Positions 1-64,000 are shown, counted from the stretch's first letter. The stretch: 64,000 bases of DNA from Bdellovibrionales bacterium (GCA_020628165.1 JAHDFM010000010.1:2183-66182), one strand, 5' to 3'. Program-made: numbers and translations. The notes: generated by a model from the letters alone, not told the origin.

Positions 1-373
1 CCTTAAGAAGTGGCCAAAGATATTCCAATGAGATCACAGTGAGAACGTCTGGCTCTAGAAATAGGCCTCCAGCAAGTACAACAACAGCGCCGCCTGCGAC
101 GACCCCACAAACAACAACCCAAGGCAGTTCAAAGTTCGTAGTGAGTTCAAGAGACATTCGGTCAAACTCCATTGCTTTAACATGGAGTCGAGTGGATGGT
201 GCAACTAGATATGATGTCTACAGAGATGGTCGTTTTAGTAAAAATGCGGGCACAGCGAACTTTGTGACCGATGCAGGCCTTGCTCCCAATACAAGTTATA
301 AATTTAAAATCACAGCAACCTTAAGAAGTGGCCAAAGATATTCCAATGAGATCACAGTGAGAACGTCTGGCTC
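1..373 (+). repeat. exact 55-bp direct repeat between FN3 modules (1-55 and 319-373)
   Basis: Bases 1-55 are identical to 319-373, an offset of 318 bp or 106 codons, which is one FN3 module plus linker. Identity breaks down in the Thr/Pro linker that follows. The pattern shows module duplication within the gene and marks a site where slippage or recombination could change the repeat number. Confidence 0.9.
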
Positions 374-692
374 GAACAGCAGACCTCCGGCAAGCACATC
401 AACGCAAACTTCAGCGCCTTCCTCTACACCAACAAACAACTCCACATTTACTTTGAGTAGGGCCCACGCCACACACAACCAAATTGGTTTAACCTGGAAT
501 CAAGTGCCTGGAGCAACTCGCTATGATGTATATCGTGATGGTCAGTTTGTTAGGAATGCCAATTTGTCTCGGTTAGTTTCAGATAGTAACTTAAGACCAA
601 ATACAAGCTATAGGTATAAAATCACAGCAACAACACCTTCTGGGCCTATTTATTCTAACGAAATCACTGTGAGAACAAATAATGCCCCTTAA
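1..692 (+). CDS. fibronectin type III repeat protein, 3' part (5' end outside window)
   Basis: The reading frame is open from base 3, so the gene begins before the window. The visible part is the end of one FN3 module, a Thr/Pro/Ser-rich linker, a complete FN3 module (about bases 132-372), a second linker, and a last FN3 module ending at the TAA. Each module carries the conserved patterns LTW.., GATRYDVYRDG and NTSY+.KITA, ending in SNEITVRT. FN3 modules are usually found in surface or secreted adhesive or carbohydrate-associated proteins. What the upstream domain does cannot be told here. The modules are very alike at DNA level, with a 55-bp exact repeat, so this is a recent tandem duplication. 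A GTG at 39 could be mistaken for a start but lies inside the repeat. Confidence 0.85.
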   Translation, partial: LRSGQRYSNEITVRTSGSRNRPPASTTTAPPATTPQTTTQGSSKFVVSSRDIRSNSIALTWSRVDGATRYDVYRDGRFSKNAGTANFVTDAGLAPNTSYKFKITATLRSGQRYSNEITVRTSGSNSRPPASTSTQTSAPSSTPTNNSTFTLSRAHATHNQIGLTWNQVPGATRYDVYRDGQFVRNANLSRLVSDSNLRPNTSYRYKITATTPSGPIYSNEITVRTNNAP

Positions 693-823
693 TTCATTTA
701 GCTGGAACTCCTAAGTTTAATTTGTTTTAAACAAGTCATAGTGCGGTTCCTGTAAGTGAGAGTCGTAAAGTTTTCGCACTCACTTATCGCTTTGCATTAT
801 ATTGTTCATAATTTACCAAAAAA

Positions 824-853
824 TTGGGAAAACCGCCTAGAATGGCTTATAAT
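824..853 (+). promoter_or_regulatory. probable sigma-70 promoter of the thrS operon
   Basis: TTGGGA at 824-829 and a consensus TATAAT at 848-853 are separated by 18 bp, ahead of thrS. The predicted transcript would begin near 860. I see no T-box or long attenuator between this and thrS. Confidence 0.5.
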
Positions 854-946
854 AGAAACTTATTTTGTTAGGTCGATATTTTGACCCACAAAAAAAGGTT
901 TAATTTATTATATGTTTATCTACTCAGATTTGATAGTCCATTTTTA

Positions 947-2887
947 ATGTCTTCAGTTCGTATTTATCTACCTGACAATTCCTATAAAGAGTTTGATTTT
1001 GAACCCACTGTTTTGCAAGTGGCTGAGAGCATTGGTTCGCGATTGGCGAAAGACACCCTAGGGGCCCAAATAGATGGTGGCTCCGAAGTGGTTGACCTTA
1101 GAACTCCTTTGAAAGATGGAACAAAACTTTCTATTGTGACCAAAGGCAGCCCTGAGTCTTTAGAAGTGATCCGCCATTCAGCTGCTCACTTAATGGCTCA
1201 AGCGGTTCAAGAGATATGGCCCGAAGTGAAGGTCACAATTGGACCAGTCATCGACAATGGCTTTTTCTACGATTTTGATTCTCCTTTTCCGTTCACTCCA
1301 GAGGATCTAAAAAAAATAGAAAAAAAGATGAATCATCTTTTAAAGAAAAACGAACCCGTTGTGAAAGAAGTTTGGTCACAAGCCAAAGCCATTGAGGTTT
1401 TCTCTGAGATGAAAGAAAACTTTAAAGTTGAGATCATCAAAGACCTCGGTGAGGACGAAGTTTCTATTTATAAACAAGGGGAGTGGTTTGATCTTTGCCG
1501 TGGCCCCCATGTTCAAAAGATGGGGCAAATTAAAGCCATCAAAGTGCAGCACACAGCAGGGGCTTATTGGCGTGGAGATGAAAACAACCCACAGCTACAA
1601 CGCATTTATGCCACGGCTTTCAACTCAAAAGAAGACCTTCAAGAGCACTTACAACTTTTAGAAGAGGCCAAGAAAAGAGATCACAGAAAGTTAAGTAAAG
1701 ATCTCGGGCTTGTTTACAATCACCCCTTCGCTCCAGGTGCTCCATTCTTTACTGAGAAAGGCACAATCATTTACAATCAACTGCAGGCCTACATGCGTGA
1801 ATGCTACATCAAGTATGGTTATCACGAAGTGATCTCACCTCAAATTTTTGACAACCAACTCTATGAAAAGTCGGGTCATGATGCTAATTACAAAGATGAT
1901 ATTTTTGCCACTAAAATTGGTGAGCGTGATTTTGCAGTAAAACCCATGAACTGCCCAGGTCATTGTTTGCTTTACGGTGCGACTAAAAAGTCTTACCGTG
2001 ATCTTCCTTGGAGAATTGCTGACTTTGGTCGACTCCATCGCAATGAAAAATCGGGGGCTCTACATGGGCTCACTCGTGTAACAACTTTTTGCCAAGATGA
2101 TGCTCACATTTTTTGTCGCATGGATCAGTTGTTTGATGAAATCAAGTCATTCATGACTTTTTTGAACGAAGTTTATCAGTGTTTAGGGATGTCTAATTAC
2201 AAAATCTTTCTGTCGACTCGACCTGAAAAACGCATGGGCTCAGATGAGATATGGGATGAGGCAGAGGCCGTCTTAGAAAAAGCTGTCAAAGAGCTCGATC
2301 TTCCGTACACTATCAATGAAGGTGACGGTGCCTTTTACGGGCCAAAACTTGATATTATGTTTGTTGATGCCTTGAAAAGGCCGTGGCAGTTGGGCACGAT
2401 GCAAGCTGATTTCAATATGCCAAAAAACTTTGAGTTAAAGTATGTCGGTGAAGATAATGCCAATCATCAGCCAGTCATGTTACACCGAGCTATCTTAGGA
2501 AGTCTAGAACGCTTTATCGGTGTTTACCTTGAGCACACAGCTGGGCGATTGCCAACTTGGTTAGCTCCCACGCAGGTCGTGGTAATGAACATTACGTCCA
2601 ACCATGACAGTTACTGTCGAGAACTCACTGAGCTTTTAGCAGAGCAAGGTGTGCGCGCACACTACGATGATCGCAATGAAAAATTGGGCTTTAAGATTCG
2701 TGAAGCTCAATTGCAAAAAATCCCTTTTATGATCACGGTAGGAGACAAAGAAGTCAGCGATAACGCTGTCTCAGTTCGCCTGTTGAATGGCAAAAATATT
2801 AATGGAATTGATAAGCATGAATTTATAAAAAATTTGTGCTCTGAAATAAAAGAGAGAAAACTAACAACACACTTAGGTGACAACTAA
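947..2887 (+). CDS. thrS: threonyl-tRNA synthetase
   Basis: Cytoplasmic class II aminoacyl-tRNA synthetase that charges tRNA-Thr. Domain order is an N-terminal TGS domain (about residues 1-62), the editing/SAD domain with LCRGPH, the catalytic core, and a C-terminal anticodon-binding domain. The three zinc ligands of the family are visible: Cys in MNCPGH near residue 335, His in QDDAH near 386, and His in MLHRAIL near 513. The length of 646 aa is normal. I chose ATG 947 because the TGS domain begins there (SSVRIYLPDNS). A TTG at 881 with a weak TTAGGT site in front would add 22 residues and cannot be excluded. It is followed by infC after 15 bp, forming a translation operon. Confidence 0.96.
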   Translation: MSSVRIYLPDNSYKEFDFEPTVLQVAESIGSRLAKDTLGAQIDGGSEVVDLRTPLKDGTKLSIVTKGSPESLEVIRHSAAHLMAQAVQEIWPEVKVTIGPVIDNGFFYDFDSPFPFTPEDLKKIEKKMNHLLKKNEPVVKEVWSQAKAIEVFSEMKENFKVEIIKDLGEDEVSIYKQGEWFDLCRGPHVQKMGQIKAIKVQHTAGAYWRGDENNPQLQRIYATAFNSKEDLQEHLQLLEEAKKRDHRKLSKDLGLVYNHPFAPGAPFFTEKGTIIYNQLQAYMRECYIKYGYHEVISPQIFDNQLYEKSGHDANYKDDIFATKIGERDFAVKPMNCPGHCLLYGATKKSYRDLPWRIADFGRLHRNEKSGALHGLTRVTTFCQDDAHIFCRMDQLFDEIKSFMTFLNEVYQCLGMSNYKIFLSTRPEKRMGSDEIWDEAEAVLEKAVKELDLPYTINEGDGAFYGPKLDIMFVDALKRPWQLGTMQADFNMPKNFELKYVGEDNANHQPVMLHRAILGSLERFIGVYLEHTAGRLPTWLAPTQVVVMNITSNHDSYCRELTELLAEQGVRAHYDDRNEKLGFKIREAQLQKIPFMITVGDKEVSDNAVSVRLLNGKNINGIDKHEFIKNLCSEIKERKLTTHLGDN

Positions 2888-2902
2888 ACAAGGAGTGAAT
2901 TT

Positions 2903-3589
2903 ATCGCTGCAATGAGAAGAGGACCAAAAGGAAAAAATTTTGGTAAGAAAAATGATGGATACAGAGTCAACAAAGACATAAGAGCCCCAGAGGTCAGACT
3001 GATCGATGAAACGGGTGCCATGGCTGGTGTTATGTCATCACGAGATGCTTTATCCATTGCAGAAGAAAAAGGCCTCGACCTTATAGAAATAGCTCCAAAC
3101 GCGAAGCCACCAACATGTAAAATCATGGATTACGGTAAGTGGAAATATGAGAACAAGAAAAAAGAAAAAGAGTCGCGTAAAAAACAAACTGTGATAACTA
3201 TCAAAGAGGTTCAGTTTCGACCGCGCACAGAAGATCACGATTTAAATGTAAAGATCAGAAATGCTCGTAAGTTCTTGTTGGACGGGAGCAAGGTGAAGGC
3301 CAACCTTCGTTTTTCAGGTCGAGAAATGGCTCACCAAGAGCAAGGTTTGAAAGTTTTAAAACGAGTGATTGGTCTTTTGGATGATATAGCACTGGTGGAA
3401 GTTCAACCTAAAAGAGAAGGTCGTCAAATGTTCGTAATGTTTGCTCCTGATGCTGCAAAAATAAAAGAGTATACAAAAGAACAAGAGCGCCTTAAAAAGA
3501 TTGAAGAGGAGCAAGGTCCTGAAGCTTTAGCGGCTGAATTAGCTGCCATCGAAGAAGCTAAGGAAGGTGCTACGGCCACTGTCGAATAA
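2903..3589 (+). CDS. infC: translation initiation factor IF-3, probable AUC start
   Basis: IF-3 binds the 30S subunit, prevents premature 50S joining and checks the start codon. The N-domain (VRLIDETGAMAGVMSSRDAL) and C-domain (KEVQFRPRTEDHDLNVK) are both clear. The first ATG (2912) lies 16 bases after the AAGGAG at 2890-2895, which is too far. An in-frame ATC at 2903 sits 7 bases after it, the ideal spacing, so I place the start there (228 aa). Rare start codons on infC are known: AUU in E. coli, used for autoregulation, and AUC in the Myxococcus dsg gene. The protein also has an acidic/Ala-rich C-terminal extension of about 40 residues beyond the usual end, as Myxococcus IF3 does. The stop codon is followed directly by the arfB ATG. 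Confidence 0.9.
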   Translation: MAAMRRGPKGKNFGKKNDGYRVNKDIRAPEVRLIDETGAMAGVMSSRDALSIAEEKGLDLIEIAPNAKPPTCKIMDYGKWKYENKKKEKESRKKQTVITIKEVQFRPRTEDHDLNVKIRNARKFLLDGSKVKANLRFSGREMAHQEQGLKVLKRVIGLLDDIALVEVQPKREGRQMFVMFAPDAAKIKEYTKEQERLKKIEEEQGPEALAAELAAIEEAKEGATATVE

Positions 3590-4006
3590 ATGTTAAAAAT
3601 CAATGACAACTTGATAATACCAGCAGCTGAGTTGTCATTCAGTTACGTCAAAGCCAGTGGCTCTGGCGGTCAAAAGGTCAATAAAACAAGTTCACAAGTG
3701 CAACTACGCTGGAATTTATTAGAAAGCTCTGTATTTTCTGAAGGACAAAAAGTTTTCTTGCAAAAAAAATTGTCGTCCAAGCTAACGACTGGTGGTGATT
3801 TAATTGTGACCAGTGAGTCAGCGAGGTCACAACATCAAAACAAGCAAGACTGCTTAGAAAAGCTCGCTGAAATCTTACAAAAAGCCCTACATAAGCCAAA
3901 GCCAAGAAAGAAAACTAAACCAACCCGGGCTTCTAAAGAAAAGCGCATTAAAAACAAAAAAATAAAATCAGAAATCAAAAACCAAAGAAAAAAAGTAAAA
4001 TATTAG
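3590..4006 (+). CDS. arfB: ribosome-rescue peptidyl-tRNA hydrolase ArfB (YaeJ/ICT1 family)
   Basis: ArfB hydrolyses peptidyl-tRNA on ribosomes stalled at the end of a broken mRNA. The catalytic GGQ loop is present near residues 26-28 (ASGSGGQKVNKTSS). The C-terminal 40 residues are a Lys/Arg-rich tail of the type that enters the empty mRNA channel. The length of 138 aa matches ArfB rather than full release factors, and no codon-recognition domain is present. The ATG abuts the infC stop (TAAATG), so translation is probably coupled. The gene sits between infC and rpmI, which are usually adjacent. Confidence 0.9.
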   Translation: MLKINDNLIIPAAELSFSYVKASGSGGQKVNKTSSQVQLRWNLLESSVFSEGQKVFLQKKLSSKLTTGGDLIVTSESARSQHQNKQDCLEKLAEILQKALHKPKPRKKTKPTRASKEKRIKNKKIKSEIKNQRKKVKY

Positions 4007-4306
4007 AACTACCAAGCTTCATTAGGACGACAGCTTTTCACTGACGGTGGCGGGGATCCTCTCAGTGTTGCAAGACTTCTAACTATCTATAATTAAATGG
4101 TTTTTTAGTTTGCATGACCTTTTCATACCTTCTGCTTCTTCAGCTAAGTTTGTTTTTAGGGCTGAGGGCAGGATTTACATATTAGCTATTTTTTAGTGGA
4201 CAAGGTGTGATGATTTCGTTAGTTATATTATCTACTTATTACCTGGAATGGGCCACTAAGATTAGAGCATGTCGCTTTAACGCCTCTTCAGATGTTAGGA
4301 GAAACA
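4007..4306 (+). other. 300-bp arfB-rpmI intergenic leader
   Basis: No gene is seen here. A 6-bp stem CACTGA/TCAGTG (4039-4044 with 4062-4067) closes over a GC-rich loop that contains GGATCC, with no T-tract after it. The length and position, ahead of rpmI-rplT, would suit a promoter and an L20-type autoregulatory leader, as known in E. coli and Bacillus. I cannot identify the specific L20-binding fold. Confidence 0.3.
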
Positions 4307-4498
4307 ATGAAACAAAAAACACACAGTGGGGCTAAAAAAAGACTTCGCCCTAAAAAAGGTGGAAAAGTAAAACGTCACAAGGTCGGTTTACGCCACAGAC
4401 TTTGGCACCACTCTTCGAAATTAAAGCGTCATTTGGGTCAAGCAACTTATGTTGACGATGCAAACTCTTACCAAGTCGAAAGACTTTTAGTTTTGTAA
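4307..4498 (+). CDS. rpmI: 50S ribosomal protein L35
   Basis: A 63-residue highly basic protein beginning MKQKTHSGAKKRL and containing a basic stretch ending HRLWHHSSK, typical of bL35, a structural protein of the large subunit. ATG 4307 is preceded by AGGAG with 5-base spacing. An upstream in-frame ATG at 4292 lies before this Shine-Dalgarno site and is not used in my reading. It is followed by rplT after 12 bp, and the rplT Shine-Dalgarno overlaps its stop. Confidence 0.95.
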   Translation: MKQKTHSGAKKRLRPKKGGKVKRHKVGLRHRLWHHSSKLKRHLGQATYVDDANSYQVERLLVL

Positions 4499-4510
4499 GG
4501 AGGCCCTGAA

Positions 4511-4855
4511 ATGAGAGTAAAACGCGGTTTTAAAGCAAGACGAAGAAGAAATAAAGTTTTAAAAAGAGCTGAAGGTTACAGAGGCTCGAACAGTAAATGT
4601 TATATTACGGCCGTTGAAAAAAATGATCGTGCCTTAGTTTACGCCTACAGAGATCGTAAAACTAAGAAAAGAGAATTCAGACGTCTTTGGACTCAAAGAA
4701 TCAACGCAGCTGCTAGACTCAACGGAACTTCCTATTCAAAACTCATGGGAGCTTTAAACAAGTCTTCTATGGAGCTTGATCGTAAGGTTCTAGCTGACAT
4801 GGCTGTGAACGATCCTAAAGGTTTTAGCGACGTCGTTAGCCAATTAATGAGTTAA
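4511..4855 (+). CDS. rplT: 50S ribosomal protein L20
   Basis: bL20 is an early assembly protein of the large subunit that binds 23S rRNA, and in many bacteria it represses its own operon. The 114-aa sequence shows the family pattern ([19 protein letters not shown] near the N-terminus, [11 protein letters not shown] in the middle). A strong TAAGGAGG precedes the ATG. It is the last gene of the ribosomal pair and is closed by a terminator at 4889. Confidence 0.96.
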
Positions 4856-4888
4856 GCTCATCAGATTTTACAATTTAAAAAATTCACC

Positions 4889-4928
4889 AGTGAGCTGTTT
4901 TTAGTAAAGATAGCTCACTTTTTTTTTA
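4889..4928 (+). terminator. intrinsic terminator after rplT
   Basis: AGTGAGCT (4889-4896) and AGCTCACT (4912-4919) form an 8-bp perfect stem with a 15-nt loop, followed by a run of about ten T. It separates the ribosomal operon from the mevalonate operon. Confidence 0.85.
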
Positions 4929-4941
4929 TAGAGATGGATGT

Positions 4942-5988
4942 GTGAAAGAAGAAACGGTCAATGCTTTTGAAAGTAGAAAAAAAGATCACATTAAACACTG
5001 TCTTAATGAAAGCGTCGATGTGTCCTCTGACCAATTTGCTTCCATTAGACTCACACATCAAGCACTGCCCGAGATTAATTTTGATGAAGTAGACATACAG
5101 GCAAATCTTCTTGGGCATACCTTTTCAAGCCCCATTTTTATATCGTCTATGACTGCGGGGCATACACAAGGAAAGGATATCAACCAACTATTAGCTAAAG
5201 TGTGTGAAAGCAAAAACTGGTTATTCAATGTTGGGTCACAAAGACACCAACTGCAAAATGACTCACAAGTGGACGCTTGGCAAGACCTCAAGCAACAGTT
5301 CCCTAATGTGAAGATGGCAGCAAACCTTGGGTTATCACAACTCATCGATGCCGATTTAAAAAGTGTCGAGAGTGTTCTTAACTCTATAGATGCTTTGGCC
5401 TTAATCATTCACCTCAATCCATTGCAAGAGGCTTTGCAGATGGAAGGCACTCCCAACTTTAAAGGAGGGCTTGCTAAAATAAAAACTTTGGCAGAGTCTT
5501 TGTCTGTACCAGTTGTAGTTAAAGAGACGGGCTGTGGATTTTCTGTAGATACATTGCGATCATTGATTGGTTCAGGAATTCAGGTTGTCGATTTAGCAGG
5601 TTTTGGTGGCACTCACTGGGGCCGTGTTGAAGGGCTTCGTGCAAGTGATGTTCAAGAAACTATGATGACACAGTTATCACAAACCTTTGCCAATTGGGGA
5701 GTGCCAACCGTAGAGAGCTTAATGTCTCTGCAATCTTTGTCTTTAGATTATAAAGTTTGGGCTTCGGGCGGAGTGCGCAGTGGGCTTGATGTTGCTAAGT
5801 GTTTAGCTATGGGTGCTGAAGCGGCTGGAATTGCACGCCCAATATTGTTAGCTGCACTGAAAGGTGAACAAGATTTACTAGATTTAATGAGTTTTTACGA
5901 ACAGGAATTACGAGTGGCCCTTTTTTGTACGGGGAGCGCTGGGCCAAGTGAGATCAAAGGAAAGTGGAAATGGACCGGAACGAACTAA
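4942..5988 (+). CDS. fni: type 2 isopentenyl-diphosphate delta-isomerase (FMN-dependent)
   Basis: Interconverts isopentenyl and dimethylallyl diphosphate using reduced FMN, the last step of the mevalonate route. Family marks are the N-terminal RKKDH, FISSMTAGH, the substrate segment HLNPLQEALQMEGTPNF, VVKETGCG, and the glycine-rich phosphate loop (DLAGFGGTHW, ASGGVRSGLDVAK). The length of 348 aa is usual. The start is GTG 4942, since nearby ATGs at 4934 and 4938 are out of frame. It opens a five-gene operon and overlaps the next gene by 19 bp. Confidence 0.94.
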   Translation: MKEETVNAFESRKKDHIKHCLNESVDVSSDQFASIRLTHQALPEINFDEVDIQANLLGHTFSSPIFISSMTAGHTQGKDINQLLAKVCESKNWLFNVGSQRHQLQNDSQVDAWQDLKQQFPNVKMAANLGLSQLIDADLKSVESVLNSIDALALIIHLNPLQEALQMEGTPNFKGGLAKIKTLAESLSVPVVVKETGCGFSVDTLRSLIGSGIQVVDLAGFGGTHWGRVEGLRASDVQETMMTQLSQTFANWGVPTVESLMSLQSLSLDYKVWASGGVRSGLDVAKCLAMGAEAAGIARPILLAALKGEQDLLDLMSFYEQELRVALFCTGSAGPSEIKGKWKWTGTN

Positions 5989-7271
5989 ATCAGTATAAAA
6001 AGACGTTTTCAGGATTTTCAAAACTTGAGTTCAGTGAAAGGTTAGAGCGGCTGGGTGCTCTCGGTGTGCTCAACAAAGAGGATAAATCTTTCTTGCAACA
6101 AAACTGTCAGATGGATTTAACTTTGGCTGAAAAGTTTGTCGAAAATGTTTTAGGCTACTTTCAAATGCCATTTGGAGTGGCCACAAACTTTGTTGTCGAT
6201 GGCAAGCCATACGTCATTCCCATGGCAGTTGAAGAAACCTCGATCATAGCTGCTGCGAGTAAGACAGCCAAGTGGGTGCGAGATAAAGGGCAAATCACCA
6301 CCCACATTTCTGGGCGAGAAATCATCGGCCAAATTCAAATTGCCATTGTTAAAGATTATACCGCCTTAAAGAAAATAATTAACGAAAACAAACAAAAACT
6401 CATCGCTATGGCCAATGAAAATGTGGCCAATGGTTTGGTTCGCCGAGGTGGTGGAGTTAATAATATCGAAGTGCGCGCTATTGAAAGAGATGATGGTCAA
6501 TTTATGGCTGTGATACATGTGCATATGGATGCCTGTGATGCCATGGGTGCCAATATTATTAACCAAGTTTGTGAATTCTTAAAAAAGCCCATTCAAGAGA
6601 TGTCAGGCGAACACGTCACCATGTGCATTTTAAGTAATTTGGTAGACACGAAAGTCACTCATGCAAAAGTTGAAATCTCAGGTGTTGATTCAGACCTTGC
6701 TCATAAAATTGCTGAGGCCTCTTTATTTGCCAAGCTAGACCCATACCGAGCAGCAACCAATAATAAGGGTGTGCTTAATGGCATTGACCCAATTTTAATA
6801 GCGACTGGCAATGATTGGAGAGCTGTCGAAGCTGGTATTCACGCGTATGTAAGCCGTGATGGTCAGTATCGCTCGGTTACGGAGTGGAAAGTAGATGGCG
6901 ATAAGTTGGTTGGAACTTTTCAAGCCCCACTTATTGTTGGCATTGTGGGCGGAGTGACGAAGCTTCACCCAATGGCGCAGATGTCTTTGCGTATGATGAG
7001 GGTTGAGTCCGCTGAAGAATTATCCAAAGTGTGTGCTGCCGTCGGTTTGGTGCAAAACTTGGGAGCCCTTAAGGCCTTAACGACAGTGGGAATCATAGAA
7101 GGCCACATGAAATTACACATCAAGAACTTAACCCTTGGAGCCGGAGCCACAGAGCAAGAAGCTCCCGTTTTACAAAAAAAATTAGAAGAAGTTTTAAAAA
7201 CTACAAAAAGAGTTTCTATGTCCAATGCCACAGAGCTTTTGGATGAAATGAGAAACGGTGTGAATCAGTGA
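5970..7271 (+). CDS. mvaA: hydroxymethylglutaryl-CoA reductase, class II
   Basis: Reduces HMG-CoA to mevalonate with NAD(P)H, the committed step. The class II catalytic set is visible: Glu in MAVEETSIIAAAS, Lys in ATNNKGVLNGID, Asp in ATGNDWRAVEAG, and the flexible-tail His in GHMKLHIKNL, plus ENVANG. It has 433 aa and no membrane domain, as in bacterial enzymes. ATG 5970 is preceded by AGGA at proper spacing. GTG 5964 is too close to that site. It overlaps fni by 19 bp, and its TGA overlaps the GTG of the next gene. Whether it prefers NADH or NADPH cannot be told from sequence. Confidence 0.94.
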   Translation: MDRNELNQYKKTFSGFSKLEFSERLERLGALGVLNKEDKSFLQQNCQMDLTLAEKFVENVLGYFQMPFGVATNFVVDGKPYVIPMAVEETSIIAAASKTAKWVRDKGQITTHISGREIIGQIQIAIVKDYTALKKIINENKQKLIAMANENVANGLVRRGGGVNNIEVRAIERDDGQFMAVIHVHMDACDAMGANIINQVCEFLKKPIQEMSGEHVTMCILSNLVDTKVTHAKVEISGVDSDLAHKIAEASLFAKLDPYRAATNNKGVLNGIDPILIATGNDWRAVEAGIHAYVSRDGQYRSVTEWKVDGDKLVGTFQAPLIVGIVGGVTKLHPMAQMSLRMMRVESAEELSKVCAAVGLVQNLGALKALTTVGIIEGHMKLHIKNLTLGAGATEQEAPVLQKKLEEVLKTTKRVSMSNATELLDEMRNGVNQ

Positions 7272-8164
7272 TAGAAATAAAAGTTCCGAGCAAAACTTTT
7301 TTATGTGGCGAATATGTCGCTCTTAACGGTGGGCCGGCTCTAGTCCTCAACACGGGGCCTGAGTTTTTAATGTCTATAACAAAAGGTGCTAGTGAATACT
7401 CAGTTTTTCAACAGGGGAGTCCCTGTGATCAATTTTTTCAAGACAACCTAGCCTTGTTAAAAGATTTAAATTTTGACTTTAAAGATCCGCATGCTGGAAG
7501 AGGTGGGTTTGGAGCCTCAGGGGCAAAGTTCAATTCTTTGGTTGCTGTTGAAAAACTACTTCAAGGTAAGCCCCTTTTTAACTCCTTAGATTTTCGCGAG
7601 AAGCTTTTGCATTACAGCCGTCAGCAACAAAGCGGCTATGACGTTATTTCACAGTTCAATGGTGAAATTTGTTTTATTGATTTGAACGACAAAAAAATTG
7701 AGAGACTGAGTTGGCCTTTTGAAGACAAATTCATCTATGTGGTGCGAACAGGCAATAAGCTCAATACCCATGAACATTTGGCAAATTTACAAGTAACAAC
7801 CTATCCAATTTTAACAAGAATTGCTACACAGGCTTATGACAGCTTAAAAAACATACAGTTTAATGAGTTTTCTGAACACATCAATGCTTACTACAATCAA
7901 CTGAGAGCCCTTAATTTGATTTGTACTGAGACTCTTCAGCTAACTGATAAGATCAAACAACAAACACAGATGTTTTCAGCGGTGAAGGGGTGTGGGGCCG
8001 CCGGAAGTGACACTTTGTTATTGCTCGCTGATCAGAGTAATGATCTTAGCGCTAAAAAGTTGTTTTCGGATTTAGGACTAGAGCTTGTGTTTTCTGGCAA
8101 CAAGTTGTGTGAGGGAATGTCTCTCACTGGCAGTTTGGGTAAAGAGGCGGTCATGAATGCTTAA
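7268..8164 (+). CDS. GHMP kinase, probable phosphomevalonate kinase
   Basis: A 298-aa GHMP-family kinase: N-terminal PSKTFLCGEYVALNGGPAL, glycine-rich ATP loop GRGGFGASGAKFNS (near residues 78-90), QQQSGYDVISQFNG, and a C-terminal AVKGCGAAGSDTLLLL. The SGYDV segment is typical of phosphomevalonate kinases. Because the other two GHMP enzymes of the operon are clearly the decarboxylase and mevalonate kinase, this one most likely phosphorylates 5-phosphomevalonate. It is shorter than many PMKs and its ATP loop is divergent (GFGASG instead of GLGSSA). The GTG start overlaps the HMG-CoA reductase stop, and the 3' end overlaps mvaD by 8 bp. Confidence 0.78.
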   Translation: MIEIKVPSKTFLCGEYVALNGGPALVLNTGPEFLMSITKGASEYSVFQQGSPCDQFFQDNLALLKDLNFDFKDPHAGRGGFGASGAKFNSLVAVEKLLQGKPLFNSLDFREKLLHYSRQQQSGYDVISQFNGEICFIDLNDKKIERLSWPFEDKFIYVVRTGNKLNTHEHLANLQVTTYPILTRIATQAYDSLKNIQFNEFSEHINAYYNQLRALNLICTETLQLTDKIKQQTQMFSAVKGCGAAGSDTLLLLADQSNDLSAKKLFSDLGLELVFSGNKLCEGMSLTGSLGKEAVMNA

Positions 8165-9077
8165 GGTCAGTTCTCCTGCAAACATTGCGTTGATTAAATA
8201 TATGGGAAAAAAAGATCACATCTTAAATAAGCCATCTAACTCATCACTTTCTTGGACATCAGATGGTTTTGTCACCCATATTGAAGCGACGAAAAATAAT
8301 ACAAGTGCCTGGGAGCCTTTGTCTGGCCCTTACGCAATTCAATTGAATGAAAAATCAATAGATCGCTTTTTAGTTTTTTGGCAGTTTTTAAGAGATGAAT
8401 TTCAAATCAAAGACAATTACTTGATAAAAAGTAACAATAACTTTCCATTTGGTTGTGGGTTGGCAAGTTCTGCCTCTAGTTTTTCTGCCCTTGTGAAATT
8501 AGCCTGCGCCATTCAACCAAACCATGGCAAAAGTTTGTCTGAGCTGGCTTTGCTGAGCGCCAAAGGGTCAGGATCATCTTGTCGTTCTTTGATTGACGGG
8601 TGGGTGCAATGGGATGACTCTGGAGTGTCGAATGTTTCAGACATTCCTTATAAGAACATCATTCACAAAGTGGTTATTCTTGAAGACAGTGAAAAAAAGG
8701 TGTCTTCATCTCAAGCCCATAAAAATATTCAAACGAGTCTATTAAATACTGGTCGGGCCGAAAGAGCTGAAAAAAGATTGATTGATTTAAAATCTGCTTT
8801 TTTAAGTAAAGATTGGCAACAGGCTTATCAAATTTGTTGGGCTGAGTTTAAAGATATGCATGCTCTTTTCGAAACAGCGATGCCGGCTTTTTCATACTAT
8901 AACGATCAAACACAATTAGTGCTTGATAAGTTGCAGGTGTATTGGGACAGTCACGTCGATGGCCCTCTTGTCACTATGGATGCTGGACCTAATGTGCATA
9001 TGTTATTTCGCGAAGACCAAGCGAGTGCTTGTGACAATATACTTAACAACACATTAAATGGGTTTAAAGTGTTATGA
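8157..9077 (+). CDS. mvaD: diphosphomevalonate decarboxylase
   Basis: ATP-dependent decarboxylation of 5-diphosphomevalonate to isopentenyl diphosphate. Characteristic segments are SSPANIALIKYMGKKD, FPFGCGLASSASSFSAL, KGSGSSCRSLIDGWVQW and VTMDAGPNVHML, which carries the catalytic Asp. The length of 306 aa is normal for bacterial forms. The usual KYWGK is KYMGK here, and the mid-domain loop reads KVSSSQAH. It overlaps its upstream neighbour by 8 bp and the next gene by an ATGA, so translation is coupled. Confidence 0.93.
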   Translation: MLKVSSPANIALIKYMGKKDHILNKPSNSSLSWTSDGFVTHIEATKNNTSAWEPLSGPYAIQLNEKSIDRFLVFWQFLRDEFQIKDNYLIKSNNNFPFGCGLASSASSFSALVKLACAIQPNHGKSLSELALLSAKGSGSSCRSLIDGWVQWDDSGVSNVSDIPYKNIIHKVVILEDSEKKVSSSQAHKNIQTSLLNTGRAERAEKRLIDLKSAFLSKDWQQAYQICWAEFKDMHALFETAMPAFSYYNDQTQLVLDKLQVYWDSHVDGPLVTMDAGPNVHMLFREDQASACDNILNNTLNGFKVL

Positions 9078-9967
9078 GTTTGGAGTACGGAAAAAAATCT
9101 TATGCCAAATGGATTTTAGCTGGTGAGCATACGGTTTTGCGGGGAGGTCCGGCATTAGTCTTCCCTTTTAAAAAATATTTCATAGAGTTTAAATACTTGG
9201 CTTCTGATAATGAGTTCCATTTGCAATTAAAGAGTGAAGACAGTCCCATGGAGGTTCTCTTTTGGGGCATTATGGAAAAAGCCCTTCATTTAGTAAATAA
9301 AAAGCGAAACGACCTCAAAGGGCAGTTAAAGATCAACCCTCAGATACCCATTGGAGGTGGGCTAGGCTCCTCTTCAGCTCTCTGTGTGTCTTTGATCGAA
9401 TGGTTTCATTATTTAGGTTGGGTCCCAAAGGACCAAATTTTTTCAGCCTCGAGAGAGCTTGAGCATATCATTCATGGTGAGAGCAGCGGAGTTGATATTG
9501 TTGGAGCTATGTCTGAAACAGGGCAACGTTTTTTAAAGAAAGGCGATTACGACAGTTTTCCGATTCACTGGCAACCTAATTGGTACTTGAGTGACTGTGG
9601 ACAAAAAGGAGTGACTGCGAGTTGTATTCAAAAAGTTCAAACTTTACTTAAGAAAAACCCCGACATCGGCGCTAAAATAGATAAACAGATGATCAAATCA
9701 GTTGAGTTAGCTCAAAAATCATTGGGTTTATACGATGAAGAGCAAGGGTTAGATATATTAACAGAAGCTATTGATCTGGCCAGTAGTTGCTTTAAGCAAT
9801 GGGGCTTGGTGCATGGTTCCCTTAAAGAACATATGCACAATCTCACTCGCAATGGCGCTATTTCAGTCAAGCCAACTGGTTCTGGTGAAGGTGGTTATGT
9901 ACTTAGCCTATGGAAGCGTCCTGCCCCACCAATACTGAAAAACCAACTAGGTCTCATTGAAGTCTAG
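9074..9967 (+). CDS. mvk: mevalonate kinase
   Basis: Phosphorylates mevalonate to 5-phosphomevalonate. GHMP-kinase motifs are canonical: WILAGEHTVLRGGPALVFP, the ATP loop PIGGGLGSSSALCVS, HGESSGVDI with the catalytic Asp, and the C-terminal KPTGSGEGGYVL. It has 297 aa and is the last gene of the mevalonate operon, starting inside the mvaD stop (ATGA). No intrinsic terminator is visible behind it. Instead a dispersed repeat lies between it and the convergent gene. Confidence 0.9.
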   Translation: MSLEYGKKSYAKWILAGEHTVLRGGPALVFPFKKYFIEFKYLASDNEFHLQLKSEDSPMEVLFWGIMEKALHLVNKKRNDLKGQLKINPQIPIGGGLGSSSALCVSLIEWFHYLGWVPKDQIFSASRELEHIIHGESSGVDIVGAMSETGQRFLKKGDYDSFPIHWQPNWYLSDCGQKGVTASCIQKVQTLLKKNPDIGAKIDKQMIKSVELAQKSLGLYDEEQGLDILTEAIDLASSCFKQWGLVHGSLKEHMHNLTRNGAISVKPTGSGEGGYVLSLWKRPAPPILKNQLGLIEV

Positions 9968-10037
9968 AGCTAAAGAAATAGATTAATTGTATATAGTTTA
10001 TAGAAAGAAGGAGTTTCGACCTTCTGAGCGCCAAACG

Positions 10038-10063
10038 GTTATCCTGAGCGAAGCGAAGGGCCT
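10038..10063 (+). repeat. dispersed REP-like repeat, copy 1
   Basis: Contains TCCTGAGCGAAGCGAAGG, a sequence that recurs with few changes at 10966-10991 (opposite strand), 23548-23572 and 36543-36620. It lies in the 125-bp gap between the 3' ends of two convergent genes. Confidence 0.8.
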
Positions 10064-10092
10064 GCCGCAAACCAAGAAAAAAGCCTAACCCC

Positions 10093-10806
10093 TTACCTTT
10101 TTCGTTTCTTACTAATAATAAAGAAAATTGCAGCCAACACTAACAAAGCAAGAATTCCAAGTTTCTTGGTGTTGTCCAGCCGACCATCCATCTTGCTTTC
10201 AGGAGCTCCTAAGGACTCATCTGTAAACAAGTCGTCCAGTTCATTGCTGACCTTCAACTGATTATTGATATTTGTCTTCACTAAATTCTTAGGCGCGTTC
10301 ATTTGTGAAAGTTTAGGGTTTATTTTCAAAGACTCAATAGACTTCACAAAAGCGCTGGAGAAACTTGGGTAATCGTCATTGCTAGCGGTAAAGCTCACTA
10401 AAATGGTTAAACCATTTTTTATAGTGATTAAATACTTAGTCACACCATTTGGAATTTCACTGTTTAAATGAGTGGCTTGAATCCAGTTGTGATTGCGGAT
10501 AGTGACTTCTTCGACCGATTGTGGCTGTGACTCGATAGTTTGTGAATTCCACTCTGTTTTCATAGGTTTTTGTAGTCGATTGAGATACGTTTTAAGGTTA
10601 ACACCTACTTTTGTTTTTTTGGTAGTGAGAACAATAATTCCTTTGCGAGGTGAGTTTTTAGGGCTGTTGCAATTCCATGAGCCTGCAATGTGTGTGCAAC
10701 TCCAGCCAGGGGGAGTGTTAAAGTTCAAGAAGGGGCTATTGAATTTTTCAGCTTGTAAGCTTGATGTCATGCCAAATAAAAAGATAATAGCAAATATAGT
10801 CTTCAC
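10093..10806 (-). CDS. exported protein with C-terminal membrane anchor, unknown function
   Basis: I do not recognise this family. The 237-aa product has a signal peptide (about residues 1-19, ending LQA), a periplasmic part of some 190 residues with one Cys pair near the N-terminus (WSCTHI..WNCNS), a low-complexity region, and one transmembrane helix near residues 215-231 followed by the basic end KKRKR. This predicts a type I inner-membrane protein facing the periplasm. The start is GTG, behind AAGGGGG. It converges with the mevalonate operon. Confidence 0.75.
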   Translation of the reverse strand: MKTIFAIIFLFGMTSSLQAEKFNSPFLNFNTPPGWSCTHIAGSWNCNSPKNSPRKGIIVLTTKKTKVGVNLKTYLNRLQKPMKTEWNSQTIESQPQSVEEVTIRNHNWIQATHLNSEIPNGVTKYLITIKNGLTILVSFTASNDDYPSFSSAFVKSIESLKINPKLSQMNAPKNLVKTNINNQLKVSNELDDLFTDESLGAPESKMDGRLDNTKKLGILALLVLAAIFFIISKKRKR

Positions 10807-10901
10807 GCGACCCCCTTATTATTGAACATAAACCCTTAATACTATTGTAGGGGGTGATTTATATTGAAACAAGTTTAATTCTTTAGAAAGGATGATAGAT
10901 G

Positions 10902-10914
10902 TCTCACTTTGAGA
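10902..10914. promoter_or_regulatory. TCTCA-N3-TGAGA palindrome, copy 1
   Basis: A perfect 5-bp inverted repeat with a 3-bp spacer (CTT), 96 bp upstream of the GTG start of the gene at 10093-10806. The same palindrome recurs at 31021-31033 and 34027-34039, and with one change at 34482-34494. Possible operator; function unknown. Confidence 0.3.
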
Positions 10915-10965
10915 TTATAAACCGAAACTAACATGCAAAAGATGCGTTATCATTCTGGTGTGTTG

Positions 10966-10991
10966 AGGTCCTTCGCTGCGTTCAGGATGAT
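10966..10991 (-). repeat. dispersed REP-like repeat, copy 2 (inverted)
   Basis: Reads AGGTCCTTCGCTGCGTTCAG then GATGAT on the plus strand, the reverse complement of the repeat at 10038-10063. A partial opposite arm (TTATCATTCTG near 10948) suggests a degenerate hairpin. Confidence 0.75.
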
Positions 10992-11029
10992 AATGTTGCT
11001 TTTAGGATGATGAGACTTTCTGAAAATAA

Positions 11030-11058
11030 AAGAACACCTTACTGAGTAAGGTGTTCTT
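11030..11058 (-). terminator. intrinsic terminator of the gene at 11085-11798
   Basis: A 12-bp perfect stem, AAGAACACCTTA with TAAGGTGTTCTT, around a 5-nt loop. On the minus strand it is followed by TTTATTTT, so it ends transcription of the minus-strand gene. Confidence 0.85.
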
Positions 11059-11084
11059 AATTGTCGTTGACACTTTAAAGGACG

Positions 11085-11798
11085 TTATTTGATTTTTAGG
11101 TTAATAGGTCTTGGTGAGTACCAGTTATTTAAAGACAAAGTGTCGACTGTGCTTCTTAAGTTCATATCTTTAATGCTGAATGAAAAAGAGTGGAGTTTTG
11201 CATTTTCAATTGGGCAGTAAATTTCAGTAGAGATCACTGACAAGTTAGCTTGGCAAGTTGTGACGTAATCAGTAGTTTGTATGCCACCAGGGTTTGTCGT
11301 GCAGTTTTGTGCAAGCTTAATTTCAGGGCTATGGTTGTTACAGCTATCGAGGAGAACAGTGATATAGAGTTCATCACCGACAACAATGGCGTCAAAGTAG
11401 TTGAGTGGCTCATTCGGCTCATTTGGTGACCTAGGCTGTGTATAGCTAACAAGAGTTCTTGGCTCTTCGACCCATTTTCTTTTTACAGCTAGAGTATCAA
11501 TTGTTTTTCTTAAGTTGATCTGTTCTAAATCGACAGTGAGAGTTCGATAATCATAGGTGTCACAAGCCATTTTAGTTGAAGAAATGGCATAATCAACTTC
11601 GCAGGTGGTAACAAAATCTGCAGTGTCAGCCTTTGAACAATTGCTTGCAGCTTTGATGTGTAAACCATGACTGTTACAGGTGTCGAGTAACTGTGTGATG
11701 TGTAATTGGTTATCGACAACCTCTGCGGTGAAGCCATTTGAGTTTGCAAGAGCAGTTGTAGAGGCGATCAGTGTAATAATTAAAGTTAGTAATTTCAT
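11085..11798 (-). CDS. secreted two-repeat cysteine-containing protein, unknown function
   Basis: I do not recognise this family. The 237-aa product has a signal peptide (residues 1-18, ending ALA) and two homologous repeats of about 95 residues. Each repeat has the order LHIT/LYIT, LLD-C-N, I-A--C, ADFVTTC or TDYVTTC, ISST/VIST, a further Cys, then NLR-T-DTL. Four Cys per repeat at matching positions suggest two disulfides in each. The final basic residues are KIK. A tight AAAGGA lies before the ATG. It is a single-gene unit with its own terminator. Confidence 0.75.
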   Translation of the reverse strand: MKLLTLIITLIASTTALANSNGFTAEVVDNQLHITQLLDTCNSHGLHIKAASNCSKADTADFVTTCEVDYAISSTKMACDTYDYRTLTVDLEQINLRKTIDTLAVKRKWVEEPRTLVSYTQPRSPNEPNEPLNYFDAIVVGDELYITVLLDSCNNHSPEIKLAQNCTTNPGGIQTTDYVTTCQANLSVISTEIYCPIENAKLHSFSFSIKDMNLRSTVDTLSLNNWYSPRPINLKIK

Positions 11799-12183
11799 TT
11801 TAATTTCCTTTTTCCCTTAGTGGGTTTTTATTGAACTCTCTTTTTTTAAGAGTCATTGTTGTTACTTGTTGAATCTGAATATAAGTGGGTGGAAATAAAA
11901 ATGATATTTATTTGATATTAATTTTTGCTCATTTAATTAATAGTTTATTAATAAAATAATAATGTATTAACAGTATCTTATGGGCTTGAATTGATTACAT
12001 AAGATATTACGGGTTGTAAATGAATTGAATTTGTTTTTGGGTATTTAATAGTTTACCGGCAGACACTTTGTTGATGTCAGAGTTGTAAGGTGGTTTTCAT
12101 AGGTAAAGACAATTAACCCTACAGAATTAGACTGTAGCTAAAATACTTTTATTATTAATTAGTAATTAAAATTTTGACCTGAC
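11799..12183. other. AT-rich intergenic region
   Basis: 385 bp without a convincing ORF, between two minus-strand genes. It must contain the promoter of the gene ending at 11085. The composition is strongly AT, with runs of TTAATTAATA type. I see no repeat or structured RNA. Confidence 0.5.
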
Positions 12184-12915
12184 TTAATTTCTCTGAAAAC
12201 AGAAGTAACTAAATAAAGCAATGCTCGTAGCATGACTTGCATTTAAAGATTCAATTTTTGAATTCATTGGAATGTTTATTTGGTCAACAGGCTGTGCACA
12301 TTCAGGAAATCCAGGACCTTCTTCGCCAATGAGTAGGTTTAAATTTTTTGGCCATTGAAATTTTGTAATGTCTTTGCCGTTTTTGTCGAGCGAGTAAAAA
12401 GGAATCTTTTGTAGTTCTTTTATGCTAGGTCCGTAAAAGAGTTTTGTTTTTAAAACAGACCCACTTGATGCTTTGATAACCTTTGGTAAAAATGGATAAC
12501 AGGCCTCTTTAAGTAGTACGACCTTGTCAGTTTCAAAAGCAAGAGCGGACCTTATGAGGGCTCCTAAGTTATTTGGTTGCCCCATTGGAGTCAGCACCTG
12601 CAAGCCACCAGGCTCAATAGAAAGGTCAGTAGTGGGCACATCTGGGGTTTTAAAAACCAATAAGGGGTGATCGGTGCCAGAATCATCGAGCACATTGAAC
12701 AAATTTTTTTGAAATAAAAAAGTAGGTAAATCACTGGTCACCTTGTGCCTGTTACTTTCGGTAGCAATGATTTGTTGTGCATATTTGTGATTGATAAACT
12801 CAGGCAGTAACTTTTTACCGCTGATCAAACAAAGCCCGGAGTCTTTGCTGCCTTTTTTTGTTAAAAGTGACTTAAATAGTTTAAAGTTTTTATTGTCAGC
12901 ACTTTTAATGATCAA
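12184..12915 (-). CDS. SpoU-family RNA 2'-O-methyltransferase
   Basis: Trefoil-knot SPOUT enzyme that moves a methyl group from S-adenosylmethionine to a ribose 2'-OH of rRNA or tRNA. The three SpoU motifs are seen: GQPNNLGALIRSA (motif 1), LIGEEGPGFP (motif 2) and IPM..KIESLNASHATSIALF (motif 3). The N-terminal 110 residues are a substrate-binding region. The exact target is not evident. Its start overlaps the stop of rsmG by 4 bp, so the two rRNA-type methyltransferases are probably co-translated. Confidence 0.85.
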   Translation of the reverse strand: MIIKSADNKNFKLFKSLLTKKGSKDSGLCLISGKKLLPEFINHKYAQQIIATESNRHKVTSDLPTFLFQKNLFNVLDDSGTDHPLLVFKTPDVPTTDLSIEPGGLQVLTPMGQPNNLGALIRSALAFETDKVVLLKEACYPFLPKVIKASSGSVLKTKLFYGPSIKELQKIPFYSLDKNGKDITKFQWPKNLNLLIGEEGPGFPECAQPVDQINIPMNSKIESLNASHATSIALFSYFCFQRN

Positions 12916-13619
12916 GGAGTGGCCACCTTTTCAAACACCACCAGTCGTCGTTGATGCGGGGAGTTCGGTAAAGTGTAGGGGATATCTTTTTTGAGTTCAA
13001 ATTTGCCATCAAATTCTTTTTTAGCCACTTTTAACTCGTCATCGACATTAGGGCCTTTCATTAGAATCACTTCCCCTCCAATAGGCAAGCAATTGTAGGT
13101 GTACTTGAGAGTGTTTCTAGTGTCATCCACGGCACGAGTGATGATTGATTGAGCGGGATAGCTAAAGTCTTCATCAACATAACGGCCGATGATATCTAAA
13201 TTTTCAAGCTGCATCTCTTCGCGCACATTTTTTAAAAACTGAACTCGCTTTCTGACACCTTCAACGAGGATGATACGCTCATCAGGATAGTGAATCTTTA
13301 ACGGGATGCCAGGAAAGCCTGGACCAGTACCCATATCAATCAATGGAAACTGAATTTGGTAAAGTTCTAAAGGGACAATCAGGCAGTCAACAAAGTGCTT
13401 GATAGCAATGTCGCGGAACTTTAAGAGGCGGGTGAAGTTTTCATCTTTTTGTTGCAACATTAAAATACGGTAAAAGTGAGCCAATTGCTTCACTTTCTCG
13501 TAAGGATAGTCTTCGAGGCCATGATGCTTAAAAGCATCGGCCAGGCGACTGCAGGCCTCCTCGAGAGAGTAGATCACTGTGGGTTTTTTGTGCCGAGATC
13601 TCTTGTAATCTTTTGCCAT
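12912..13619 (-). CDS. rsmG: 16S rRNA m7G527 methyltransferase RsmG (GidB)
   Basis: Methylates N7 of G527 in 16S rRNA. The family segments ENFTRLLKF and KHFVDCL, the SAM loop DMGTGPGFPGIPLKI (near residues 95-109), ITRAVDD and LMKGPN are all present. It has 235 aa with a basic N-terminal extension (KDYKRSRHKKP). In many bacteria rsmG sits near oriC. Here it is instead divergent from pheS with a 50-bp gap and has the SpoU gene downstream. Confidence 0.88.
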   Translation of the reverse strand: MAKDYKRSRHKKPTVIYSLEEACSRLADAFKHHGLEDYPYEKVKQLAHFYRILMLQQKDENFTRLLKFRDIAIKHFVDCLIVPLELYQIQFPLIDMGTGPGFPGIPLKIHYPDERIILVEGVRKRVQFLKNVREEMQLENLDIIGRYVDEDFSYPAQSIITRAVDDTRNTLKYTYNCLPIGGEVILMKGPNVDDELKVAKKEFDGKFELKKDIPYTLPNSPHQRRLVVFEKVATP

Positions 13620-13669
13620 AAGCTAAGATACTAATTGAAAAGCTGGCAAAAATCATTAATAATTAGCGA

Positions 13670-14692
13670 ATGTTAGAAGAAAAAGTTAAACTTATATTTG
13701 ATTCCGCCCACAAGGCCATGCAAGAGGCTGCAGACAGTAAAACTCTCTACGATTGCAAGGTAAAATTTATAGGTAAGAGTGGAGAACTTTCACTGCTTAT
13801 GAAAGAGATGGGCAGCTTGCCCAAAGAGCAACGACCCGAGTTTGGTAAGGTCGTTAACAAGTACAAAAAAATGCTCGAAGAACATTACCAAGTTTGCGAA
13901 CAAAACCTAAAAATGGCAGAGCTTAACCAGCAAATCAAAGATGATGCTTTGGACCTTACACTGCCAGGGCCGACACAAGATCTTGGAAGCGTTCACCCCA
14001 TTCCAATGGTTATCGATGAGATCGTCACTATTTTATCGCGCTTAGGGTACAGTGTGAAGTCGGGGCCACTCATCGAAAAAGAGTGGTACAACTTTGAAGC
14101 CTTGAATGTTCCAGAAGATCACCCAGCTCGCGATGAACAAGATACTTTTTATTTAAAGCCCGGTTACGTACTAAGAACACAAACAAGCCCGGTGCAGATT
14201 CACACGATGGAAACAGAAAAGCCACCGTTGCGTGTGCTATCTCCTGGCAGTGTATTTCGTTGTGACAGTGACATTTCACACTCTCCCAACTTTCACCAAA
14301 TCGAAGGCTTGCTCATCGATAAAAAAGTGTCCATGGCCGACCTTAAAGGGACCATTTACTTTTTTGTGAAAGAGTTTTTTGATAAAGACGTTAAGATTCG
14401 TTTTCGTCCAAGCTTCTTTCCATTCACAGAGCCTTCTGCCGAAGTGGATTGTTCATGCCCTATTTGCAAAGGCAAAGGCTGCAGTATGTGCAAACAAACG
14501 GGCTGGGTTGAGATCGGTGGTTGTGGTCTTGTGAATCCAAAAGTGTTGAGCTCTGCAAACATAGACCCTGACCAATGGCAAGGCTTTGCCTTTGGCTTTG
14601 GTATCGAACGCATGGCTATCATTAAGTATGGCATCACTGACATTCGTTTGTTCTCGGACAATAACAGTTTCTTTTTAAAGCAGTTTTCGTAG
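13670..14692 (+). CDS. pheS: phenylalanyl-tRNA synthetase alpha subunit
   Basis: Catalytic subunit of the alpha2beta2 enzyme that charges tRNA-Phe. An N-terminal coiled-coil (residues 1-90) is followed by the class II core with motif 2 ([20 protein letters not shown]) and motif 3 ([13 protein letters not shown]). A Cys cluster, [18 protein letters not shown], lies in the region where many PheS proteins carry a comparable insert. It has 340 aa. It is followed by pheT after 15 bp. Confidence 0.96.
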
Positions 14693-14707
14693 GCGACAGG
14701 ATAAAAA

Positions 14708-17125
14708 ATGAAAATTTCATTAAATTGGTTAAGTAATTACATTGACGTTGAAGAGTTCAAAAAAGACACCGAGCAGTTGTCTGTTATTTTAACTTCAGCT
14801 GGCCTCGAAGTGGACGGTATTGAGGACATGGCCAAAGACCTCAATCATGTTGTCGTTGGTCAGATCAAAACATTAGACTCTCACCCTGACGCTGACAAAC
14901 TTACCCTTTGCCAAGTGGATGTCGGGCAAGAGGGCTTGCAGCAAATCATTTGTGGGGCCAAAAACCACAAAGCCGGTGACAGGGTTGTGGTGGCTTTGCC
15001 AGGAGCAGTATTGCCTGGGAACTTTAAAATTAAAAAATCAAAAATTCGTGGTGTGGAAAGTTTGGGGATGCTGTGCTCTGACTCAGAGCTTGGTTTTGCC
15101 GAAGACAGTGAAGGTATTCGCATCTTGCCAGAAGATGCTCCCGTCGGTCAGGCATTTGCCGACTATTCTGGCTTGGATGACATTGTCTTTAACTTGAGTG
15201 TGACTTCAAACCGTGCTGATTGCTTGAGTCACTTAGGCCTTGCGCGAGAACTTTCTTGTATATTGAATCGTCCTCTCAAAAATATTGAAAACTCTTACGA
15301 AAAATACAACTTCAAAACCTCAGACACGATCAAAGTAGAACTTAAGGACAATGAGAAGTGTCCACGTTATATGGCTTTGTTGATCAAAGATGTGAAAGTG
15401 GAAGAAAGCCCTGCTTGGTTAAAATCTTATTTAAAAAATGTGGATGTTAATTCAGTCAATAATGTGGTGGATATCACTAACTATGTGATGCTTGAGTACG
15501 GTCAGCCGATGCATGCCTTTGATCTTAAGCATCTAGAAGGCAGCCAAATCAATATTCAAAGTCTCACTGAAAAAACAGAGTTTGTATCTTTGGACGGCAC
15601 AAAGTACGAACTAGATAATAACGAACTGGCCATTTGTGATTCCAGAAAAGTTGTTGCTCTTGCTGGTATCGTTGGCGGGCAAAACTCTGGAATTTCTGAA
15701 AGCACTCAAAATTTAGTTTTAGAAGTGGCACACTTTAAACAAAAGCCGGTGAGAAAAACCTCTCGTGCCTTGGGGATTGATACGGACTCATCGTATCGTT
15801 TTTCACGCGGTACGGACATTAACGAAATGCCTTCAGTGGTTGCTAGAGCCGCCCATCTTATCGAAGGCCTTTGTGGCGGTAAAGTCTCAGGTGAAGTCAT
15901 CGATTGTTACCCAAATAAAATCACAAAAAAAGACATCACTGTTGAGTTTGCTTACGTGAGTGAGCGCTTGGGTTACAGCATTAATGGCACTGAGTTTGTC
16001 GGCTGGATGAAGCGTTTGGGTTGTGAGGTGATCAAGCAAGATGAAGCGTCAGTGACAGTTCAAGCCCCTAGTTGGAGACACGACATTGAGATCAAAGAAG
16101 ACTTAGTGGAAGAGCATTGCCGTTTGAATGGGTATGATAAAATCCCAGAAACATTACCACCTCTTAGTTACGAGCCACTTAAGCACGATGCTAGTTACTT
16201 ACAAAACAAACACACCTATCAGTTTTTTGCCAAGCAAGGGTTTCACCAAGCGGTGAACTATAATTTTGTCAATAAGTCCACCAACTCAGAGTTCATAGGT
16301 GATGTGCAAGCATTTAAAGATTGTGGTTTCATAGTGGGGGATCAAGAGGTTCTCTTACAAAACCCTCTGAGTGAAGAGTACAATATGATGCGACCGAGTT
16401 TGTTCGCCTCATTGTTTAAAAATGTGCTCACCAATTATCGCAGTGGTTTGAACAGTTCAAAAATCTTTGAGTTAGGCCGTGTCTTTGCTGACGGTGAGAC
16501 GGGCTACAAAGAGAGCAATCACATTGGATTAGTGTCATGGGGTAAGACCGTTAACTTGTGGACGCAAACATCATCACCACAAGTATTGCATTTAAAAGCA
16601 GTTATGGAAAACTTTCTGACCAGCTTAAAGGCGAAGTCTTGGAGTTGGAAAAAATGGGACTCCAAGGTTGCGTTCATGCACCCCGCAAGAACTGCCACCT
16701 TGTTTTTTCAAGGTAAAAACGTGGGGTACATCACAGAGCTTCATCCTAAGATTAAACAAGATTATAAAATCAGAGAAGATGTGGCGTTTGCTGAGTTTAA
16801 TTCAGACCTGTTAATGCAAGGCTTTCCACGCAAACCAAAGGTGACAGAAGTTTCTAAGTACCCAGCAGTAGAGCGCGACTTTTCTTTTGTCGTCGATAAG
16901 GCCGTTGTGAGCGATGAGATCAAAACCTTCATTCAAAAGTCAGAGAAGAAGCTCATTGTGAAAGTGGAAGTCATTGACAGCTATTCAGGTGAAAAATTGC
17001 CGGCAGACAAACATTCATTAACTTATAGGGTTCTGTTTCAAGACAAAGAAAAAACGCTCACAGAAGACATCATAAAAAAGATGCACTCAGAGATTCTAAA
17101 TAAAGTGCAAGAAAAGTTTCAATAG
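14708..17125 (+). CDS. pheT: phenylalanyl-tRNA synthetase beta subunit
   Basis: The 805-aa beta subunit, with domains in order: tRNA-binding OB fold (about 40-150, GQIKTLDSHPDADKLTLC), B3/B4 editing domain (about 210-380, with YGQPMHAFD), B5 domain (VEFAYVSERLGYSINGTEF), a catalytic-like core (WRHDIEIKEDLVEEHCRLNG), and a C-terminal anticodon-binding FDX-ACB domain (SKYPAVERDFSFVVD). Length and order are normal. A terminator follows. Confidence 0.96.
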   Translation: MKISLNWLSNYIDVEEFKKDTEQLSVILTSAGLEVDGIEDMAKDLNHVVVGQIKTLDSHPDADKLTLCQVDVGQEGLQQIICGAKNHKAGDRVVVALPGAVLPGNFKIKKSKIRGVESLGMLCSDSELGFAEDSEGIRILPEDAPVGQAFADYSGLDDIVFNLSVTSNRADCLSHLGLARELSCILNRPLKNIENSYEKYNFKTSDTIKVELKDNEKCPRYMALLIKDVKVEESPAWLKSYLKNVDVNSVNNVVDITNYVMLEYGQPMHAFDLKHLEGSQINIQSLTEKTEFVSLDGTKYELDNNELAICDSRKVVALAGIVGGQNSGISESTQNLVLEVAHFKQKPVRKTSRALGIDTDSSYRFSRGTDINEMPSVVARAAHLIEGLCGGKVSGEVIDCYPNKITKKDITVEFAYVSERLGYSINGTEFVGWMKRLGCEVIKQDEASVTVQAPSWRHDIEIKEDLVEEHCRLNGYDKIPETLPPLSYEPLKHDASYLQNKHTYQFFAKQGFHQAVNYNFVNKSTNSEFIGDVQAFKDCGFIVGDQEVLLQNPLSEEYNMMRPSLFASLFKNVLTNYRSGLNSSKIFELGRVFADGETGYKESNHIGLVSWGKTVNLWTQTSSPQVLHLKAVMENFLTSLKAKSWSWKKWDSKVAFMHPARTATLFFQGKNVGYITELHPKIKQDYKIREDVAFAEFNSDLLMQGFPRKPKVTEVSKYPAVERDFSFVVDKAVVSDEIKTFIQKSEKKLIVKVEVIDSYSGEKLPADKHSLTYRVLFQDKEKTLTEDIIKKMHSEILNKVQEKFQ

Positions 17126-17132
17126 GGCCGAG

Positions 17133-17160
17133 GGCTGCCTTTTAAAGGGGCAGTTTCTTT
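17133..17160 (+). terminator. probable intrinsic terminator after pheT
   Basis: CTGCC (17135-17139) pairs with GGCAG (17149-17153), and flanking T/A and G/T pairs lengthen the stem. It is followed by TTTCTTT. Confidence 0.6.
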
Positions 17161-17342
17161 GGCTAAGAGCATTACAATAAATAAAGCCTATTTATGATCT
17201 TAAGAGGTGCTTATGTACGACCATGGTCTAAGTTATGTGCGTTATATTGGCCTAGAATTATCTATAAGCTTATAAAATCATTGAAATTATGTAAATTCTT
17301 GATAGCCTATAGGTGTCTTATGACCCAACTAAGGAGACAACC

Positions 17343-17672
17343 ATGGCAGGACAAAACGTAAGTCAATCAACAATGACCAAGGCTGACATAGTGGAAAAGG
17401 TTTATGAAAAAATTGGGTTTTCAAAAAAAGAAGCTTCCGAGCTTGTTGAGTTAATTTTTAAAACTTTAAAAGATGTGCTTTGTAAGGGTGAAAAAGTGAA
17501 GATTTCAGGCTTCGGTAATTTCATCGTTCGTGAAAAAAAAGCAAGAACAGGCCGCAACCCACAAACGGGTGAAAAGATAACTATCAGTGAGCGCCGCGTG
17601 TTAACGTTCAAACCGTCGCAAGTGTTAAAAGGCTTGCTCAATGGTGAAGACGTCAGTGGATTAAAAGATTAA
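17343..17672 (+). CDS. ihfA: integration host factor / HU-type DNA-binding protein
   Basis: Small nucleoid protein that bends DNA as a dimer. The 109-aa sequence shows the DNABII pattern: TKADIVEKVYEKIGFSKKEA, VKISGFGNF, and the beta-arm signature ARTGRNPQTGEKI, in which the Pro intercalates DNA. ATG 17343 follows AAGGAG at 6-base spacing. An in-frame GTG at 17313 lies before this site. The order pheT, ihfA, merR-like regulator is a familiar linkage and supports the IHF alpha call over HU. IhfA and HU cannot be fully separated by sequence alone. Confidence 0.88.
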   Translation: MAGQNVSQSTMTKADIVEKVYEKIGFSKKEASELVELIFKTLKDVLCKGEKVKISGFGNFIVREKKARTGRNPQTGEKITISERRVLTFKPSQVLKGLLNGEDVSGLKD

Positions 17673-17738
17673 ACACCTGAGTTAAAAAAAAGCATCAAAT
17701 ACTAAATTTTCTGTATAAATTGGATGGGGAGTCTGAAA

Positions 17739-18209
17739 ATGGATGAGTTTATATACGAAACTAAAGAACAAAACGCATGGGCTCCCGACAGCTCTCAAAG
17801 AAACTTTGAATCTAAAAACTTAATCGAAGCCGATCAAGAGTTCGCTCAAGTTATCAATGAAATCCCTGACAAACTTGCTTTTAAGATTGGCGAAGCGGCT
17901 AAACTTGTTGGTGTTAAAACTTACGTTCTTCGTTACTGGGAGACAGAGTTCTCTGCACTGAAGCCAAAAAAGTCAAAGAACAATCAACGTGTCTATTCAA
18001 GAAGAGACGTCGAGCTTGCTATGATCATAAAAAAACTATTGCATAAAGACCGCTTTTCCATCGAAGGAGCAAGGTCAGCACTTTCTAAAATGAAAAAAGA
18101 AACTAAAAAATCAAAGGCCATTCATGGTGCGATCAACAAAATGGACTCATTGCGCAGCCGTTTGCAAGAGCTCATCTTTGAAATCGAAAAAATCCAGAAC
18201 CGCTTATAA
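17739..18209 (+). CDS. MerR-family transcriptional regulator
   Basis: A winged-helix MerR DNA-binding domain spans about residues 46-115 (FKIGEAAKLVGVKTYVLRYWETEF, KSKNNQRVYSRRDVELAMIIKKLL). It is followed by a coiled-coil dimerisation helix (MDSLRSRLQELIFEIEKIQ). There is no Cys-containing effector domain, so it is not a metal sensor. This is the type linked to ihfA in many proteobacteria. ATG 17739 lies behind GGGGAG. The ATG at 17724 overlaps that site. It is 156 aa and intact, but a diverged copy of its last 114-123 bp lies at 19183-19305. Confidence 0.9.
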   Translation: MDEFIYETKEQNAWAPDSSQRNFESKNLIEADQEFAQVINEIPDKLAFKIGEAAKLVGVKTYVLRYWETEFSALKPKKSKNNQRVYSRRDVELAMIIKKLLHKDRFSIEGARSALSKMKKETKKSKAIHGAINKMDSLRSRLQELIFEIEKIQNRL

Positions 18210-19191
18210 CCCTTTTTTTTGATAAATAAAGAATTGCTACAGTTAGTGTTTGTAGGACTAAAAACACTAAGTTTGTGTTGCCTAGAGTTTTTTGCTCATA
18301 GGGAATGATAATAGTCTATTGTAAAATAAATATATAGCTAGAGAAAAATTTATATAATCAAACTCAGATATCTAATACAAGCTATCCCCCTAGGCACAGA
18401 TATTGCTTAATATATTATTATGAAAAAACTAATTTATATTGCTCTAATTCTGTTTACTCAAATGTCTATTGCCAAATTTCACGATTTTTCGAAGGTAGAA
18501 ACGCTAGACTCAAACCACCAATCTAATACTGGTGAGTCTGAATCTAAAACGCAAACCCCAGTCAATGAAGAAGTTTTTGTTGATGAAAACTCTAAAACAG
18601 TTGAAGTTAATCAAGATTTATTAGATATTTTTTACTTAGGCTCCTTGAGTAGTGCTATTTCAGTTGAGTTGTACAATTCTATATCTAAAATGGCTCCAAT
18701 AGCGGATGTTGAATTTAAAGAGTTAGCAAATATAAATAGTAGTTATAATCTAGATTGCTCTATTTTTTCCACATATCAAAGTAGACTTACTTACTATAAA
18801 CAAAACATGGGCTCATATGTACCTAGTATTGTCCTTGATAAAAACCATTTTTCGACAGTTAAATACAGTTCTGAGCTTAACGCATATTACAAAAATATTG
18901 ATAATGTTGAAGATGGCTACTTTTGTACAGTTCAGTATAAAAAAATTATCGATAATCAGACAAAAGAGTTGTTGGCTTATCATTTGACAGAAAATAAAGA
19001 AGACTCAGAAAAGCGTTATGAACAATTTTTAAGACATGATTTATATTTCAGTTACCGTTCATGTCCTCAACACACAGTGAAAAAAACATCTAGACTTGAT
19101 ACGGATTTAAAAATAAAAAATCTCCTCACAGGAGAGCTAGATAAAATCTCTGAGTTTTTATTCTGTGTTCATGTAAAAAAAGAAAATGCTC
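18210..19191. mobile_element. candidate inserted segment flanked by duplicated merR 3' ends
   Basis: About 0.98 kb lies between two copies of the merR 3' end (18096-18209 and 19192-19305, both 114 bp). It is AT-rich and carries one gene, for a secreted protein. Duplication of a gene's 3' end around a segment is the expected footprint of site-specific integration into that end. No integrase, transposase or terminal inverted repeat is present, so this is either a decayed element or another kind of duplication. Confidence 0.4.
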
Positions 19192-19202
19192 AAAGAGACT
19201 AA
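18420..19202 (+). CDS. secreted protein of unknown function inside the merR-flanked segment
   Basis: I do not recognise this family. The 260-aa product has a signal peptide (residues 1-18, ending SIA), a polar Glu/Thr/Ser stretch, then an alpha/beta-looking region with Cys at about 112, 173 and 215 and many Tyr. No catalytic motif is seen. Its last codons and TAA stop fall inside the diverged merR 3' copy, read in a different frame, so its present C-terminus was set by the rearrangement. Codon use is more AT-rich than in its neighbours. Confidence 0.65.
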   Translation: MKKLIYIALILFTQMSIAKFHDFSKVETLDSNHQSNTGESESKTQTPVNEEVFVDENSKTVEVNQDLLDIFYLGSLSSAISVELYNSISKMAPIADVEFKELANINSSYNLDCSIFSTYQSRLTYYKQNMGSYVPSIVLDKNHFSTVKYSSELNAYYKNIDNVEDGYFCTVQYKKIIDNQTKELLAYHLTENKEDSEKRYEQFLRHDLYFSYRSCPQHTVKKTSRLDTDLKIKNLLTGELDKISEFLFCVHVKKENAQRD

Positions 19203-19305
19203 AAAAACAAAAGTCATTCATGGTGCGATAAGCAAAGTGGACTCTTTGCGCAGCCGTTTGCAAGAGCTCATTTTTGAAATCGAAAAGATTCAGAACCGTT
19301 TGTAA
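19183..19305 (+). pseudogene. merR 3'-end fragment (second copy)
   Basis: 19192-19305 aligns without gaps to 18096-18209, the end of the intact merR gene, with about 13 mismatches in 114 bp. In the merR frame it reads HGAISKVDSLRSRLQ then ELIFEIEKIQNRL and ends in TAA. Most differences are silent, with only four residue changes (S/T, A/V, N/S, M/V). So the copy diverged while still under coding constraint, for instance in a related genome, and not as free-drifting junk. Confidence 0.85.
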
Positions 19306-19524
19306 ATAGGGTCGTTTTAGATCTTTATTTAGTGGTACGAATCGATAGTTTTTTTTCCAATTATCAAAACAAAATAAATTGTAGAAAATTTAAAAATAAG
19401 CTCTATCAGAGATTTTCTTTTTTTATTAAAAAGTAACAAAAGTTCATAAATACTGAGATTCTAGTTTGTAATCTTTTTAGAGTTAAATATTGGACTCTCT
19501 TAATTCTTCATAATTCAGGTATGA

Positions 19525-21051
19525 ATGGTTATGGAATTTTTTAAATATATAGTCGTATTATTCTCGTTATACCTTTCACTTTCTTTATCTTCTAGTTGTG
19601 GTTGGGCTCATGCTTCTGGTCAACTAGATGTGGCCGGTCTGCCAGAGAAAAGTGTGGCTTCGGCAGTTGTTGGTCTAGAGCTCTCATCCAACGAATTAAA
19701 AACTTTAAAAGAGATGAAGACTCGAGAAAGCCTTCTCTCCAAACAAGTTAAAGAATTAGCTCAAGTTGAAAACCAAGATTTTTTTCGAGCGATTGAAAAC
19801 CTTAAAAAAAGCTATTTTGAAACTCGGGTTTATCCGTTGGATGAAATGCCAGATGGGGACTCTCGCGAGGCTGAAGAAAGTAGGAATAAGATCCATGCAG
19901 ATATTAAAAAAGCTTCGGACAAAATGGTCAAAAACCTAGCTGTAGTTCTGAACCTTCTTGAGGTCGAATACACGCTGGAGGAAGGAAAGCACGGGAGTGT
20001 GAGTTTACAGTTTTCATCATCTGAAAAAAATCGATTAGGTAAACTTGTTAAAAAAACGTTTCAATATACAGGATCTAAAGTCTTTTTTAACCCTTACTCC
20101 GCCTTTGTTCCTGGTGGTTTGGAGGGGTATTATTTGTCGAGAGAAATTTATATATCATTGGAGTCAATCATTCGATTTAATGATCAGTCTGAACTCACTC
20201 ATCTGTTAACTAAATTTGATGTTGAGTTTCACGAATACATCCATGCTCGACATGATTACCTACTTTCTTACGAAGGGGTTGATTCTATTTACAATGTTTG
20301 GATGGAGCCTATCGAGTCGTCAGCTGTTCACACTCATGGGTCTTACGCTAGTTATCTTCTTTACTCAGAGGTCCCTGCTCACTTGTGGGAGTCTGTAGCC
20401 TTGATTAAAGAAATAAAAAAACACTTAAAGAATTATGAAGATGGCACTTATGATTCATCAACTCAAATATTAGAAATTGGACCTCTCGGGAGGAACCCTT
20501 ACAATTTAGGGGTGGTGCTCGCAGCAGCATCTGATGGCGAGCAAATTGCTCAATGGTTACTAAACATCATTGGAACAGATCCTGGAAATGACTTTAATGT
20601 GCAATGGCACCCCAATGAGTCAATCGAAGTTGATAGAAGTGATTATACTTTACCTACGGGCACCACTTTTGATGTTCATGTGACATCGTATTGGTATTTT
20701 GAGCAAGAGATGCTTGAAATTCGAATTTTATCAGAGCAGTCAGATTTATCCATACCAACTCCTGACTCAAAGTTGCTTGCACTAGCGAAAGTAGATCCAA
20801 ACAGCACAGAGTTTAAGAAGCTTTTGCATAAGAAAGTGGTTCATTATTTGACAGAGATGCAAAAAGCTTCAACTGACTCCAAGCGCTTTGCCGAGAAGTT
20901 GCTTGGCCAATTCTCACAGTTAGAACAAAGTATGGAGATTCGCTTTGACGAACCTAAAAAAAGCAAAGAAAGTACGATTAAATTATTACAAGAAATGCTT
21001 GGCGACAGTGAAAAACTACGAGACAAATTTGACTTTGATGGTCGTCTATAA
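19525..21051 (+). CDS. secreted HExxH protein, candidate zinc metallopeptidase
   Basis: A 508-aa exported protein: signal peptide with a long hydrophobic core (about residues 6-23), a Lys/Glu-rich helical region (50-150), then a domain with a zinc-binding HEYIH at about 236-240. A candidate third ligand is Glu 282 in SEVPAH, 42 residues downstream, the gluzincin arrangement. The C-terminal 100 residues are helical and charged. I do not recognise a named peptidase family, and peptidase activity is inferred from the motif only. ATG at 19525 and 19531 are both possible starts. Confidence 0.7.
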   Translation: MVMEFFKYIVVLFSLYLSLSLSSSCGWAHASGQLDVAGLPEKSVASAVVGLELSSNELKTLKEMKTRESLLSKQVKELAQVENQDFFRAIENLKKSYFETRVYPLDEMPDGDSREAEESRNKIHADIKKASDKMVKNLAVVLNLLEVEYTLEEGKHGSVSLQFSSSEKNRLGKLVKKTFQYTGSKVFFNPYSAFVPGGLEGYYLSREIYISLESIIRFNDQSELTHLLTKFDVEFHEYIHARHDYLLSYEGVDSIYNVWMEPIESSAVHTHGSYASYLLYSEVPAHLWESVALIKEIKKHLKNYEDGTYDSSTQILEIGPLGRNPYNLGVVLAAASDGEQIAQWLLNIIGTDPGNDFNVQWHPNESIEVDRSDYTLPTGTTFDVHVTSYWYFEQEMLEIRILSEQSDLSIPTPDSKLLALAKVDPNSTEFKKLLHKKVVHYLTEMQKASTDSKRFAEKLLGQFSQLEQSMEIRFDEPKKSKESTIKLLQEMLGDSEKLRDKFDFDGRL

Positions 21052-21155
21052 ATTTTAGTGATTTCACAAACAGACTATCGTTGTCTCTGTCGATAAGGCT
21101 CCAAACTCTTATATGCTCTAATTTTAAACGGTTCACACCAAGAATTTTAAAACAA

Positions 21156-22016
21156 CTATAGTTGAAGGTCTCCGAATCCAACTTTATTCGTAAGTGATTT
21201 TATCTTTTCTATTTTGAAACTTTGTTTTTGATGCCACTTGATATCTTGTTTTAATTCGTTGACTTGTTGTTTAGTGAGGTGGCCTGTTGTCAGTTCAATG
21301 GCTTTTTGTACCCAATTGGCTGAGGTGAGGCTTTTGGTGAATTCAGTGCTTGACTCAATGACTTGTTTTTTTTCTGCCATGCTGAGTATGACACTTTTGG
21401 TTTGAGCCACTCCCATGCCGTGATGGTTGACTTCGTCAGCTAGAATTTGTGTTAAGGCGTGTTTTAGGTTTTGATCTTTGCAACCTGCTTGCAGCGCTTG
21501 GTAATGCATAAGACCAAAGCCTTCTAAGATCACTTGTATAGTGAAGGTGAGGTTGTGCTTGCTATGACTGTTTAAACAGTTAGATAAAGCTGTTAACAGT
21601 GGGTGGATTGAAATATCCGTCGGGTGCCCAGCGAGTAAGAAGGGCTCAATCAGCCTGCGGTGTCTGACTTCATCACCGGCAAAAAGAGTGTACAAAGACT
21701 TTTCTTCGACACTGTCAGCAAGTTCAATCATTTTGGCTCCGTAATTGAGGCCAAATTTTTCGATGAAGTAAATCAGTTCTAAGCTCCATTGATTTAAGCG
21801 GAAAATCACTTGAGTTTGCTGCTCTAAGCTCAGTGATTGAAATAGCTTTGATTGATGTAGGTCGTAATGCTCAGCCGACCAGTAGGGGAGAGTTTTGGAA
21901 GGCACTTTGTCCATTGGAACAAGTTTGTTCAGAATTTTATTTAAAGAGGTGTTTTCATCTGAATGTTCACACAGCATGCTATGATCGAGTTGTTTTTCCA
22001 ATCTGTCTCCTTTCAA
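21156..22016 (-). CDS. ferritin-like diiron protein, possible oxygenase
   Basis: A 286-aa helical protein with two ExxH motifs, EVRH (Glu116, His119) and EVNH (Glu195, His198), and further Glu residues on predicted helices (near 80, 105 and 165). This is the ligand set of a carboxylate-bridged diiron four-helix bundle. Such proteins include fatty-acid and N-oxygenases and rubrerythrin relatives. It has no signal peptide. Its 5' end overlaps the hexapeptide-protein gene upstream by 38 bp, so the two are translationally linked. The substrate is unknown. Confidence 0.7.
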   Translation of the reverse strand: MKGDRLEKQLDHSMLCEHSDENTSLNKILNKLVPMDKVPSKTLPYWSAEHYDLHQSKLFQSLSLEQQTQVIFRLNQWSLELIYFIEKFGLNYGAKMIELADSVEEKSLYTLFAGDEVRHRRLIEPFLLAGHPTDISIHPLLTALSNCLNSHSKHNLTFTIQVILEGFGLMHYQALQAGCKDQNLKHALTQILADEVNHHGMGVAQTKSVILSMAEKKQVIESSTEFTKSLTSANWVQKAIELTTGHLTKQQVNELKQDIKWHQKQSFKIEKIKSLTNKVGFGDLQL

Positions 22017-22629
22017 TTTTGCCTAGCATGGCTCGGCTGCCAGAAGGTAAGAAGGTGTGGTCCGGAAGTTCCGTGCCAGGTCCTAGGTTAGAATTAGCTC
22101 CGACAATGGATTTTTCACCAATTTTAATTTTCTTAACAACAGAGGTAATCTCGTTGTCTTTGCGTTTGAGGATATGGGCTCCCACTAAAGAGAAGTCTCC
22201 AATGAAAGCGTAATCTTCAATTTCAAGAAGGGAGCGATCATAAATCACTGAGTTAGGAGTCCAGATCACTTTTTTGCCAACCCGACTGCCCCATAACCTG
22301 AGCCAAACACTGAAAGCACCAGGAATTACAATGAGAACTCTTTCTAAAAAAGGAAAGGCAATGAAGTTGTACTGAAGGTAATGGGAAATCAACCAAGTGG
22401 AGCCCTCTTGTTGTTGCGGGCCGATTTTTTGTTGACCCTCAGGCACTTTTAAGAAGGTGAGTCGCCAAACGAGAAGTGGTAATAGATAAATCGAGAAAAG
22501 AGCTAGAGCAAAAAAGGCAAAATTCAAATGTTTAAAAAAATAAAAAAGACTTAAGCTAGATAACAACAAATGAGAGCAGGGGAAGAATCTAAATAGCAGC
22601 TCTGTTTTTTTGGAGACTTTTTTGTTCAT
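21979..22629 (-). CDS. membrane-anchored hexapeptide-repeat (left-handed beta-helix) acyltransferase-like protein
   Basis: A 216-aa protein. The N-terminal half has two hydrophobic segments (about 18-50) and an amphipathic stretch. The C-terminal half has hexapeptide-type turns (VGKKVIWTPNSVIYDRSLLEIEDYA split over the helix rungs; FIGDFSLVGAHI; KIGEKSIVGANSNLGPGT). These build the beta-helix of O- and N-acyltransferases. Acyl donor and acceptor are unknown. It is placed between a FeeM-like gene (4 bp upstream) and the diiron gene (overlapping), so it very likely belongs to one pathway with them. Confidence 0.65.
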   Translation of the reverse strand: MNKKVSKKTELLFRFFPCSHLLLSSLSLFYFFKHLNFAFFALALFSIYLLPLLVWRLTFLKVPEGQQKIGPQQQEGSTWLISHYLQYNFIAFPFLERVLIVIPGAFSVWLRLWGSRVGKKVIWTPNSVIYDRSLLEIEDYAFIGDFSLVGAHILKRKDNEITSVVKKIKIGEKSIVGANSNLGPGTELPDHTFLPSGSRAMLGKIERRQIGKTTRS

Positions 22630-22633
22630 AACT

Positions 22634-23305
22634 TTATAGCCCTAAAGTGTAGTTTAAACGTTGAGTGAGTTTTTCAGTACTGGTTTGTGCCGACTGAGTG
22701 TTTGATAGAATGCTTTCAGTGCTGCCAGTGATGATGTCATAGGTGATTTTTCGGCCAGGGTGAAAGCTAGTGCCTACTTTTTGTAAACCAAAACGGCTGA
22801 ATAGCTTTAAGCTTTCAGGCTTGCAAATACCTATCAGCCCTTGGCAACTTTCTTTACTAAAGATCTCTAACCCTGACACACACAACAAATATTGAACTAC
22901 GAGCACTAGAGTTTTTGAGTCCATCGCTGGGTTAGTCACAAGGCGACCAATCTCATAATAGTTTTTGTAATCATCAAATTGGAAATCATGGTTATCATAA
23001 GATTCAATTTCAAATGGACTAGCAACAAAACGCAAAGAGGCGAGCACTTTATTTTTACAAGAAAGTGAGAAGATGATCCCACGTTGATCGAGTTTATGTT
23101 CTAAAGCACGCTCCTTCAGTTTTAATAAATGTGGTGCATTTTTCAGGTAGTAGTCTGATCGGTGGCGCCATATTTGTTTGTAGAGCATTGATTTTTCTAG
23201 GTTTTGATTTTTTAAAATATCAACCTTAAGTGTCTGCGAAAGACGTTTCTGCATAGAAAGTGTTTCTAAAACAGCCTCGGACTGCCTAAGATCGGCTATC
23301 TTCAT
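22634..23305 (-). CDS. FeeM-like N-acyltransferase (GNAT/autoinducer-synthase fold)
   Basis: A 223-aa cytoplasmic protein. An N-terminal helical part is followed by RSDYYLK, GIIFSLSCKNKVLASLRFV, the acidic/Arg segment YYEIGRLVTNP, and a C-terminal LKLFSRFGLQKVG followed by a tyrosine strand. This order resembles FeeM-type N-acyl amino acid synthases and LuxI-like enzymes, which join an acyl-ACP to an amine. The assignment is by pattern only and needs a profile search. It is the first gene of a three-gene tight operon. Confidence 0.55.
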   Translation of the reverse strand: MKIADLRQSEAVLETLSMQKRLSQTLKVDILKNQNLEKSMLYKQIWRHRSDYYLKNAPHLLKLKERALEHKLDQRGIIFSLSCKNKVLASLRFVASPFEIESYDNHDFQFDDYKNYYEIGRLVTNPAMDSKTLVLVVQYLLCVSGLEIFSKESCQGLIGICKPESLKLFSRFGLQKVGTSFHPGRKITYDIITGSTESILSNTQSAQTSTEKLTQRLNYTLGL

Positions 23306-23547
23306 GTTTAATAAATGATAATATAATTCTAATTATATAAAAATGGGCAAAAAGTACCACAAATTAAATAGAAGCAATCATCCTTTGAAAGCAAAAGCCA
23401 CATAAAGAGACAAGCGACACACCCAAAAAAACAAATTGTACCACCCAAAAATTTGTATAAAGATCCTAAGACAAAAGTCCAACCAGCAATAATTCACCAA
23501 CAAAGCACATGACTCTGAGCGAACTATTGTATTCGGGAAGAAGCATT

Positions 23548-23572
23548 GTCACTGAGCAAAGCGAAGGACCTA
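23548..23572 (+). repeat. dispersed REP-like repeat, copy 3
   Basis: GTCACTGAGCAAAGCGAAGG followed by ACCTA differs at only a few positions from the copies at 10038 and 36543. It lies just beyond the 3' end of the Coq4-like gene, in the 282-bp gap before the FeeM-like gene. The rest of that gap (23306-23547) is AT-rich with no gene seen. Confidence 0.75.
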
Positions 23573-23587
23573 AACAAGCACCACTTA

Positions 23588-24238
23588 TTACCGACAACCC
23601 AAGCATAAATCTTTTTTTAATTCAGCAAGGGGAGTGTTTAACTGCTCTTCCCAATGAACAGCCAGCAAAGCTTGAGTTGATTGACCCAGCTGCCAGCCAC
23701 GTGTCACAGTATTAAAGAGCTTTGGCAGCTCTGTTCTTTTTTTGCGATAAAAATGTATGAAGGCAAGACAAGTGATCAGCCCTGCCAGCGGAGTTTTTAA
23801 CTGAGCGTAATAAAAGGCAATGAGTCCCGCTTCGCCTTCTTCGCTAGTATCAAAATCTGTTACGACATGCCAAAGATCATGAGTTTGGCGCAGACGAAAC
23901 TGCAAGTAGTCGCTGTCGTTGGTAACTTGATTGGTGAGTTTTTTGTAAAAGCCTGGGTCTAAGTTGTTTTCCATTAAATAAAGATGATAGCTATGGCCTA
24001 AAGACCCTTCGGGATAAGAACTCAAGTTTTGTGACAGTAAGGAGTCATGCAAACCAATTTTTTCAGAGATCATTTTATCAATAGATGCGTTTTTTCGGAG
24101 TTCAGTTAAAAACAGCTGTTTGTTTTCAGGGTCAGTGATCACATTTCCAAGTTTTAATACAGAGTCGACTTGCCTTGGGTCTTTTAAGTACTTTAAAATA
24201 GCTTTAAGGGTGAGGAATTTGTGAATCAGTTTTTTCAT
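23588..24238 (-). CDS. Coq4-family protein
   Basis: A 216-aa helical protein with the Coq4 metal-binding signature HDxxH-x11-E (HDLWHVVTDFDTSEEGE) near its middle, followed by a hydrophobic helix (LAGLITCLAFIHFY). In eukaryotes Coq4 acts in ubiquinone biosynthesis, on ring decarboxylation/hydroxylation and as a scaffold. Bacterial relatives also occur in natural-product loci. Nothing else for ubiquinone is nearby. The same-strand FeeM-like, hexapeptide and diiron genes follow after a 282-bp gap. A role with them is an inference from position. Confidence 0.75.
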   Translation of the reverse strand: MKKLIHKFLTLKAILKYLKDPRQVDSVLKLGNVITDPENKQLFLTELRKNASIDKMISEKIGLHDSLLSQNLSSYPEGSLGHSYHLYLMENNLDPGFYKKLTNQVTNDSDYLQFRLRQTHDLWHVVTDFDTSEEGEAGLIAFYYAQLKTPLAGLITCLAFIHFYRKKRTELPKLFNTVTRGWQLGQSTQALLAVHWEEQLNTPLAELKKDLCLGCR

Positions 24239-24371
24239 AGTTGCTAGTTTTTTTTAGGTGAAAACTTACTTTCAGTGTAAACACATTGCCTGAGAATACA
24301 ATATGAAATTTATAGAGCTTGAGTAAAATTCACTTATACTTTTTTTATTAGATGACAAGGAGGTCATACAT

Positions 24372-24971
24372 TTGCAATTGATCCTAAGAAGTAATCCCAT
24401 GGAGTGGGTGTATTTTGTTTTGACCTATGCTTGTTTCTTGTCTTTCTGGCACTCAAGTTTATTTGTGTTTATAAAATCAGATCACAATAAAACCTTTGTT
24501 CGTTTTAGCATTAAAATTCTAAGTATAGTGATTTGGAACATTTTGCCTTTTATGTTTTTTTTCACCAATTACAATGTTTTGAGTTTAAATTTAAATATTG
24601 GAATAGCATTGAGCTCTCTCGCTTTAGTTATTTATTGGTTTTCGGTAAGGTCAATCAAAGGACAGAAATTTCATGTCATCTCCACGACGCTAGAACAAGA
24701 GAGTGAGATATTTACGGGTGGCATCTATAAATGGATCCGTCACCCCTTTTATACGGCTTATTTTGTTTGTTATATAGGTGTGCTAATTACTTTTTCAAAC
24801 TTAGTAAATATAGTGGTCATACCGACGATCATTATTATTTACTATTTAGAGGCCAGGAAAGAAGAGTTGAGGCTGCAACAAGTCAGTGAAAATTATTCGG
24901 ACTATTCGAAGGTTGTTGGTATGTTTTGGCCTAAAATAAAAAAAGGCTTTCTTAAAAAGAAAGCCTTTTAA
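24372..24971 (+). CDS. isoprenylcysteine/phospholipid methyltransferase-like membrane protein
   Basis: A 199-aa integral membrane protein with about five hydrophobic helices and the ICMT/PEMT C-terminal signature: GGIYKWIRHPFYTAYF, then ARKEELRLQQ and YSDYSK. These enzymes methylate lipids or prenylated Cys from S-adenosylmethionine at the membrane. The start is TTG 24372 because AAGGAGGT stands 7-8 bases before it. An in-frame ATG at 24399 lacks such a site. The last codons, including the stop, lie inside a perfect 13-bp terminator stem, so the C-terminus (GFLKKKAF) is set by the hairpin. Confidence 0.75.
   Translation: MQLILRSNPMEWVYFVLTYACFLSFWHSSLFVFIKSDHNKTFVRFSIKILSIVIWNILPFMFFFTNYNVLSLNLNIGIALSSLALVIYWFSVRSIKGQKFHVISTTLEQESEIFTGGIYKWIRHPFYTAYFVCYIGVLITFSNLVNIVVIPTIIIIYYLEARKEELRLQQVSENYSDYSKVVGMFWPKIKKGFLKKKAF
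24941..24969. terminator. bidirectional terminator inside the methyltransferase 3' end
   Basis: AAAAGGCTTTCTT and AAGAAAGCCTTTT form a perfect 13-bp stem with a 3-nt loop. The T-rich ends on both strands suit termination of the plus-strand gene and of the minus-strand gene ending at 24995. It overlaps the plus-strand coding sequence. Confidence 0.85.
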
Positions 24972-24994
24972 AATTTGCGTATAATTAGATTAAA

Positions 24995-25600
24995 TTATCC
25001 GGCAGGTGATGGTGAGGCAGGAAAGTCACAATCATTGACACCTTGTGGATCAATATTATGTTCTTCTAAAGCTGCATCCGTCTCACTAAGGTCACAAATA
25101 CCATCACCAGTGGCTACACATGTAGCGTACAAAGTAGAGACAACATTACCCATAGTTCTAACTTGCCCAGGGTTAAGTTCAGACTTCATTAAAATTTTAT
25201 ATATCTTTTTTAATCTTTTGTTCCCTTTCTGAGCTATGTCCCATAATTTAGTTTGGATAGCAGATTTGTCAGCGGGAGTTCCAGGTTTTGGGCTTGAGAA
25301 AGCATTAGTTGAAGCAGCAGCCCCTGCAGCAGAAACACCTGGAAGGTCATTAACATCAACTTTAATTTGTTTCCCTTTAAGTCTGCCAGCAGCACCACTG
25401 ATTGCATCTGTTGCATTTTGCAAAGTCTGTCCAGCTTGTTGAGCTGATCTTGAAGCTGAAGTTCCTACTGAAGAGGTCGTTGCTCCTGATGTGTTTATTT
25501 TAGGCTTTGTTAGACTTGTTCTAGTGGCTGTCGCAGTGTTTGCGTTTGCATTGAGTGCAAATAAACTAAGCGATAATGTAATAATTACACTGATTTTCAT
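24995..25600 (-). CDS. small secreted protein, partner of the giant gene upstream
   Basis: I do not recognise this family. The 201-aa product has a signal peptide (residues 1-20, ending ANA), a long Ala/Thr/Ser/Gly-rich disordered part (21-110), a basic helical segment (IAQKGNKRLKKIYKILMKS), and a C-terminal part with three Cys (TLYATCVATGDGICDL..DCDF) that includes a DGICDLSE acidic loop, possibly calcium-binding. The start follows AGGAG. It lies 31 bp behind the 1737-aa gene on the same strand, so the two are probably one operon. Confidence 0.7.
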   Translation of the reverse strand: MKISVIITLSLSLFALNANANTATATRTSLTKPKINTSGATTSSVGTSASRSAQQAGQTLQNATDAISGAAGRLKGKQIKVDVNDLPGVSAAGAAASTNAFSSPKPGTPADKSAIQTKLWDIAQKGNKRLKKIYKILMKSELNPGQVRTMGNVVSTLYATCVATGDGICDLSETDAALEEHNIDPQGVNDCDFPASPSPAG

Positions 25601-25631
25601 CTCATTTCTCCTATATTCTAATTATAAAATA

Positions 25632-28600
25632 TCAATACCAAATAGCTTGCAAATAAGGCGCCAGTTCATTTAGGTAACTTATGTACGTCAAATGAAATGC
25701 GTTGAGTAAGCTTTTTAGTATTAAATGGTTTGTAACCTTAACTATTTCTGTCTTAGCATACTCAATACTATTTGAATCTCCGCAAACTAATACAGGAACT
25801 TCAATTTCGTCACCACTTTCTATCATGTAAGAAAACTTTTCACTCGGTAGAGAGCCGTTACTGTCCTCTATAAATGCATTTATTTCATTCTGAGTGCATT
25901 TTCCCATAATTATGCTTTCAAGAATGTTTTTTGAGTAAAAACGCTGTTTAGATTTAAGAAGATCAAGCGCCATATTATATTGAGCTTTTAGGAAGTTTAA
26001 TTTTTGTTCATGATCTACATTTTTTGCGTAGAAAGAGTTTCCTATATGCTCCCATCGAGCAACATACTTTCTTCTGTCATTTGTGTAACTAAGGATTGTC
26101 TTCAGCATAGGCACTAAAATGGGTGTGAATTCAGTGGTGAAGCCAAGTCTTTGTTGGAAGGTTTGAATTCGTTTAAAGTAGTCAAAAGCTCTTTTATAGG
26201 TTTCTTTCATGATACCATCATCGTTTCCATGCAAAGTTCTTGAAAAATTACTTAAAGATAACCTATCCATGAGACTTCTTTCCATAGAAGGGTTAAATTC
26301 ATAAAACGCCTTTGTGCCAACTAAAGGCTTAATAAATCTACTTCTAACAAAATCAATATAATCAGACTCGTAGTCATCCCAAATGTGTTCAACTTGAGGT
26401 AATAAAAAGTCACTCCACCAACTAAATTTAAAGCTTGAAAAGTCTTCAATAAATTTTTCGTTAGAAGCCTTGGCTATGTCTTCAGCGCTGAGTGTTTCTT
26501 CATTCATTTCAGTATTTGTTTCTGTATCATCGCTGACTTGAGTTTCAGATGTATCTACATCTGAAGAATCAAGATCTTCATTGTCTTGAGTCTCAGCAGT
26601 AGTGACACTTTCTTCATCAGCAGTTTGAGCTTCGTCATCGTTGTATGAATAAACCCCTGAAATCATGTTATCAAAGACATAAATGGCAAGGTTATTGTGC
26701 TCTCTCTTGCGTTCATCATGCCAATAGCCATTTAAAACGTCATTGTATTTAATCCCTAACCTCTCCATATCTTCTCTGTAGTTTTGTCTGCCACTAATTT
26801 TATCGTCGGTAACTAAAGAACACATATGACTCTTACCAGGGCTTGCAATGATGCTTGGAGGTATAAAACTGATGGCCCCACCAGACTCCTTTCTACTGAA
26901 ATCATTGATAACTTCAATAAGTGGTGAGTTTTCATCTTCTGGGTCAGAAGGAATTCTTTTAGTTAAATTTGCTCCGCAGGCCATTTGAAAGACTAAGTAA
27001 TCAACAATATGTTTAAATTTAATTTGTTGCACAGACTTTGGATATTTATCTATATCAGCAAGTAAAGGCTGTCCTTTGGAGTCGTCAGTTAAATTATGTA
27101 AAGCTTCTAGAGAAAGTCGTTGTTCAATTTCTTCTCTTGAGAACTTATCTTCGTTAGCTTTCAAGAATATAAAATACTTGTAAACAGATTCAGCGGTTAA
27201 ATAAACTTCGGTAAACTGAGTTGTAAATTCTTGCCAATTAGCTAGCTTATGAAAAAATGGATCGAGCAATAGTCTTTTACGTTGATTGTTGTAGACGATA
27301 TCATCTTCAATCATTAAGTGAGGGTTCTTATCGTACTCGCAGCTGTCGTAAGCCTTGTCCATACGTCTTTTTATTCTGTTATAGGCATCACTTCCTTTTG
27401 GTGGGAGCTTGCTGAGTTGCTTTTCACAATCATTTGCTAAAACAGTGTAATCATAATCTTGCTCAGAGTTGATTTGTTTGTCAACAGAGCTCAATTTTTC
27501 TAAATGTTCGCTGTAGGATTCAACATGTGAACTGTACATACTTCTATTTTGTTTGACGTACTCATCAATAGAAAGACCAAAGTAGTTAAAGTTTAATGGG
27601 TTCCATAAGTTTTGAATGACTGGATTGATAGCATTATCAATGGCCATGATGATCATGATACTTCCAATGAATTTTACAATACTCGTTTTACCTGCCAATT
27701 TTATCGCTTTTTTAGCTGCATCCAAGCCAGACTTTTTCTTTAGATCAAAAAATTGTGCTGTTTTATTAGCGGCAGCTTTATATGTTCCTACGGTGACGGC
27801 AGTTGATAAGGTCATAGAAAGAGCATAAGGGGTGTAAGACATGAACTTGTCTTTACTGTTCCACCTTTCATAGGCAATGTTGCAAGCTCTTTTACGAATT
27901 TCGTCATTATCCGTCGTGTAGCAAGTGTGTATGTCGCCACTAGTAATATCGCTTATTAGGTCTAAAAAGAAATGAACAAAGTAAGTAGCTCCAGCTACAC
28001 CACTCAAAAGTTTAAGAGCTTGGTGCCTTTGAGTTGATGATAGCGGTTTGTCAGTGTCAATAGGTTCAACAGGTGTTTGTAAAGCCTTTTTATTTTGCTT
28101 GTTTTTGTAAATGATATGACCCGCAGTCATTGGCCCTAGCAACATATGAGTTCTTGGGTCTGTGAATCGTTCATACATTTGTTGCCATGCTAGTGGATTG
28201 TCTTGAATGTATTGAGCACTAAATAAAGTTGCAGTTAAATCGCCAAGCGCATAGCCTCCATAAAAAAGGGCAAAGCTTTTTATAACTTGTCCAAAATGTC
28301 CACGTCGAGTTCCTGGAGGAAATTCTTTGTCGACAGCTGGGTTGTTCCTAAATTTTTCATAGCGATCACTGCTGTCATTGTTACTTAACCACGGGTCATC
28401 AGCTGCAGAGTAAGGAGCTTTAGCCTTTGCATTTTGACCGGTTTTCTTTTGATCATTGGGGTCAATAGTTTCAGTGGCCGTATTAGAGTTTCCTTGATCC
28501 AAACGACCTTTTTCTGTTGAGCTTTTGTCCGGTGTTGAATCTTTCCCTTTGAATTTGTCGACAAGACTTCTCCATAGGTCTTTGAATGTTTGTTTGTACG

Positions 28601-30845
28601 AATTTTTTGCTAATGTTTCGTCCCAGTTGATTTTCCCTCTCTCTCTTTCTAAGCGGTTCTGTTGGCGACTTCTTAAGTCATCACTTGAGAAGTTCTCGTT
28701 TTCAACAGAGTTTCGAATGTTAGGGTTTGAGCTATCAAAAAGGTGTCTTTTGTATTTGAGGGGAGTGCCCTGCCTTATGCTGATGAACCTTCTAGCTACT
28801 CCAGAGCGAGTGTCTTCAATGAAGTCTACACCTGTTGCGTGCTTAATATTTAGAATGTCATTGTATGCTTTTTTAGCCTTTTCACTATTGTGTCCGGAAG
28901 TTCCGAAATCACCAGCCTTAACCATAGCGTTGTAGGCATGTGAGGCCTGTTGTCCGAGAATGAATATGCGATCGAAGAGGCTAGATTTTTTTGCAGAGTT
29001 TCCCTTTGCTTGAAGGTACTCTGTTTTAAACTTCTGTAAGTTCTCTAATGAGCTTTCTAATGCTTTTCTTCTGTTTTTCTCAGATCCATAAGCTTCATTT
29101 GCTCTTTTTAATTGGTCTTCAAAAAACTTTTCAGCAGTTTTTTTATTTGCTTGCATTTTTTGGTCTGAAGGATCTCTAAGATCATCTGGATCTCTTAAGT
29201 CCTTTAACTCTGGTTGACCTCTTAAGAACTTTTCAAAATCAGCACGTGCTTTTTGGACACTTTCTCTATCACTGTCGATCATTCTTGATTCAAAATTCAT
29301 AGCATTATTGTAATTACGTATGACCTCCTGTCCTTTGTTATATGCTTCAACTTGTTGATTAAGTCTTTCAAGGTCACTCATATTAGGAGTATTATTGATT
29401 TCATTAACAAGAGTTTTGAATTCACTTAATGAATTTCTAAAATTATCTATACTGTTTCTGTAAGCACGGTTTCTTCTTTCAGCTTTTGATTCCTTTGGCT
29501 GAGCTGGCTTGCTTTCTTGGGTAGATGTTTGCCTTACGACCTCTTTGTATGCGTCTAGGTAGAGCTTGCCTTCTCCCACACGGTTTGGTTGTGTGCCTGG
29601 GTGTTGGTCAAACTGAGTATACAGTGGTTCTAGTTGGGAAATAATTAGTTTCAATTGATTCCCTACTGCTTTTAACTCTGTTGGAGTCAGTGTTTTGTTT
29701 CCTGAAATTCCACTTTTGGTAATCTGAGAGTGCAAACTAGAAGCTTTCTTGTTGAGTTCATTAATTTTATCTGTAATGACTCTATGTTCTGCAGCGATTG
29801 CATTTCGTCTTTCGATTCTTTGTCTATTTTCGTTTGCCTGACGAGTATCTCGCTCTTGTTTTTTTACTTCTCTTTGTTTCTTGTCAGCTTCTTCTTGAGC
29901 CCTTTTATTACTTTCATCTACAGCAATTTTTTCAGCGCCTTGTAGCCTTCTATCAATGTTCGCAACCTCATCTTTAAATGCAGTGACCATAACTTTATTA
30001 GATTGTTTGTTTTGTCTAGATACGAAAGGGTGATCATTATATTGAGTGGCAAGAGTTTCTAAAGTTTGTAAAGACTTACCAAGTTCAGCTCTTTTTTCAA
30101 GAAGTTCACTCTTATATTTTAAATAGTCATTTTGGTAATCAATATTGTTAATGTCATTGATCAATTGTGTAGTTGCTCTGTGAGCAACAAGAATTTTTTC
30201 ATTGAGACTAGTTAAAGCGGCTTGCTTTTGTGCTTGTTCATTACTTAGCCTTTCAGCTCGTGCTTCTCTATCAGCTGCAGCTTGCTCGGCAAGTGCTTTT
30301 CTTTTTTCCGCTTCATCAGCTATTTGTTTTTCGCGACGTATTTTTTCTTCAGCTGCTTTTTTTTCATCTTCAAGTCTTTGTCTGTCTTGAGCTTCTTTTG
30401 CTAATTTAGCATCATTTAATTGACTTTCTAATTCTGTGACGGAGTTGATCTTTGCGACAGGGCCTGTATTTTTAATGATATCAACTCCATATCTGTTAAC
30501 GACGTTTTGGATATTACCAATTGTTCTGTTTGAGTAACTTCGTTGGTCATTCATGGCTTTTTCAAGATTTTCATTTAAATATTGTGAGCGGCCGTCAAGT
30601 TCAGAATTTATAGCTTGAACTTGTAACCCAACTTCATGAATTTTAAAGAGAGTTTCTGCAGAAATTTGTTTTCCATTAGTGATATTTTGAGAGGTAATAA
30701 TAGAGTGTAGTTTTTTGTTGGCCTCATGAAGTCGCTGGATATCTTCTCCAATAACCTGACGGTGGGCATCAGCAAAATCTGGATTAGCTGATGCAAATTG
30801 AATTGGCAAAAAAAGTACTAATAATAAGACCGCTATTGTTTTCAT
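25632..30845 (-). CDS. giant exported coiled-coil and membrane protein (1737 aa), unknown function
   Basis: I do not recognise this protein. It has a signal peptide (residues 1-20, ending ASA). Helical and coiled-coil repeats span about 25-740, with Glu/Lys/Arg/Ala-rich TolA-like stretches around 150-215 and 300-350. Two of the ~100-residue units are visibly alike (LHSIITSQNITNGKQIS near 46; LHSQITKSGISGNKTLT near 370). A Ser/Asp/Asn-rich linker follows, then four or five hydrophobic segments (about 855-880, 945-968, 1002-1024, 1050-1074), an acidic Asp/Glu/Thr linker (about 1400-1455) and a helical C-terminal domain. This predicts an inner-membrane protein with long periplasmic parts. No enzymatic motif is seen. 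Confidence 0.8.
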   Translation of the reverse strand: MKTIAVLLLVLFLPIQFASANPDFADAHRQVIGEDIQRLHEANKKLHSIITSQNITNGKQISAETLFKIHEVGLQVQAINSELDGRSQYLNENLEKAMNDQRSYSNRTIGNIQNVVNRYGVDIIKNTGPVAKINSVTELESQLNDAKLAKEAQDRQRLEDEKKAAEEKIRREKQIADEAEKRKALAEQAAADREARAERLSNEQAQKQAALTSLNEKILVAHRATTQLINDINNIDYQNDYLKYKSELLEKRAELGKSLQTLETLATQYNDHPFVSRQNKQSNKVMVTAFKDEVANIDRRLQGAEKIAVDESNKRAQEEADKKQREVKKQERDTRQANENRQRIERRNAIAAEHRVITDKINELNKKASSLHSQITKSGISGNKTLTPTELKAVGNQLKLIISQLEPLYTQFDQHPGTQPNRVGEGKLYLDAYKEVVRQTSTQESKPAQPKESKAERRNRAYRNSIDNFRNSLSEFKTLVNEINNTPNMSDLERLNQQVEAYNKGQEVIRNYNNAMNFESRMIDSDRESVQKARADFEKFLRGQPELKDLRDPDDLRDPSDQKMQANKKTAEKFFEDQLKRANEAYGSEKNRRKALESSLENLQKFKTEYLQAKGNSAKKSSLFDRIFILGQQASHAYNAMVKAGDFGTSGHNSEKAKKAYNDILNIKHATGVDFIEDTRSGVARRFISIRQGTPLKYKRHLFDSSNPNIRNSVENENFSSDDLRSRQQNRLERERGKINWDETLAKNSYKQTFKDLWRSLVDKFKGKDSTPDKSSTEKGRLDQGNSNTATETIDPNDQKKTGQNAKAKAPYSAADDPWLSNNDSSDRYEKFRNNPAVDKEFPPGTRRGHFGQVIKSFALFYGGYALGDLTATLFSAQYIQDNPLAWQQMYERFTDPRTHMLLGPMTAGHIIYKNKQNKKALQTPVEPIDTDKPLSSTQRHQALKLLSGVAGATYFVHFFLDLISDITSGDIHTCYTTDNDEIRKRACNIAYERWNSKDKFMSYTPYALSMTLSTAVTVGTYKAAANKTAQFFDLKKKSGLDAAKKAIKLAGKTSIVKFIGSIMIIMAIDNAINPVIQNLWNPLNFNYFGLSIDEYVKQNRSMYSSHVESYSEHLEKLSSVDKQINSEQDYDYTVLANDCEKQLSKLPPKGSDAYNRIKRRMDKAYDSCEYDKNPHLMIEDDIVYNNQRKRLLLDPFFHKLANWQEFTTQFTEVYLTAESVYKYFIFLKANEDKFSREEIEQRLSLEALHNLTDDSKGQPLLADIDKYPKSVQQIKFKHIVDYLVFQMACGANLTKRIPSDPEDENSPLIEVINDFSRKESGGAISFIPPSIIASPGKSHMCSLVTDDKISGRQNYREDMERLGIKYNDVLNGYWHDERKREHNNLAIYVFDNMISGVYSYNDDEAQTADEESVTTAETQDNEDLDSSDVDTSETQVSDDTETNTEMNEETLSAEDIAKASNEKFIEDFSSFKFSWWSDFLLPQVEHIWDDYESDYIDFVRSRFIKPLVGTKAFYEFNPSMERSLMDRLSLSNFSRTLHGNDDGIMKETYKRAFDYFKRIQTFQQRLGFTTEFTPILVPMLKTILSYTNDRRKYVARWEHIGNSFYAKNVDHEQKLNFLKAQYNMALDLLKSKQRFYSKNILESIIMGKCTQNEINAFIEDSNGSLPSEKFSYMIESGDEIEVPVLVCGDSNSIEYAKTEIVKVTNHLILKSLLNAFHLTYISYLNELAPYLQAIWY

Positions 30846-31298
30846 GCTTTTATTATATTCAACAAAAGTGCCAGATTTACTATTCTAAAGCACTGGAATG
30901 ATTGGTTTATTTTTTAGATATCTCATCTTACATTAAAAATGCTCAATATTGTCACTGGGGAGTTTAGGCTATTGACTATAAGTTTTATAATCGAGTTTAG
31001 AGTCTGTTTCTTTCTTTGTGTCTCATTTTGAGACAAACAAACACTTTTAAAATTGGGTGATAAAATATAAAAATGACTTGATGTAAACAAATGTCATTTA
31101 TTGTTCAGATAATTTAACTTAATTAAATTTGTTTAAAAATATTTTTTATTCGACTCCCTAGTTAAAGTTTCATAGCATAAATATGCCTTAAAAAAAATTA
31201 ACCAAAAACGGGGCAACAAGACTCTATAGTCTGTCATAAGACTCAACAACTACTAACACCGCTGAAAGGGAATTTATCAAGCGGAAAAGGGATTTTAT
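30846..31298. other. divergent promoter region between the giant gene and the helix-hairpin-helix gene
   Basis: 453 bp without an ORF. It holds a perfect TGTCTCA-TTT-TGAGACA palindrome (31019-31035), and near the plus-strand gene a small stem CCGCT/AGCGG (31259-31263 with 31280-31284) directly before its AAGGGA ribosome-binding site. An AGAC/GTCT stem lies around 31220-31233. The last 100 bases could be a structured 5' leader. I recognise no known riboswitch. Confidence 0.35.
31019..31035. promoter_or_regulatory. TCTCA-N3-TGAGA palindrome, copy 2
   Basis: The best copy, with 7-bp arms TGTCTCA and TGAGACA around TTT, between two divergent genes. The right half TTTTGAGACAAA is repeated exactly at 34488-34499. 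Confidence 0.4.
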
Positions 31299-31706
31299 AT
31301 GTCTAAAAAAATATCTGAAATCGAAGGGATCGGCGAAGCTACTGCAACAAAGTTTGAAGCAGCTGGCATCAAAACTGTTGAAGCTCTCTTAGAAAAGGGT
31401 GGTCAAAAAACAGGTCGTAGTGAAATTTCTGAAGCTTCTGGAATCAGTGAAACTGTCGTTCTTGATTTCGTGAACATGGCTGACCTATTTAGAATCAACG
31501 GCGTTGCTGGCCAGTTTGCTGAGCTTTTAAAAGCAAGTGGCGTTGACACAGTCAAGGAACTTGCTACTCGCAACCCTGAAAACCTGTGGGCAAAGCTCAC
31601 TGAAGTGAACACTGAAAAGAACCTCACTCGCGTGGTGCCAACGGCTGAAAAAATCACAGATTTTATCAACCAAGCGAAAGAGTTACCGCAAAAGGTTTTT
31701 CACTAA
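31299..31706 (+). CDS. DUF4332-type helix-hairpin-helix protein
   Basis: A 135-aa protein with two helix-hairpin-helix units: EIEGIGEATATKFEAAGIKTVEALL at residues 7-31, split by GIGEAT, and ADLFRINGVAGQFAELLKASGVDTVKEL in the second half. It fits DUF4332-type proteins, which may bind DNA non-specifically. Strong codon bias and a dedicated leader and terminator suggest high expression. No partner gene is adjacent in an operon. Confidence 0.7.
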   Translation: MSKKISEIEGIGEATATKFEAAGIKTVEALLEKGGQKTGRSEISEASGISETVVLDFVNMADLFRINGVAGQFAELLKASGVDTVKELATRNPENLWAKLTEVNTEKNLTRVVPTAEKITDFINQAKELPQKVFH

Positions 31707-31737
31707 TTTTTAAAAACTTCTTTTTAAATGATGACGT

Positions 31738-31769
31738 AAGGGAAGCCCTAAATAGGCTTCCCTTTTTTT
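31738..31769 (+). terminator. intrinsic terminator
   Basis: A 10-bp perfect stem AAGGGAAGCC/GGCTTCCCTT with a 7-nt loop and a run of T, 32 bp after the helix-hairpin-helix gene. Confidence 0.9.
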
Positions 31770-31820
31770 ATAGAATTTAAGCTCTGTTGAACTTTACCCA
31801 GGTTGCTGCTAGAAAGTAGC

Positions 31821-32864
31821 ATGCAAGCAAAGCTCTTAGGCAAAGTGAATTTCCCAGTCATGCTGGCCCCTATGGTGGGGCTCAGTCACGTCGCCTTTCG
31901 TATGATGCTCAGGGATTATTTACCGGTCGGAGCTACAACTTTATGGCCCACCGAGATGCTCAATTCTCGTAAAATTCCCAAACAAGATCTCGCAGCTCAC
32001 CCTATGAGCCTGAAAGGGGAGGGGGAGACTGAATTGTGGCCACAAATTTTAGGCAATGAGCCTGAGCCCATTAAAAACTCCATTGCCCATTTAAAAGAGT
32101 GGGGCGCTGAAGCCATCGACATCAATATGGGCTGCCCGGTTAAAAAAGCACTCAGACACAACTACGGAGTGGCTCTCATGGGGGACATCAAGTATGCAAG
32201 CGATGTTGTCAGAATGGCCGTGGACGGTGGTGATTTGCCAGTGTCGGTGAAGATTCGTGCAGGCTTACAGAATGATCAATCATTTTTAAAAGACTTTGTG
32301 TTATCACTCGAAGACGCCGGAGCCGACTGGCTCACCCTGCACCCGCGAATTGCTGGTGTCAAAAGACGGGGCCGTGCTGATTGGGAGCAAATTGCTTTCA
32401 TCACAGACATTTTGAATGTACCTGTCGTGGGTAATGGGGATGTACAGACTTGCGATGACGTTTTTGCCATGCTCGAGCAAACGGGTTGTTATGGTGTGAT
32501 GGTCGGCCGAGCTCTCACAGCTAGACCTTGGTTGTTGTCCCAAGTGGGTGAAAAACTGGGATTTAAGGGCGTTTTGGGCGATAAAGATTTCAAAATACCA
32601 CAAACTCCGCAAGAAGAAGCCAGTGAGTATGGACGTTCGTTACTTAAACTGCTAATATGGTTGAAGATTTTCTACGAAGAGAACCCAGGCCTCATTCGTT
32701 TTAAATTTTATGTGAAAACCAGTCATGTTTGGTTGAACTTTGGACATTCATTTTATTCCAAGGTGCGAGTTTGCAAAACATATCAAGAAACAAAACAAGT
32801 TGTAGAAAGTTTCTTTAGCAATTCAACCATCACAATGACTCAAAAAACAGATTTGCGAGAATAA
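31821..32864 (+). CDS. tRNA-dihydrouridine synthase family protein
   Basis: FMN enzyme that reduces uridine in the tRNA D-loop. TIM-barrel signatures are clear: MLAPMVGLSHVAFR at the N-terminus, INMGCPVKKALRHNYGVAL with the catalytic Cys, VSVKIRAGL, LTLHPRIAGVKRRGRADW, VVGNGDV and GVMVGRAL. It has 347 aa from ATG 31821. A TTG at 31803 would add six residues. Which D-loop position it modifies (DusA/B/C type) is not evident. Its TAA overlaps the ATG of the alpha/beta hydrolase gene. Confidence 0.88.
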   Translation: MQAKLLGKVNFPVMLAPMVGLSHVAFRMMLRDYLPVGATTLWPTEMLNSRKIPKQDLAAHPMSLKGEGETELWPQILGNEPEPIKNSIAHLKEWGAEAIDINMGCPVKKALRHNYGVALMGDIKYASDVVRMAVDGGDLPVSVKIRAGLQNDQSFLKDFVLSLEDAGADWLTLHPRIAGVKRRGRADWEQIAFITDILNVPVVGNGDVQTCDDVFAMLEQTGCYGVMVGRALTARPWLLSQVGEKLGFKGVLGDKDFKIPQTPQEEASEYGRSLLKLLIWLKIFYEENPGLIRFKFYVKTSHVWLNFGHSFYSKVRVCKTYQETKQVVESFFSNSTITMTQKTDLRE

Positions 32865-33958
32865 TGCTTAAAAAGAGATTTAAAAATTCACTTTACTTTT
32901 TGCTCAACGAATATGTTGTGTTCTTTGTTTGCCTCTTTGTCTTATGGCAGGCCATTTCATTTTTTAGGAACCCTGTCGATTATAAAGATCAGCTTGTTAA
33001 AATCAATATGATGTTTGACGGGATCGAGTACGATAAGAAGCAAGGGCTTGAATATGCCATGTTAAACCATTGTGATAGTTCCATTGCAGATTGCTCATGT
33101 CGCATTCTTATTCATGGCATTGGCGATAATTTTCAAAATTGGAGCAAAGTTTTAAAGCTCATTCATGATAAAAAATTGCCAGGCCGATGGGTTGCAATCA
33201 ATTATCCAGGCACAGGTGAGTCAGACCCTTTTGCTCATAATGAAGATTACCAAGTGAAGCGTTTTGCAAGTCAACTCAACCAAAAGATGAAGAGCATTTG
33301 TGACGGTCCCTACGATATAGTAGCTAACAGCATGGGCACCTGGATCTCCTTTTGGTGGGCTATTCAGTATCCAGAAGATGTTCGATCTTTGTTTCAGCTG
33401 AATGCTGTTGGTATTTATTCAGACTATTCATGGTTTGCCAATGTGATGGTGAACCCTAATTTACAAGACCTAAAAAAACTTCATAGGCTTGGTTATCATA
33501 ACGTTGTTCAGTACCCTGATATGATTTACGAGAACACGATAAGAAATATGATTAAGCGAGGTAACAAACGCTTTATCCTCGAGCAAAGCAAAGACCTTGC
33601 TGTTGATAAGCATTTACCAAGTTTAACCACGAAAACCTTCATTGGTTGGGGAGAGTCTGACAGAGTTTTGCCTAAAGACACATACTATCAGTACCTAGAT
33701 AATATACCTAACTCGCGGGGACAGTTGTTTAAAAACTGTGGTCATACCCCAAACTCTGAATGTCCGGAACAAGTGGTGACGGCCTTAGAAGATTTTTACT
33801 TTGGGCCTTTATCACAAAACGTAGTTACAAAGGCTAGTCGCACTGATAACGATTTATCCGTTTATGTATACTCATCCATTAAAGAAGTTTCGTTCAACCT
33901 TTATGGTCTGATTAAAAAATATGTTTACCCATATATCAATGAGTTCACCGGTTCTTAA
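32864..33958 (+). CDS. membrane-anchored alpha/beta hydrolase
   Basis: A 364-aa protein with one N-terminal transmembrane helix (about 17-34) and an alpha/beta-hydrolase domain. It has the oxyanion HGIGD near 84, the nucleophile Ser156 in NSMG, the acid in GESDRVLP near 275, and the His in CGHTPNSECPE near 296. A Cys cluster (residues 70-79, HCDSSIADCSC) precedes the domain. The fold is shared by esterases, lipases and haloalkane-type hydrolases, so the substrate is open. The start overlaps the dus stop (TAATG), which implies co-translation without an obvious functional link. Confidence 0.8.
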   Translation: MLKKRFKNSLYFLLNEYVVFFVCLFVLWQAISFFRNPVDYKDQLVKINMMFDGIEYDKKQGLEYAMLNHCDSSIADCSCRILIHGIGDNFQNWSKVLKLIHDKKLPGRWVAINYPGTGESDPFAHNEDYQVKRFASQLNQKMKSICDGPYDIVANSMGTWISFWWAIQYPEDVRSLFQLNAVGIYSDYSWFANVMVNPNLQDLKKLHRLGYHNVVQYPDMIYENTIRNMIKRGNKRFILEQSKDLAVDKHLPSLTTKTFIGWGESDRVLPKDTYYQYLDNIPNSRGQLFKNCGHTPNSECPEQVVTALEDFYFGPLSQNVVTKASRTDNDLSVYVYSSIKEVSFNLYGLIKKYVYPYINEFTGS

Positions 33959-34026
33959 AGTTTGACAAAAACTTTACTAACAAAAACTAAAAATATTTTC
34001 AACATTAGCTTGCTAAAAATTTAACG

Positions 34027-34039
34027 TCTCATACTGAGA
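34027..34039. promoter_or_regulatory. TCTCA-N3-TGAGA palindrome, copy 3
   Basis: A perfect TCTCA-TAC-TGAGA, 84 bp before the start of the hibernation-factor gene. A fourth imperfect copy (ACTCA-TTT-TGAGA, 34482-34494) lies just after that gene. Confidence 0.35.
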
Positions 34040-34122
34040 GGTTTGTCATGTTTTTTATCAAGTGAGTTTATTTATAGTTTAGACTTAAGCATAGATGCAC
34101 GTAATTGAAAGGAGGAAGCTAT

Positions 34123-34470
34123 ATGCGCAAAATCGTGAACTTAAATAACTTAGAACTCAATCCCATTCTAGATAAAGAAATTCAAAACAATTTAAATGAT
34201 ATCCTTGAGTTCTGTCCCGAATGCACCAGTGTTAATCTCATCGTTGACCGAGTGGTTCGCAACAAAGCCAATTTTGAAGTTAAAATATTATTAAAAGGTC
34301 CAGGCATAAAAATGTTCTCATCATCAAAATCTGAAAATGTGATTGATTGCATAGTGGACTGCAAACGTAAAATACTCAATCAATTCAAACGTCACAGAAA
34401 TAAAACAGTCCTCGAAAGGCGTCGTAAAAAGGCAAGACACATCCGCGACACTAAATTTAATGCCGCTTAA
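34123..34470 (+). CDS. ribosome hibernation-promoting factor-like protein (short HPF/RaiA type)
   Basis: A 115-aa protein with the beta-alpha-beta-beta-beta-alpha look of the S30AE/HPF family: an N-terminal strand and helix (NPILDKEIQNNLNDILEF), strands (SVNLIVDRVV, NFEVKILLKGPG), a second helix (SENVIDCIVDCKRKILNQFKRHR) and a very basic tail. Such proteins bind the 30S decoding region in stationary phase. ATG 34123 follows AAAGGAGG at 7-base spacing. A TTG at 34105 lies before that site. It has its own terminator. Confidence 0.72.
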   Translation: MRKIVNLNNLELNPILDKEIQNNLNDILEFCPECTSVNLIVDRVVRNKANFEVKILLKGPGIKMFSSSKSENVIDCIVDCKRKILNQFKRHRNKTVLERRRKKARHIRDTKFNAA

Positions 34471-34508
34471 TTTTTTCATTAACTCATTTTGAGACAAATA
34501 TTTTAATC

Positions 34509-34534
34509 AACGGACATCTCGGTGTCCGTTTTTT
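34509..34534 (+). terminator. intrinsic terminator after the hibernation-factor gene
   Basis: AACGGACA and TGTCCGTT, an 8-bp perfect stem with a 6-nt loop, followed by TTTT. Confidence 0.85.
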
Positions 34535-34624
34535 AGTTTTATTTACCAATAAATCATTTAAACTTAGCAATAGAGCTGATATTTTTTTTCCATTTATGAA
34601 TTAGAACTTATTTTAATACTGTAT

Positions 34625-35497
34625 TCAAGGCTGTGGGCTAAACGCTCGCAATAATGTTTCCCGTAGATCTTTAATAAACAGTTTTTCAGACTGTGTCTTA
34701 AGAGTGTCAAACCGGTAAACCAAACATATCTCATCATTAAAAAACGGATAGTTATCAACCGCAACAAGTGCTTTTTTAGTAGAGTCTGTTGCAACACGCC
34801 CAGGTAGAATCCCAACACCCACATTTTGTTCTATGAGTGAGCGAATCAACTCTAGGTTTGAGGTAGTGATGTGCTGCTTAATTTGAATGTCATTTTTTTT
34901 GAGTTTTTTAAGCATGGTTTGTGCTTGCACTAAGTTAGGGTCGTAAATAAGAACTGTCGGTTTCGTTTTATCCAGCTTTTTATGAGCCCAAAACTGAACT
35001 TTGTCAGTACACACTTTGTGAATGATTAAATCTGGATGTTTCGTCGGATTCACCACCAAACCAAAATCCACTTTAAAGCTGATCACCTGCTCTAGTACTT
35101 TGCGCGACAAATCGTGAACTAGTTTGAAATCTATATTTTTATATTTTTTAAACACAGTGGGAAGAATATAAGGAAGAGTGTAATGAGCCACAGAAATATG
35201 ACAACCAAAGGTGTAGTTGCCAGAGATGGTTTGCTCTTGTTTAAGCGTATTTGTTTTTATCTTCTCCCAACTAAGAATCAACTCACGCGAACTTTGGATA
35301 AAGCGCTCACCATTTTTAGTCAGACGTACGCCTGATTTGCTACGAATCAATAAACTGGTGCCCAAATTGTCTTCAAGGCGTTTGATCGCTAAGCTTAAAC
35401 TCGGTTGCGTGATGCCAAGTCGCTCTGCTGCTCGCGAGATATTAAGAGTGCTGGCTACTTCTGAAAAGTAGACAAGGTCAGAATAGTTGGGTCCCAT
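34625..35497 (-). CDS. LysR-family transcriptional regulator
   Basis: A 290-aa LTTR. The N-terminal winged HTH (YFSEVASTLNISRAAERLG, ITQPSLSLAIKRLEDNLG) spans residues 8-65, followed by a linker helix and a two-lobed effector domain (GNYTFGCHISVAHYTLPYI; IEQNVGVGILPGRVA). It is divergent from the intradiol dioxygenase gene with 344 bp between them, so control of that gene is a reasonable guess. No inducer can be named. Confidence 0.88.
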   Translation of the reverse strand: MGPNYSDLVYFSEVASTLNISRAAERLGITQPSLSLAIKRLEDNLGTSLLIRSKSGVRLTKNGERFIQSSRELILSWEKIKTNTLKQEQTISGNYTFGCHISVAHYTLPYILPTVFKKYKNIDFKLVHDLSRKVLEQVISFKVDFGLVVNPTKHPDLIIHKVCTDKVQFWAHKKLDKTKPTVLIYDPNLVQAQTMLKKLKKNDIQIKQHITTSNLELIRSLIEQNVGVGILPGRVATDSTKKALVAVDNYPFFNDEICLVYRFDTLKTQSEKLFIKDLRETLLRAFSPQP

Positions 35498-35841
35498 AGT
35501 GTCTCCTTGAAAACATAAGCTTAAACGAAATCATTAAGTGTTTGATCTTTTGAAGATGATAAATGAGCTAGGACCACAAGCAATGAATTAAGTATAAATT
35601 GAAACTATGACAATGATTTAGATTATTAATTATATTTATTACCAGAAAAAGGGTTTAAATGACTTATCAAAACGAGCGAGTGACCTTTTTCATACAAACT
35701 TGATTGAAATTAAAAAGGCCTAGTTTTAGCTCGTTATAGCTCATAGTTTTCGGGGGATTTCTAGGTAGCGATGAGTTGCTTTTAAAATGATAGCAACTTT
35801 TTTGATGGCATTAAAAACTAAAAAAATAGGGGGGGGAGAGA
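35498..35841. other. divergent LysR-dioxygenase intergenic region
   Basis: 344 bp, AT-rich, with no ORF. It should hold both promoters. The only distinct element is a terminator-like hairpin 40 bp before the dioxygenase start, listed separately. I could not single out a clear T-N11-A operator. Confidence 0.4.
35774..35803 (+). terminator. terminator-like hairpin in the dioxygenase leader
   Basis: AGTTGCT (35774-35780) pairs with AGCAACT (35792-35798) over an 11-nt loop, directly followed by TTTTT. It lies upstream of the GGGGGGG-rich ribosome-binding site and ATG 35842. In this position it could act as an attenuator or end an upstream transcript. Confidence 0.5.
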
Positions 35842-36489
35842 ATGAAAAGTTCTAAAAGAGACTTTTTAAAACTAGGATTAGGAGGACTTGTGGCAGGAGT
35901 TGCGACACAAGCAAGCGCTATGGTTTGTGGAGGTTTGACAGCACGCCAACCGGAAGGGCCATTTTATCCAGAAAGAGATCAACAGGACAAAGATAATGAT
36001 CTCACTCAAGTTGTTGGGCGAGGGCTCGTAGCTGAAGGTGAGGTGATATTGATACATGGGCAGGTGCAGGATCAAGACTGTAACCCTGTAGAAGGGGCCT
36101 TGGTTGAAATTTGGCAAGCTTGTCACACCGGTAAGTACAACCACTCGGCCGATCCAAACACGGCAGAGTTAGATCCAAACTTTCAGTACTGGGGGCGCGC
36201 CATAACTGACAGTGATGGCAATTATGACTTCAAAACCATTATGCCTGGTGCCTATCCTGCATCGAGGGATTGGATTAGACCATCACACATCCACTGCAAA
36301 GTTCAGAAAAGAGGGTTCATAGAGTTAACCACTCAGATGTATTTTAAAGACAGTGAACATCTTGATTCTGACAGGTTGTTTTTATCTGTGCCCGAAGAAG
36401 AAAGAGACACTTTGGTGATTGATCTAAAAAAACAAGAGGATCAAGAGCACAGACAAGGCGAGTTCAATGTCACCATAGTTAAGGTATGA
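35842..36489 (+). CDS. Tat-exported intradiol dioxygenase family protein
   Basis: A 215-aa protein with a twin-arginine-like leader (SSKRDFLKLGLGGLVAG, one Arg being Lys) and an intradiol ring-cleavage domain. The non-heme Fe(III) ligands of protocatechuate-type enzymes are all in place: Tyr99 (GKYNH), Tyr138 (PGAYP), His149 and His151 (SHIHC). The 39-residue Tyr-Tyr spacing is as in protocatechuate dioxygenase. The domain is a short single subunit with no partner. Export is unusual for catabolic dioxygenases, and no other aromatic-degradation gene is near. So the substrate is open and may be an envelope phenolic. The LysR gene is divergent. Confidence 0.85.
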   Translation: MKSSKRDFLKLGLGGLVAGVATQASAMVCGGLTARQPEGPFYPERDQQDKDNDLTQVVGRGLVAEGEVILIHGQVQDQDCNPVEGALVEIWQACHTGKYNHSADPNTAELDPNFQYWGRAITDSDGNYDFKTIMPGAYPASRDWIRPSHIHCKVQKRGFIELTTQMYFKDSEHLDSDRLFLSVPEEERDTLVIDLKKQEDQEHRQGEFNVTIVKV

Positions 36490-36521
36490 TGATTATCTTT
36501 GATATAAAATAAGGATAATTT

Positions 36522-36641
36522 CGTCATCTTGAGTAAAGCTCTGTCATCCTGAGCGAAGCGAAGGACCTAAATATGTAAGCACTTGCTTTGTGATAGGTTC
36601 TTCATTTTGCTCAGGATGACAACCCTTCTTTCAGGATGACG
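36522..36641. repeat. REP-like element, copy 4: nested long inverted repeat
   Basis: Inner arms 36543-36569 and 36594-36620 are reverse complements over about 27 bp with few mismatches (core TCCTGAGCGAAGCGAAGG, partner CTTCATTTTGCTCAGGA). Outer shorter arms (CGTCATCTTGA at 36522, TTCAGGATGACG at 36630) extend the palindrome. It fills the gap between two convergent genes, where a hairpin could end transcription from both sides. Confidence 0.85.
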
Positions 36642-36666
36642 GTACGTAACTTACAATAACACCAAC

Positions 36667-37473
36667 TTAGTAGTTGATGACTTTGCGCTTGTTGAGCGGT
36701 TGTACTGGACGGTTGTTGTGTGGGTACAATTGTCTAAATGCTAAAATCTGATCGCGCGAAAGAGTGATCGGAGTGTTGAGCACATTCCAGTGAACTCCCT
36801 CTACACAAGGTGGAGTTGTCAATGATCCAACATAGTGATAGTGAGTGTTCTTCTTAGGCAACATCTCTGCTACGTTGATTTTTTCAGTCAACACTTGTTC
36901 AATATTTTTACCTTGGGGAATGTTTCTCCATAACTTATCGACAAGTTGGTTCCTTGGGCCTTCAATAGCAAAAAAGGCAACGATAGCCACTTGTCCTGAT
37001 GAACTTTGGTGAACGTATTGGATTTCTAATGGCAATGAGTTACCAGACAAAGTGTGCTCACTGCTTGAGTGAAATGAAATACTCTTTAATTCATACTGCT
37101 CACCACGAATAGCCACATAGTTGCCTGAGGCCACATTGATCATAATGGTTGTGCCTGTATCAGTGATTTGAGCAGAGCTTGCTTTGTAATTAAAATTAAT
37201 ATCTGGTGAACCTTGTGGGCGCGACCAAACTAAATTAATTGGCGATTGGGACAAACCATTTTTACACAAACCATAATCGGGAGAAAGATCGCCCCAGTTA
37301 TTCGGTGAGTGAATCCCATCGTAGCCCCATGCAGAAGAAACATTGGCCTGCACCGCTGGTGTCGCTTGAGGTTGCATGATTTTTGGAGGCATGTTTGCGT
37401 CCTCTTTAGGAGGAAGAGAACAGGCCATTAAGAAAACACAAAGTGGATAAACTAATTTATTTAATTGAAACAT
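36667..37473 (-). CDS. alpha-carbonic anhydrase-like lipoprotein lacking two zinc ligands
   Basis: A 268-aa protein with a lipoprotein signal (LMACS, Cys18) and a full alpha-carbonic anhydrase domain (GLSQSPINL, SEHTLSGNSLPLEI, SLTTPPCVEGVHWNVL). The three zinc His of the family (94, 96, 119 in human CA II) align to Ser133, His135 and Gln152, so two are lost. The gate Glu (SEH) and the Thr of TTPPC remain. This is the state of the carbonic-anhydrase-related proteins, which do not hydrate CO2. I infer a non-catalytic binding role in the periplasm. The substituted codons are clear in the DNA. Confidence 0.88.
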   Translation of the reverse strand: MFQLNKLVYPLCVFLMACSLPPKEDANMPPKIMQPQATPAVQANVSSAWGYDGIHSPNNWGDLSPDYGLCKNGLSQSPINLVWSRPQGSPDINFNYKASSAQITDTGTTIMINVASGNYVAIRGEQYELKSISFHSSSEHTLSGNSLPLEIQYVHQSSSGQVAIVAFFAIEGPRNQLVDKLWRNIPQGKNIEQVLTEKINVAEMLPKKNTHYHYVGSLTTPPCVEGVHWNVLNTPITLSRDQILAFRQLYPHNNRPVQPLNKRKVINY

Positions 37474-37613
37474 GATACACCATCCTTAAGTATCTAATAT
37501 AAATGAAGTTATTTTAGTTTAAAGGCTATTGTGAGCTTGTCAAAATTAAACATTGAAAGCCTGCGTCATTTTTTTACCTCAAATGCATTTTAGGCTAGTA
37601 TGTCGACTTCAAT

Positions 37614-38633
37614 TTGGAGGCTAAAATCAAAGGTTCAAAATCTTCAGGAGCAAAGGTCGTGCTCTCAGCCCTTTTCGCCAATGGGACCATTTGTATTGCT
37701 AAATTTGGTGCTTGGCTCGTTACACCCAGCCCATCCATGCTTGCAGAAGCCATTCACTCACTTGCTGACACCTGCAATCAAGTTCTTCTATTTATAGGGC
37801 TGCGCCAAAGTCAGAACGTACCCACAAAAGAACACCCATGGGGTTACGGGAATGCCCGCTATTTATGGAACCTAATTTCTGCAACTGGGATTTTCTTTAT
37901 TGGTTTTGGTTTCACTACCTACCATGGCTTTAACAGTCTCTTTAATTTAAGACCTTATGATAATACAGAAAACTTGTTGTTGCCGATTTGTATACTCTTG
38001 TTTTCTTTTGTTCTCGAAGCGTGGGTTCTTTTCTTAGCTTTTAAGGATGTGAAAAAGAAAAAGGGCAAAAAAAGTTTTGTGGAGTACATCAAAAAGGGGG
38101 ATGACCCAACGACAGTGGCCGTTCTGTTAGAAGACGGAATCGCAGTTCTTGGGGTGAGCCTAGCTTTAACTGGTATCTGGCTCTCAAAGATCTTACAAAC
38201 CAATTTACCTGATGCCATTACTTCGATATTTATTGGTTGTTTGCTCGGTGTTCTTGCTTACACTTTGATTCGCTCGAATGCACGTATTTTAATGGGAGCT
38301 TCTGCAAACCCAGAAGTAGAAGAAAATATAAAAAATTATCTAGCATCTTACAATGGCATAGATAAAGTGGTGACCTTTAAAACTGAAATTTTGGGTCCAG
38401 CAAGGCTTCGTTTGGCTGCTGAAATTGAGTTTCATGGAGAGGTTCTCATTAATAGAGAACAAATAGTCAAAGATGCTGAGAAAATACGTAGTGGTGAGGA
38501 AGACCCAATACCAATTCTGATGGACACCTCGGAGCGCATGGTAAGAACCTTAGGCAAAGTAATCAACGAGCTTGAGGCGGAGCTCAAAAACAAATTTCCA
38601 CAGCTCGACATCATAGAATTAGAAGTGAACTGA
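37614..38633 (+). CDS. cation diffusion facilitator family transporter (ZnT9-like)
   Basis: A 339-aa inner-membrane protein with about six transmembrane helices, and the CDF metal-site residues in AEAIHSLADTCNQ (HxxxD, helix 2) and LLEDGIAVLG (Glu/Asp, helix 5). It exchanges divalent cations such as Zn or Mn for protons. The cytoplasmic C-terminal domain is about 100 residues. The start is uncertain: TTG 37614 has no good ribosome-binding site, whereas GGAGG (37616-37620) stands 5 bases before an in-frame ATC at 37626. No metal regulator is nearby. Confidence 0.85.
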   Translation: MEAKIKGSKSSGAKVVLSALFANGTICIAKFGAWLVTPSPSMLAEAIHSLADTCNQVLLFIGLRQSQNVPTKEHPWGYGNARYLWNLISATGIFFIGFGFTTYHGFNSLFNLRPYDNTENLLLPICILLFSFVLEAWVLFLAFKDVKKKKGKKSFVEYIKKGDDPTTVAVLLEDGIAVLGVSLALTGIWLSKILQTNLPDAITSIFIGCLLGVLAYTLIRSNARILMGASANPEVEENIKNYLASYNGIDKVVTFKTEILGPARLRLAAEIEFHGEVLINREQIVKDAEKIRSGEEDPIPILMDTSERMVRTLGKVINELEAELKNKFPQLDIIELEVN

Positions 38634-38813
38634 TTAATAGCTTTGCTTGTTAGCTGCGTAAGCGTGTGTCATTAGTATTTATTATGTTCTGAGAAATATC
38701 CCCTTATTTTTGCAATTAAAAATTCATTAGGAAAGTTTCATAAAGACCTTTCGACCATATAAATGTATTAATGAGAGCATTCATTGAGACGAACATTCAT
38801 GAAGGGGGATATA

Positions 38814-39875
38814 TTGAAATCTTTAAAATCATTATTTTTAATCGTAACAATTTTATTATTTAGTTTTTCATATGCGGAACGAACTTCGCGCACGCTTCAG
38901 CATGATGAAGTGATCGAATTTGTTAGAGGTAATACCATTCAGTTTCCAAAAGGATCTGTCTTAGATTATTTAGACGGAGTCTTACTCAACGTTATGGTCA
39001 ATGGGTCTTACTTAGAGGAGTCTCAATGGGAAACAGCTAGTGGTGATATTTACCCAATATATTGTGGCCCAGTGCCAGGAAGTTTGCGACCAGGCTCAGT
39101 TGCTGGTTCAAAAAGTGCTCCCTTAGTTTGGTTTCATCCGAACGGTGAATATTATCGAGGGTGTCATGTTTTAACTACTATTGATTTAGCAAGCACCAAC
39201 TATCAATTAAAAACAGGTGTAGGATCAGACCTTGCTTTGTACGACGACGGTTCTATCGAATACGTGAGCTCAATTTACGATGGACGTATTTTAATGCACA
39301 ATCAGTGGCTTGAGCTAGAACCAAGGTCTGAGTTTTATAGATATAAAAATTCTAAGCTCAAATTCTTCCGACCAAAATTTAATGAAACACTCTCTGCCAA
39401 AACCAAATACGGAGTTATTAATTTTAAACAAGTTCAAGATAAAAAAAGACCAGTCACTTGGACGTTTCATGAAAAAGACGAACATGTTCGCAGTGCTATC
39501 ATTGGTCAAAAGCTTCCGCTCAAAAATTTTGAGTTAAATCCAGGCGATGGAGTCACCTTTGCTATTTGTGAAGGCGGCCAAGAATCTGGTCAGTTTGGTG
39601 AGTATAGATATTGTGAGACATCTGATACTGTTCCTTATATAGACACTGTCAATTTAAGCAAAGCCACAACCATTCAAACAAAAAACAATAACCTGATAAA
39701 AACAAGGTTTGTCTCATTCACTCAAGAGGGGCACTTGTTCAAATTAATATTAGATGAAGATTTAAAGTTCACAAATAAAGAAGGAAAAATAATTCCACTT
39801 GAAGCAGGGGATTTTGTTTACCTCAGCAAGGATCTTGAAATCATAGATTATATTTTACGACTTAAACGTTTCTAA
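38814..39875 (+). CDS. secreted protein of unknown function
   Basis: I do not recognise this family. With the TTG start at 38814 (AAGGGGG five bases before it) the product is 353 aa and opens with a clean signal peptide (LKSLKSLFLIVTILLFSFSYA). ATG 38799 would add five residues. The body is beta-rich, with paired Cys (YCGPVPG..GCHV; AICEGG..RYCETSD) and aromatic-rich strands. No enzymatic motif is seen. It is a single gene between the CDF gene and the potassium transporter. Confidence 0.65.
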   Translation: MKSLKSLFLIVTILLFSFSYAERTSRTLQHDEVIEFVRGNTIQFPKGSVLDYLDGVLLNVMVNGSYLEESQWETASGDIYPIYCGPVPGSLRPGSVAGSKSAPLVWFHPNGEYYRGCHVLTTIDLASTNYQLKTGVGSDLALYDDGSIEYVSSIYDGRILMHNQWLELEPRSEFYRYKNSKLKFFRPKFNETLSAKTKYGVINFKQVQDKKRPVTWTFHEKDEHVRSAIIGQKLPLKNFELNPGDGVTFAICEGGQESGQFGEYRYCETSDTVPYIDTVNLSKATTIQTKNNNLIKTRFVSFTQEGHLFKLILDEDLKFTNKEGKIIPLEAGDFVYLSKDLEIIDYILRLKRF

Positions 39876-39977
39876 GTCATAAATCATTGCTGCTTAAATT
39901 GACTAACAGAGATGTTAATAACAATTTTGTAAACTATTAGTGTTTTAAGTGGCAACAATTGGGTGTATAGTTGCCTA

Positions 39978-41318
39978 ATGAGATATATTGAATACTTTCT
40001 ATTAAAGTTTGAACGACTCATTGTTCATAAGAACCCTATACATGTGTTGATATTTGGTTATTTAACTTACGTGATTTTAGGTTTGTTATTTATTTTACTA
40101 CCCTTTGCACATTTAAATAAAGTACCTTCTATTGATCACTTTTTCACTGTTGTTTCAGCTGTTTCAACAACTGGTCTTGTTTCTATTTCACCTAGTGACA
40201 ACTACAGCCTATTTGGGCAAATCGTTATTTTGATATTAATTCAAGTGGGTGGAATTGGGTATATGACATTTGGTTCTTTTATTATTTTACAAACAGGTCA
40301 TCGGTTTTCAAAAGCAAGGGAGAAGTTAACAAGGACAGCATTTCCGTTGCCGAAGTCCCTAGATGTGGTTAGTTTTTTAAGGGGAGTTATTTTTTTTACA
40401 TTTGCAGTAGAGCTCATTGGAGCTATCATTTTAGCAGGTGTTTTTTACTCTAATGGTGAGTCTAACTTTGTTTGGCTGGGAGTTTTTCACAGCATATCTG
40501 CTTTTTGCACTGCTGGATTTAGTTTGTTTAACGATAATTTTTTATCGTATAGGTTTGATAGTGTTTTTATTTTAACAATTACATTGTTATCCATATTGGG
40601 ATCTATTGGTTATATTGTTTTCCTAGATTTCTACCTAAATTTTACTAAAAAAAGAAGCGAGTTTACTTTCACTTCAAAGGTGATCTTGAAAATCACGTCT
40701 CTGTTTATACTAGTGTGTGCGGCATTAATATTTTTCTTTGAACCATCAATTTCTAGATTTTCAATGAGTGAAAAGCTAATGTTGTCTTTTTTTCAAGCTG
40801 TCAGTTCAGTGACAACCGTCGGTTTCAGCACAGTGAGCTTTTCTTCGCTCTCACCATATTTAATAACTGTTTTTTATTTTTTTATGCTATTTGGTGCATC
40901 TCCTTCTGGCACTGGAGGGGGGCTTAAATCAACGACCTTTTCTGCTCTATATGGTTTAGTGAAAAGTACGTTGCGACGAAGTTCAGTTGTTTGTTTTATG
41001 AATAGAAGAATCCCTAACAAAAGGCTGCAGCTTGCCTCTTCGTCTTTTGTTTTTTGCGTTTTATTAGTGTGGTTAAGTTTGATTTTATTATCATTCACAG
41101 AGAATATTGAGGTGGATCTGTTGCTATTTGAAGTTATTTCGGCCATTGGAACAGTCGGATTGAGTCTTGATGTTACAAATAGACTTTCTGATTTAGGTAA
41201 GCTTATAATTATTATCTTAATGATGATTGGTAGGATTGGTGTGTTAACTTTTGGTTTAGCTATTGCCACTACAGGAAATGAAGAATATGTTGAAGGTGAT
41301 AATGATTTGGTTATTTAA
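39978..41318 (+). CDS. Ktr/Trk-type potassium uptake membrane subunit
   Basis: A 446-aa protein with the four M1-P-M2 repeats of the TrkH/KtrB superfamily. The pore loops read AVSTTGLVS, AFCTAGFSL, SVTTVGFST and AIGTVGLSL, with a filter Gly in each loop, as expected for K+ selectivity. GASPSGTGGGLKSTT marks the M2 region of repeat three. The length fits KtrB better than TrkH. The cytoplasmic KtrA/TrkA ring partner is not in the window. ATG 39978 is chosen; a GTG at 39963 is in frame. Confidence 0.9.
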   Translation: MRYIEYFLLKFERLIVHKNPIHVLIFGYLTYVILGLLFILLPFAHLNKVPSIDHFFTVVSAVSTTGLVSISPSDNYSLFGQIVILILIQVGGIGYMTFGSFIILQTGHRFSKAREKLTRTAFPLPKSLDVVSFLRGVIFFTFAVELIGAIILAGVFYSNGESNFVWLGVFHSISAFCTAGFSLFNDNFLSYRFDSVFILTITLLSILGSIGYIVFLDFYLNFTKKRSEFTFTSKVILKITSLFILVCAALIFFFEPSISRFSMSEKLMLSFFQAVSSVTTVGFSTVSFSSLSPYLITVFYFFMLFGASPSGTGGGLKSTTFSALYGLVKSTLRRSSVVCFMNRRIPNKRLQLASSSFVFCVLLVWLSLILLSFTENIEVDLLLFEVISAIGTVGLSLDVTNRLSDLGKLIIIILMMIGRIGVLTFGLAIATTGNEEYVEGDNDLVI

Positions 41319-41339
41319 TTTTATTAAAAGTGATTATTT

Positions 41340-41855
41340 ATGAGAATATTATTATTTGTATTAGTATTAAGTTTAATGACTGGCTGTTTGGTAAGAAACA
41401 CAGTAGATAAGTCTAAAATACCCAAGCAGCAATCTCTTTTAAGTTTGAATGAGGTTGAAGATTATAAATTTGAGTCTTCACACACTTCTTATATTCCAAT
41501 TTATTCTGATTTAGTCTTATCTGATGAAAACTTGCACATTGCTTTGCAAAGCTTTGTGAGTATCAGGAACTTGAGCTTTGAAACACCATTTAGAATTGAT
41601 GCTCTTGAGTATTATGACACCAACGGTAAGTTTATAAAAAATTACATAGATCAGCCCATCTTTGTGAACAAGCTCGCTACCTATGAGGTTGTTGTGCCAA
41701 CCAACGATTTGGATGGTGGAGCTGGTGCGAAAATAATAATTAAATACTCTTTAATATCAAAGATTGATCAGCATCCATTAATAGAAGCTTTGTTCACAGG
41801 AATGCACGGCACGAAAGCCGTGTCTTTTTCTAGTCGATCGGTTCTTTTGAAATAG
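41340..41855 (+). CDS. lipoprotein of unknown function
   Basis: A 171-aa protein with a signal peptide and lipobox (LMTGC, Cys16), then a beta-rich domain with no recognised motif. It starts 21 bp after the potassium channel gene on the same strand, so it may share its transcript. No ribosome-binding site stands out. I do not recognise the family. Confidence 0.65.
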   Translation: MRILLFVLVLSLMTGCLVRNTVDKSKIPKQQSLLSLNEVEDYKFESSHTSYIPIYSDLVLSDENLHIALQSFVSIRNLSFETPFRIDALEYYDTNGKFIKNYIDQPIFVNKLATYEVVVPTNDLDGGAGAKIIIKYSLISKIDQHPLIEALFTGMHGTKAVSFSSRSVLLK

Positions 41856-41859
41856 CTAT

Positions 41860-42060
41860 TTATACATTAAACGTTGGGTCCCGCCCACCAAGGGCGGGGT
41901 CAACTCTTGCATTCATGACTTCTTTAAAGAAAGCTGTAGTTAAGCTGTTGCTCTTTAACTTACATTCATCTTTATTTACTTGTTTGTAGTTTTGAAGATG
42001 TAAATCATACATGCTTACAAGATTTTGCAATAGGTGTGAAATCAAGAAGAAGATGTACAT
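41860..42060 (-). CDS. possible small protein downstream of dps
   Basis: A 66-aa ORF preceded by a good AGGAG at 7-base spacing and starting 10 bp after the dps stop on the same strand. The N-terminus is hydrophobic (MYIFFLISHLLQNLV) and the rest is polar. The last 15 codons run through a GC-rich hairpin (41874-41903). I recognise no family. It is kept because of the ribosome-binding site and operon position, and it may be spurious. Confidence 0.35.
   Translation of the reverse strand: MYIFFLISHLLQNLVSMYDLHLQNYKQVNKDECKLKSNSLTTAFFKEVMNARVDPALGGRDPTFNV
41874..41903. repeat. GC-rich hairpin between convergent genes
   Basis: CCCGCCC (41880-41886) and GGGCGGG (41892-41898) with a 5-nt loop, extended outward by weaker pairs. 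It is far richer in GC than its surroundings and lacks a T-tract on either strand. Confidence 0.7.
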
Positions 42061-42070
42061 ATTATTGCTC

Positions 42071-42607
42071 CTAGTTAAGTTGTGATTTTAACATCCACGC
42101 CATATTTTCGTGTTGCTTAAGTAAGTTAATTAAAAAGTCTTCTGAGCCAGGGTCATTTTGTTCTTTTTCAATTTGTGTTAACAAAGACCTAATTTGAATT
42201 TGAATGGACTCATGATCAGACATTAAGTCAGCAAGCATTGTTGATGTCTCTGGGTATTTTCCTGGGCGTTCAAGTAATGTTGAGCCTTTTTTCATTTCAT
42301 TGAGTGTTCCAATTGGATTGCCTCCAATTTGTCGAACTCGCTCGGCAAGATCATCAACGAGCTTCAACATGTCATGATATTGGGTGTCTAAGAACTCATG
42401 AATACTATGAAACCTTGGCCCTGTAACGTTCCAGTGGTAGTTGAGGGTTTTAGTGAATAATAAAAACTCATTCGCCAGCAATGAATTAAAACGGTCGATG
42501 ACTTTAGCTCTATCGACATAAGGCGAGGCGATCACTGGTTTTAGCATTTTCTCTGGGACCCTGAATGTTTCCCTTTTTATGTTTTCTTTTGTAGCTGTGT
42601 TTTTCAT
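42071..42607 (-). CDS. dps: Dps-family DNA-binding ferritin
   Basis: A 178-aa protein with the Dps signature LNYHWNVTGPRFHSIH, and DxxAERVRQIGG following, which supply the inter-subunit ferroxidase residues (His, Asp, Glu). Dps forms dodecamers that store iron oxidised by peroxide and shield DNA. The N-terminal 25 residues are Lys/Arg-containing and could bind DNA. The divergent LysR gene and the palindrome at 42681 point to redox-type control, by analogy with OxyR-regulated dps genes. The start is preceded by AAGGAGG. Confidence 0.9.
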   Translation of the reverse strand: MKNTATKENIKRETFRVPEKMLKPVIASPYVDRAKVIDRFNSLLANEFLLFTKTLNYHWNVTGPRFHSIHEFLDTQYHDMLKLVDDLAERVRQIGGNPIGTLNEMKKGSTLLERPGKYPETSTMLADLMSDHESIQIQIRSLLTQIEKEQNDPGSEDFLINLLKQHENMAWMLKSQLN

Positions 42608-42680
42608 TTTTTATTACCTCCTTGTTGTATATTATTATTACAAATTTTATTGATAATAAAAAATTGATTGTTTCTATCTA

Positions 42681-42705
42681 TTCAATTAGATATTATCTAA
42701 CTGAA
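42681..42705. promoter_or_regulatory. 25-bp palindromic operator between dps and a LysR gene
   Basis: TTCAATTAGATA (42681-42692) and TATCTAACTGAA (42694-42705) are inverted repeats around a single T, with one mismatch in 12. A second overlapping inverted repeat, ATCTA-N6-TAGAT, covers 42676-42691. The site ends 7 bp before the LysR ATG and lies 74 bp before dps. It is most likely the binding site of the LysR protein, with autoregulation. Confidence 0.6.
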
Positions 42706-42712
42706 CAGAATT

Positions 42713-43597
42713 ATGAATAGAATAAATTTAAATAAGCTTTATTACTTTTTTATTGTCGCTAAAGAGGGCTCAATCAAAGCTGCTAGCAAAAAGCTAAACC
42801 TAACTCAGCCAACCATTAGCACTCAAATCCATCAACTAGAGGATGATTTAGGGTTTCAGCTCTTTGATCGGAAACACAGAAAACTGAACATCACGACCAA
42901 GGGCCGGTTGATTTTAAAAAAAGCAGACAAAATTTTTGAATTAACAGACGAGTTAAATTCTACAATCCCAACAATAAGTAAAAATAAAAGAACCAAATTT
43001 AGAGTTGGTGCAATTCAATCTTTATCAAATTCATTTATTTTTGATTTTTCACTCAAACTTTGGAGGGATAGTTCTGTCTCTGTTTCAGTGACTCAAGGTT
43101 CTTTTGCTGATCTAAAAGAAAAAATGGACAACGATAAAATTGATATTATTTTGACGGATGGTCCTTATAAAAACAAAACTAAGTATAAGTCAGTTTCTTT
43201 AGGTCGAGCTAAAGTTGTCGCTGTAGGTAATAATAGTATACGTATTAAAAAATCAGATTTTCCATTGGCATTAACTAGTCATAATTATTTGGCCTTTTCA
43301 AATCAAGGAAGATTGCAAGACGATATAGAGTATTTTTTTCACCGCAAGAAAATTGCTCCAGAAGTGATTGGGAGCGTCGATGATGTCACATTAATGAAAG
43401 TAATCACTGAAAAGTCGAATTGTTTTTGTATTTTGCCATATAAAGCTGTGAAGGAGTCAATACAACAAAAGAAAGTGAAGCTGTTAGGTGAGATAAAAGA
43501 GATACAAGCTGGCTTATGGGCTGTTATCCCGAGCCATTCTGCAAATAATGTTTTTATAAAAAAACTCCTTAAGGACTATTTTATTAGAAAAAAATAA
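42713..43597 (+). CDS. LysR-family transcriptional regulator divergent from dps
   Basis: A 294-aa LTTR with a typical HTH (YFFIVAKEGSIKAASKKLN, LTQPTISTQIHQLEDDLG) at residues 8-65, then an effector domain. The N-terminal wording (NKLYYFFIVAKEGS) is NhaR-like rather than OxyR-like. The effector half has two Cys close together (SNCFCILP) near residue 240, but not in the OxyR disulfide arrangement. A strong palindrome covers its 5' region. It is likely to control itself and dps. The signal is unknown. Confidence 0.88.
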   Translation: MNRINLNKLYYFFIVAKEGSIKAASKKLNLTQPTISTQIHQLEDDLGFQLFDRKHRKLNITTKGRLILKKADKIFELTDELNSTIPTISKNKRTKFRVGAIQSLSNSFIFDFSLKLWRDSSVSVSVTQGSFADLKEKMDNDKIDIILTDGPYKNKTKYKSVSLGRAKVVAVGNNSIRIKKSDFPLALTSHNYLAFSNQGRLQDDIEYFFHRKKIAPEVIGSVDDVTLMKVITEKSNCFCILPYKAVKESIQQKKVKLLGEIKEIQAGLWAVIPSHSANNVFIKKLLKDYFIRKK

Positions 43598-43618
43598 ATA
43601 AGGAGAAGAAGCTTGGAT

Positions 43619-44956
43619 TTACTGATTCACATAATAATGCAGTTTAGTCTTAGATAAGTCTTTATCGGTTTGGCCAATGATAACAAAGCGATCTTTTATA
43701 AAATGGGGGAGCGTCGCAACCGGTAAACTGTTGGTGTACTTAGCTAGCACCTGCCCATCAGCCGGGTTTAATATACAAATGGATCGCTTAGCGCAATGAG
43801 ACCAGAGGCTCCACGCTTTGAACTTCCATGGCAAACTGAACTTCATGATCAATTGACTGTTGAGTTTAGCGCTCTTTAAATCAGAGTTAGGGGATTCTTT
43901 TTTAAGTTTTAGCTTCCAGCGCAGTTCCCCAGAAAAAGCATCTAGGCTGTGAATGTAGCCTTCATCGGTCATTGCTGCCACTCTGTTGTAAATGGGGATG
44001 AGGGTGATTTTTCCAGAAAAAGGTTGCTCGGCATTGTATTCCCAGTTTTTCTCCCCTGTTTTTTTGCTGATAGAAATAAATTGTCCGGCAGAGGTGGCTA
44101 AAAATATGGAAGTTTTACCGGCGAGCATATTGTTACTGATGGATGCATAACTTGGTGCTGTCCACAGTATTTTACCATTTTCTTTGTTCAGTTTGTAAAA
44201 AGCATCTTCGCAATAAACGTAAAGATTGTTTTTGTCGTCGATCAATTGCAGGACTGTGTCTTTAGACTTTAAGTCAACGGTGGTTTGAATTTCACCTGTT
44301 TGATAGTTAAAAATTTGAATGTATGTGCTTTTTTCGTTTTGGTTGACTAACGCTAAATTGTTATCTGCTGTGATGTGCATTTTTTGAATTTTTTTGTCAG
44401 CAAGAAGACGCGACCAAATCAGTTGATTCTTACTGATGTCATAGAGATTAAGTTTATCTTTGTTACTGATCCAAAAAAGCAAACTAGACTTAGTGGCATA
44501 AACGGGGTCATTGCTAGGAGAGTCTTTATCTTTAAGTTGCCAACTTTCTAAGCTGTTAAGGTTGGTGATGTACAAATTGTTTTTGTCTTTATTGGTGACA
44601 ATCAAATTGTTTTCAGAGAAATCAAGTTGATAGTCGTCTTTGCTAGATAAGTTCCAACTCTCAGGGTATGGAAAATCAACAGAGATGTCTTTTTCAGCCG
44701 TGTAAGCGTGTGACTTTCCAACAACAAACTGATTGAGGTTGTTATTTCTTTGAGTCTTAAGATCTGGGGCAGGGTTATAAGTGGTCACCAAGTCATATTT
44801 TTTTTCATATTTGTTGAGGCCTTCAACTAAAGGGGTTTGCAACAAAAGCTTTGGGTTTTTGATAAGGCACACGTAAACAGCAAGACAGGCGACGATAACA
44901 ATGAGGGCAATGAGTAGGTAGTTTGGCTTTTCATGATTGTAAGACAGAGATGGCAT
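43619..44956 (-). CDS. membrane-anchored PQQ-type beta-propeller protein
   Basis: A 445-aa protein with one N-terminal transmembrane helix (about residues 14-34) and a large periplasmic domain made of propeller blades. Each blade shows the PQQ/BamB-like ending, such as ENGKILWTAPSY, KTGEKNWEYNAEQ and FSGELRWKLKL. No catalytic residues or heme motif are seen, so a scaffold role is more likely than a dehydrogenase. The ATG overlaps the TAA of the gene upstream (TAATG) and follows GAGG, so it is translated with the membrane protein gene. A frame-extended start at 44980 is less likely. Confidence 0.75.
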   Translation of the reverse strand: MPSLSYNHEKPNYLLIALIVIVACLAVYVCLIKNPKLLLQTPLVEGLNKYEKKYDLVTTYNPAPDLKTQRNNNLNQFVVGKSHAYTAEKDISVDFPYPESWNLSSKDDYQLDFSENNLIVTNKDKNNLYITNLNSLESWQLKDKDSPSNDPVYATKSSLLFWISNKDKLNLYDISKNQLIWSRLLADKKIQKMHITADNNLALVNQNEKSTYIQIFNYQTGEIQTTVDLKSKDTVLQLIDDKNNLYVYCEDAFYKLNKENGKILWTAPSYASISNNMLAGKTSIFLATSAGQFISISKKTGEKNWEYNAEQPFSGKITLIPIYNRVAAMTDEGYIHSLDAFSGELRWKLKLKKESPNSDLKSAKLNSQLIMKFSLPWKFKAWSLWSHCAKRSICILNPADGQVLAKYTNSLPVATLPHFIKDRFVIIGQTDKDLSKTKLHYYVNQ

Positions 44957-46098
44957 TATAGAAACCTCTTGGTTAAACAATTGTACTCAATATGAAAGTT
45001 TTTGGTGAATGATTGGGTTGTGAGTTCTTTACTGTACATGGTTCGAATGAGTGTAGCTTTTGAGTAGTTAGGGTGAAGGTTACAAAGATTTGATAAGTCT
45101 TTGAACTTTTCTGAAAAACATTTGAAATCGTTGCCGTTACTCTGAATATGATCCTCACTCAAAAAGTGATGGGACTGATCCACTTTCACTAATGTCTTCA
45201 CTAAACACTCAAGTGGCACTTTGCCTTTGCGCAGTTTGAGTGGATTGTTGTTAAAAGCTTGTACGGGGTGGCTAGCAAGTGGGTACCAGTTGATCAAAGC
45301 GAAAAGTAACATTGGCAAAGCGACCCATGCTCTGCTTGGTTCTGGCATGTGATAGCTTTTGTATAGGCGTTCACGTTCTTGTTTGTTGAGGGCTTGTCTG
45401 TAAAAGACAAGGTAGAACATGAGCATGGCTGGAAACAAAAATAAAAAGTTTTTTGCAACAAAGGCGTAGCCTAAATAGTAAACAACAAGGCCAATCCAGG
45501 CATAATGAAATATGATTTTAATTCGAGACAGTAATATAAAAGGGGTAACAAGCTCAAGAATAACAACGAAGGTAGAAACCCATTCAATTCCTTTGATTGG
45601 AAGGTCTGGTAAATAGTTCTTAAGCTCAAGTCCAGACATCCAGTTGAGGTTGAGTTTTGACAGTCCTGACCAAAAAATAAATAACAGAATAATGAGTTTG
45701 ATATTGATGGATTTGAGCGGAAAAGTGAACAAAGCAATTTCAATAAAGAATATGAGCACGTGAATATTGTGTGAGAAAGAGTAGTTGAGTAGGTACAGGC
45801 TGAGTTTAAGTAAAAATGTGAGAGTTAAAATGGGGAACACCAGGCTCCGTGCTTGTAAGATTAAAAGCAATATTGAGAGCGCACTGGTCACAAGCATGGC
45901 TGTTATTAAATATGGTGTTACAAAATTTTCGCACGAGTTGAAAAGAGGCCAGCAAACATTAGCCCCCACATTGAGCGACTCTTGAAAGATCTTCCAATAA
46001 ATAGCCGTTGATAAGTTGATGAGACACAAAACCCAAGTTAAAAAACGCAGTTGTGATTTTTTGAAAATTAAATCGATTTGATTGCTAAAAAACTTCAA
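44956..46098 (-). CDS. polytopic membrane protein, possibly HTTM/gamma-carboxylase-like
   Basis: A 380-aa protein with about eight or nine transmembrane helices in residues 15-270 and a hydrophilic C-terminal tail of about 110 residues with four Cys. The layout (small Trp/Cys-containing first loop, helices, soluble tail) recalls the HTTM family related to vitamin-K-dependent carboxylase, but the match is weak. I placed the start at TTG 46098, 10 bases behind AAAGGAG and 1 bp after the pgsA stop. An ATG at 46140 would overlap pgsA by 41 bp. It forms an operon with pgsA and the propeller gene. Confidence 0.6.
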   Translation of the reverse strand: MKFFSNQIDLIFKKSQLRFLTWVLCLINLSTAIYWKIFQESLNVGANVCWPLFNSCENFVTPYLITAMLVTSALSILLLILQARSLVFPILTLTFLLKLSLYLLNYSFSHNIHVLIFFIEIALFTFPLKSINIKLIILLFIFWSGLSKLNLNWMSGLELKNYLPDLPIKGIEWVSTFVVILELVTPFILLSRIKIIFHYAWIGLVVYYLGYAFVAKNFLFLFPAMLMFYLVFYRQALNKQERERLYKSYHMPEPSRAWVALPMLLFALINWYPLASHPVQAFNNNPLKLRKGKVPLECLVKTLVKVDQSHHFLSEDHIQSNGNDFKCFSEKFKDLSNLCNLHPNYSKATLIRTMYSKELTTQSFTKNFHIEYNCLTKRFL

Positions 46099-46099
46099 G

Positions 46100-46648
46100 T
46101 TACGTGGACTCCTTTTTAAGGTAGGACGAGACGTATTCAAACGCAGAAAGTAAACTCAGAGCAAGGGCCACCCACAAAGCGATTGTGGCCATCTTCATAG
46201 TTGGTAGGCCGAGCACATCGCGACCAAACACCAAAAAGGGCAAAGCCACCATCTGTACTGCGGCTTTCACTTTTCCGAGTGGGCGTGCCATAAGGACAAC
46301 ATTTTCGCTAGCGGCGGCTTGTCTGACAGCTCCGATAACAAAATCTCGGCTTAAAAATAAAAACACCAACAAAGGATTGATACGCTCTAAAGCTAATAAG
46401 ATAACAAAAGCAACTAATACTATGATTTTGTCAGCAGCAGGGTCGTAAAACTTTCCGAAGTTAGTGACGCCGTTGTACTTGCGGGCAAAGTAACCATCAA
46501 ACCAATCAGTGGCACTGGCGAAACATAATAAAGTAGTACAAAATACGCGGTAAAAGGGGTCGTTGGGGTCTATTAGGATCAACATAACAAGTGGAGCCAT
46601 CACCACTCGCAAAGTGGTCATAAGAAAGCCTAAATTTTTTTTACTCAT
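46100..46648 (-). CDS. pgsA: CDP-diacylglycerol-glycerol-3-phosphate 3-phosphatidyltransferase
   Basis: Inner-membrane enzyme that makes phosphatidylglycerol phosphate. The CDP-alcohol phosphotransferase motif, D-x2-DG-x2-AR-x8-G-x3-D-x3-D, is complete (TDWFDGYFARKYNG, then FGKFYDPAADK). It has four to five transmembrane helices. I take ATG 46648 (MSKKNLGFLMTTLRV, 182 aa), since this matches the usual family start. The longer frame from 46738 would add an atypical Cys-rich 30-residue leader. The downstream genes are coupled to it. Confidence 0.88.
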   Translation of the reverse strand: MSKKNLGFLMTTLRVVMAPLVMLILIDPNDPFYRVFCTTLLCFASATDWFDGYFARKYNGVTNFGKFYDPAADKIIVLVAFVILLALERINPLLVFLFLSRDFVIGAVRQAAASENVVLMARPLGKVKAAVQMVALPFLVFGRDVLGLPTMKMATIALWVALALSLLSAFEYVSSYLKKEST

Positions 46649-46864
46649 GGGTCTCACATTTGTTGTTTGTTTGTTAAAAAATGAATATCTACAAATTTCA
46701 CACTTCATAAAGAGAATCAACGATATATTGGCTTTCAATGAGAGTATTTTCTTAAAAAAATGTCTACACTCAGCCCTTTAAAAACTCTGCATTAAGCAGA
46801 TTTTTCAGCGGACTGTTTTTTAATTGATCAGCTGTGAGAGCTTTTGTAAGCTTGCAAGAGAATT

Positions 46865-47275
46865 ATGCAAAATACCTACGAATTTAAGTCTCGAGTCTCT
46901 TTTTATGACACAGACGCTATGGGCGTCATGCATCATGCGTCTTATTTGCGAAAATTTGAAGACGCTCGCGTGTCTTGGCTGCGTGAAACAGGCTTAAACC
47001 AGCACCATTACCCTCAATCGGATTTGGTTCTTGCCGTTATAAAAGCGGACGTTAAGTATCGATTGCCGACCAAATATGAAGATGAAATCACCGTTGAGCT
47101 TAAAATTTCAAAAACTCGTTTAAAGCTATTTATAGACTATGTTATGAAAAATGAATCACAACAAGTGGTGGCAACGGGTCAGACAGTGCATGTTCCTCTC
47201 AATAAAGAATTGCAGTTGTGTGAATACCCTGTTGAAATGGAAAACTGTTTTAAAAGGAAAGAAATCAATGGATAG
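46865..47275 (+). CDS. YbgC-type acyl-CoA thioesterase (4HBT hotdog fold)
   Basis: A 136-aa hotdog-fold thioesterase with the 4HBT active-site pattern SFYDTDAMGVMHHASYLRKF (Asp15/Asp17 region and His) and EDAR. In many bacteria YbgC hydrolyses short acyl-CoA or acyl-ACP and lies with tol-pal. Here it is upstream of glpX instead, overlapping it by 8 bp. Its substrate is not defined by sequence. Confidence 0.85.
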   Translation: MQNTYEFKSRVSFYDTDAMGVMHHASYLRKFEDARVSWLRETGLNQHHYPQSDLVLAVIKADVKYRLPTKYEDEITVELKISKTRLKLFIDYVMKNESQQVVATGQTVHVPLNKELQLCEYPVEMENCFKRKEING

Positions 47276-48239
47276 AAACTTAGCACTCGAGTTTGTTCGT
47301 ATAACTGAAGCCGCAGCTATGGCATGCGCCCGTCATATGGGGCGTGGGGATGAAACCGCAGCCGACCAAGCTGCCGTCGATGCTATGAGAAAAGCGTTCG
47401 ATCGAATCAATGTCGATGGTGAAGTTGTTATCGGAGAAGGTGAGCGCGATGAAGCACCAATGCTTTATATTGGAGAAAAGGTGGGCAATATCACTGAATC
47501 ATCGCCTGCCATCGATATAGCCTTAGACCCACTTGAAGGAACAACTATTTGTGCCAAAGGGGGAGTTGGAGCTTTGTCGGTGATAGCTGTTGCTGAAAAG
47601 GGACATTTCCTACATGCCCCAGACACATATATGGATAAGCTTGCTTGTGGTCCTGAGTGTTTTGGTAAATTGTCTCTTGAATACTCTCCGACCAAAAATA
47701 TTCAAATTGCTAGTGTATGTTTAGATAAACCAGTTAAAGATATCACCGTGGTGATTCTCGATCGCCCTCGCCATGAAAAGTTGATTGCTGAAGTGAGAGA
47801 AACTGGGGCACGCATTCAACTCATCAATGATGGTGATGTGTCTGCAGGTGTTGCAGCTTGTTTTCCTAGAAATGGTATCGATATTTTGATGGGCACTGGT
47901 GGGGCTCCGGAAGGGGTGATCACGGCAGCTGCTCTAAAGTGTATGGGTGGTGACTTCTTTGGTCGATTGAATTTCCGCAACGAAGAAGAAAAAAAGCGGG
48001 CCACTGAAATGGGTGTAACAGATTTAAATAAAATCTACAGTCGTGATGAACTTGCCAAAGGTGACGTTATGTTTTGTGCCACCGGTGTCACTGATGGACC
48101 AATGTTAAAAGGTGTTCGCACACTTCCTGGCAACTGTTGCTCAACTCATTCTCTTGTTTTACGCTCAAAAACTGGAACTCAAAGGTTTGTACAGTCCCAA
48201 CACAACTTAAACTTTAAAACAGATGGATTTTCGAAGTGA
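47268..48239 (+). CDS. glpX: class II fructose-1,6-bisphosphatase (GlpX)
   Basis: Mn-dependent phosphatase of gluconeogenesis. Marks are EAAAMACARHMGRGDE, VVIGEGERDEAPMLYIGE, the metal loop DPLEGTTICAKGG (about residues 87-99) and GTGGAPEGVITAAAL. It has 323 aa. ATG 47268 lies behind AAAGGAAAG. Longer in-frame starts run through the thioesterase gene and are rejected. The TGA overlaps the GTG of the zinc-ribbon gene. Its presence suggests growth with gluconeogenic carbon, such as amino acids. Confidence 0.93.
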   Translation: MDRNLALEFVRITEAAAMACARHMGRGDETAADQAAVDAMRKAFDRINVDGEVVIGEGERDEAPMLYIGEKVGNITESSPAIDIALDPLEGTTICAKGGVGALSVIAVAEKGHFLHAPDTYMDKLACGPECFGKLSLEYSPTKNIQIASVCLDKPVKDITVVILDRPRHEKLIAEVRETGARIQLINDGDVSAGVAACFPRNGIDILMGTGGAPEGVITAAALKCMGGDFFGRLNFRNEEEKKRATEMGVTDLNKIYSRDELAKGDVMFCATGVTDGPMLKGVRTLPGNCCSTHSLVLRSKTGTQRFVQSQHNLNFKTDGFSK

Positions 48240-48523
48240 CGAGAGAATCACAATGCTTTTCATGTAAAAATACCATCTTGCCTCCGCAAAAAATTGGGCG
48301 GCGAGATGAATGTGAGCATTGTGGAGCTGACTTGCACTGTTGTATGAACTGTAAATTTTATGACACAGGAAGCTACAATGAGTGCAAAGAGCCACAAGCC
48401 TCTGTGGTTCGCGAAAAAGATCGCGCTAATTTTTGCGACTACTTCACCTGGCAAAGCCAATCTTTTGAGGCCGACCAAGCACAAAGTTTAAAAGATGCTG
48501 CAGAAGCTTTATTTAAAAAATAG
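48236..48523 (+). CDS. small double zinc-ribbon protein
   Basis: A 95-aa cytoplasmic protein with Cys pairs CFSC, CEHC, CMNC and further Cys (CCMNCKFYDTGSYNECKEP, FCDYF), enough for two zinc sites, then a short helical tail (ADQAQSLKDAAEALFKK). It belongs to a family of short proteins found widely but not characterised. The GTG start overlaps the glpX stop (GTGA), so the genes are co-translated. Confidence 0.75.
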   Translation: MTRESQCFSCKNTILPPQKIGRRDECEHCGADLHCCMNCKFYDTGSYNECKEPQASVVREKDRANFCDYFTWQSQSFEADQAQSLKDAAEALFKK

Positions 48524-48711
48524 TTATAAATAATGCATGTTTACTGAACTAGACTTTAGCCTTTATGCTGTTTTGAGTGTTTCTTGACCCCTCTGTTTTC
48601 TCTTGCGATCATTTGAATAGAGTTAAACGATTTTACATATATATACATACATATAAAAATTGTATTTTTGATGAGAGCAAACCAATAAAGCTCATCTTCT
48701 AAGGAGGGAGA

Positions 48712-50133
48712 ATGAAATACTTATTAGCGTTACTGTTTTTTTATGGAGCAGTGACACAGGCCAACGTTATTGGTCACGACGTGCAGAACTTTAACCCATT
48801 AACCAGTGGTTTGGATTTTGTTACGGTTCATTCTTCAGAAACTCTAAGGCCTTGTACAATTAACTGTGGCTTATTTTTGAACTTCGCCAAAAACTCTTTG
48901 CCAAACTTTGACACTGTGACCCTAGATCCAACTCAAGAAGATGATCACGATGATAGCTTGGTGTCTTCGGACTTAAATGTTGGTATTGGTCTGACTCGAC
49001 GTTGGGACTTAGGTTTAAGTATTTCAAATGTTCACTCTCAAGATGTAGAAAGTAATGTACAAGGGATCGAATATGAAGAGACAGGTCTGACGGACATTCG
49101 AGTGAATACTAAAATCCGTTTTGTCGGTGATTATGATGGCGGTCTTGCTTTGATTCTTGGAGCCTCTTGGAACCAAACGACAAACAACCCTTACACAGGT
49201 AAAGATAACGGTCCGACAATCAATATCCAATTGGCTGCAGACACTATGCTTGCTAACCGTATGAGCATTGGAGCCAACATTGGTTATCGTATTAAAGATA
49301 ATGGTGAGCCATTAAAAATTGGAGAACTTTGTAATACAGGAAACTGTGTTGGTAATGCTACGGAAGATATTCAGCCCTTCGGTGATCAATTTGTGGCCTC
49401 ACTTGCTGCCAACTATTTCTTTCAAGATTGGAATACAAAGTTAATTGGTGAGCTTTACGGTAGTATGCCAACAGAAGATGCTGTTAATACATCAAGCAGA
49501 GAGCAAACCACTCTTGAAGCCGTTGTTGGTTTAAAGAAAGATTTTACAGATAAATTTTCTGGGCACCTTGGTGGTGGTTTTGGAATCCTAAATGGTTCAG
49601 CCTCTCCTGATTTTCGCGTTTACTCTGGGATCAATTACGTTATTGGCCCCTTCAGTTTTTGTGAAACAACGGAAAAGCCTGTGATCGCAAAAGTTGAAGA
49701 AGACCAGAGCCCAGCTGAAGCTATATTAGAGGCTGAGGCTGCTCCACCAGAGCCAGTGGCAGAGCCTGAAGAGCCGGTCGAAGATGAAGAAGTTTTTGTC
49801 ATTAGAGACGTTTTATTTGATACTAATAAGCACTTCTTGAGATCAGAAGCAGACGCAACAATTAGAGACGTTGCTGAAAAATTAAAAAGACCAACTGGCT
49901 TTAAAAGTGTGACTGTTGAAGGGCACACAGATTCAAGAATGCCTGAGGACTATAACCAAGCTTTATCTGAGCGTCGTGCGAACTCTGTGATGAAGCGCTT
50001 AATCGAACTTGGAATCCCAGAAGATAAAATTTCAGCTGTAGGTAAGGGAGAACTTGAGCCAATTGCAGATAACGGCAACGCTCAGGGGCGTGCACTGAAC
50101 CGACGAGTTGAGTTCCGCGTAAGGTGGAGATAA
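48712..50133 (+). CDS. OmpA-family outer membrane protein
   Basis: A 473-aa protein with a signal peptide (residues 1-17), a beta-barrel-like N-terminal part (about 60-310) of alternating strands (LTRRWDLGLSISNVH, KLIGELYGSM) and one loop Cys pair. A Pro/Glu/Ala hinge (about 325-360) precedes a C-terminal peptidoglycan-binding OmpA domain (VEGHTDSRMPEDYNQALSER, RALNRRVEFRVRW). It spans the outer membrane and holds the cell wall. AAGGAGGGAGA stands before the ATG. The barrel is larger than that of E. coli OmpA. Confidence 0.88.
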   Translation: MKYLLALLFFYGAVTQANVIGHDVQNFNPLTSGLDFVTVHSSETLRPCTINCGLFLNFAKNSLPNFDTVTLDPTQEDDHDDSLVSSDLNVGIGLTRRWDLGLSISNVHSQDVESNVQGIEYEETGLTDIRVNTKIRFVGDYDGGLALILGASWNQTTNNPYTGKDNGPTINIQLAADTMLANRMSIGANIGYRIKDNGEPLKIGELCNTGNCVGNATEDIQPFGDQFVASLAANYFFQDWNTKLIGELYGSMPTEDAVNTSSREQTTLEAVVGLKKDFTDKFSGHLGGGFGILNGSASPDFRVYSGINYVIGPFSFCETTEKPVIAKVEEDQSPAEAILEAEAAPPEPVAEPEEPVEDEEVFVIRDVLFDTNKHFLRSEADATIRDVAEKLKRPTGFKSVTVEGHTDSRMPEDYNQALSERRANSVMKRLIELGIPEDKISAVGKGELEPIADNGNAQGRALNRRVEFRVRWR

Positions 50134-50153
50134 TAAATAAGTGAAATTTAAGT

Positions 50154-50188
50154 AAAAAAAAGCGCTGAAAGATCAGCGCTTTTTTTTT
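50154..50188 (+). terminator. intrinsic terminator after the OmpA-family gene
   Basis: AGCGCTGA/TCAGCGCT with a 4-nt loop, A-run before and eight T after. It can act on both strands. Confidence 0.9.
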
Positions 50189-50250
50189 GCCTATCGAACT
50201 TTAAGTCTTTAAAATTTAAGACTAAGTTGATTAATTAAATGGGAGCTTTC

Positions 50251-50661
50251 ATGAAGGCAATGGTATTATTAATAACAATCTGTTGTTTGAGTTTTAACGT
50301 TATGGCATGTCCTCAAATAAACGGCTTTTACAAGTGTGAAAATTCAGAAGACGAGTTTAGCTTTTCATATGTGACGGGTGAGGCAAGCTATCAATATAGT
50401 ATAAATAATGAAGACTTCTTAACTGATGGCGTGCTTTATGAAAAAAACATTGGAGGAATCCTTAGGGTCGAGTACGTTGCCAAATGCGAAAATAAAAAGT
50501 TAATCATCAAAAAAAACAACGAGAATGTATTTGAGCCAGGAATTATTCATACCGAAGATATGGCATTCTATTATGGGGATAAAGGCCAACTTATCGCAGA
50601 TCTAAAAATATCAACTAATGGACAACTCCGCGGTGAAGCTATCCGCAATTGCTACCAATAG
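50251..50661 (+). CDS. small secreted protein, unknown function
   Basis: A 136-aa protein with a signal peptide (MKAMVLLITICCLSFNVMA), then a beta-rich domain with Cys in CPQINGFYKCE, one central Cys and a C-terminal Cys (NCYQ), probably two disulfides. ATG 50251 follows GGGAG. ATG 50239 lies before that site. The family is not recognised. The next small secreted gene may be related by a similar xGxWFK/NGFYKC opening, but this is weak. Confidence 0.65.
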   Translation: MKAMVLLITICCLSFNVMACPQINGFYKCENSEDEFSFSYVTGEASYQYSINNEDFLTDGVLYEKNIGGILRVEYVAKCENKKLIIKKNNENVFEPGIIHTEDMAFYYGDKGQLIADLKISTNGQLRGEAIRNCYQ

Positions 50662-50741
50662 ATTTACGCATTTTGTGAGGAATTGACTAACCGGTCTTCA
50701 ACTTTTTATAGTCTACATATTGTTAGCTGTGAGGAGTTTTT

Positions 50742-50996
50742 TTGTTTTTAGTTTACTTGTTTGTTTTTTCATTTCCTTCAGATGCGATTCAGAATAACTA
50801 TATTTCTAAAGTTTCGCAAAAAAAACCAGTCTTTGTTGCCTGTGATATTGATAAAGAACAATCTACGATTCTGTCAGGTCTATGGTTTAAATACCAAAAA
50901 GGTGAGCTCTATTTGGCCAATAAAAATCGAGATGACAAGATTGAGTACAAAAAAATCAAAGGTGAATGCACTCTAGAGCCCAACTACATCAGGTAA
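50742..50996 (+). CDS. very small secreted protein, unknown function
   Basis: An 84-aa ORF starting at TTG 50742, five bases behind GAGGAG. The first 15 residues (MFLVYLFVFSFPSDA) look like a signal peptide, leaving a 69-residue domain with two Cys (VACDID, GECTLE), likely one disulfide. No family is recognised. The ribosome-binding site and signal peptide support it as real. Confidence 0.5.
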   Translation: MFLVYLFVFSFPSDAIQNNYISKVSQKKPVFVACDIDKEQSTILSGLWFKYQKGELYLANKNRDDKIEYKKIKGECTLEPNYIR

Positions 50997-51500
50997 TGGT
51001 AAAAGACCTTTAACATATTTGCACAAATAGAGTTTATTAGTTTGGGGTATCTATCAGCAAACAATTTAGTTGTTAAATACGTCATATAATGACATCAAGT
51101 TTAAGATCTCTATTAAGATAGCTATGACTGCTTGCGATAAAATGGCTTTGAAAAGTTTACTTACAATTTTTGATGAGTGAATTCCTATTCAACCTGAGAG
51201 GAAATAGTTGGGTGTCATGCTGAAAAGCTAAAATTTTAAATAGCTTATAAAAAATGATCACCTTAGTAGTATGAGTAAAACTTCAATACATGCACTGCTA
51301 TGTTTTTTATTTAAACAATATCAACAACAGAACTTGATAAAAATAACGTAAAATCTGGGATGTATTAGAGACCTATTGGGAAATCATGTGTATACATAAC
51401 TAATTATTAAATCAATCTTCAATAGTGATTTTAAAAAAAAGTCAAAGACTAAGGACAAATTATTAAAGGGTTTGGTCTGGAAAGATAGTTGGAGGGGACT
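50997..51500. other. intergenic region before the serine protease gene
   Basis: 504 bp, AT-rich. I find no ORF, repeat or clear RNA structure. It should contain the promoter of the protease gene, whose ribosome-binding site is GGAGGGG just before 51501. Confidence 0.5.
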
Positions 51501-52583
51501 ATGTGGCGACTACTTGTTTATCTAAAAATTTTGATGGCAATTAATTATTCCTACTCTGCCGAATTTGTGCCTTTTGATAAAAACTATTTGCCGACAAGTC
51601 CAATATTCACTTTTGCCATGCCTGGTAATTCACAAGGCACTTATAATTTTATTTCAAATGATGGTCTGATTTTAACTGTTATGCATAATATTATTGATTG
51701 TGTTTCTTTGTATCAACATACTTGGGAAAGAAGTTCAAGAAGTGGTTACTACAGTTTGGTCTCTCAGCACACTGGTGAGGTCAAGTCACATTTCATACCA
51801 AAAACTCAAGATGAGTATTACCCTAATGGAGTAAGAGCAATAGAGACTCCTCATGACACTATTCATGGAATAACTTGTGAAAAACGGACTAATTTTCAAG
51901 CCGACAAAAACTCCTACAAGATTGTAGCTACAGGTGGTGATGGTTTTATTAACTTTAAAGATCAAATGCACATGCGTTTTATGTTCCCTGAAATTTTTCA
52001 AACTTATGTCGACGAGAAAAAGTTCAACGGAATTGGTGGAGGAAGAGACTTTGCCTTAATGGAGCTGACAGTAAATAATGATAAAAAGATGAATAGAAAA
52101 ATATCTCACAGTCTGCCGGTGAGTTGTTTGCCGATCAGTGAAAAGGGTGCCATCGTTGGCGAGAGAGTTTGGAACCTTGGATTTCCTTATTTGATAAATC
52201 GCTTAGGTTACCGACCCAATTATTCAGCCAGTGTGTCGACTGGAGTTGTTTACTCAAAAAGAAATAATCCTAATTACAGTGAAGATCAGCTCAAAGAGTT
52301 TGGTGAAGAGCTTCTTTACGCATCAATTGATATCGGGCCAGGAAGCAGTGGGTCTGCTGTTATTAACTCAAAAGGTGAAATTGTTGGTGTGGTGGTGATG
52401 AGTTTAGACTCAGATCAGATGTATGAGCACAAGCCTGGGAATGCATCCTTTATAAATTCTTCATTTATAATTAAAGTCTTAAGGGAAAAACTCGGCCATC
52501 GCTTTGTTGAAGAACGCATTCTTCGTGGATGCAAAGAAACTCAAGAGTCGCAACAGCTTCTAAAAAAAATCTTAGCTCATTAA
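51501..52583 (+). CDS. secreted trypsin-like serine protease
   Basis: A 360-aa exported S1-type protease. It has a signal peptide (residues 1-20, ending YSA), and the catalytic triad His62 (ILTVMHNIID), Asp183 (GGGRDFALMEL) and Ser283 (GPGSSGSAVIN), with a following IVGVVVMS strand. The usual AAHC is MHN, and the insert between His and Asp is long (about 120 residues, with one Cys pair). It is likely to act in the periplasm or outside the cell. ATG 51501 follows GGAGGGG. It is monocistronic with its own terminator. Confidence 0.85.
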   Translation: MWRLLVYLKILMAINYSYSAEFVPFDKNYLPTSPIFTFAMPGNSQGTYNFISNDGLILTVMHNIIDCVSLYQHTWERSSRSGYYSLVSQHTGEVKSHFIPKTQDEYYPNGVRAIETPHDTIHGITCEKRTNFQADKNSYKIVATGGDGFINFKDQMHMRFMFPEIFQTYVDEKKFNGIGGGRDFALMELTVNNDKKMNRKISHSLPVSCLPISEKGAIVGERVWNLGFPYLINRLGYRPNYSASVSTGVVYSKRNNPNYSEDQLKEFGEELLYASIDIGPGSSGSAVINSKGEIVGVVVMSLDSDQMYEHKPGNASFINSSFIIKVLREKLGHRFVEERILRGCKETQESQQLLKKILAH

Positions 52584-52610
52584 GGCCAGGAGGGTGAATT
52601 AAAGAACGTA

Positions 52611-52640
52611 ACCAGCGCAAAAAGTGCGCTGGTTTTTATT
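52611..52640 (+). terminator. intrinsic terminator after the serine protease gene
   Basis: ACCAGCGC/GCGCTGGT, an 8-bp perfect stem with a 7-nt loop, then TTTTATTT. It also lies just behind the convergent lipoprotein gene. Confidence 0.85.
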
Positions 52641-52644
52641 TGAA

Positions 52645-54261
52645 TTACTTTCTTTTTAAGACGTAGACGTCATCTTCGTAAAGCTTATCTATAATGACAT
52701 TGTACATGTCGTAAACATCCACATTTTTACATGCAGGTGCTTTCGTGTTTCCGTATGTGCTTATGAATCCTGCTTTGTTCACAGCTGTAAAGCTTTGGGT
52801 TTCGTGTGTGATATAAATACGGTCACCACTTTTTAGACACTCAGAATCAATGCCTTTATCAGTTCTTATAATGATGTCATTGGTTTCTTTTAAGCTTTCA
52901 GGAACATTTATGACTGAGCTCTTAACTGTTAATTGATTGGCAAAGCGCTTGCCATGCCTGTAACTGAAGTAGTCTTCAATCACGGCGTAATCTTCTTTTT
53001 CTTTAACGTAATAAAAAGGCATATTGTTGTCGCCTTCACCACCAAGAAAATTTATGTGTTTCATGGTGACTGGAGCAAAGAAGGCGTCGTCTCCATCGTA
53101 GACTTTGCGTTCAATTAATTTTTTGACAATGTATTTTTGATTGTGTTGATTGGTACAGCCACTTCGAGAGTCTCTTGGAGTGAAATTCACGTTACAAGCA
53201 TCTTGAAAGTTACTGATGGCAAGAACAACAGTTGGTGTATCGGCCGCGAAAAACTGTGGGCTAACAATTGACTTGGGATCACTATCTATGAGTTTTACTA
53301 ATGACTTATAAGGATTACCTCCAGGTATGTGTTTATTGCCATCAGTCTCAAAGTCTTGTGCAAGATCAGCAAATATTGGTAAAAGGATGTCATCTAAAGA
53401 ATCAGGTTGGCTGGTTTTTAGTTCTTTTAGTTCTTTATAAAACTTTCCTGAAAGAAGTTCATCGGTCGTGGCAACCAAAATGCCCAAAGTGTAATGAAGA
53501 TCACCTTTTGTTTCATAAACGGCTTTGATGAAATCTTTTATAATATTTTTTGTTATAGATTTCCTTAAAGGACTTGATTTTGCTTTTAAGGCATTAGGAT
53601 CTAGAACTAATAACATGTGAAAGTGGTTAAATTCGTGAATGCTCAGTTCACCTGTTTCAGAAATATTTTGGACTGGGCTGTTAGCGGGAACAAGAACTTC
53701 CATAGGTATGGCATCTTGCCTTGGTGCTGCAGAAACTATTACACCAGGTGTTGGTGGTAGATCCTCACTTGTTGATTGGCTAGGTTTTGGTTTTTTAACG
53801 TCTGGAATATCTTCTGGCGGTAGTCTGCCGTCATCTTTGTCATCTTCACATTCTTGTGAACGACATTGATTTGATGAGTTTTTATAAGGGTCTTTAACAG
53901 TGTGCCTTTGATTATTACTATCAGGGTTTACAGTCGTACCTGGTACATCAACAATTGTATCTGAAGATTCACGTGGAATGGGTGGAGGAGGTTCTCTTCG
54001 CTCTTCATCACTGCGATCGTCTCTATGTCGATGATCCTCTTCATTGGGGATGTACTCAGGAGAGCCATGATATCTATCATCGTGATGATAGCCATCGTCT
54101 GAGTGATTGCGGTTGTGGTCAAAGTTTTTTGGTGTCGTTGCAACGCCTGGTCTTGCTTTTAAGCGTGATTTTTCACAGCCTGTAAGCAAGAAAAAGCTTG
54201 TGCATGAAAAAAACAGTGCCACAAACAACTTTGAGTTTAAAATTGATAATAAATATTTCAT
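52645..54261 (-). CDS. large lipoprotein with His/Asp-rich disordered N-terminal region
   Basis: A 538-aa protein with a signal peptide and lipobox (FLLTGC, Cys near 28). A long disordered region (about 30-180) begins with His/Asp/Arg/Tyr-rich repeats (HNRNHSDDGYHHDDRYH), then Pro-rich, and includes a CRSQEC pair. A globular alpha/beta domain (about 195-538) contains HEFNHFHMLLVLDPN and VVLAISNFQDACN, possibly VWA-like in layout. The His-rich part could bind metal. I do not recognise the family. M1 at 54273 precedes the GAGGTG site, so I take 54261. Confidence 0.7.
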   Translation of the reverse strand: MKYLLSILNSKLFVALFFSCTSFFLLTGCEKSRLKARPGVATTPKNFDHNRNHSDDGYHHDDRYHGSPEYIPNEEDHRHRDDRSDEERREPPPPIPRESSDTIVDVPGTTVNPDSNNQRHTVKDPYKNSSNQCRSQECEDDKDDGRLPPEDIPDVKKPKPSQSTSEDLPPTPGVIVSAAPRQDAIPMEVLVPANSPVQNISETGELSIHEFNHFHMLLVLDPNALKAKSSPLRKSITKNIIKDFIKAVYETKGDLHYTLGILVATTDELLSGKFYKELKELKTSQPDSLDDILLPIFADLAQDFETDGNKHIPGGNPYKSLVKLIDSDPKSIVSPQFFAADTPTVVLAISNFQDACNVNFTPRDSRSGCTNQHNQKYIVKKLIERKVYDGDDAFFAPVTMKHINFLGGEGDNNMPFYYVKEKEDYAVIEDYFSYRHGKRFANQLTVKSSVINVPESLKETNDIIIRTDKGIDSECLKSGDRIYITHETQSFTAVNKAGFISTYGNTKAPACKNVDVYDMYNVIIDKLYEDDVYVLKRK

Positions 54262-54446
54262 CTTCCACCTCATTAAAGATTTACAATCATCAATTTTGCA
54301 AATGCAGGACCGAAAAGGAGCCTTGATTACTTAATGTTTTCAAATACTTACGGTTGATACTTTATGGCTAATGAAGTCAATTGGTGCGAAAAGACAAAAA
54401 ATGGCATATGAATGATCAAGTTGCAGTCAACCTCCAGGGGGGTAGT

Positions 54447-55160
54447 ATGATGGTGTTTAGAGTTTTACTTTTAGCATTTATTTTGAGTTCGGTGTCCGTA
54501 GTGGCCTGTGACGATCCAACTAAAGAGCTAATAAATGACTATGCAGGCAGCTTATATACGAGAGTGATTGGTTTAGAGCAGGCACTATTGACCTATCAAA
54601 CAAGTTTAGAAGTGTCTTACACGGAGCTTAGTCAATTGTCAGAAAACAAAAAACCACTCACGGAGTCACTTGTGGATCCTATTCAATTGAGTGATGAAGA
54701 CTATATAGCCAGTCTTGAAACATACTTTGAAGAACACGAAAGCAGTCTCTTCGCTTGGGATGACCCAGAGAGTTCTTTGTTAAAAGCAGTCAATGACTGT
54801 GCCCAACTTAAGAACAAATCAACGGACATTGACGAGCTAGTGTCAGCACATCTCGAAGATGTGAATTTGGAGGACTCTATTTTTACCACTTTGTTTGATA
54901 CTTTTTACTTGTATTCAGATTTTGTGGTTAATGAATATGAAAGTTATTTTGAGGCCCTTGAAAACGGGGAGTTTGTGCCTGAGGCAGGGTATTTTTTGAA
55001 CTTAGATTTAATTGCAAACAAGATTTCAGTTGGTGGGCAATGTGCTAAAGACTTATTCAATTTGAGCTTTAAAAACTTTTGTAAACTCACTCAAGCCTTA
55101 GAAATCGACAATCTGAACTGCGTAAGTCCTCCATTTGAGGGCGTTATGACTTGTAATTAG
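54447..55160 (+). CDS. secreted protein or lipoprotein, unknown function
   Basis: A 237-aa acidic helical protein. The signal peptide ends SVVAC, which could be a lipobox. Four more Cys are spread through it (DCAQL, QCAKD, FCKL, NCVSP and a terminal TCN). ATG 54447 follows a G-rich site; the frame from 54381 starts before it. It is divergent from the large lipoprotein gene, and 48 bp precede the RatA-like gene. No family is recognised. Confidence 0.6.
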   Translation: MMVFRVLLLAFILSSVSVVACDDPTKELINDYAGSLYTRVIGLEQALLTYQTSLEVSYTELSQLSENKKPLTESLVDPIQLSDEDYIASLETYFEEHESSLFAWDDPESSLLKAVNDCAQLKNKSTDIDELVSAHLEDVNLEDSIFTTLFDTFYLYSDFVVNEYESYFEALENGEFVPEAGYFLNLDLIANKISVGGQCAKDLFNLSFKNFCKLTQALEIDNLNCVSPPFEGVMTCN

Positions 55161-55208
55161 GCCTTAGGACAATTAAAGTTTTTAAATATTTTTATTGAAA
55201 GGTGAGAT

Positions 55209-55637
55209 ATGGCAACTGTTGAAACGGAAGAAGTATTTGATTGCACAGTAGAGCAGTTCTACAATTTATTAATCGACTATGAGTCTTATGGAGAGTTTCT
55301 TGACGACGTAGACAGTTGTGAAGTTATTGAAGAAGACGATGATTATAAGATCGTTGAGTACAGAGTTTCCGTGGTTAAGTCTTTTAGCTATCGTTTGCGC
55401 ATGGAAGAAAACGGCGAAGATATGATTTCTTGGACGCTCGAATCTGGAGACCTTTTTAAAGTTTCAAACGGATCGTGGGAGCTCGAAGAGCAAGACGGTA
55501 AAACTTTAGCTAAGTATAGTATCGAAGCAAAGTTTAAAGTTTTTGTTCCTGGCCCGATCGCAAAAATGGCTGTCAATGTGAACTTACCGAATATGATGAA
55601 GTCTTACCACAAAAGAGTCGCAGAACTTTACTCCTAA
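55209..55637 (+). CDS. RatA/Coq10-like SRPBCC (START-fold) protein
   Basis: A 142-aa soluble protein with the polyketide-cyclase/START pattern of the Coq10-RatA family: ETEEVFDCTVEQFYNLLIDY, FLDDVDSCEV, WTLESGDLFKVSNGSWEL and FVPGPIAKMAVNVNLPNMMK. Relatives bind lipids such as quinones, and E. coli RatA affects ribosome subunit joining. The cavity ligand here is unknown. The GTGAG ribosome-binding site lies just before the ATG. Confidence 0.8.
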   Translation: MATVETEEVFDCTVEQFYNLLIDYESYGEFLDDVDSCEVIEEDDDYKIVEYRVSVVKSFSYRLRMEENGEDMISWTLESGDLFKVSNGSWELEEQDGKTLAKYSIEAKFKVFVPGPIAKMAVNVNLPNMMKSYHKRVAELYS

Positions 55638-55720
55638 GTTAATGTTAAATAAATAAAAACCAGTCAATAAGTTCTCAGCTTATGAAAACAGTTCTTCGAC
55701 TAGGGCGACAAAGTTGCAGT

Positions 55721-56554
55721 TTAATCTTCTTTGTTGAAGAGTTTTTTGAAGTCACTTTGGTTCATGAATTTTTGTATGGACGTTTCGTCCACTTTTTGAG
55801 TGTTGCCGAGCGATTGTTTGAGCATGGCTGGCTCCACTTTTTCTTTGAGGTGTTCTTGCAAAAGAATTTGTTTGGTCACCCATTCTTGTTCGGACTGAGT
55901 TGGCGATAGGTCGATATCTTCTCTGGCTTTGTCTGCATTGGTTACAAGGGCATCATCTTGTAAGCGTATGTTTTCGACGCTAATGTCTCGTGCCGTGTAG
56001 GATTCGCTCCGGTTGCTGTAGTCTGACTCTTCATAAAACTTTGCGGCCGTCTTGTTTTTAGTTATGTGGGTGAACTTCATGTATCGTTCAATGAGTTCTA
56101 CTGGATTGTTTTGCTCCGGCGGTCGGTCCACAAGAACTTGTCGACAGTTGAGAATAAAAGTGAGAAATGACTTATTCACTTCTCTACTTTTGGCTTCATT
56201 TTGTGCCATCTTACTTAGCTGATCGATAAGAAAAGTGATTTTGGGTTGATTGGTGTAGTGATTATCAACGTGACTGATCAGGCGCCGGATGAAGTCTTGA
56301 CGGAGTATGAGCTCTTGTCTACGGTCGATGTGACGAACTAATAAAAGCTGATCTTTCTTTCCAATATTAGCTCTTGAGGTGATGTCTTTGATCTTAGCTT
56401 CTAAAGATTTTATCTGATTGCGATTGTTGATAGATAAAAATTCAATCTCTTGCAATAATTCGCTGCTTTTGGCAAAACAAAAGAATTGGCTGATTACGGC
56501 AAAGAGTAGACTTGCAACAATAAAGAATAATCGTGTCTTTGTACTGATCAACAT
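55721..56554 (-). CDS. membrane-anchored coiled-coil protein, unknown function
   Basis: A 277-aa protein with an N-terminal hydrophobic segment (about 8-28, signal anchor or signal peptide ending CFA), then a charged helical body with coiled-coil-like stretches (about 30-125) and a Glu/Gln/Lys-rich C-terminal half. No enzymatic motif is seen. It is divergent from tilS with a 46-bp gap. I recognise no family. Confidence 0.6.
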   Translation of the reverse strand: MLISTKTRLFFIVASLLFAVISQFFCFAKSSELLQEIEFLSINNRNQIKSLEAKIKDITSRANIGKKDQLLLVRHIDRRQELILRQDFIRRLISHVDNHYTNQPKITFLIDQLSKMAQNEAKSREVNKSFLTFILNCRQVLVDRPPEQNNPVELIERYMKFTHITKNKTAAKFYEESDYSNRSESYTARDISVENIRLQDDALVTNADKAREDIDLSPTQSEQEWVTKQILLQEHLKEKVEPAMLKQSLGNTQKVDETSIQKFMNQSDFKKLFNKED

Positions 56555-56600
56555 ATTAATATTATATCGGAATTAGGTTTTAAAAACTTGTAAAAATCTT

Positions 56601-57587
56601 ATGGCGTATCTCAATCTGGAACACAAATTGGTCGAGTTATTTAAGTCTCACTCTTTCTCTCCAAATATTTTGGTTTGCGCAAGTGGTGGAGTCGATTCAA
56701 TGGCTCTTTTATCTGCTCTTACACAGTTGCAAAAGCAGTTTCAGCTGAATCTACAAGTCATTCATGTTCATCATGGAATGTCTCAAAGTGAAACACAAAC
56801 CAAGTTTCGTGACCAATGTGCCCAGCTTGTACAAAATGAGTGTGAGAAGTTAGGGGTGCCTTTGCATTGCAACTGTTCTGAGAAAGAAGGGCTTACTTTT
56901 TCTCCAGAAAAACAATTAAGTTCAGAGGCTGAGTTCAGAGGCTTTCGTGAGGCCTACTTTGCTAAGGTTTTAACACAAAACCCAGGTTACCAATTGGCAC
57001 TTGCCCACCATCAGCAAGATTTACTAGAGACTCGGCTTATTCAGTTGATTCGAGGAAGTGGTGTTGATGGTTTTCTTTCATTAAAGCTTCAATCACAGAA
57101 TAAACTGCGACCGTTCATAAATGTTAGTAAACAAGAAATACTGACTTACGCCAAAGCAAGAAATGTGAATCACTTCGAAGACCCGAGCAATACAGATTCA
57201 AAGTATTTGCGCAATTGGATGCGCACAGAGTGGTTGCCAACTCTTGAAAGTTTTCGTCCGGGGAGTGTAAAGACACTGTCAAACTCTCTCGACAATTTGG
57301 CTGATGAATTGTTTGGCAAAGAGGCACCGTGGCTGGAAACTTGGGCAAAGGTCTATAACGCAGAAAGCCGGTGTTTGAACCTGACAAGCCTTTGGTTGTT
57401 ATCTCGTTATGAACAAAGAAAGTGCATTGCTACTTTACTTAAAAAAAACTTGGTTAATTTATTTTCAAAAAATCAAATAGATGAGGTGTTAAAGCGCCTT
57501 GACTCTCCAGAAAAAGTCCACAAATTTGATATGTTGGAGCTCACCTGGTCTGTTGGAGACAATGAGTTAACTGTAGGCACAAACTGA
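56601..57587 (+). CDS. tilS: tRNA(Ile)-lysidine synthase
   Basis: Adds lysine to C34 of tRNA-Ile(CAU) so that it reads AUA, an essential step. The PP-loop SGGVDS is at residues 29-34, HVHHGM near 51, and LAHHQQDLLETRLIQLIRGSG and FEDPSNTDSKYLRNWMR follow, all family marks. It has 328 aa, shorter than E. coli TilS, with a reduced C-terminal domain. It lies upstream of ftsH, a linkage seen in many bacteria. Confidence 0.92.
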   Translation: MAYLNLEHKLVELFKSHSFSPNILVCASGGVDSMALLSALTQLQKQFQLNLQVIHVHHGMSQSETQTKFRDQCAQLVQNECEKLGVPLHCNCSEKEGLTFSPEKQLSSEAEFRGFREAYFAKVLTQNPGYQLALAHHQQDLLETRLIQLIRGSGVDGFLSLKLQSQNKLRPFINVSKQEILTYAKARNVNHFEDPSNTDSKYLRNWMRTEWLPTLESFRPGSVKTLSNSLDNLADELFGKEAPWLETWAKVYNAESRCLNLTSLWLLSRYEQRKCIATLLKKNLVNLFSKNQIDEVLKRLDSPEKVHKFDMLELTWSVGDNELTVGTN

Positions 57588-57699
57588 GGCGATTTATTTA
57601 TTCTTTTGTCTAACATAAAGAGTCCTATTTTGAACCCGAACAGCCTTCGTGATATCTTATAACTAAGATCATTGACTGAAAAAAGTGGTCGAATTCATT

Positions 57700-57717
57700 A
57701 ACCCAGGACGGGTTTTT
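57700..57717 (+). terminator. small hairpin with T-tract before ftsH
   Basis: AACCC/GGGTT around AGGAC, followed by TTT. It sits 20 bp before the ftsH ATG. It may be a weak terminator of tilS transcripts or part of the ftsH leader. Confidence 0.4.
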
Positions 57718-57737
57718 ATGTTAGGAAAAGGAAGACT

Positions 57738-59738
57738 ATGAAGTACGCAGGTCCAAGTAAATCACCTCAAAAAACATTCGCTATGTGGGCACTCATTGCC
57801 ATTGTTGCGGTGGTTATTTTTCAATTTCAAGAAAATAAAAGATTACTCACCATCAGTAACTTTGAATACCCGCAGTTTGTTGAGGCTTTAAACAATGAAG
57901 AGATTAAATCAGTTAAGATTCATTTGGACTCGGCCCAAATCAGTGGTGAAATCAAAGATAAATTCAAAGCAAAATATAAGAATGCCACTCAATTTCGTTT
58001 TAACTCAGAAACAAGCCCTGAGATCCGTGAAAAGATAGAAGCCAAAGGTTTAATACCTATTTTTGAAAAATCTGAAAACTCCATGCTAACGTCTTTCTTT
58101 TTGCAAGCACTTCCACTAATTCTAATTGTCGTTATGTTTTTGTTTCTTTTCAGACAGCTGCAAGCTGGTGGTGGAAAGGCTATGAGTTTCGGAAAAAGTC
58201 GAGCCAAACTTTTGACTGAAAACAAACACAAAGTCACATTTAAAGATGTGGCTGGAGTGGAAGAGGCAAAAACTGATTTACAAGAGATTGTTGAGTTTTT
58301 AAAAAACCCTAAAAAGTTCACTCGCCTTGGTGGTCGTATTCCTAAAGGGGTTTTACTTGTTGGGCCTCCGGGCACAGGAAAAACACTTTTGGCGAGAGCT
58401 GTAGCCGGTGAAGCGAATGTTCCTTTCTACACAATTTCAGGTTCTGATTTTGTCGAGATGTTTGTGGGTGTTGGTGCCAGTCGAGTGCGCGACTTGTTTG
58501 AACAAGGTAAGAAGAACGCTCCTTGTTTGATCTTCATTGATGAAATAGATGCCGTCGGACGTCATCGTGGTGCCGGCATGGGGGGTGGTCACGATGAACG
58601 TGAACAAACACTGAACCAGTTATTAGTTGAGATGGATGGTTTTGAAGGCAGTGAAGGAGTCATTTTAATCGCAGCAACTAACAGACCTGATGTTTTAGAT
58701 CCTGCGCTTTTAAGACCAGGTCGTTTTGATCGCCGCGTGATCGTTGGTAAGCCAGACCTCAATGGTCGTGAACAGATATTAAAAGTGCACGTGAGAAAAA
58801 CACCACTTGCTTCTGATGTAGAGGTGGGCAAAATTGCACGCGGAACTCCAGGGTTTTCTGGTGCTGATCTTGAGAACTTAGTGAACGAAGCCGCTTTGCA
58901 AGCAGCTCGTGGTGACAAGCACAAAGTAGAAATGATCGACTTTGAAAAAGCCAAAGACAAAGTCATGATGGGTTCAGAGAGAAAGTCAATGGTATTGACC
59001 GAAGAAGACAAGCGCATCACCGCTTACCATGAAGCTGGCCACACTCTTGTTGGAAAAAAATTAAAGGGAATTGACCCTATTCATAAAGTTTCTATCATTC
59101 CTCGTGGCATGGCTCTGGGTGTGACCGTAACATTGCCAGAAAACGATGCCCTCAATTATAAAAAATCAAAAGCAGAAAACATGATTGCCTTTTTATTTGG
59201 AGGCCGTGCAGCTGAGGAAATTATCTTTAAAGACTTCACGACGGGTGCCGGCAATGATATCGAACGTGCCACAGAACTTGCTCGCAAAATGGTTTGTGAG
59301 TGGGGGATGAGTGAAAAAATTGGACCGCTGGCTTTAGAAAAATCAGGTGGCCCCGTTTTCTTAGGTATGCAAGGCAGCCAAGAAAAAGAATATTCTCAGT
59401 CGAAGGCTGCTGAAGTTGACGCTGAAGTCAGACGCATAGTGACAGAAGGTCACGAGGTCGCTATTAGGATTTTGAACGAAAACGCTGAGGCTTTAGAGGC
59501 CATCACTCAAGCGCTTCTTGAATATGAAACCATTGATGGAGCAGAGGTGGACATGCTCATAGCTGGTAAAACAGTTGAGGACATTCGCAAAATTCGTGGT
59601 GATAAGCAAAAGCTCAGTGACGCTGAACAAAAAGAAGCCGCTGCTCAGGCGGCTGCTCGTGAGGCTGAATTAAAAAAACAACAAGAAGAAAATAATTCTT
59701 CTGATGGGCTTGGCGACCCAGATCCAGTTACTGCATAA
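57738..59738 (+). CDS. ftsH: ATP-dependent zinc metalloprotease FtsH
   Basis: Membrane AAA protease that degrades misfolded membrane proteins and regulatory proteins. Transmembrane helices are at about 14-31 and 115-137, with a periplasmic domain between. The AAA module has Walker A GPPGTGKT (209-216), Walker B LIFIDEID and the second region of homology ([21 protein letters not shown]). The zinc site is HEAGH (about 432-436). It has 666 aa. The C-terminal tail is Ala/Glu/Gln-rich. It is followed by glmM after 8 bp. Confidence 0.97.
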
Positions 59739-59746
59739 TCGCGGTT

Positions 59747-61129
59747 ATGAAATACAAAGGAATTTTCGGAACAGACGGTATTCGTGGGAAGGCTAATCAG
59801 TTTCCCATGACAGCGAACGTGGCTATGCGAGTTGGGCAAGCCATGGGGTATCTCTTAACAAAAAGTAAAAAGCCTAAAGGGGTTGGCAATAAAGAGCCAC
59901 AGCCAATGGTGCTCATTGGTAAAGACACCCGTTTGTCAGGTTATATGATAGAACAGGCTCTTTCTAGTGGTTTCAACTCGATGGGAGTGAAGGTGAATTT
60001 AACGGGGCCACTTCCTACTCCAGGAATTGGTTTTTTAGCTCAGAACATGCGCGCTGATGCCGGGATTGTCATATCGGCCTCTCACAATAAGTTTCACGAC
60101 AATGGCATTAAAATATTTGGAAAAGACGGCTTCAAAATTCCAGACGAAATGGAGCAAGAGATTGAGAGACTGATTTCAAGTGACGAACTCGATAATTATT
60201 TGTCTGAGTCTGAAAAAATTGGCCGCACCCGCCGTATCGATGATGCGAGCGGTAGATACATCGTCTACGCTAAAAATACCTTTCCTTGGGATCAAACCTT
60301 GGATGGACTTCGAGTTGTGCTCGACTGTGCCAATGGGGCTGGGTACAAGGTGGCTCCTGCAATCTTTGAAGAGCTTGGTGCTGAAGTCATTCTTTACGGA
60401 GATGAGCCCAATGGCTTTAATATCAACCACAAAGTGGGAGCTTTGCATCCTGATAAGGCCTGTGAGTCGGTTTTAAAGTACCGCGCTGATGTTGGTATTA
60501 CCATCGATGGTGATGCTGACCGAGTCATTATGATTGATGAAAAAGGACGTGTTGTTAATGGGGATCACATTTTAACAATTGTTGCTCTGCACTTAAAAGA
60601 AATGAACCGCTTAACTAACAACACTGTCGTTGCTACTGAGATGAGCAATATTGGTTTTGACCGAGTGATGAATCAACACGGCATCAATGTGGTTCGCACA
60701 GGGGTCGGTGATAAAAAAGTAGTGCAAGAAATGCTTAAGAACAACTTTGTTCTGGGTGGTGAGCAATCAGGGCATATTATTTGCCTAGAGCACAGTACGA
60801 CTGGTGATGGCTGTGTGGCAGCGCTCAATGTTTTGGCTGCCATGAAAGCTTCAGGAAAAACTTTGAGTGAGCTCAATGACCTGATGGAAGACATGCCGCA
60901 AGTTCTCATCAACACACGCGTTAAATTAAAAACACCTCTGGATCAAATAGAAGGCTATGAAAAGCTTATTAAAAACGCTCAAGATCAATTGGGCGAGTTT
61001 GGCCGCATCTTTGTCAGGTTTTCAGGAACTGAGCCTGTTGTCAGAGTTTTGGTAGAAGGTGAAAGCCGCAACACTATTGGGCAGTTGGCAGAAGAGATTG
61101 CTGGTTTTTTACAGAAAAAGCTGTCATAG
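59747..61129 (+). CDS. glmM: phosphoglucosamine mutase
   Basis: Converts glucosamine-6-phosphate to glucosamine-1-phosphate for peptidoglycan and LPS. The N-terminal FGTDGIRGKAN, the phosphoserine loop GIVISASHNKFHDNGIK (Ser near 111), the metal loop TIDGDADRVIM (near 252) and the C-terminal RFSGTEPVVRVLVEG are all present. It has 460 aa, slightly longer than usual, with a short insert (KSKKPKGVGNKEP) in domain 1. The ftsH-glmM pairing is a frequent arrangement. Confidence 0.96.
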   Translation: MKYKGIFGTDGIRGKANQFPMTANVAMRVGQAMGYLLTKSKKPKGVGNKEPQPMVLIGKDTRLSGYMIEQALSSGFNSMGVKVNLTGPLPTPGIGFLAQNMRADAGIVISASHNKFHDNGIKIFGKDGFKIPDEMEQEIERLISSDELDNYLSESEKIGRTRRIDDASGRYIVYAKNTFPWDQTLDGLRVVLDCANGAGYKVAPAIFEELGAEVILYGDEPNGFNINHKVGALHPDKACESVLKYRADVGITIDGDADRVIMIDEKGRVVNGDHILTIVALHLKEMNRLTNNTVVATEMSNIGFDRVMNQHGINVVRTGVGDKKVVQEMLKNNFVLGGEQSGHIICLEHSTTGDGCVAALNVLAAMKASGKTLSELNDLMEDMPQVLINTRVKLKTPLDQIEGYEKLIKNAQDQLGEFGRIFVRFSGTEPVVRVLVEGESRNTIGQLAEEIAGFLQKKLS

Positions 61130-61179
61130 ATAATCTTTAAGACAATCAATTCCCCCTAGGTAGGTGAAGAGTAAGGCTT

Positions 61180-61617
61180 ATGGAGTCATTTGATATTTCT
61201 ACATTAGAGAAATTAAGAAGCGCTGTGAATAATTTAGTTTCACAATTTTCATCGAGACAATTGGTACTTCTTGAAGGACCTTTGGGTTCAGGCAAAACTC
61301 AAACTGTCAGGTACATTGTTGAAGAGCTAGGCGGCGGAGAAATTTGCTCTCCTAGCTTTGCTATTCACAACATCTATGAAACACCTAAAGGGGACATTGA
61401 CCATATTGATCTCTACCGCTTGGATGATGACGATGACATTGCCTCAACTGGGTTTTGGGATATATTTGAAAAAGATGAAGGCTTAGTTCTCATTGAGTGG
61501 TCAAACTACTTAGCCAAAAATGAAGTGCCTACATATTGGGATCAAATCACACTCAAGATAGATGTTAGTGATTCTGGTGAAAGGCAACTCAATGCTTTAG
61601 ATGTGCCAAAAAAATGA
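61180..61617 (+). CDS. tsaE: tRNA threonylcarbamoyladenosine biosynthesis ATPase TsaE
   Basis: ATPase of the TsaBDE complex that makes t6A37 in ANN-reading tRNAs. It has Walker A GPLGSGKT (33-40), SPSFAIHNIYE, DHIDLYRLDDDDD and LVLIEWSNYL, in the family order, with 145 aa. It starts 50 bp after glmM and probably shares its transcript. Confidence 0.92.
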   Translation: MESFDISTLEKLRSAVNNLVSQFSSRQLVLLEGPLGSGKTQTVRYIVEELGGGEICSPSFAIHNIYETPKGDIDHIDLYRLDDDDDIASTGFWDIFEKDEGLVLIEWSNYLAKNEVPTYWDQITLKIDVSDSGERQLNALDVPKK

Positions 61618-62141
61618 AGCTAACAAAGTGTTTATAGTTTTTTTACACCCTGACGATTTTTCATTGTTCTATTTCTAAAGGGTGATCATTGGTGTGATCA
61701 AAACTACGCTTCGGTTTATGACTAAAACAAATTAAGTTTAGCTTATTGCTAAAACATACTTTTTGTATTTCTTGAGGACCTATTTTTTTGTATTTGATTA
61801 AAATGCTAAGATGTATAAAGGCATTCAAATAAAAAAACTGTTTCAAATTTTTTTAAAAAAAGTGAATAAACATTATTTAAGATAAAAAATTTAAGTTTGG
61901 TTAAGAAAGTTTATTTTCAGTCAAGGGTGTTGCTTAAGTTTAAATTGATCAAGAATCTTTGAACAATTTTTACTTTGAAATTAAATTAAGCAAAATAAAA
62001 AAAGTTGTAAACACTGATGTTAACTTTGTTAGCAAAACCATAGGTTTTCCACACAAAATGTGGATAAATAAAAAAAGTAAAAATTAATTTGCGCAAAGAA
62101 ATAGAAATGAATAGTCTTAGATTTCTTTAAATGGAGTCCCA
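61618..62141. other. AT-rich intergenic region with paired DnaA-box-like sites
   Basis: 524 bp without a convincing gene. A 61-codon minus-strand frame at 61661-61846 has no signal or family and is rejected. Near the right end stand two facing DnaA-box-like 9-mers, listed separately, next to A-rich tracts. Confidence 0.5.
62045..62067. promoter_or_regulatory. inverted pair of DnaA-box-like 9-mers
   Basis: TTTTCCACA (62045-62053) and TGTGGATAA (62059-62067, the complement of the perfect box TTATCCACA) face each other across 5 bp, 75 bp before the MazG gene. They can also fold as a hairpin. Both fit the E. coli consensus TTWTNCACA. Confidence 0.45.
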
Positions 62142-62522
62142 ATGAATTCAAAAGAGTTTGTAGAAAACGCAATCAAAACAGAGTCGAGAAATTTTTCAGA
62201 AATAGGTGAGCGCATGAGTGAGGTTCGCAACCAAAGACTCTTGCACGCAGGAATTGGTTTGGCCACAGAGGCGGGTGAGTTTTTAGACGCTCTTAAAAAG
62301 CATGTGTTTTACGGAAAAGAGTTAGACACTGTGAACTTGAGCGAAGAGATGGGCGATATTTTTTGGTACTGCGCTTTAATTGCCGATGAGTTAGGAGTTG
62401 ACTTCAGCAAAGTCATGGACACTAACATCGCAAAACTCAAAGCTAGATACGGAGAAAAGTTCAGCGAAACAAAAGCTGAAAACAGAAACCTAAAAGCAGA
62501 ACGCAATATCTTAGAACAGTAA
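62142..62522 (+). CDS. MazG-type nucleoside triphosphate pyrophosphohydrolase
   Basis: A 126-aa all-alpha NTP pyrophosphatase. The metal-binding ExxE (Glu43/Glu46 in TEAGEFLDAL) and ExxD (Glu69/Asp72 in EEMGDIFWY) are both present, as in MazG and dUTPase-like enzymes. It removes non-canonical or excess (d)NTPs. The single domain resembles phage and house-cleaning types rather than two-domain MazG. The C-terminus has an Lys/Glu helical tail. Confidence 0.82.
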   Translation: MNSKEFVENAIKTESRNFSEIGERMSEVRNQRLLHAGIGLATEAGEFLDALKKHVFYGKELDTVNLSEEMGDIFWYCALIADELGVDFSKVMDTNIAKLKARYGEKFSETKAENRNLKAERNILEQ

Positions 62523-62587
62523 AATTGTTTTAGACGAGGTGCTTTCATCCAGATCAAAAAGTCCAAAAAAGTATCTCAAAAATAAAA

Positions 62588-62620
62588 AAAAGCGCCATTG
62601 AATTCAACGGCGCAATTTTT
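62588..62620. terminator. bidirectional intrinsic terminator
   Basis: GCGCC (62592-62596) and GGCGC (62609-62613) with an inner TTGAATTCAA palindrome. There is T5 after it on the plus strand and a longer T8 run on the minus strand. It lies between the convergent MazG and secreted-protein genes. Confidence 0.8.
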
Positions 62621-62642
62621 AATGTTTCAATTAACTTAAAAA

Positions 62643-63017
62643 TTAATAATGTGTCATTAGGTTATTTACTTTTGAGCATTGAATAACTACCTCATCTCCA
62701 TCTTCATTAGTGTAAGTCAGTTTAGATGTTGGAACATCACCGACTTTAGAATATTCTTGAGCAGGGTTTATCATTTTAACTGTTGAATCTACAGTTAGTA
62801 ACTGACCATTCGTTCTTTCTTCATTACATTTTTCGGCTGAAGGAATGTAAATGAAGTATGTGTTCTCAGTAAGAACATCAAAACACATCATGTTTGTTTT
62901 AAGCCCACGACAAACAGTCGCCGTATTACCTGGGCCCATCATGTTATCAGATTCATCTAAAGCATTCGCAAAGTGAATATTAAAGCCAAAAGAAAGTACA
63001 ATTAATAAAGTTTTCAT
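62643..63017 (-). CDS. small secreted protein, unknown function
   Basis: A 124-aa protein with a signal peptide (residues 1-19, ending ANA) and a beta-rich body with four Cys (TVCRG, MMCFD, EKCNE, IQCSK), probably two disulfides. AGGAGG stands before the ATG. It is a single gene with its own terminator. No family is recognised. Confidence 0.7.
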   Translation of the reverse strand: MKTLLIVLSFGFNIHFANALDESDNMMGPGNTATVCRGLKTNMMCFDVLTENTYFIYIPSAEKCNEERTNGQLLTVDSTVKMINPAQEYSKVGDVPTSKLTYTNEDGDEVVIQCSKVNNLMTHY

Positions 63018-63214
63018 ATAAATTCCTCCTAATTTAAAAGATATTTTTTACTTACATGGGATGAATTGAGTAAGTAAGTTGATTGATTTTTTTTACTGAA
63101 ATCTGTATGTTAATGTAAGAAAAACAAAATGTACTGATTTAAATTTTTGTGGTTATGTCTCTCATAGAAAGGTGATTTTCACTTTATGCAAAATCTGTCA
63201 AATATACTTCTATA

Positions 63215-64000
63215 TCAATAAGTATTGTTGATTCTTTGAATGTCGTCCGGGCTTAGGATTGTACCCACTGGGAGCATCTTTTTGCCGGTCTTAGATGTGA
63301 TGGTGTCTTTAGAGCGATCTTTGGCAAAAGATTTAGGGTCGTAAAGCATACGAGTGTTGTAGCTGAACGGAAACCCTTCCAGTGTATTGATCATGTACTC
63401 TTTGGGCACGAGAGCAAATTGGTTTTCAAAACCCTTTTGTATATTGCTCCAATTGATCGTTACATATTGATCTCTGTCTGTGCGTGTGTGTTCGTGAATA
63501 AATCCAATGGCGTGCATCACTTCATGGGCAATTTCATTTTCACGACAATTTCCTGAAAGATAAATAGGCTGATGACCACCCACTTTTCCTAAATAAGAGT
63601 AACAGTGCTCGTCACCTTTAATAAAAACGATGGAATCTTCATAACTCCCATCATTTGCGATGAAGTTGAGATTAGTGTGGTAACTGAAGTAATCGAGAGT
63701 TTCTTTGATGAGTTCTTTTTGATAGGTTGGGATAGAGCCATCAATATGGAATGGGATCTCCGTAGAGTCCCAAAGCTGCACGGGCTTAACTTTGGTCTTT
63801 AAAAATCCTTTTCCTCCTTGTTTTACTTTTCCTAAGTAGATATCTCCGAAGGCGATGGCATTGCCTTTTTTATCCACTTTGAAAATGACATCTTTTGGGG
63901 GTTCTTTACTTTTGAACCATTCCGCTGCTGGTTTTTGCTGTTGTTGAGTGGCGATGGTTTTAGCCTTAACTCGAGGTTGTTTTTGTAGCTTTGGCACTGC
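63215..64000 (-). CDS. astacin-family (M12A) zinc metalloprotease, 5' end cut by window edge
   Basis: The catalytic zinc signature HEVMHAIGFIHEHTRTDRD (His158, Glu159, His162, His168 of the visible part) is the full astacin motif. The Met-turn reads RMLYD, keeping Met217 and Tyr219 where SxMHY is usual. Cys131 and Cys151 likely pair. The N-terminal 75 residues look like linker or propeptide (Gln/Lys/Pro-rich). The visible GTG at 63997 is probably not the start, because no signal peptide follows and the frame stays open to the edge. It is probably secreted and could digest prey or host protein, which is inference. Confidence 0.88.
   Translation of the reverse strand, partial: AVPKLQKQPRVKAKTIATQQQQKPAAEWFKSKEPPKDVIFKVDKKGNAIAFGDIYLGKVKQGGKGFLKTKVKPVQLWDSTEIPFHIDGSIPTYQKELIKETLDYFSYHTNLNFIANDGSYEDSIVFIKGDEHCYSYLGKVGGHQPIYLSGNCRENEIAHEVMHAIGFIHEHTRTDRDQYVTINWSNIQKGFENQFALVPKEYMINTLEGFPFSYNTRMLYDPKSFAKDRSKDTITSKTGKKMLPVGTILSPDDIQRINNTY

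Follow-up and report, generated by a model that had tools for sequence, protein, structure and literature searches.

A conserved gene cassette of Bdellovibrionota that may make a modified N-acyl amide lipid, with a Coq4-family gene in the place of a diiron oxidase

Coq4 proteins are associated with coenzyme Q synthesis, so what would a Coq4-family gene do beside genes for an N-acyltransferase (NAT), a hexapeptide acyltransferase-like membrane protein (Hex) and a ferritin-like diiron protein (dFe)? The question arises from a Bdellovibrionales genome (GCA_020628165.1, JAHDFM010000010.1:2183-66182), of which we analysed a stretch of 64,000 nucleotides, here called the window. Bdellovibrionota is a phylum with predators among its members. 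An earlier note, made from the sequence alone, had proposed that these genes form a pathway for an N-acylated and oxidised lipid or signal. In this study, we compared the locus with related loci and placed its proteins by profile, structure and phylogeny.

Gene layout and conservation of the cassette

The genes and the start-site features are located in the window as follows.

21156-22016, minus strand: dFe, longest open reading frame
21156-22001, minus strand: dFe as revised, ferritin-like diiron protein of 281 aa, TTG start
21999-22013, minus strand: ribosome-binding site AAAGGAG (22013-22007) and TTG start (22001-21999) of dFe, within the end of Hex
21979-22629, minus strand: Hex, 216 aa, hydrophobic N-terminal part and left-handed beta-helix acyltransferase-like domain
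22634-23305, minus strand: NAT, FeeM/LuxI-like GNAT-fold N-acyltransferase, 223 aa
23588-24238, minus strand: Coq4-family protein, 216 aa, HDLWH-x11-E metal site
24372-24971, plus strand: ICMT/PEMT-like membrane methyltransferase, 199 aa, divergent from Coq4

NAT, Hex and dFe had been described as packed with a 4-bp gap and a 38-bp overlap. The 4-bp spacing of NAT and Hex was confirmed, but the 38-bp overlap of Hex and dFe presupposes the longest dFe reading frame. A TTG at 22001 lies five bases past a GGAG (22010-22007) and would give an overlap of 23 bp, which was also found in the loci L007, L008, L010 and L048. dFe probably starts at this TTG, with an overlap of 23 bp rather than 38 bp. 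The gap between Coq4 and NAT was 282 bp in the window and 77-499 bp over the cassettes; given this gap, Coq4 may be its own transcription unit. No Rfam element was matched in the cassette region. The cassette is adjoined in the window by a gene for a 1737-aa coiled-coil-rich, secreted-looking protein (25632-30845), a homologue of which was absent from the related cassette loci read.

The order ICMT-like gene (divergent), Coq4, NAT, Hex and dFe was found in five genomes, namely in the window and in L007, L008, L010 and L049, and a sixth genome (L048/L009) carried an otherwise identical cassette without Coq4. We designated this architecture type A. The amino-acid identity to the window proteins was about 30-54% per protein across the type A loci, and their flanks had genes in common in three pairs only, two of them from genomes of the same genus. 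Since the order is kept in several genomes while the flanks are almost unshared, the type A gene set is real and far above chance. Among 369 genomes of the phylum, NAT was present in 24, dFe in 52 and both in 18 (Fisher p = 2e-12, relatedness ignored). The genes are thus a conserved cluster and not scattered in relatives, as the earlier note had required of its proposal. It had also placed a methyltransferase-like gene divergently next door; this holds, but the gene is a member of the cassette and not a mere neighbour, being divergent and adjacent in all six type A loci. Neither a carrier protein nor an AMP ligase was found in type A. In L008 (4069-10027), the cassette lies within a run of mur/fts cell-wall genes, with murG-like and ftsW-like genes on either side and most cassette genes on the strand opposite to the run.

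Coq4 and the ICMT-like gene might be no more than neighbours of a NAT-Hex-dFe operon and act elsewhere, as the wide gap between Coq4 and NAT and the lack of Coq4 in L048 would allow. However, the position of both genes is constant in five genomes while the flanks vary, the cassette Coq4 copies form one clade (support 97/96), and Coq4 excludes another oxidase from the cassette, as described below. We see a small chance for this explanation.

Families of the encoded proteins

The Coq4 protein of the window matched PF05019 above cut-off (E 4.1e-27) and, in the PDB, Coq4-type 3msq (E 1.6e-34) and 6e12 (E 9.4e-31). The HDxxH-x11-E motif was intact in all five cassette copies, which bears out the earlier assignment of a Coq4-family gene with an intact site. 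The protein resembles the Coq4 of coenzyme Q synthesis in family, fold and metal site. It differs in that it belongs to a locus-specific clade tied to an acyltransferase, and in that its host has a prenyltransferase for menaquinone, not ubiquinone: the UbiA-family genes of the genome were CyoE and MenA only, MenA lying within a men operon, and a UbiA-type (ubiquinone) prenyltransferase was absent from it. With MenA but not UbiA in the host, the genomic evidence indicates that the window Coq4 probably has no role in ubiquinone synthesis.

Modification of a quinone by Coq4, a COQ7-like diiron protein and the methyltransferase would explain the Coq4 family membership, and dFe did give a marginal match to COQ7 (PF03232, E 0.34). 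This match reached 11 bits against a cut-off of 23.5, and dFe was rejected as a COQ7. The UbiA-family content of the host also argues against a quinone, as does the lack of Coq4 in the sister architecture type A', and to our knowledge neither an acyltransferase nor a hexapeptide acyltransferase has a step in quinone synthesis. We give very little credence to this reading. A second conserved setting of Coq4 was seen in L100 (5618-8131) and L108 (7005-9545), where a ferritin-like protein with a DEHRH motif, a FabD-like acyltransferase (PF00698) and Coq4 are consecutive; L109 and L112 also carry the pair of FabD-like protein and Coq4.

The AlphaFold2 models of NAT and dFe were built from four sequences each. 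The NAT model showed GNAT topology (pLDDT 81.5), and its top PDB match in Foldseek was the acyl-homoserine-lactone (AHL) synthase RpaI (6wn0, E 6.2e-7, 13% identity); numerous other GNAT enzymes ranked below it. The NAT family profile matched the AHL synthase 3p2f (E 0.003). FeeM (PF21926) was matched by 5 of 15 family members (best 1.3e-5) and Acetyltransf_5 by one, and the window NAT alone gave no FeeM match against Pfam. The earlier description as a FeeM-like, acyl-transferring GNAT is therefore supported by the relatives and the AHL synthase matches, but not by a FeeM match of the window protein itself; the 223-aa protein probably falls within, and not outside, the FeeM/AHL-synthase part of the GNAT fold. 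Searches with NAT or dFe as single proteins against the PDB returned nothing useful. In PHROGs, NAT, Hex and Coq4 had no informative match, and the matches of dFe and the ICMT-like protein were families without known function.

The matches to RpaI and 3p2f would also fit a diffusible signal, for which NAT would act as an AHL-type synthase and the other enzymes would tailor the autoinducer. A related acyltransferase on a Deefgea plasmid, described below, is accompanied by the AdoMet-related families DUF3419 and SpeD, which points the same way. However, AHL synthase and FeeM have one common fold, so that a fold match leaves the substrate unfixed, and no LuxR-type receptor gene was found beside the type A loci read. 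A signal of this kind seems to us decidedly improbable.

Hex matched Hexapep under the Pfam cut-off (E 8e-5), and the nearest solved relatives of its profile were galactoside/maltose O-acetyltransferases (E 2e-6 to 8e-6). H152, D131, R132 and W113 were kept in 39 of 39 homologues. The hexapeptide domain and the conserved His152 suggest that Hex is a hexapeptide (LbH) acyltransferase. In dFe, the predicted ligands E81, E111xxH114, E160 and E190xxH193 were all six invariant in 49 of 49 homologues. The model was all-helical (pLDDT 80.8), with weak Foldseek matches to AurF, CmlI, aldehyde-deformylating oxygenase and PaaA-like proteins (best E 1.2e-3). With an E, ExxH, E, ExxH set on a modelled helical bundle, dFe is a candidate diiron ferritin-like oxygenase. 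The ICMT-like protein matched PEMT (E 3.6e-8) and ICMT (E 6e-8) above cut-off, and its profile matched the ICMT structure 4a2n (E 8.9e-13).

Sister cassettes and the position of Coq4

Reading of 44 further loci led us to distinguish two other architectures. Type A' consists of NAT, a haem-oxygenase-like diiron oxidase (HDO; PF14518, E 3.4e-16), Hex and dFe, to which a fatty acid desaturase and an FkbM methyltransferase are often added. HDO was linked to NAT in all A' cassettes and usually followed it directly. Type B consists of Rieske oxygenases, an AurF-like protein, a ferredoxin, a fatty acid hydroxylase, Hex, a GH3 ligase, dFe, an SDR and a GNAT-like protein. Hex and dFe are common to types A, A' and B in Bdellovibrionota. 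A profile of the HDO-type NATs retrieved the window NAT at 9e-40, which assigns it to their family, and hhalign related the NATs of types A and A' with a probability of 99.9. The GNAT-like protein of type B was unrelated to NAT (probability 0.1). Homology of dFe to the AurF-like family of type B was likewise rejected (probability 0.1; positive control 99.9), and a profile test for homology of dFe to the HDO family was negative.

The distribution of the two oxidases was then compared over related loci, which are not independent events: HDO was present in 11 of 11 type A' loci and 0 of 6 type A loci, and Coq4 in 5 of 6 type A loci and 0 of 11 type A' loci. The type A cassette of L048 lacked both. 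Since a locus was assigned to A' for bearing NAT and falling outside the type A clade, this exclusion is not true by definition. The HDO relatives in the type A genomes were all distant (best E 5e-27, versus 4e-117 and 7e-117 in A' genomes). The dFe tree resolved type A as one clade (100/99) inside a supported A' group, and at least one A' branch lay outside that group. The nesting of type A among A', together with the single clade of cassette Coq4 copies, suggests that HDO was replaced by Coq4 once. The place of Coq4 is taken in the sister cassettes by another iron oxidase, which also suggests that Coq4 has a job outside coenzyme Q synthesis. The HDO and Rieske/GH3 sister clusters, the Coq4/HDO exclusion and the cassette membership of the ICMT-like gene were all missing from the earlier note.

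Further genes were observed around the sister cassettes. In nine A' and type B loci, an MMPL-family exporter was encoded no more than 7 kb from dFe, as would suit a lipid product; none was found beside type A loci. Two proteins are common to A' and B loci, an MMPL-family transporter and one of 522 aa that looks secreted. L061, L076 and L090 share a 409-aa UGT-type-glycosyltransferase-like protein near dFe/HDO genes, which suggests that some cluster products are glycosylated. In L052 (4270-5904) and L053 (1192-2826), an FkbM methyltransferase and HDO are fused in one 544-aa protein; these fusions were counted among the HDO-bearing type A' loci. One contig (G002, C79, 358-7783; L137, L164, L151) carries a NAT-like match in a 463-aa frame, a 222-aa HDO and a 387-aa UbiA-like prenyltransferase.

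Beyond Bdellovibrionota, the spread was surveyed on plasmids. Single-protein searches found no plasmid relatives of NAT or dFe, and distant NATs surfaced through their HDO neighbours: plasmids of Deefgea, Agarilytica and Pseudomonas carry homologues of NAT and HDO, the former 1-21 bp upstream of the latter. On the Deefgea piscis plasmid (L170:7254-10566), genes for DUF3419, SpeD and a small monooxygenase come after the pair, and the product of this cluster is possibly acylated and AdoMet-derived.

A proposed pathway and its relation to known systems

We propose, with a probability of about one half, that the five-gene cassette is self-contained and directs the biosynthesis of a small modified N-acyl amide lipid, with Coq4 in the oxidative slot of HDO. 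We infer the amide product, each reaction, the order of the steps and the chemical equivalence of Coq4 and HDO from families, folds, predicted ligands and position in the cassette. With acyl-ACP or acyl-CoA as the donor, NAT would N-acylate an amino acid or amine with a fatty acyl chain. Coq4 would carry out an O2-dependent oxidation at its HDxxH-x11-E metal site, most plausibly an oxidative decarboxylation, as its slot and family suggest. Membrane-bound Hex, judged by its fold, may O-acylate the intermediate, comparable to OlsA in ornithine lipids. dFe could add a further diiron-dependent hydroxylation or desaturation, and the ICMT-like enzyme may methylate a carboxyl, hydroxyl or amine. Our best reading is that an orphan pathway yields an N-acyl amino acid or aminolipid in modified form. 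Because human COQ4 is a reported oxidative decarboxylase (PMC11495197) and the HDO UndA is one as well (PMC13108848), the simplest reading is that Coq4 and HDO would share an oxidative step. Type B has a GH3-type amide ligase and not NAT, so that two unrelated amide-forming enzymes go with one Hex and dFe.

An alternative is an ornithine-lipid-like membrane aminolipid, in which NAT would correspond to OlsB, Hex to OlsA (3-hydroxyacyl O-acylation), dFe to a hydroxylase and the ICMT/PEMT-like enzyme to a head-group methylase, with Coq4 tuning the lipid. The reaction types predicted from the genes do coincide with the set of the OlsBA/C/G pathway, although the enzyme families differ. The PEMT match of the ICMT-like gene, the hydrophobic N-terminal part and O-acetyltransferase-like domain of Hex, the Acetyltransf_5 match of one NAT relative and the lack of an exporter in type A loci are all consistent with such a lipid. 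However, the presence of NAT in just 24 of 369 phylum genomes is patchier than expected of a core membrane lipid, the closest NAT fold is that of an AHL synthase, and we know of no ornithine-lipid pathway with Coq4 or HDO. We consider the membrane aminolipid unlikely and keep to the small N-acyl amide lipid.

No published description of this gene set was found in the open-access literature, which agrees with the earlier remark that no known pathway has it; the only related work found there was a paper on Rieske/CylC clusters and the N-acyl tyrosine clusters. The FeeM/NasY N-acyl amino acid synthases (fee, stieleriacine, tyrazolone; PMC12479983) also place a FeeM-related GNAT-fold N-acyltransferase beside tailoring genes. 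Tailoring there is by a nitroreductase and a ThiF-like protein (PMC12479983), whereas the type A and A' cassettes pair NAT with Coq4 or HDO, with Hex, with a diiron protein of a new family and with a methyltransferase. Known HDOs (UndA, BesC, SznF; PMC13108848) are akin to the NAT-linked HDO of all A' cassettes, whereas the window cassette has Coq4 in its stead; acyltransferase, GNAT and COQ4 never occur in the main text of this 2026 HDO review. Orphan 'Rieske-containing' clusters of CylC homologues in cyanobacteria combine an AurF-like protein, several Rieske proteins and a fatty acid hydroxylase (Eusebio et al. 2021, PMC8406957). Type B has this gene combination, with AurF-like proteins for which CylC homology is not implied, and is linked to the window by Hex and dFe. 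The window cassette itself differs in lacking Rieske, AurF-like, fatty acid hydroxylase and GH3 genes, and no Rieske or CylC/AurF-like gene was found in or beside it.

A more specific form of the proposal, which we hold only tentatively and regard as rather doubtful, is that Coq4 displaced HDO and acts on N-acyl amino acids by itself, as an oxidative decarboxylase or hydroxylase that depends on a metal and O2, and that Hex-dFe is a phylum-wide core for oxidised lipid amides. If this is true, Coq4 would be a general oxidase fold recruited for natural-product chemistry, and the oxidised lipid amides would be a new family. The chemistry of COQ4 was long obscure; only recently was it reported, for human cells, to be an oxidative decarboxylation. 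A bacterial Coq4 in the position of HDO would offer a small system in which to test this chemistry away from the coenzyme Q complex. The cassette also links several uncharacterised lipid clusters of Bdellovibrionota and, with five genes, is compact enough to serve as a target for product discovery.
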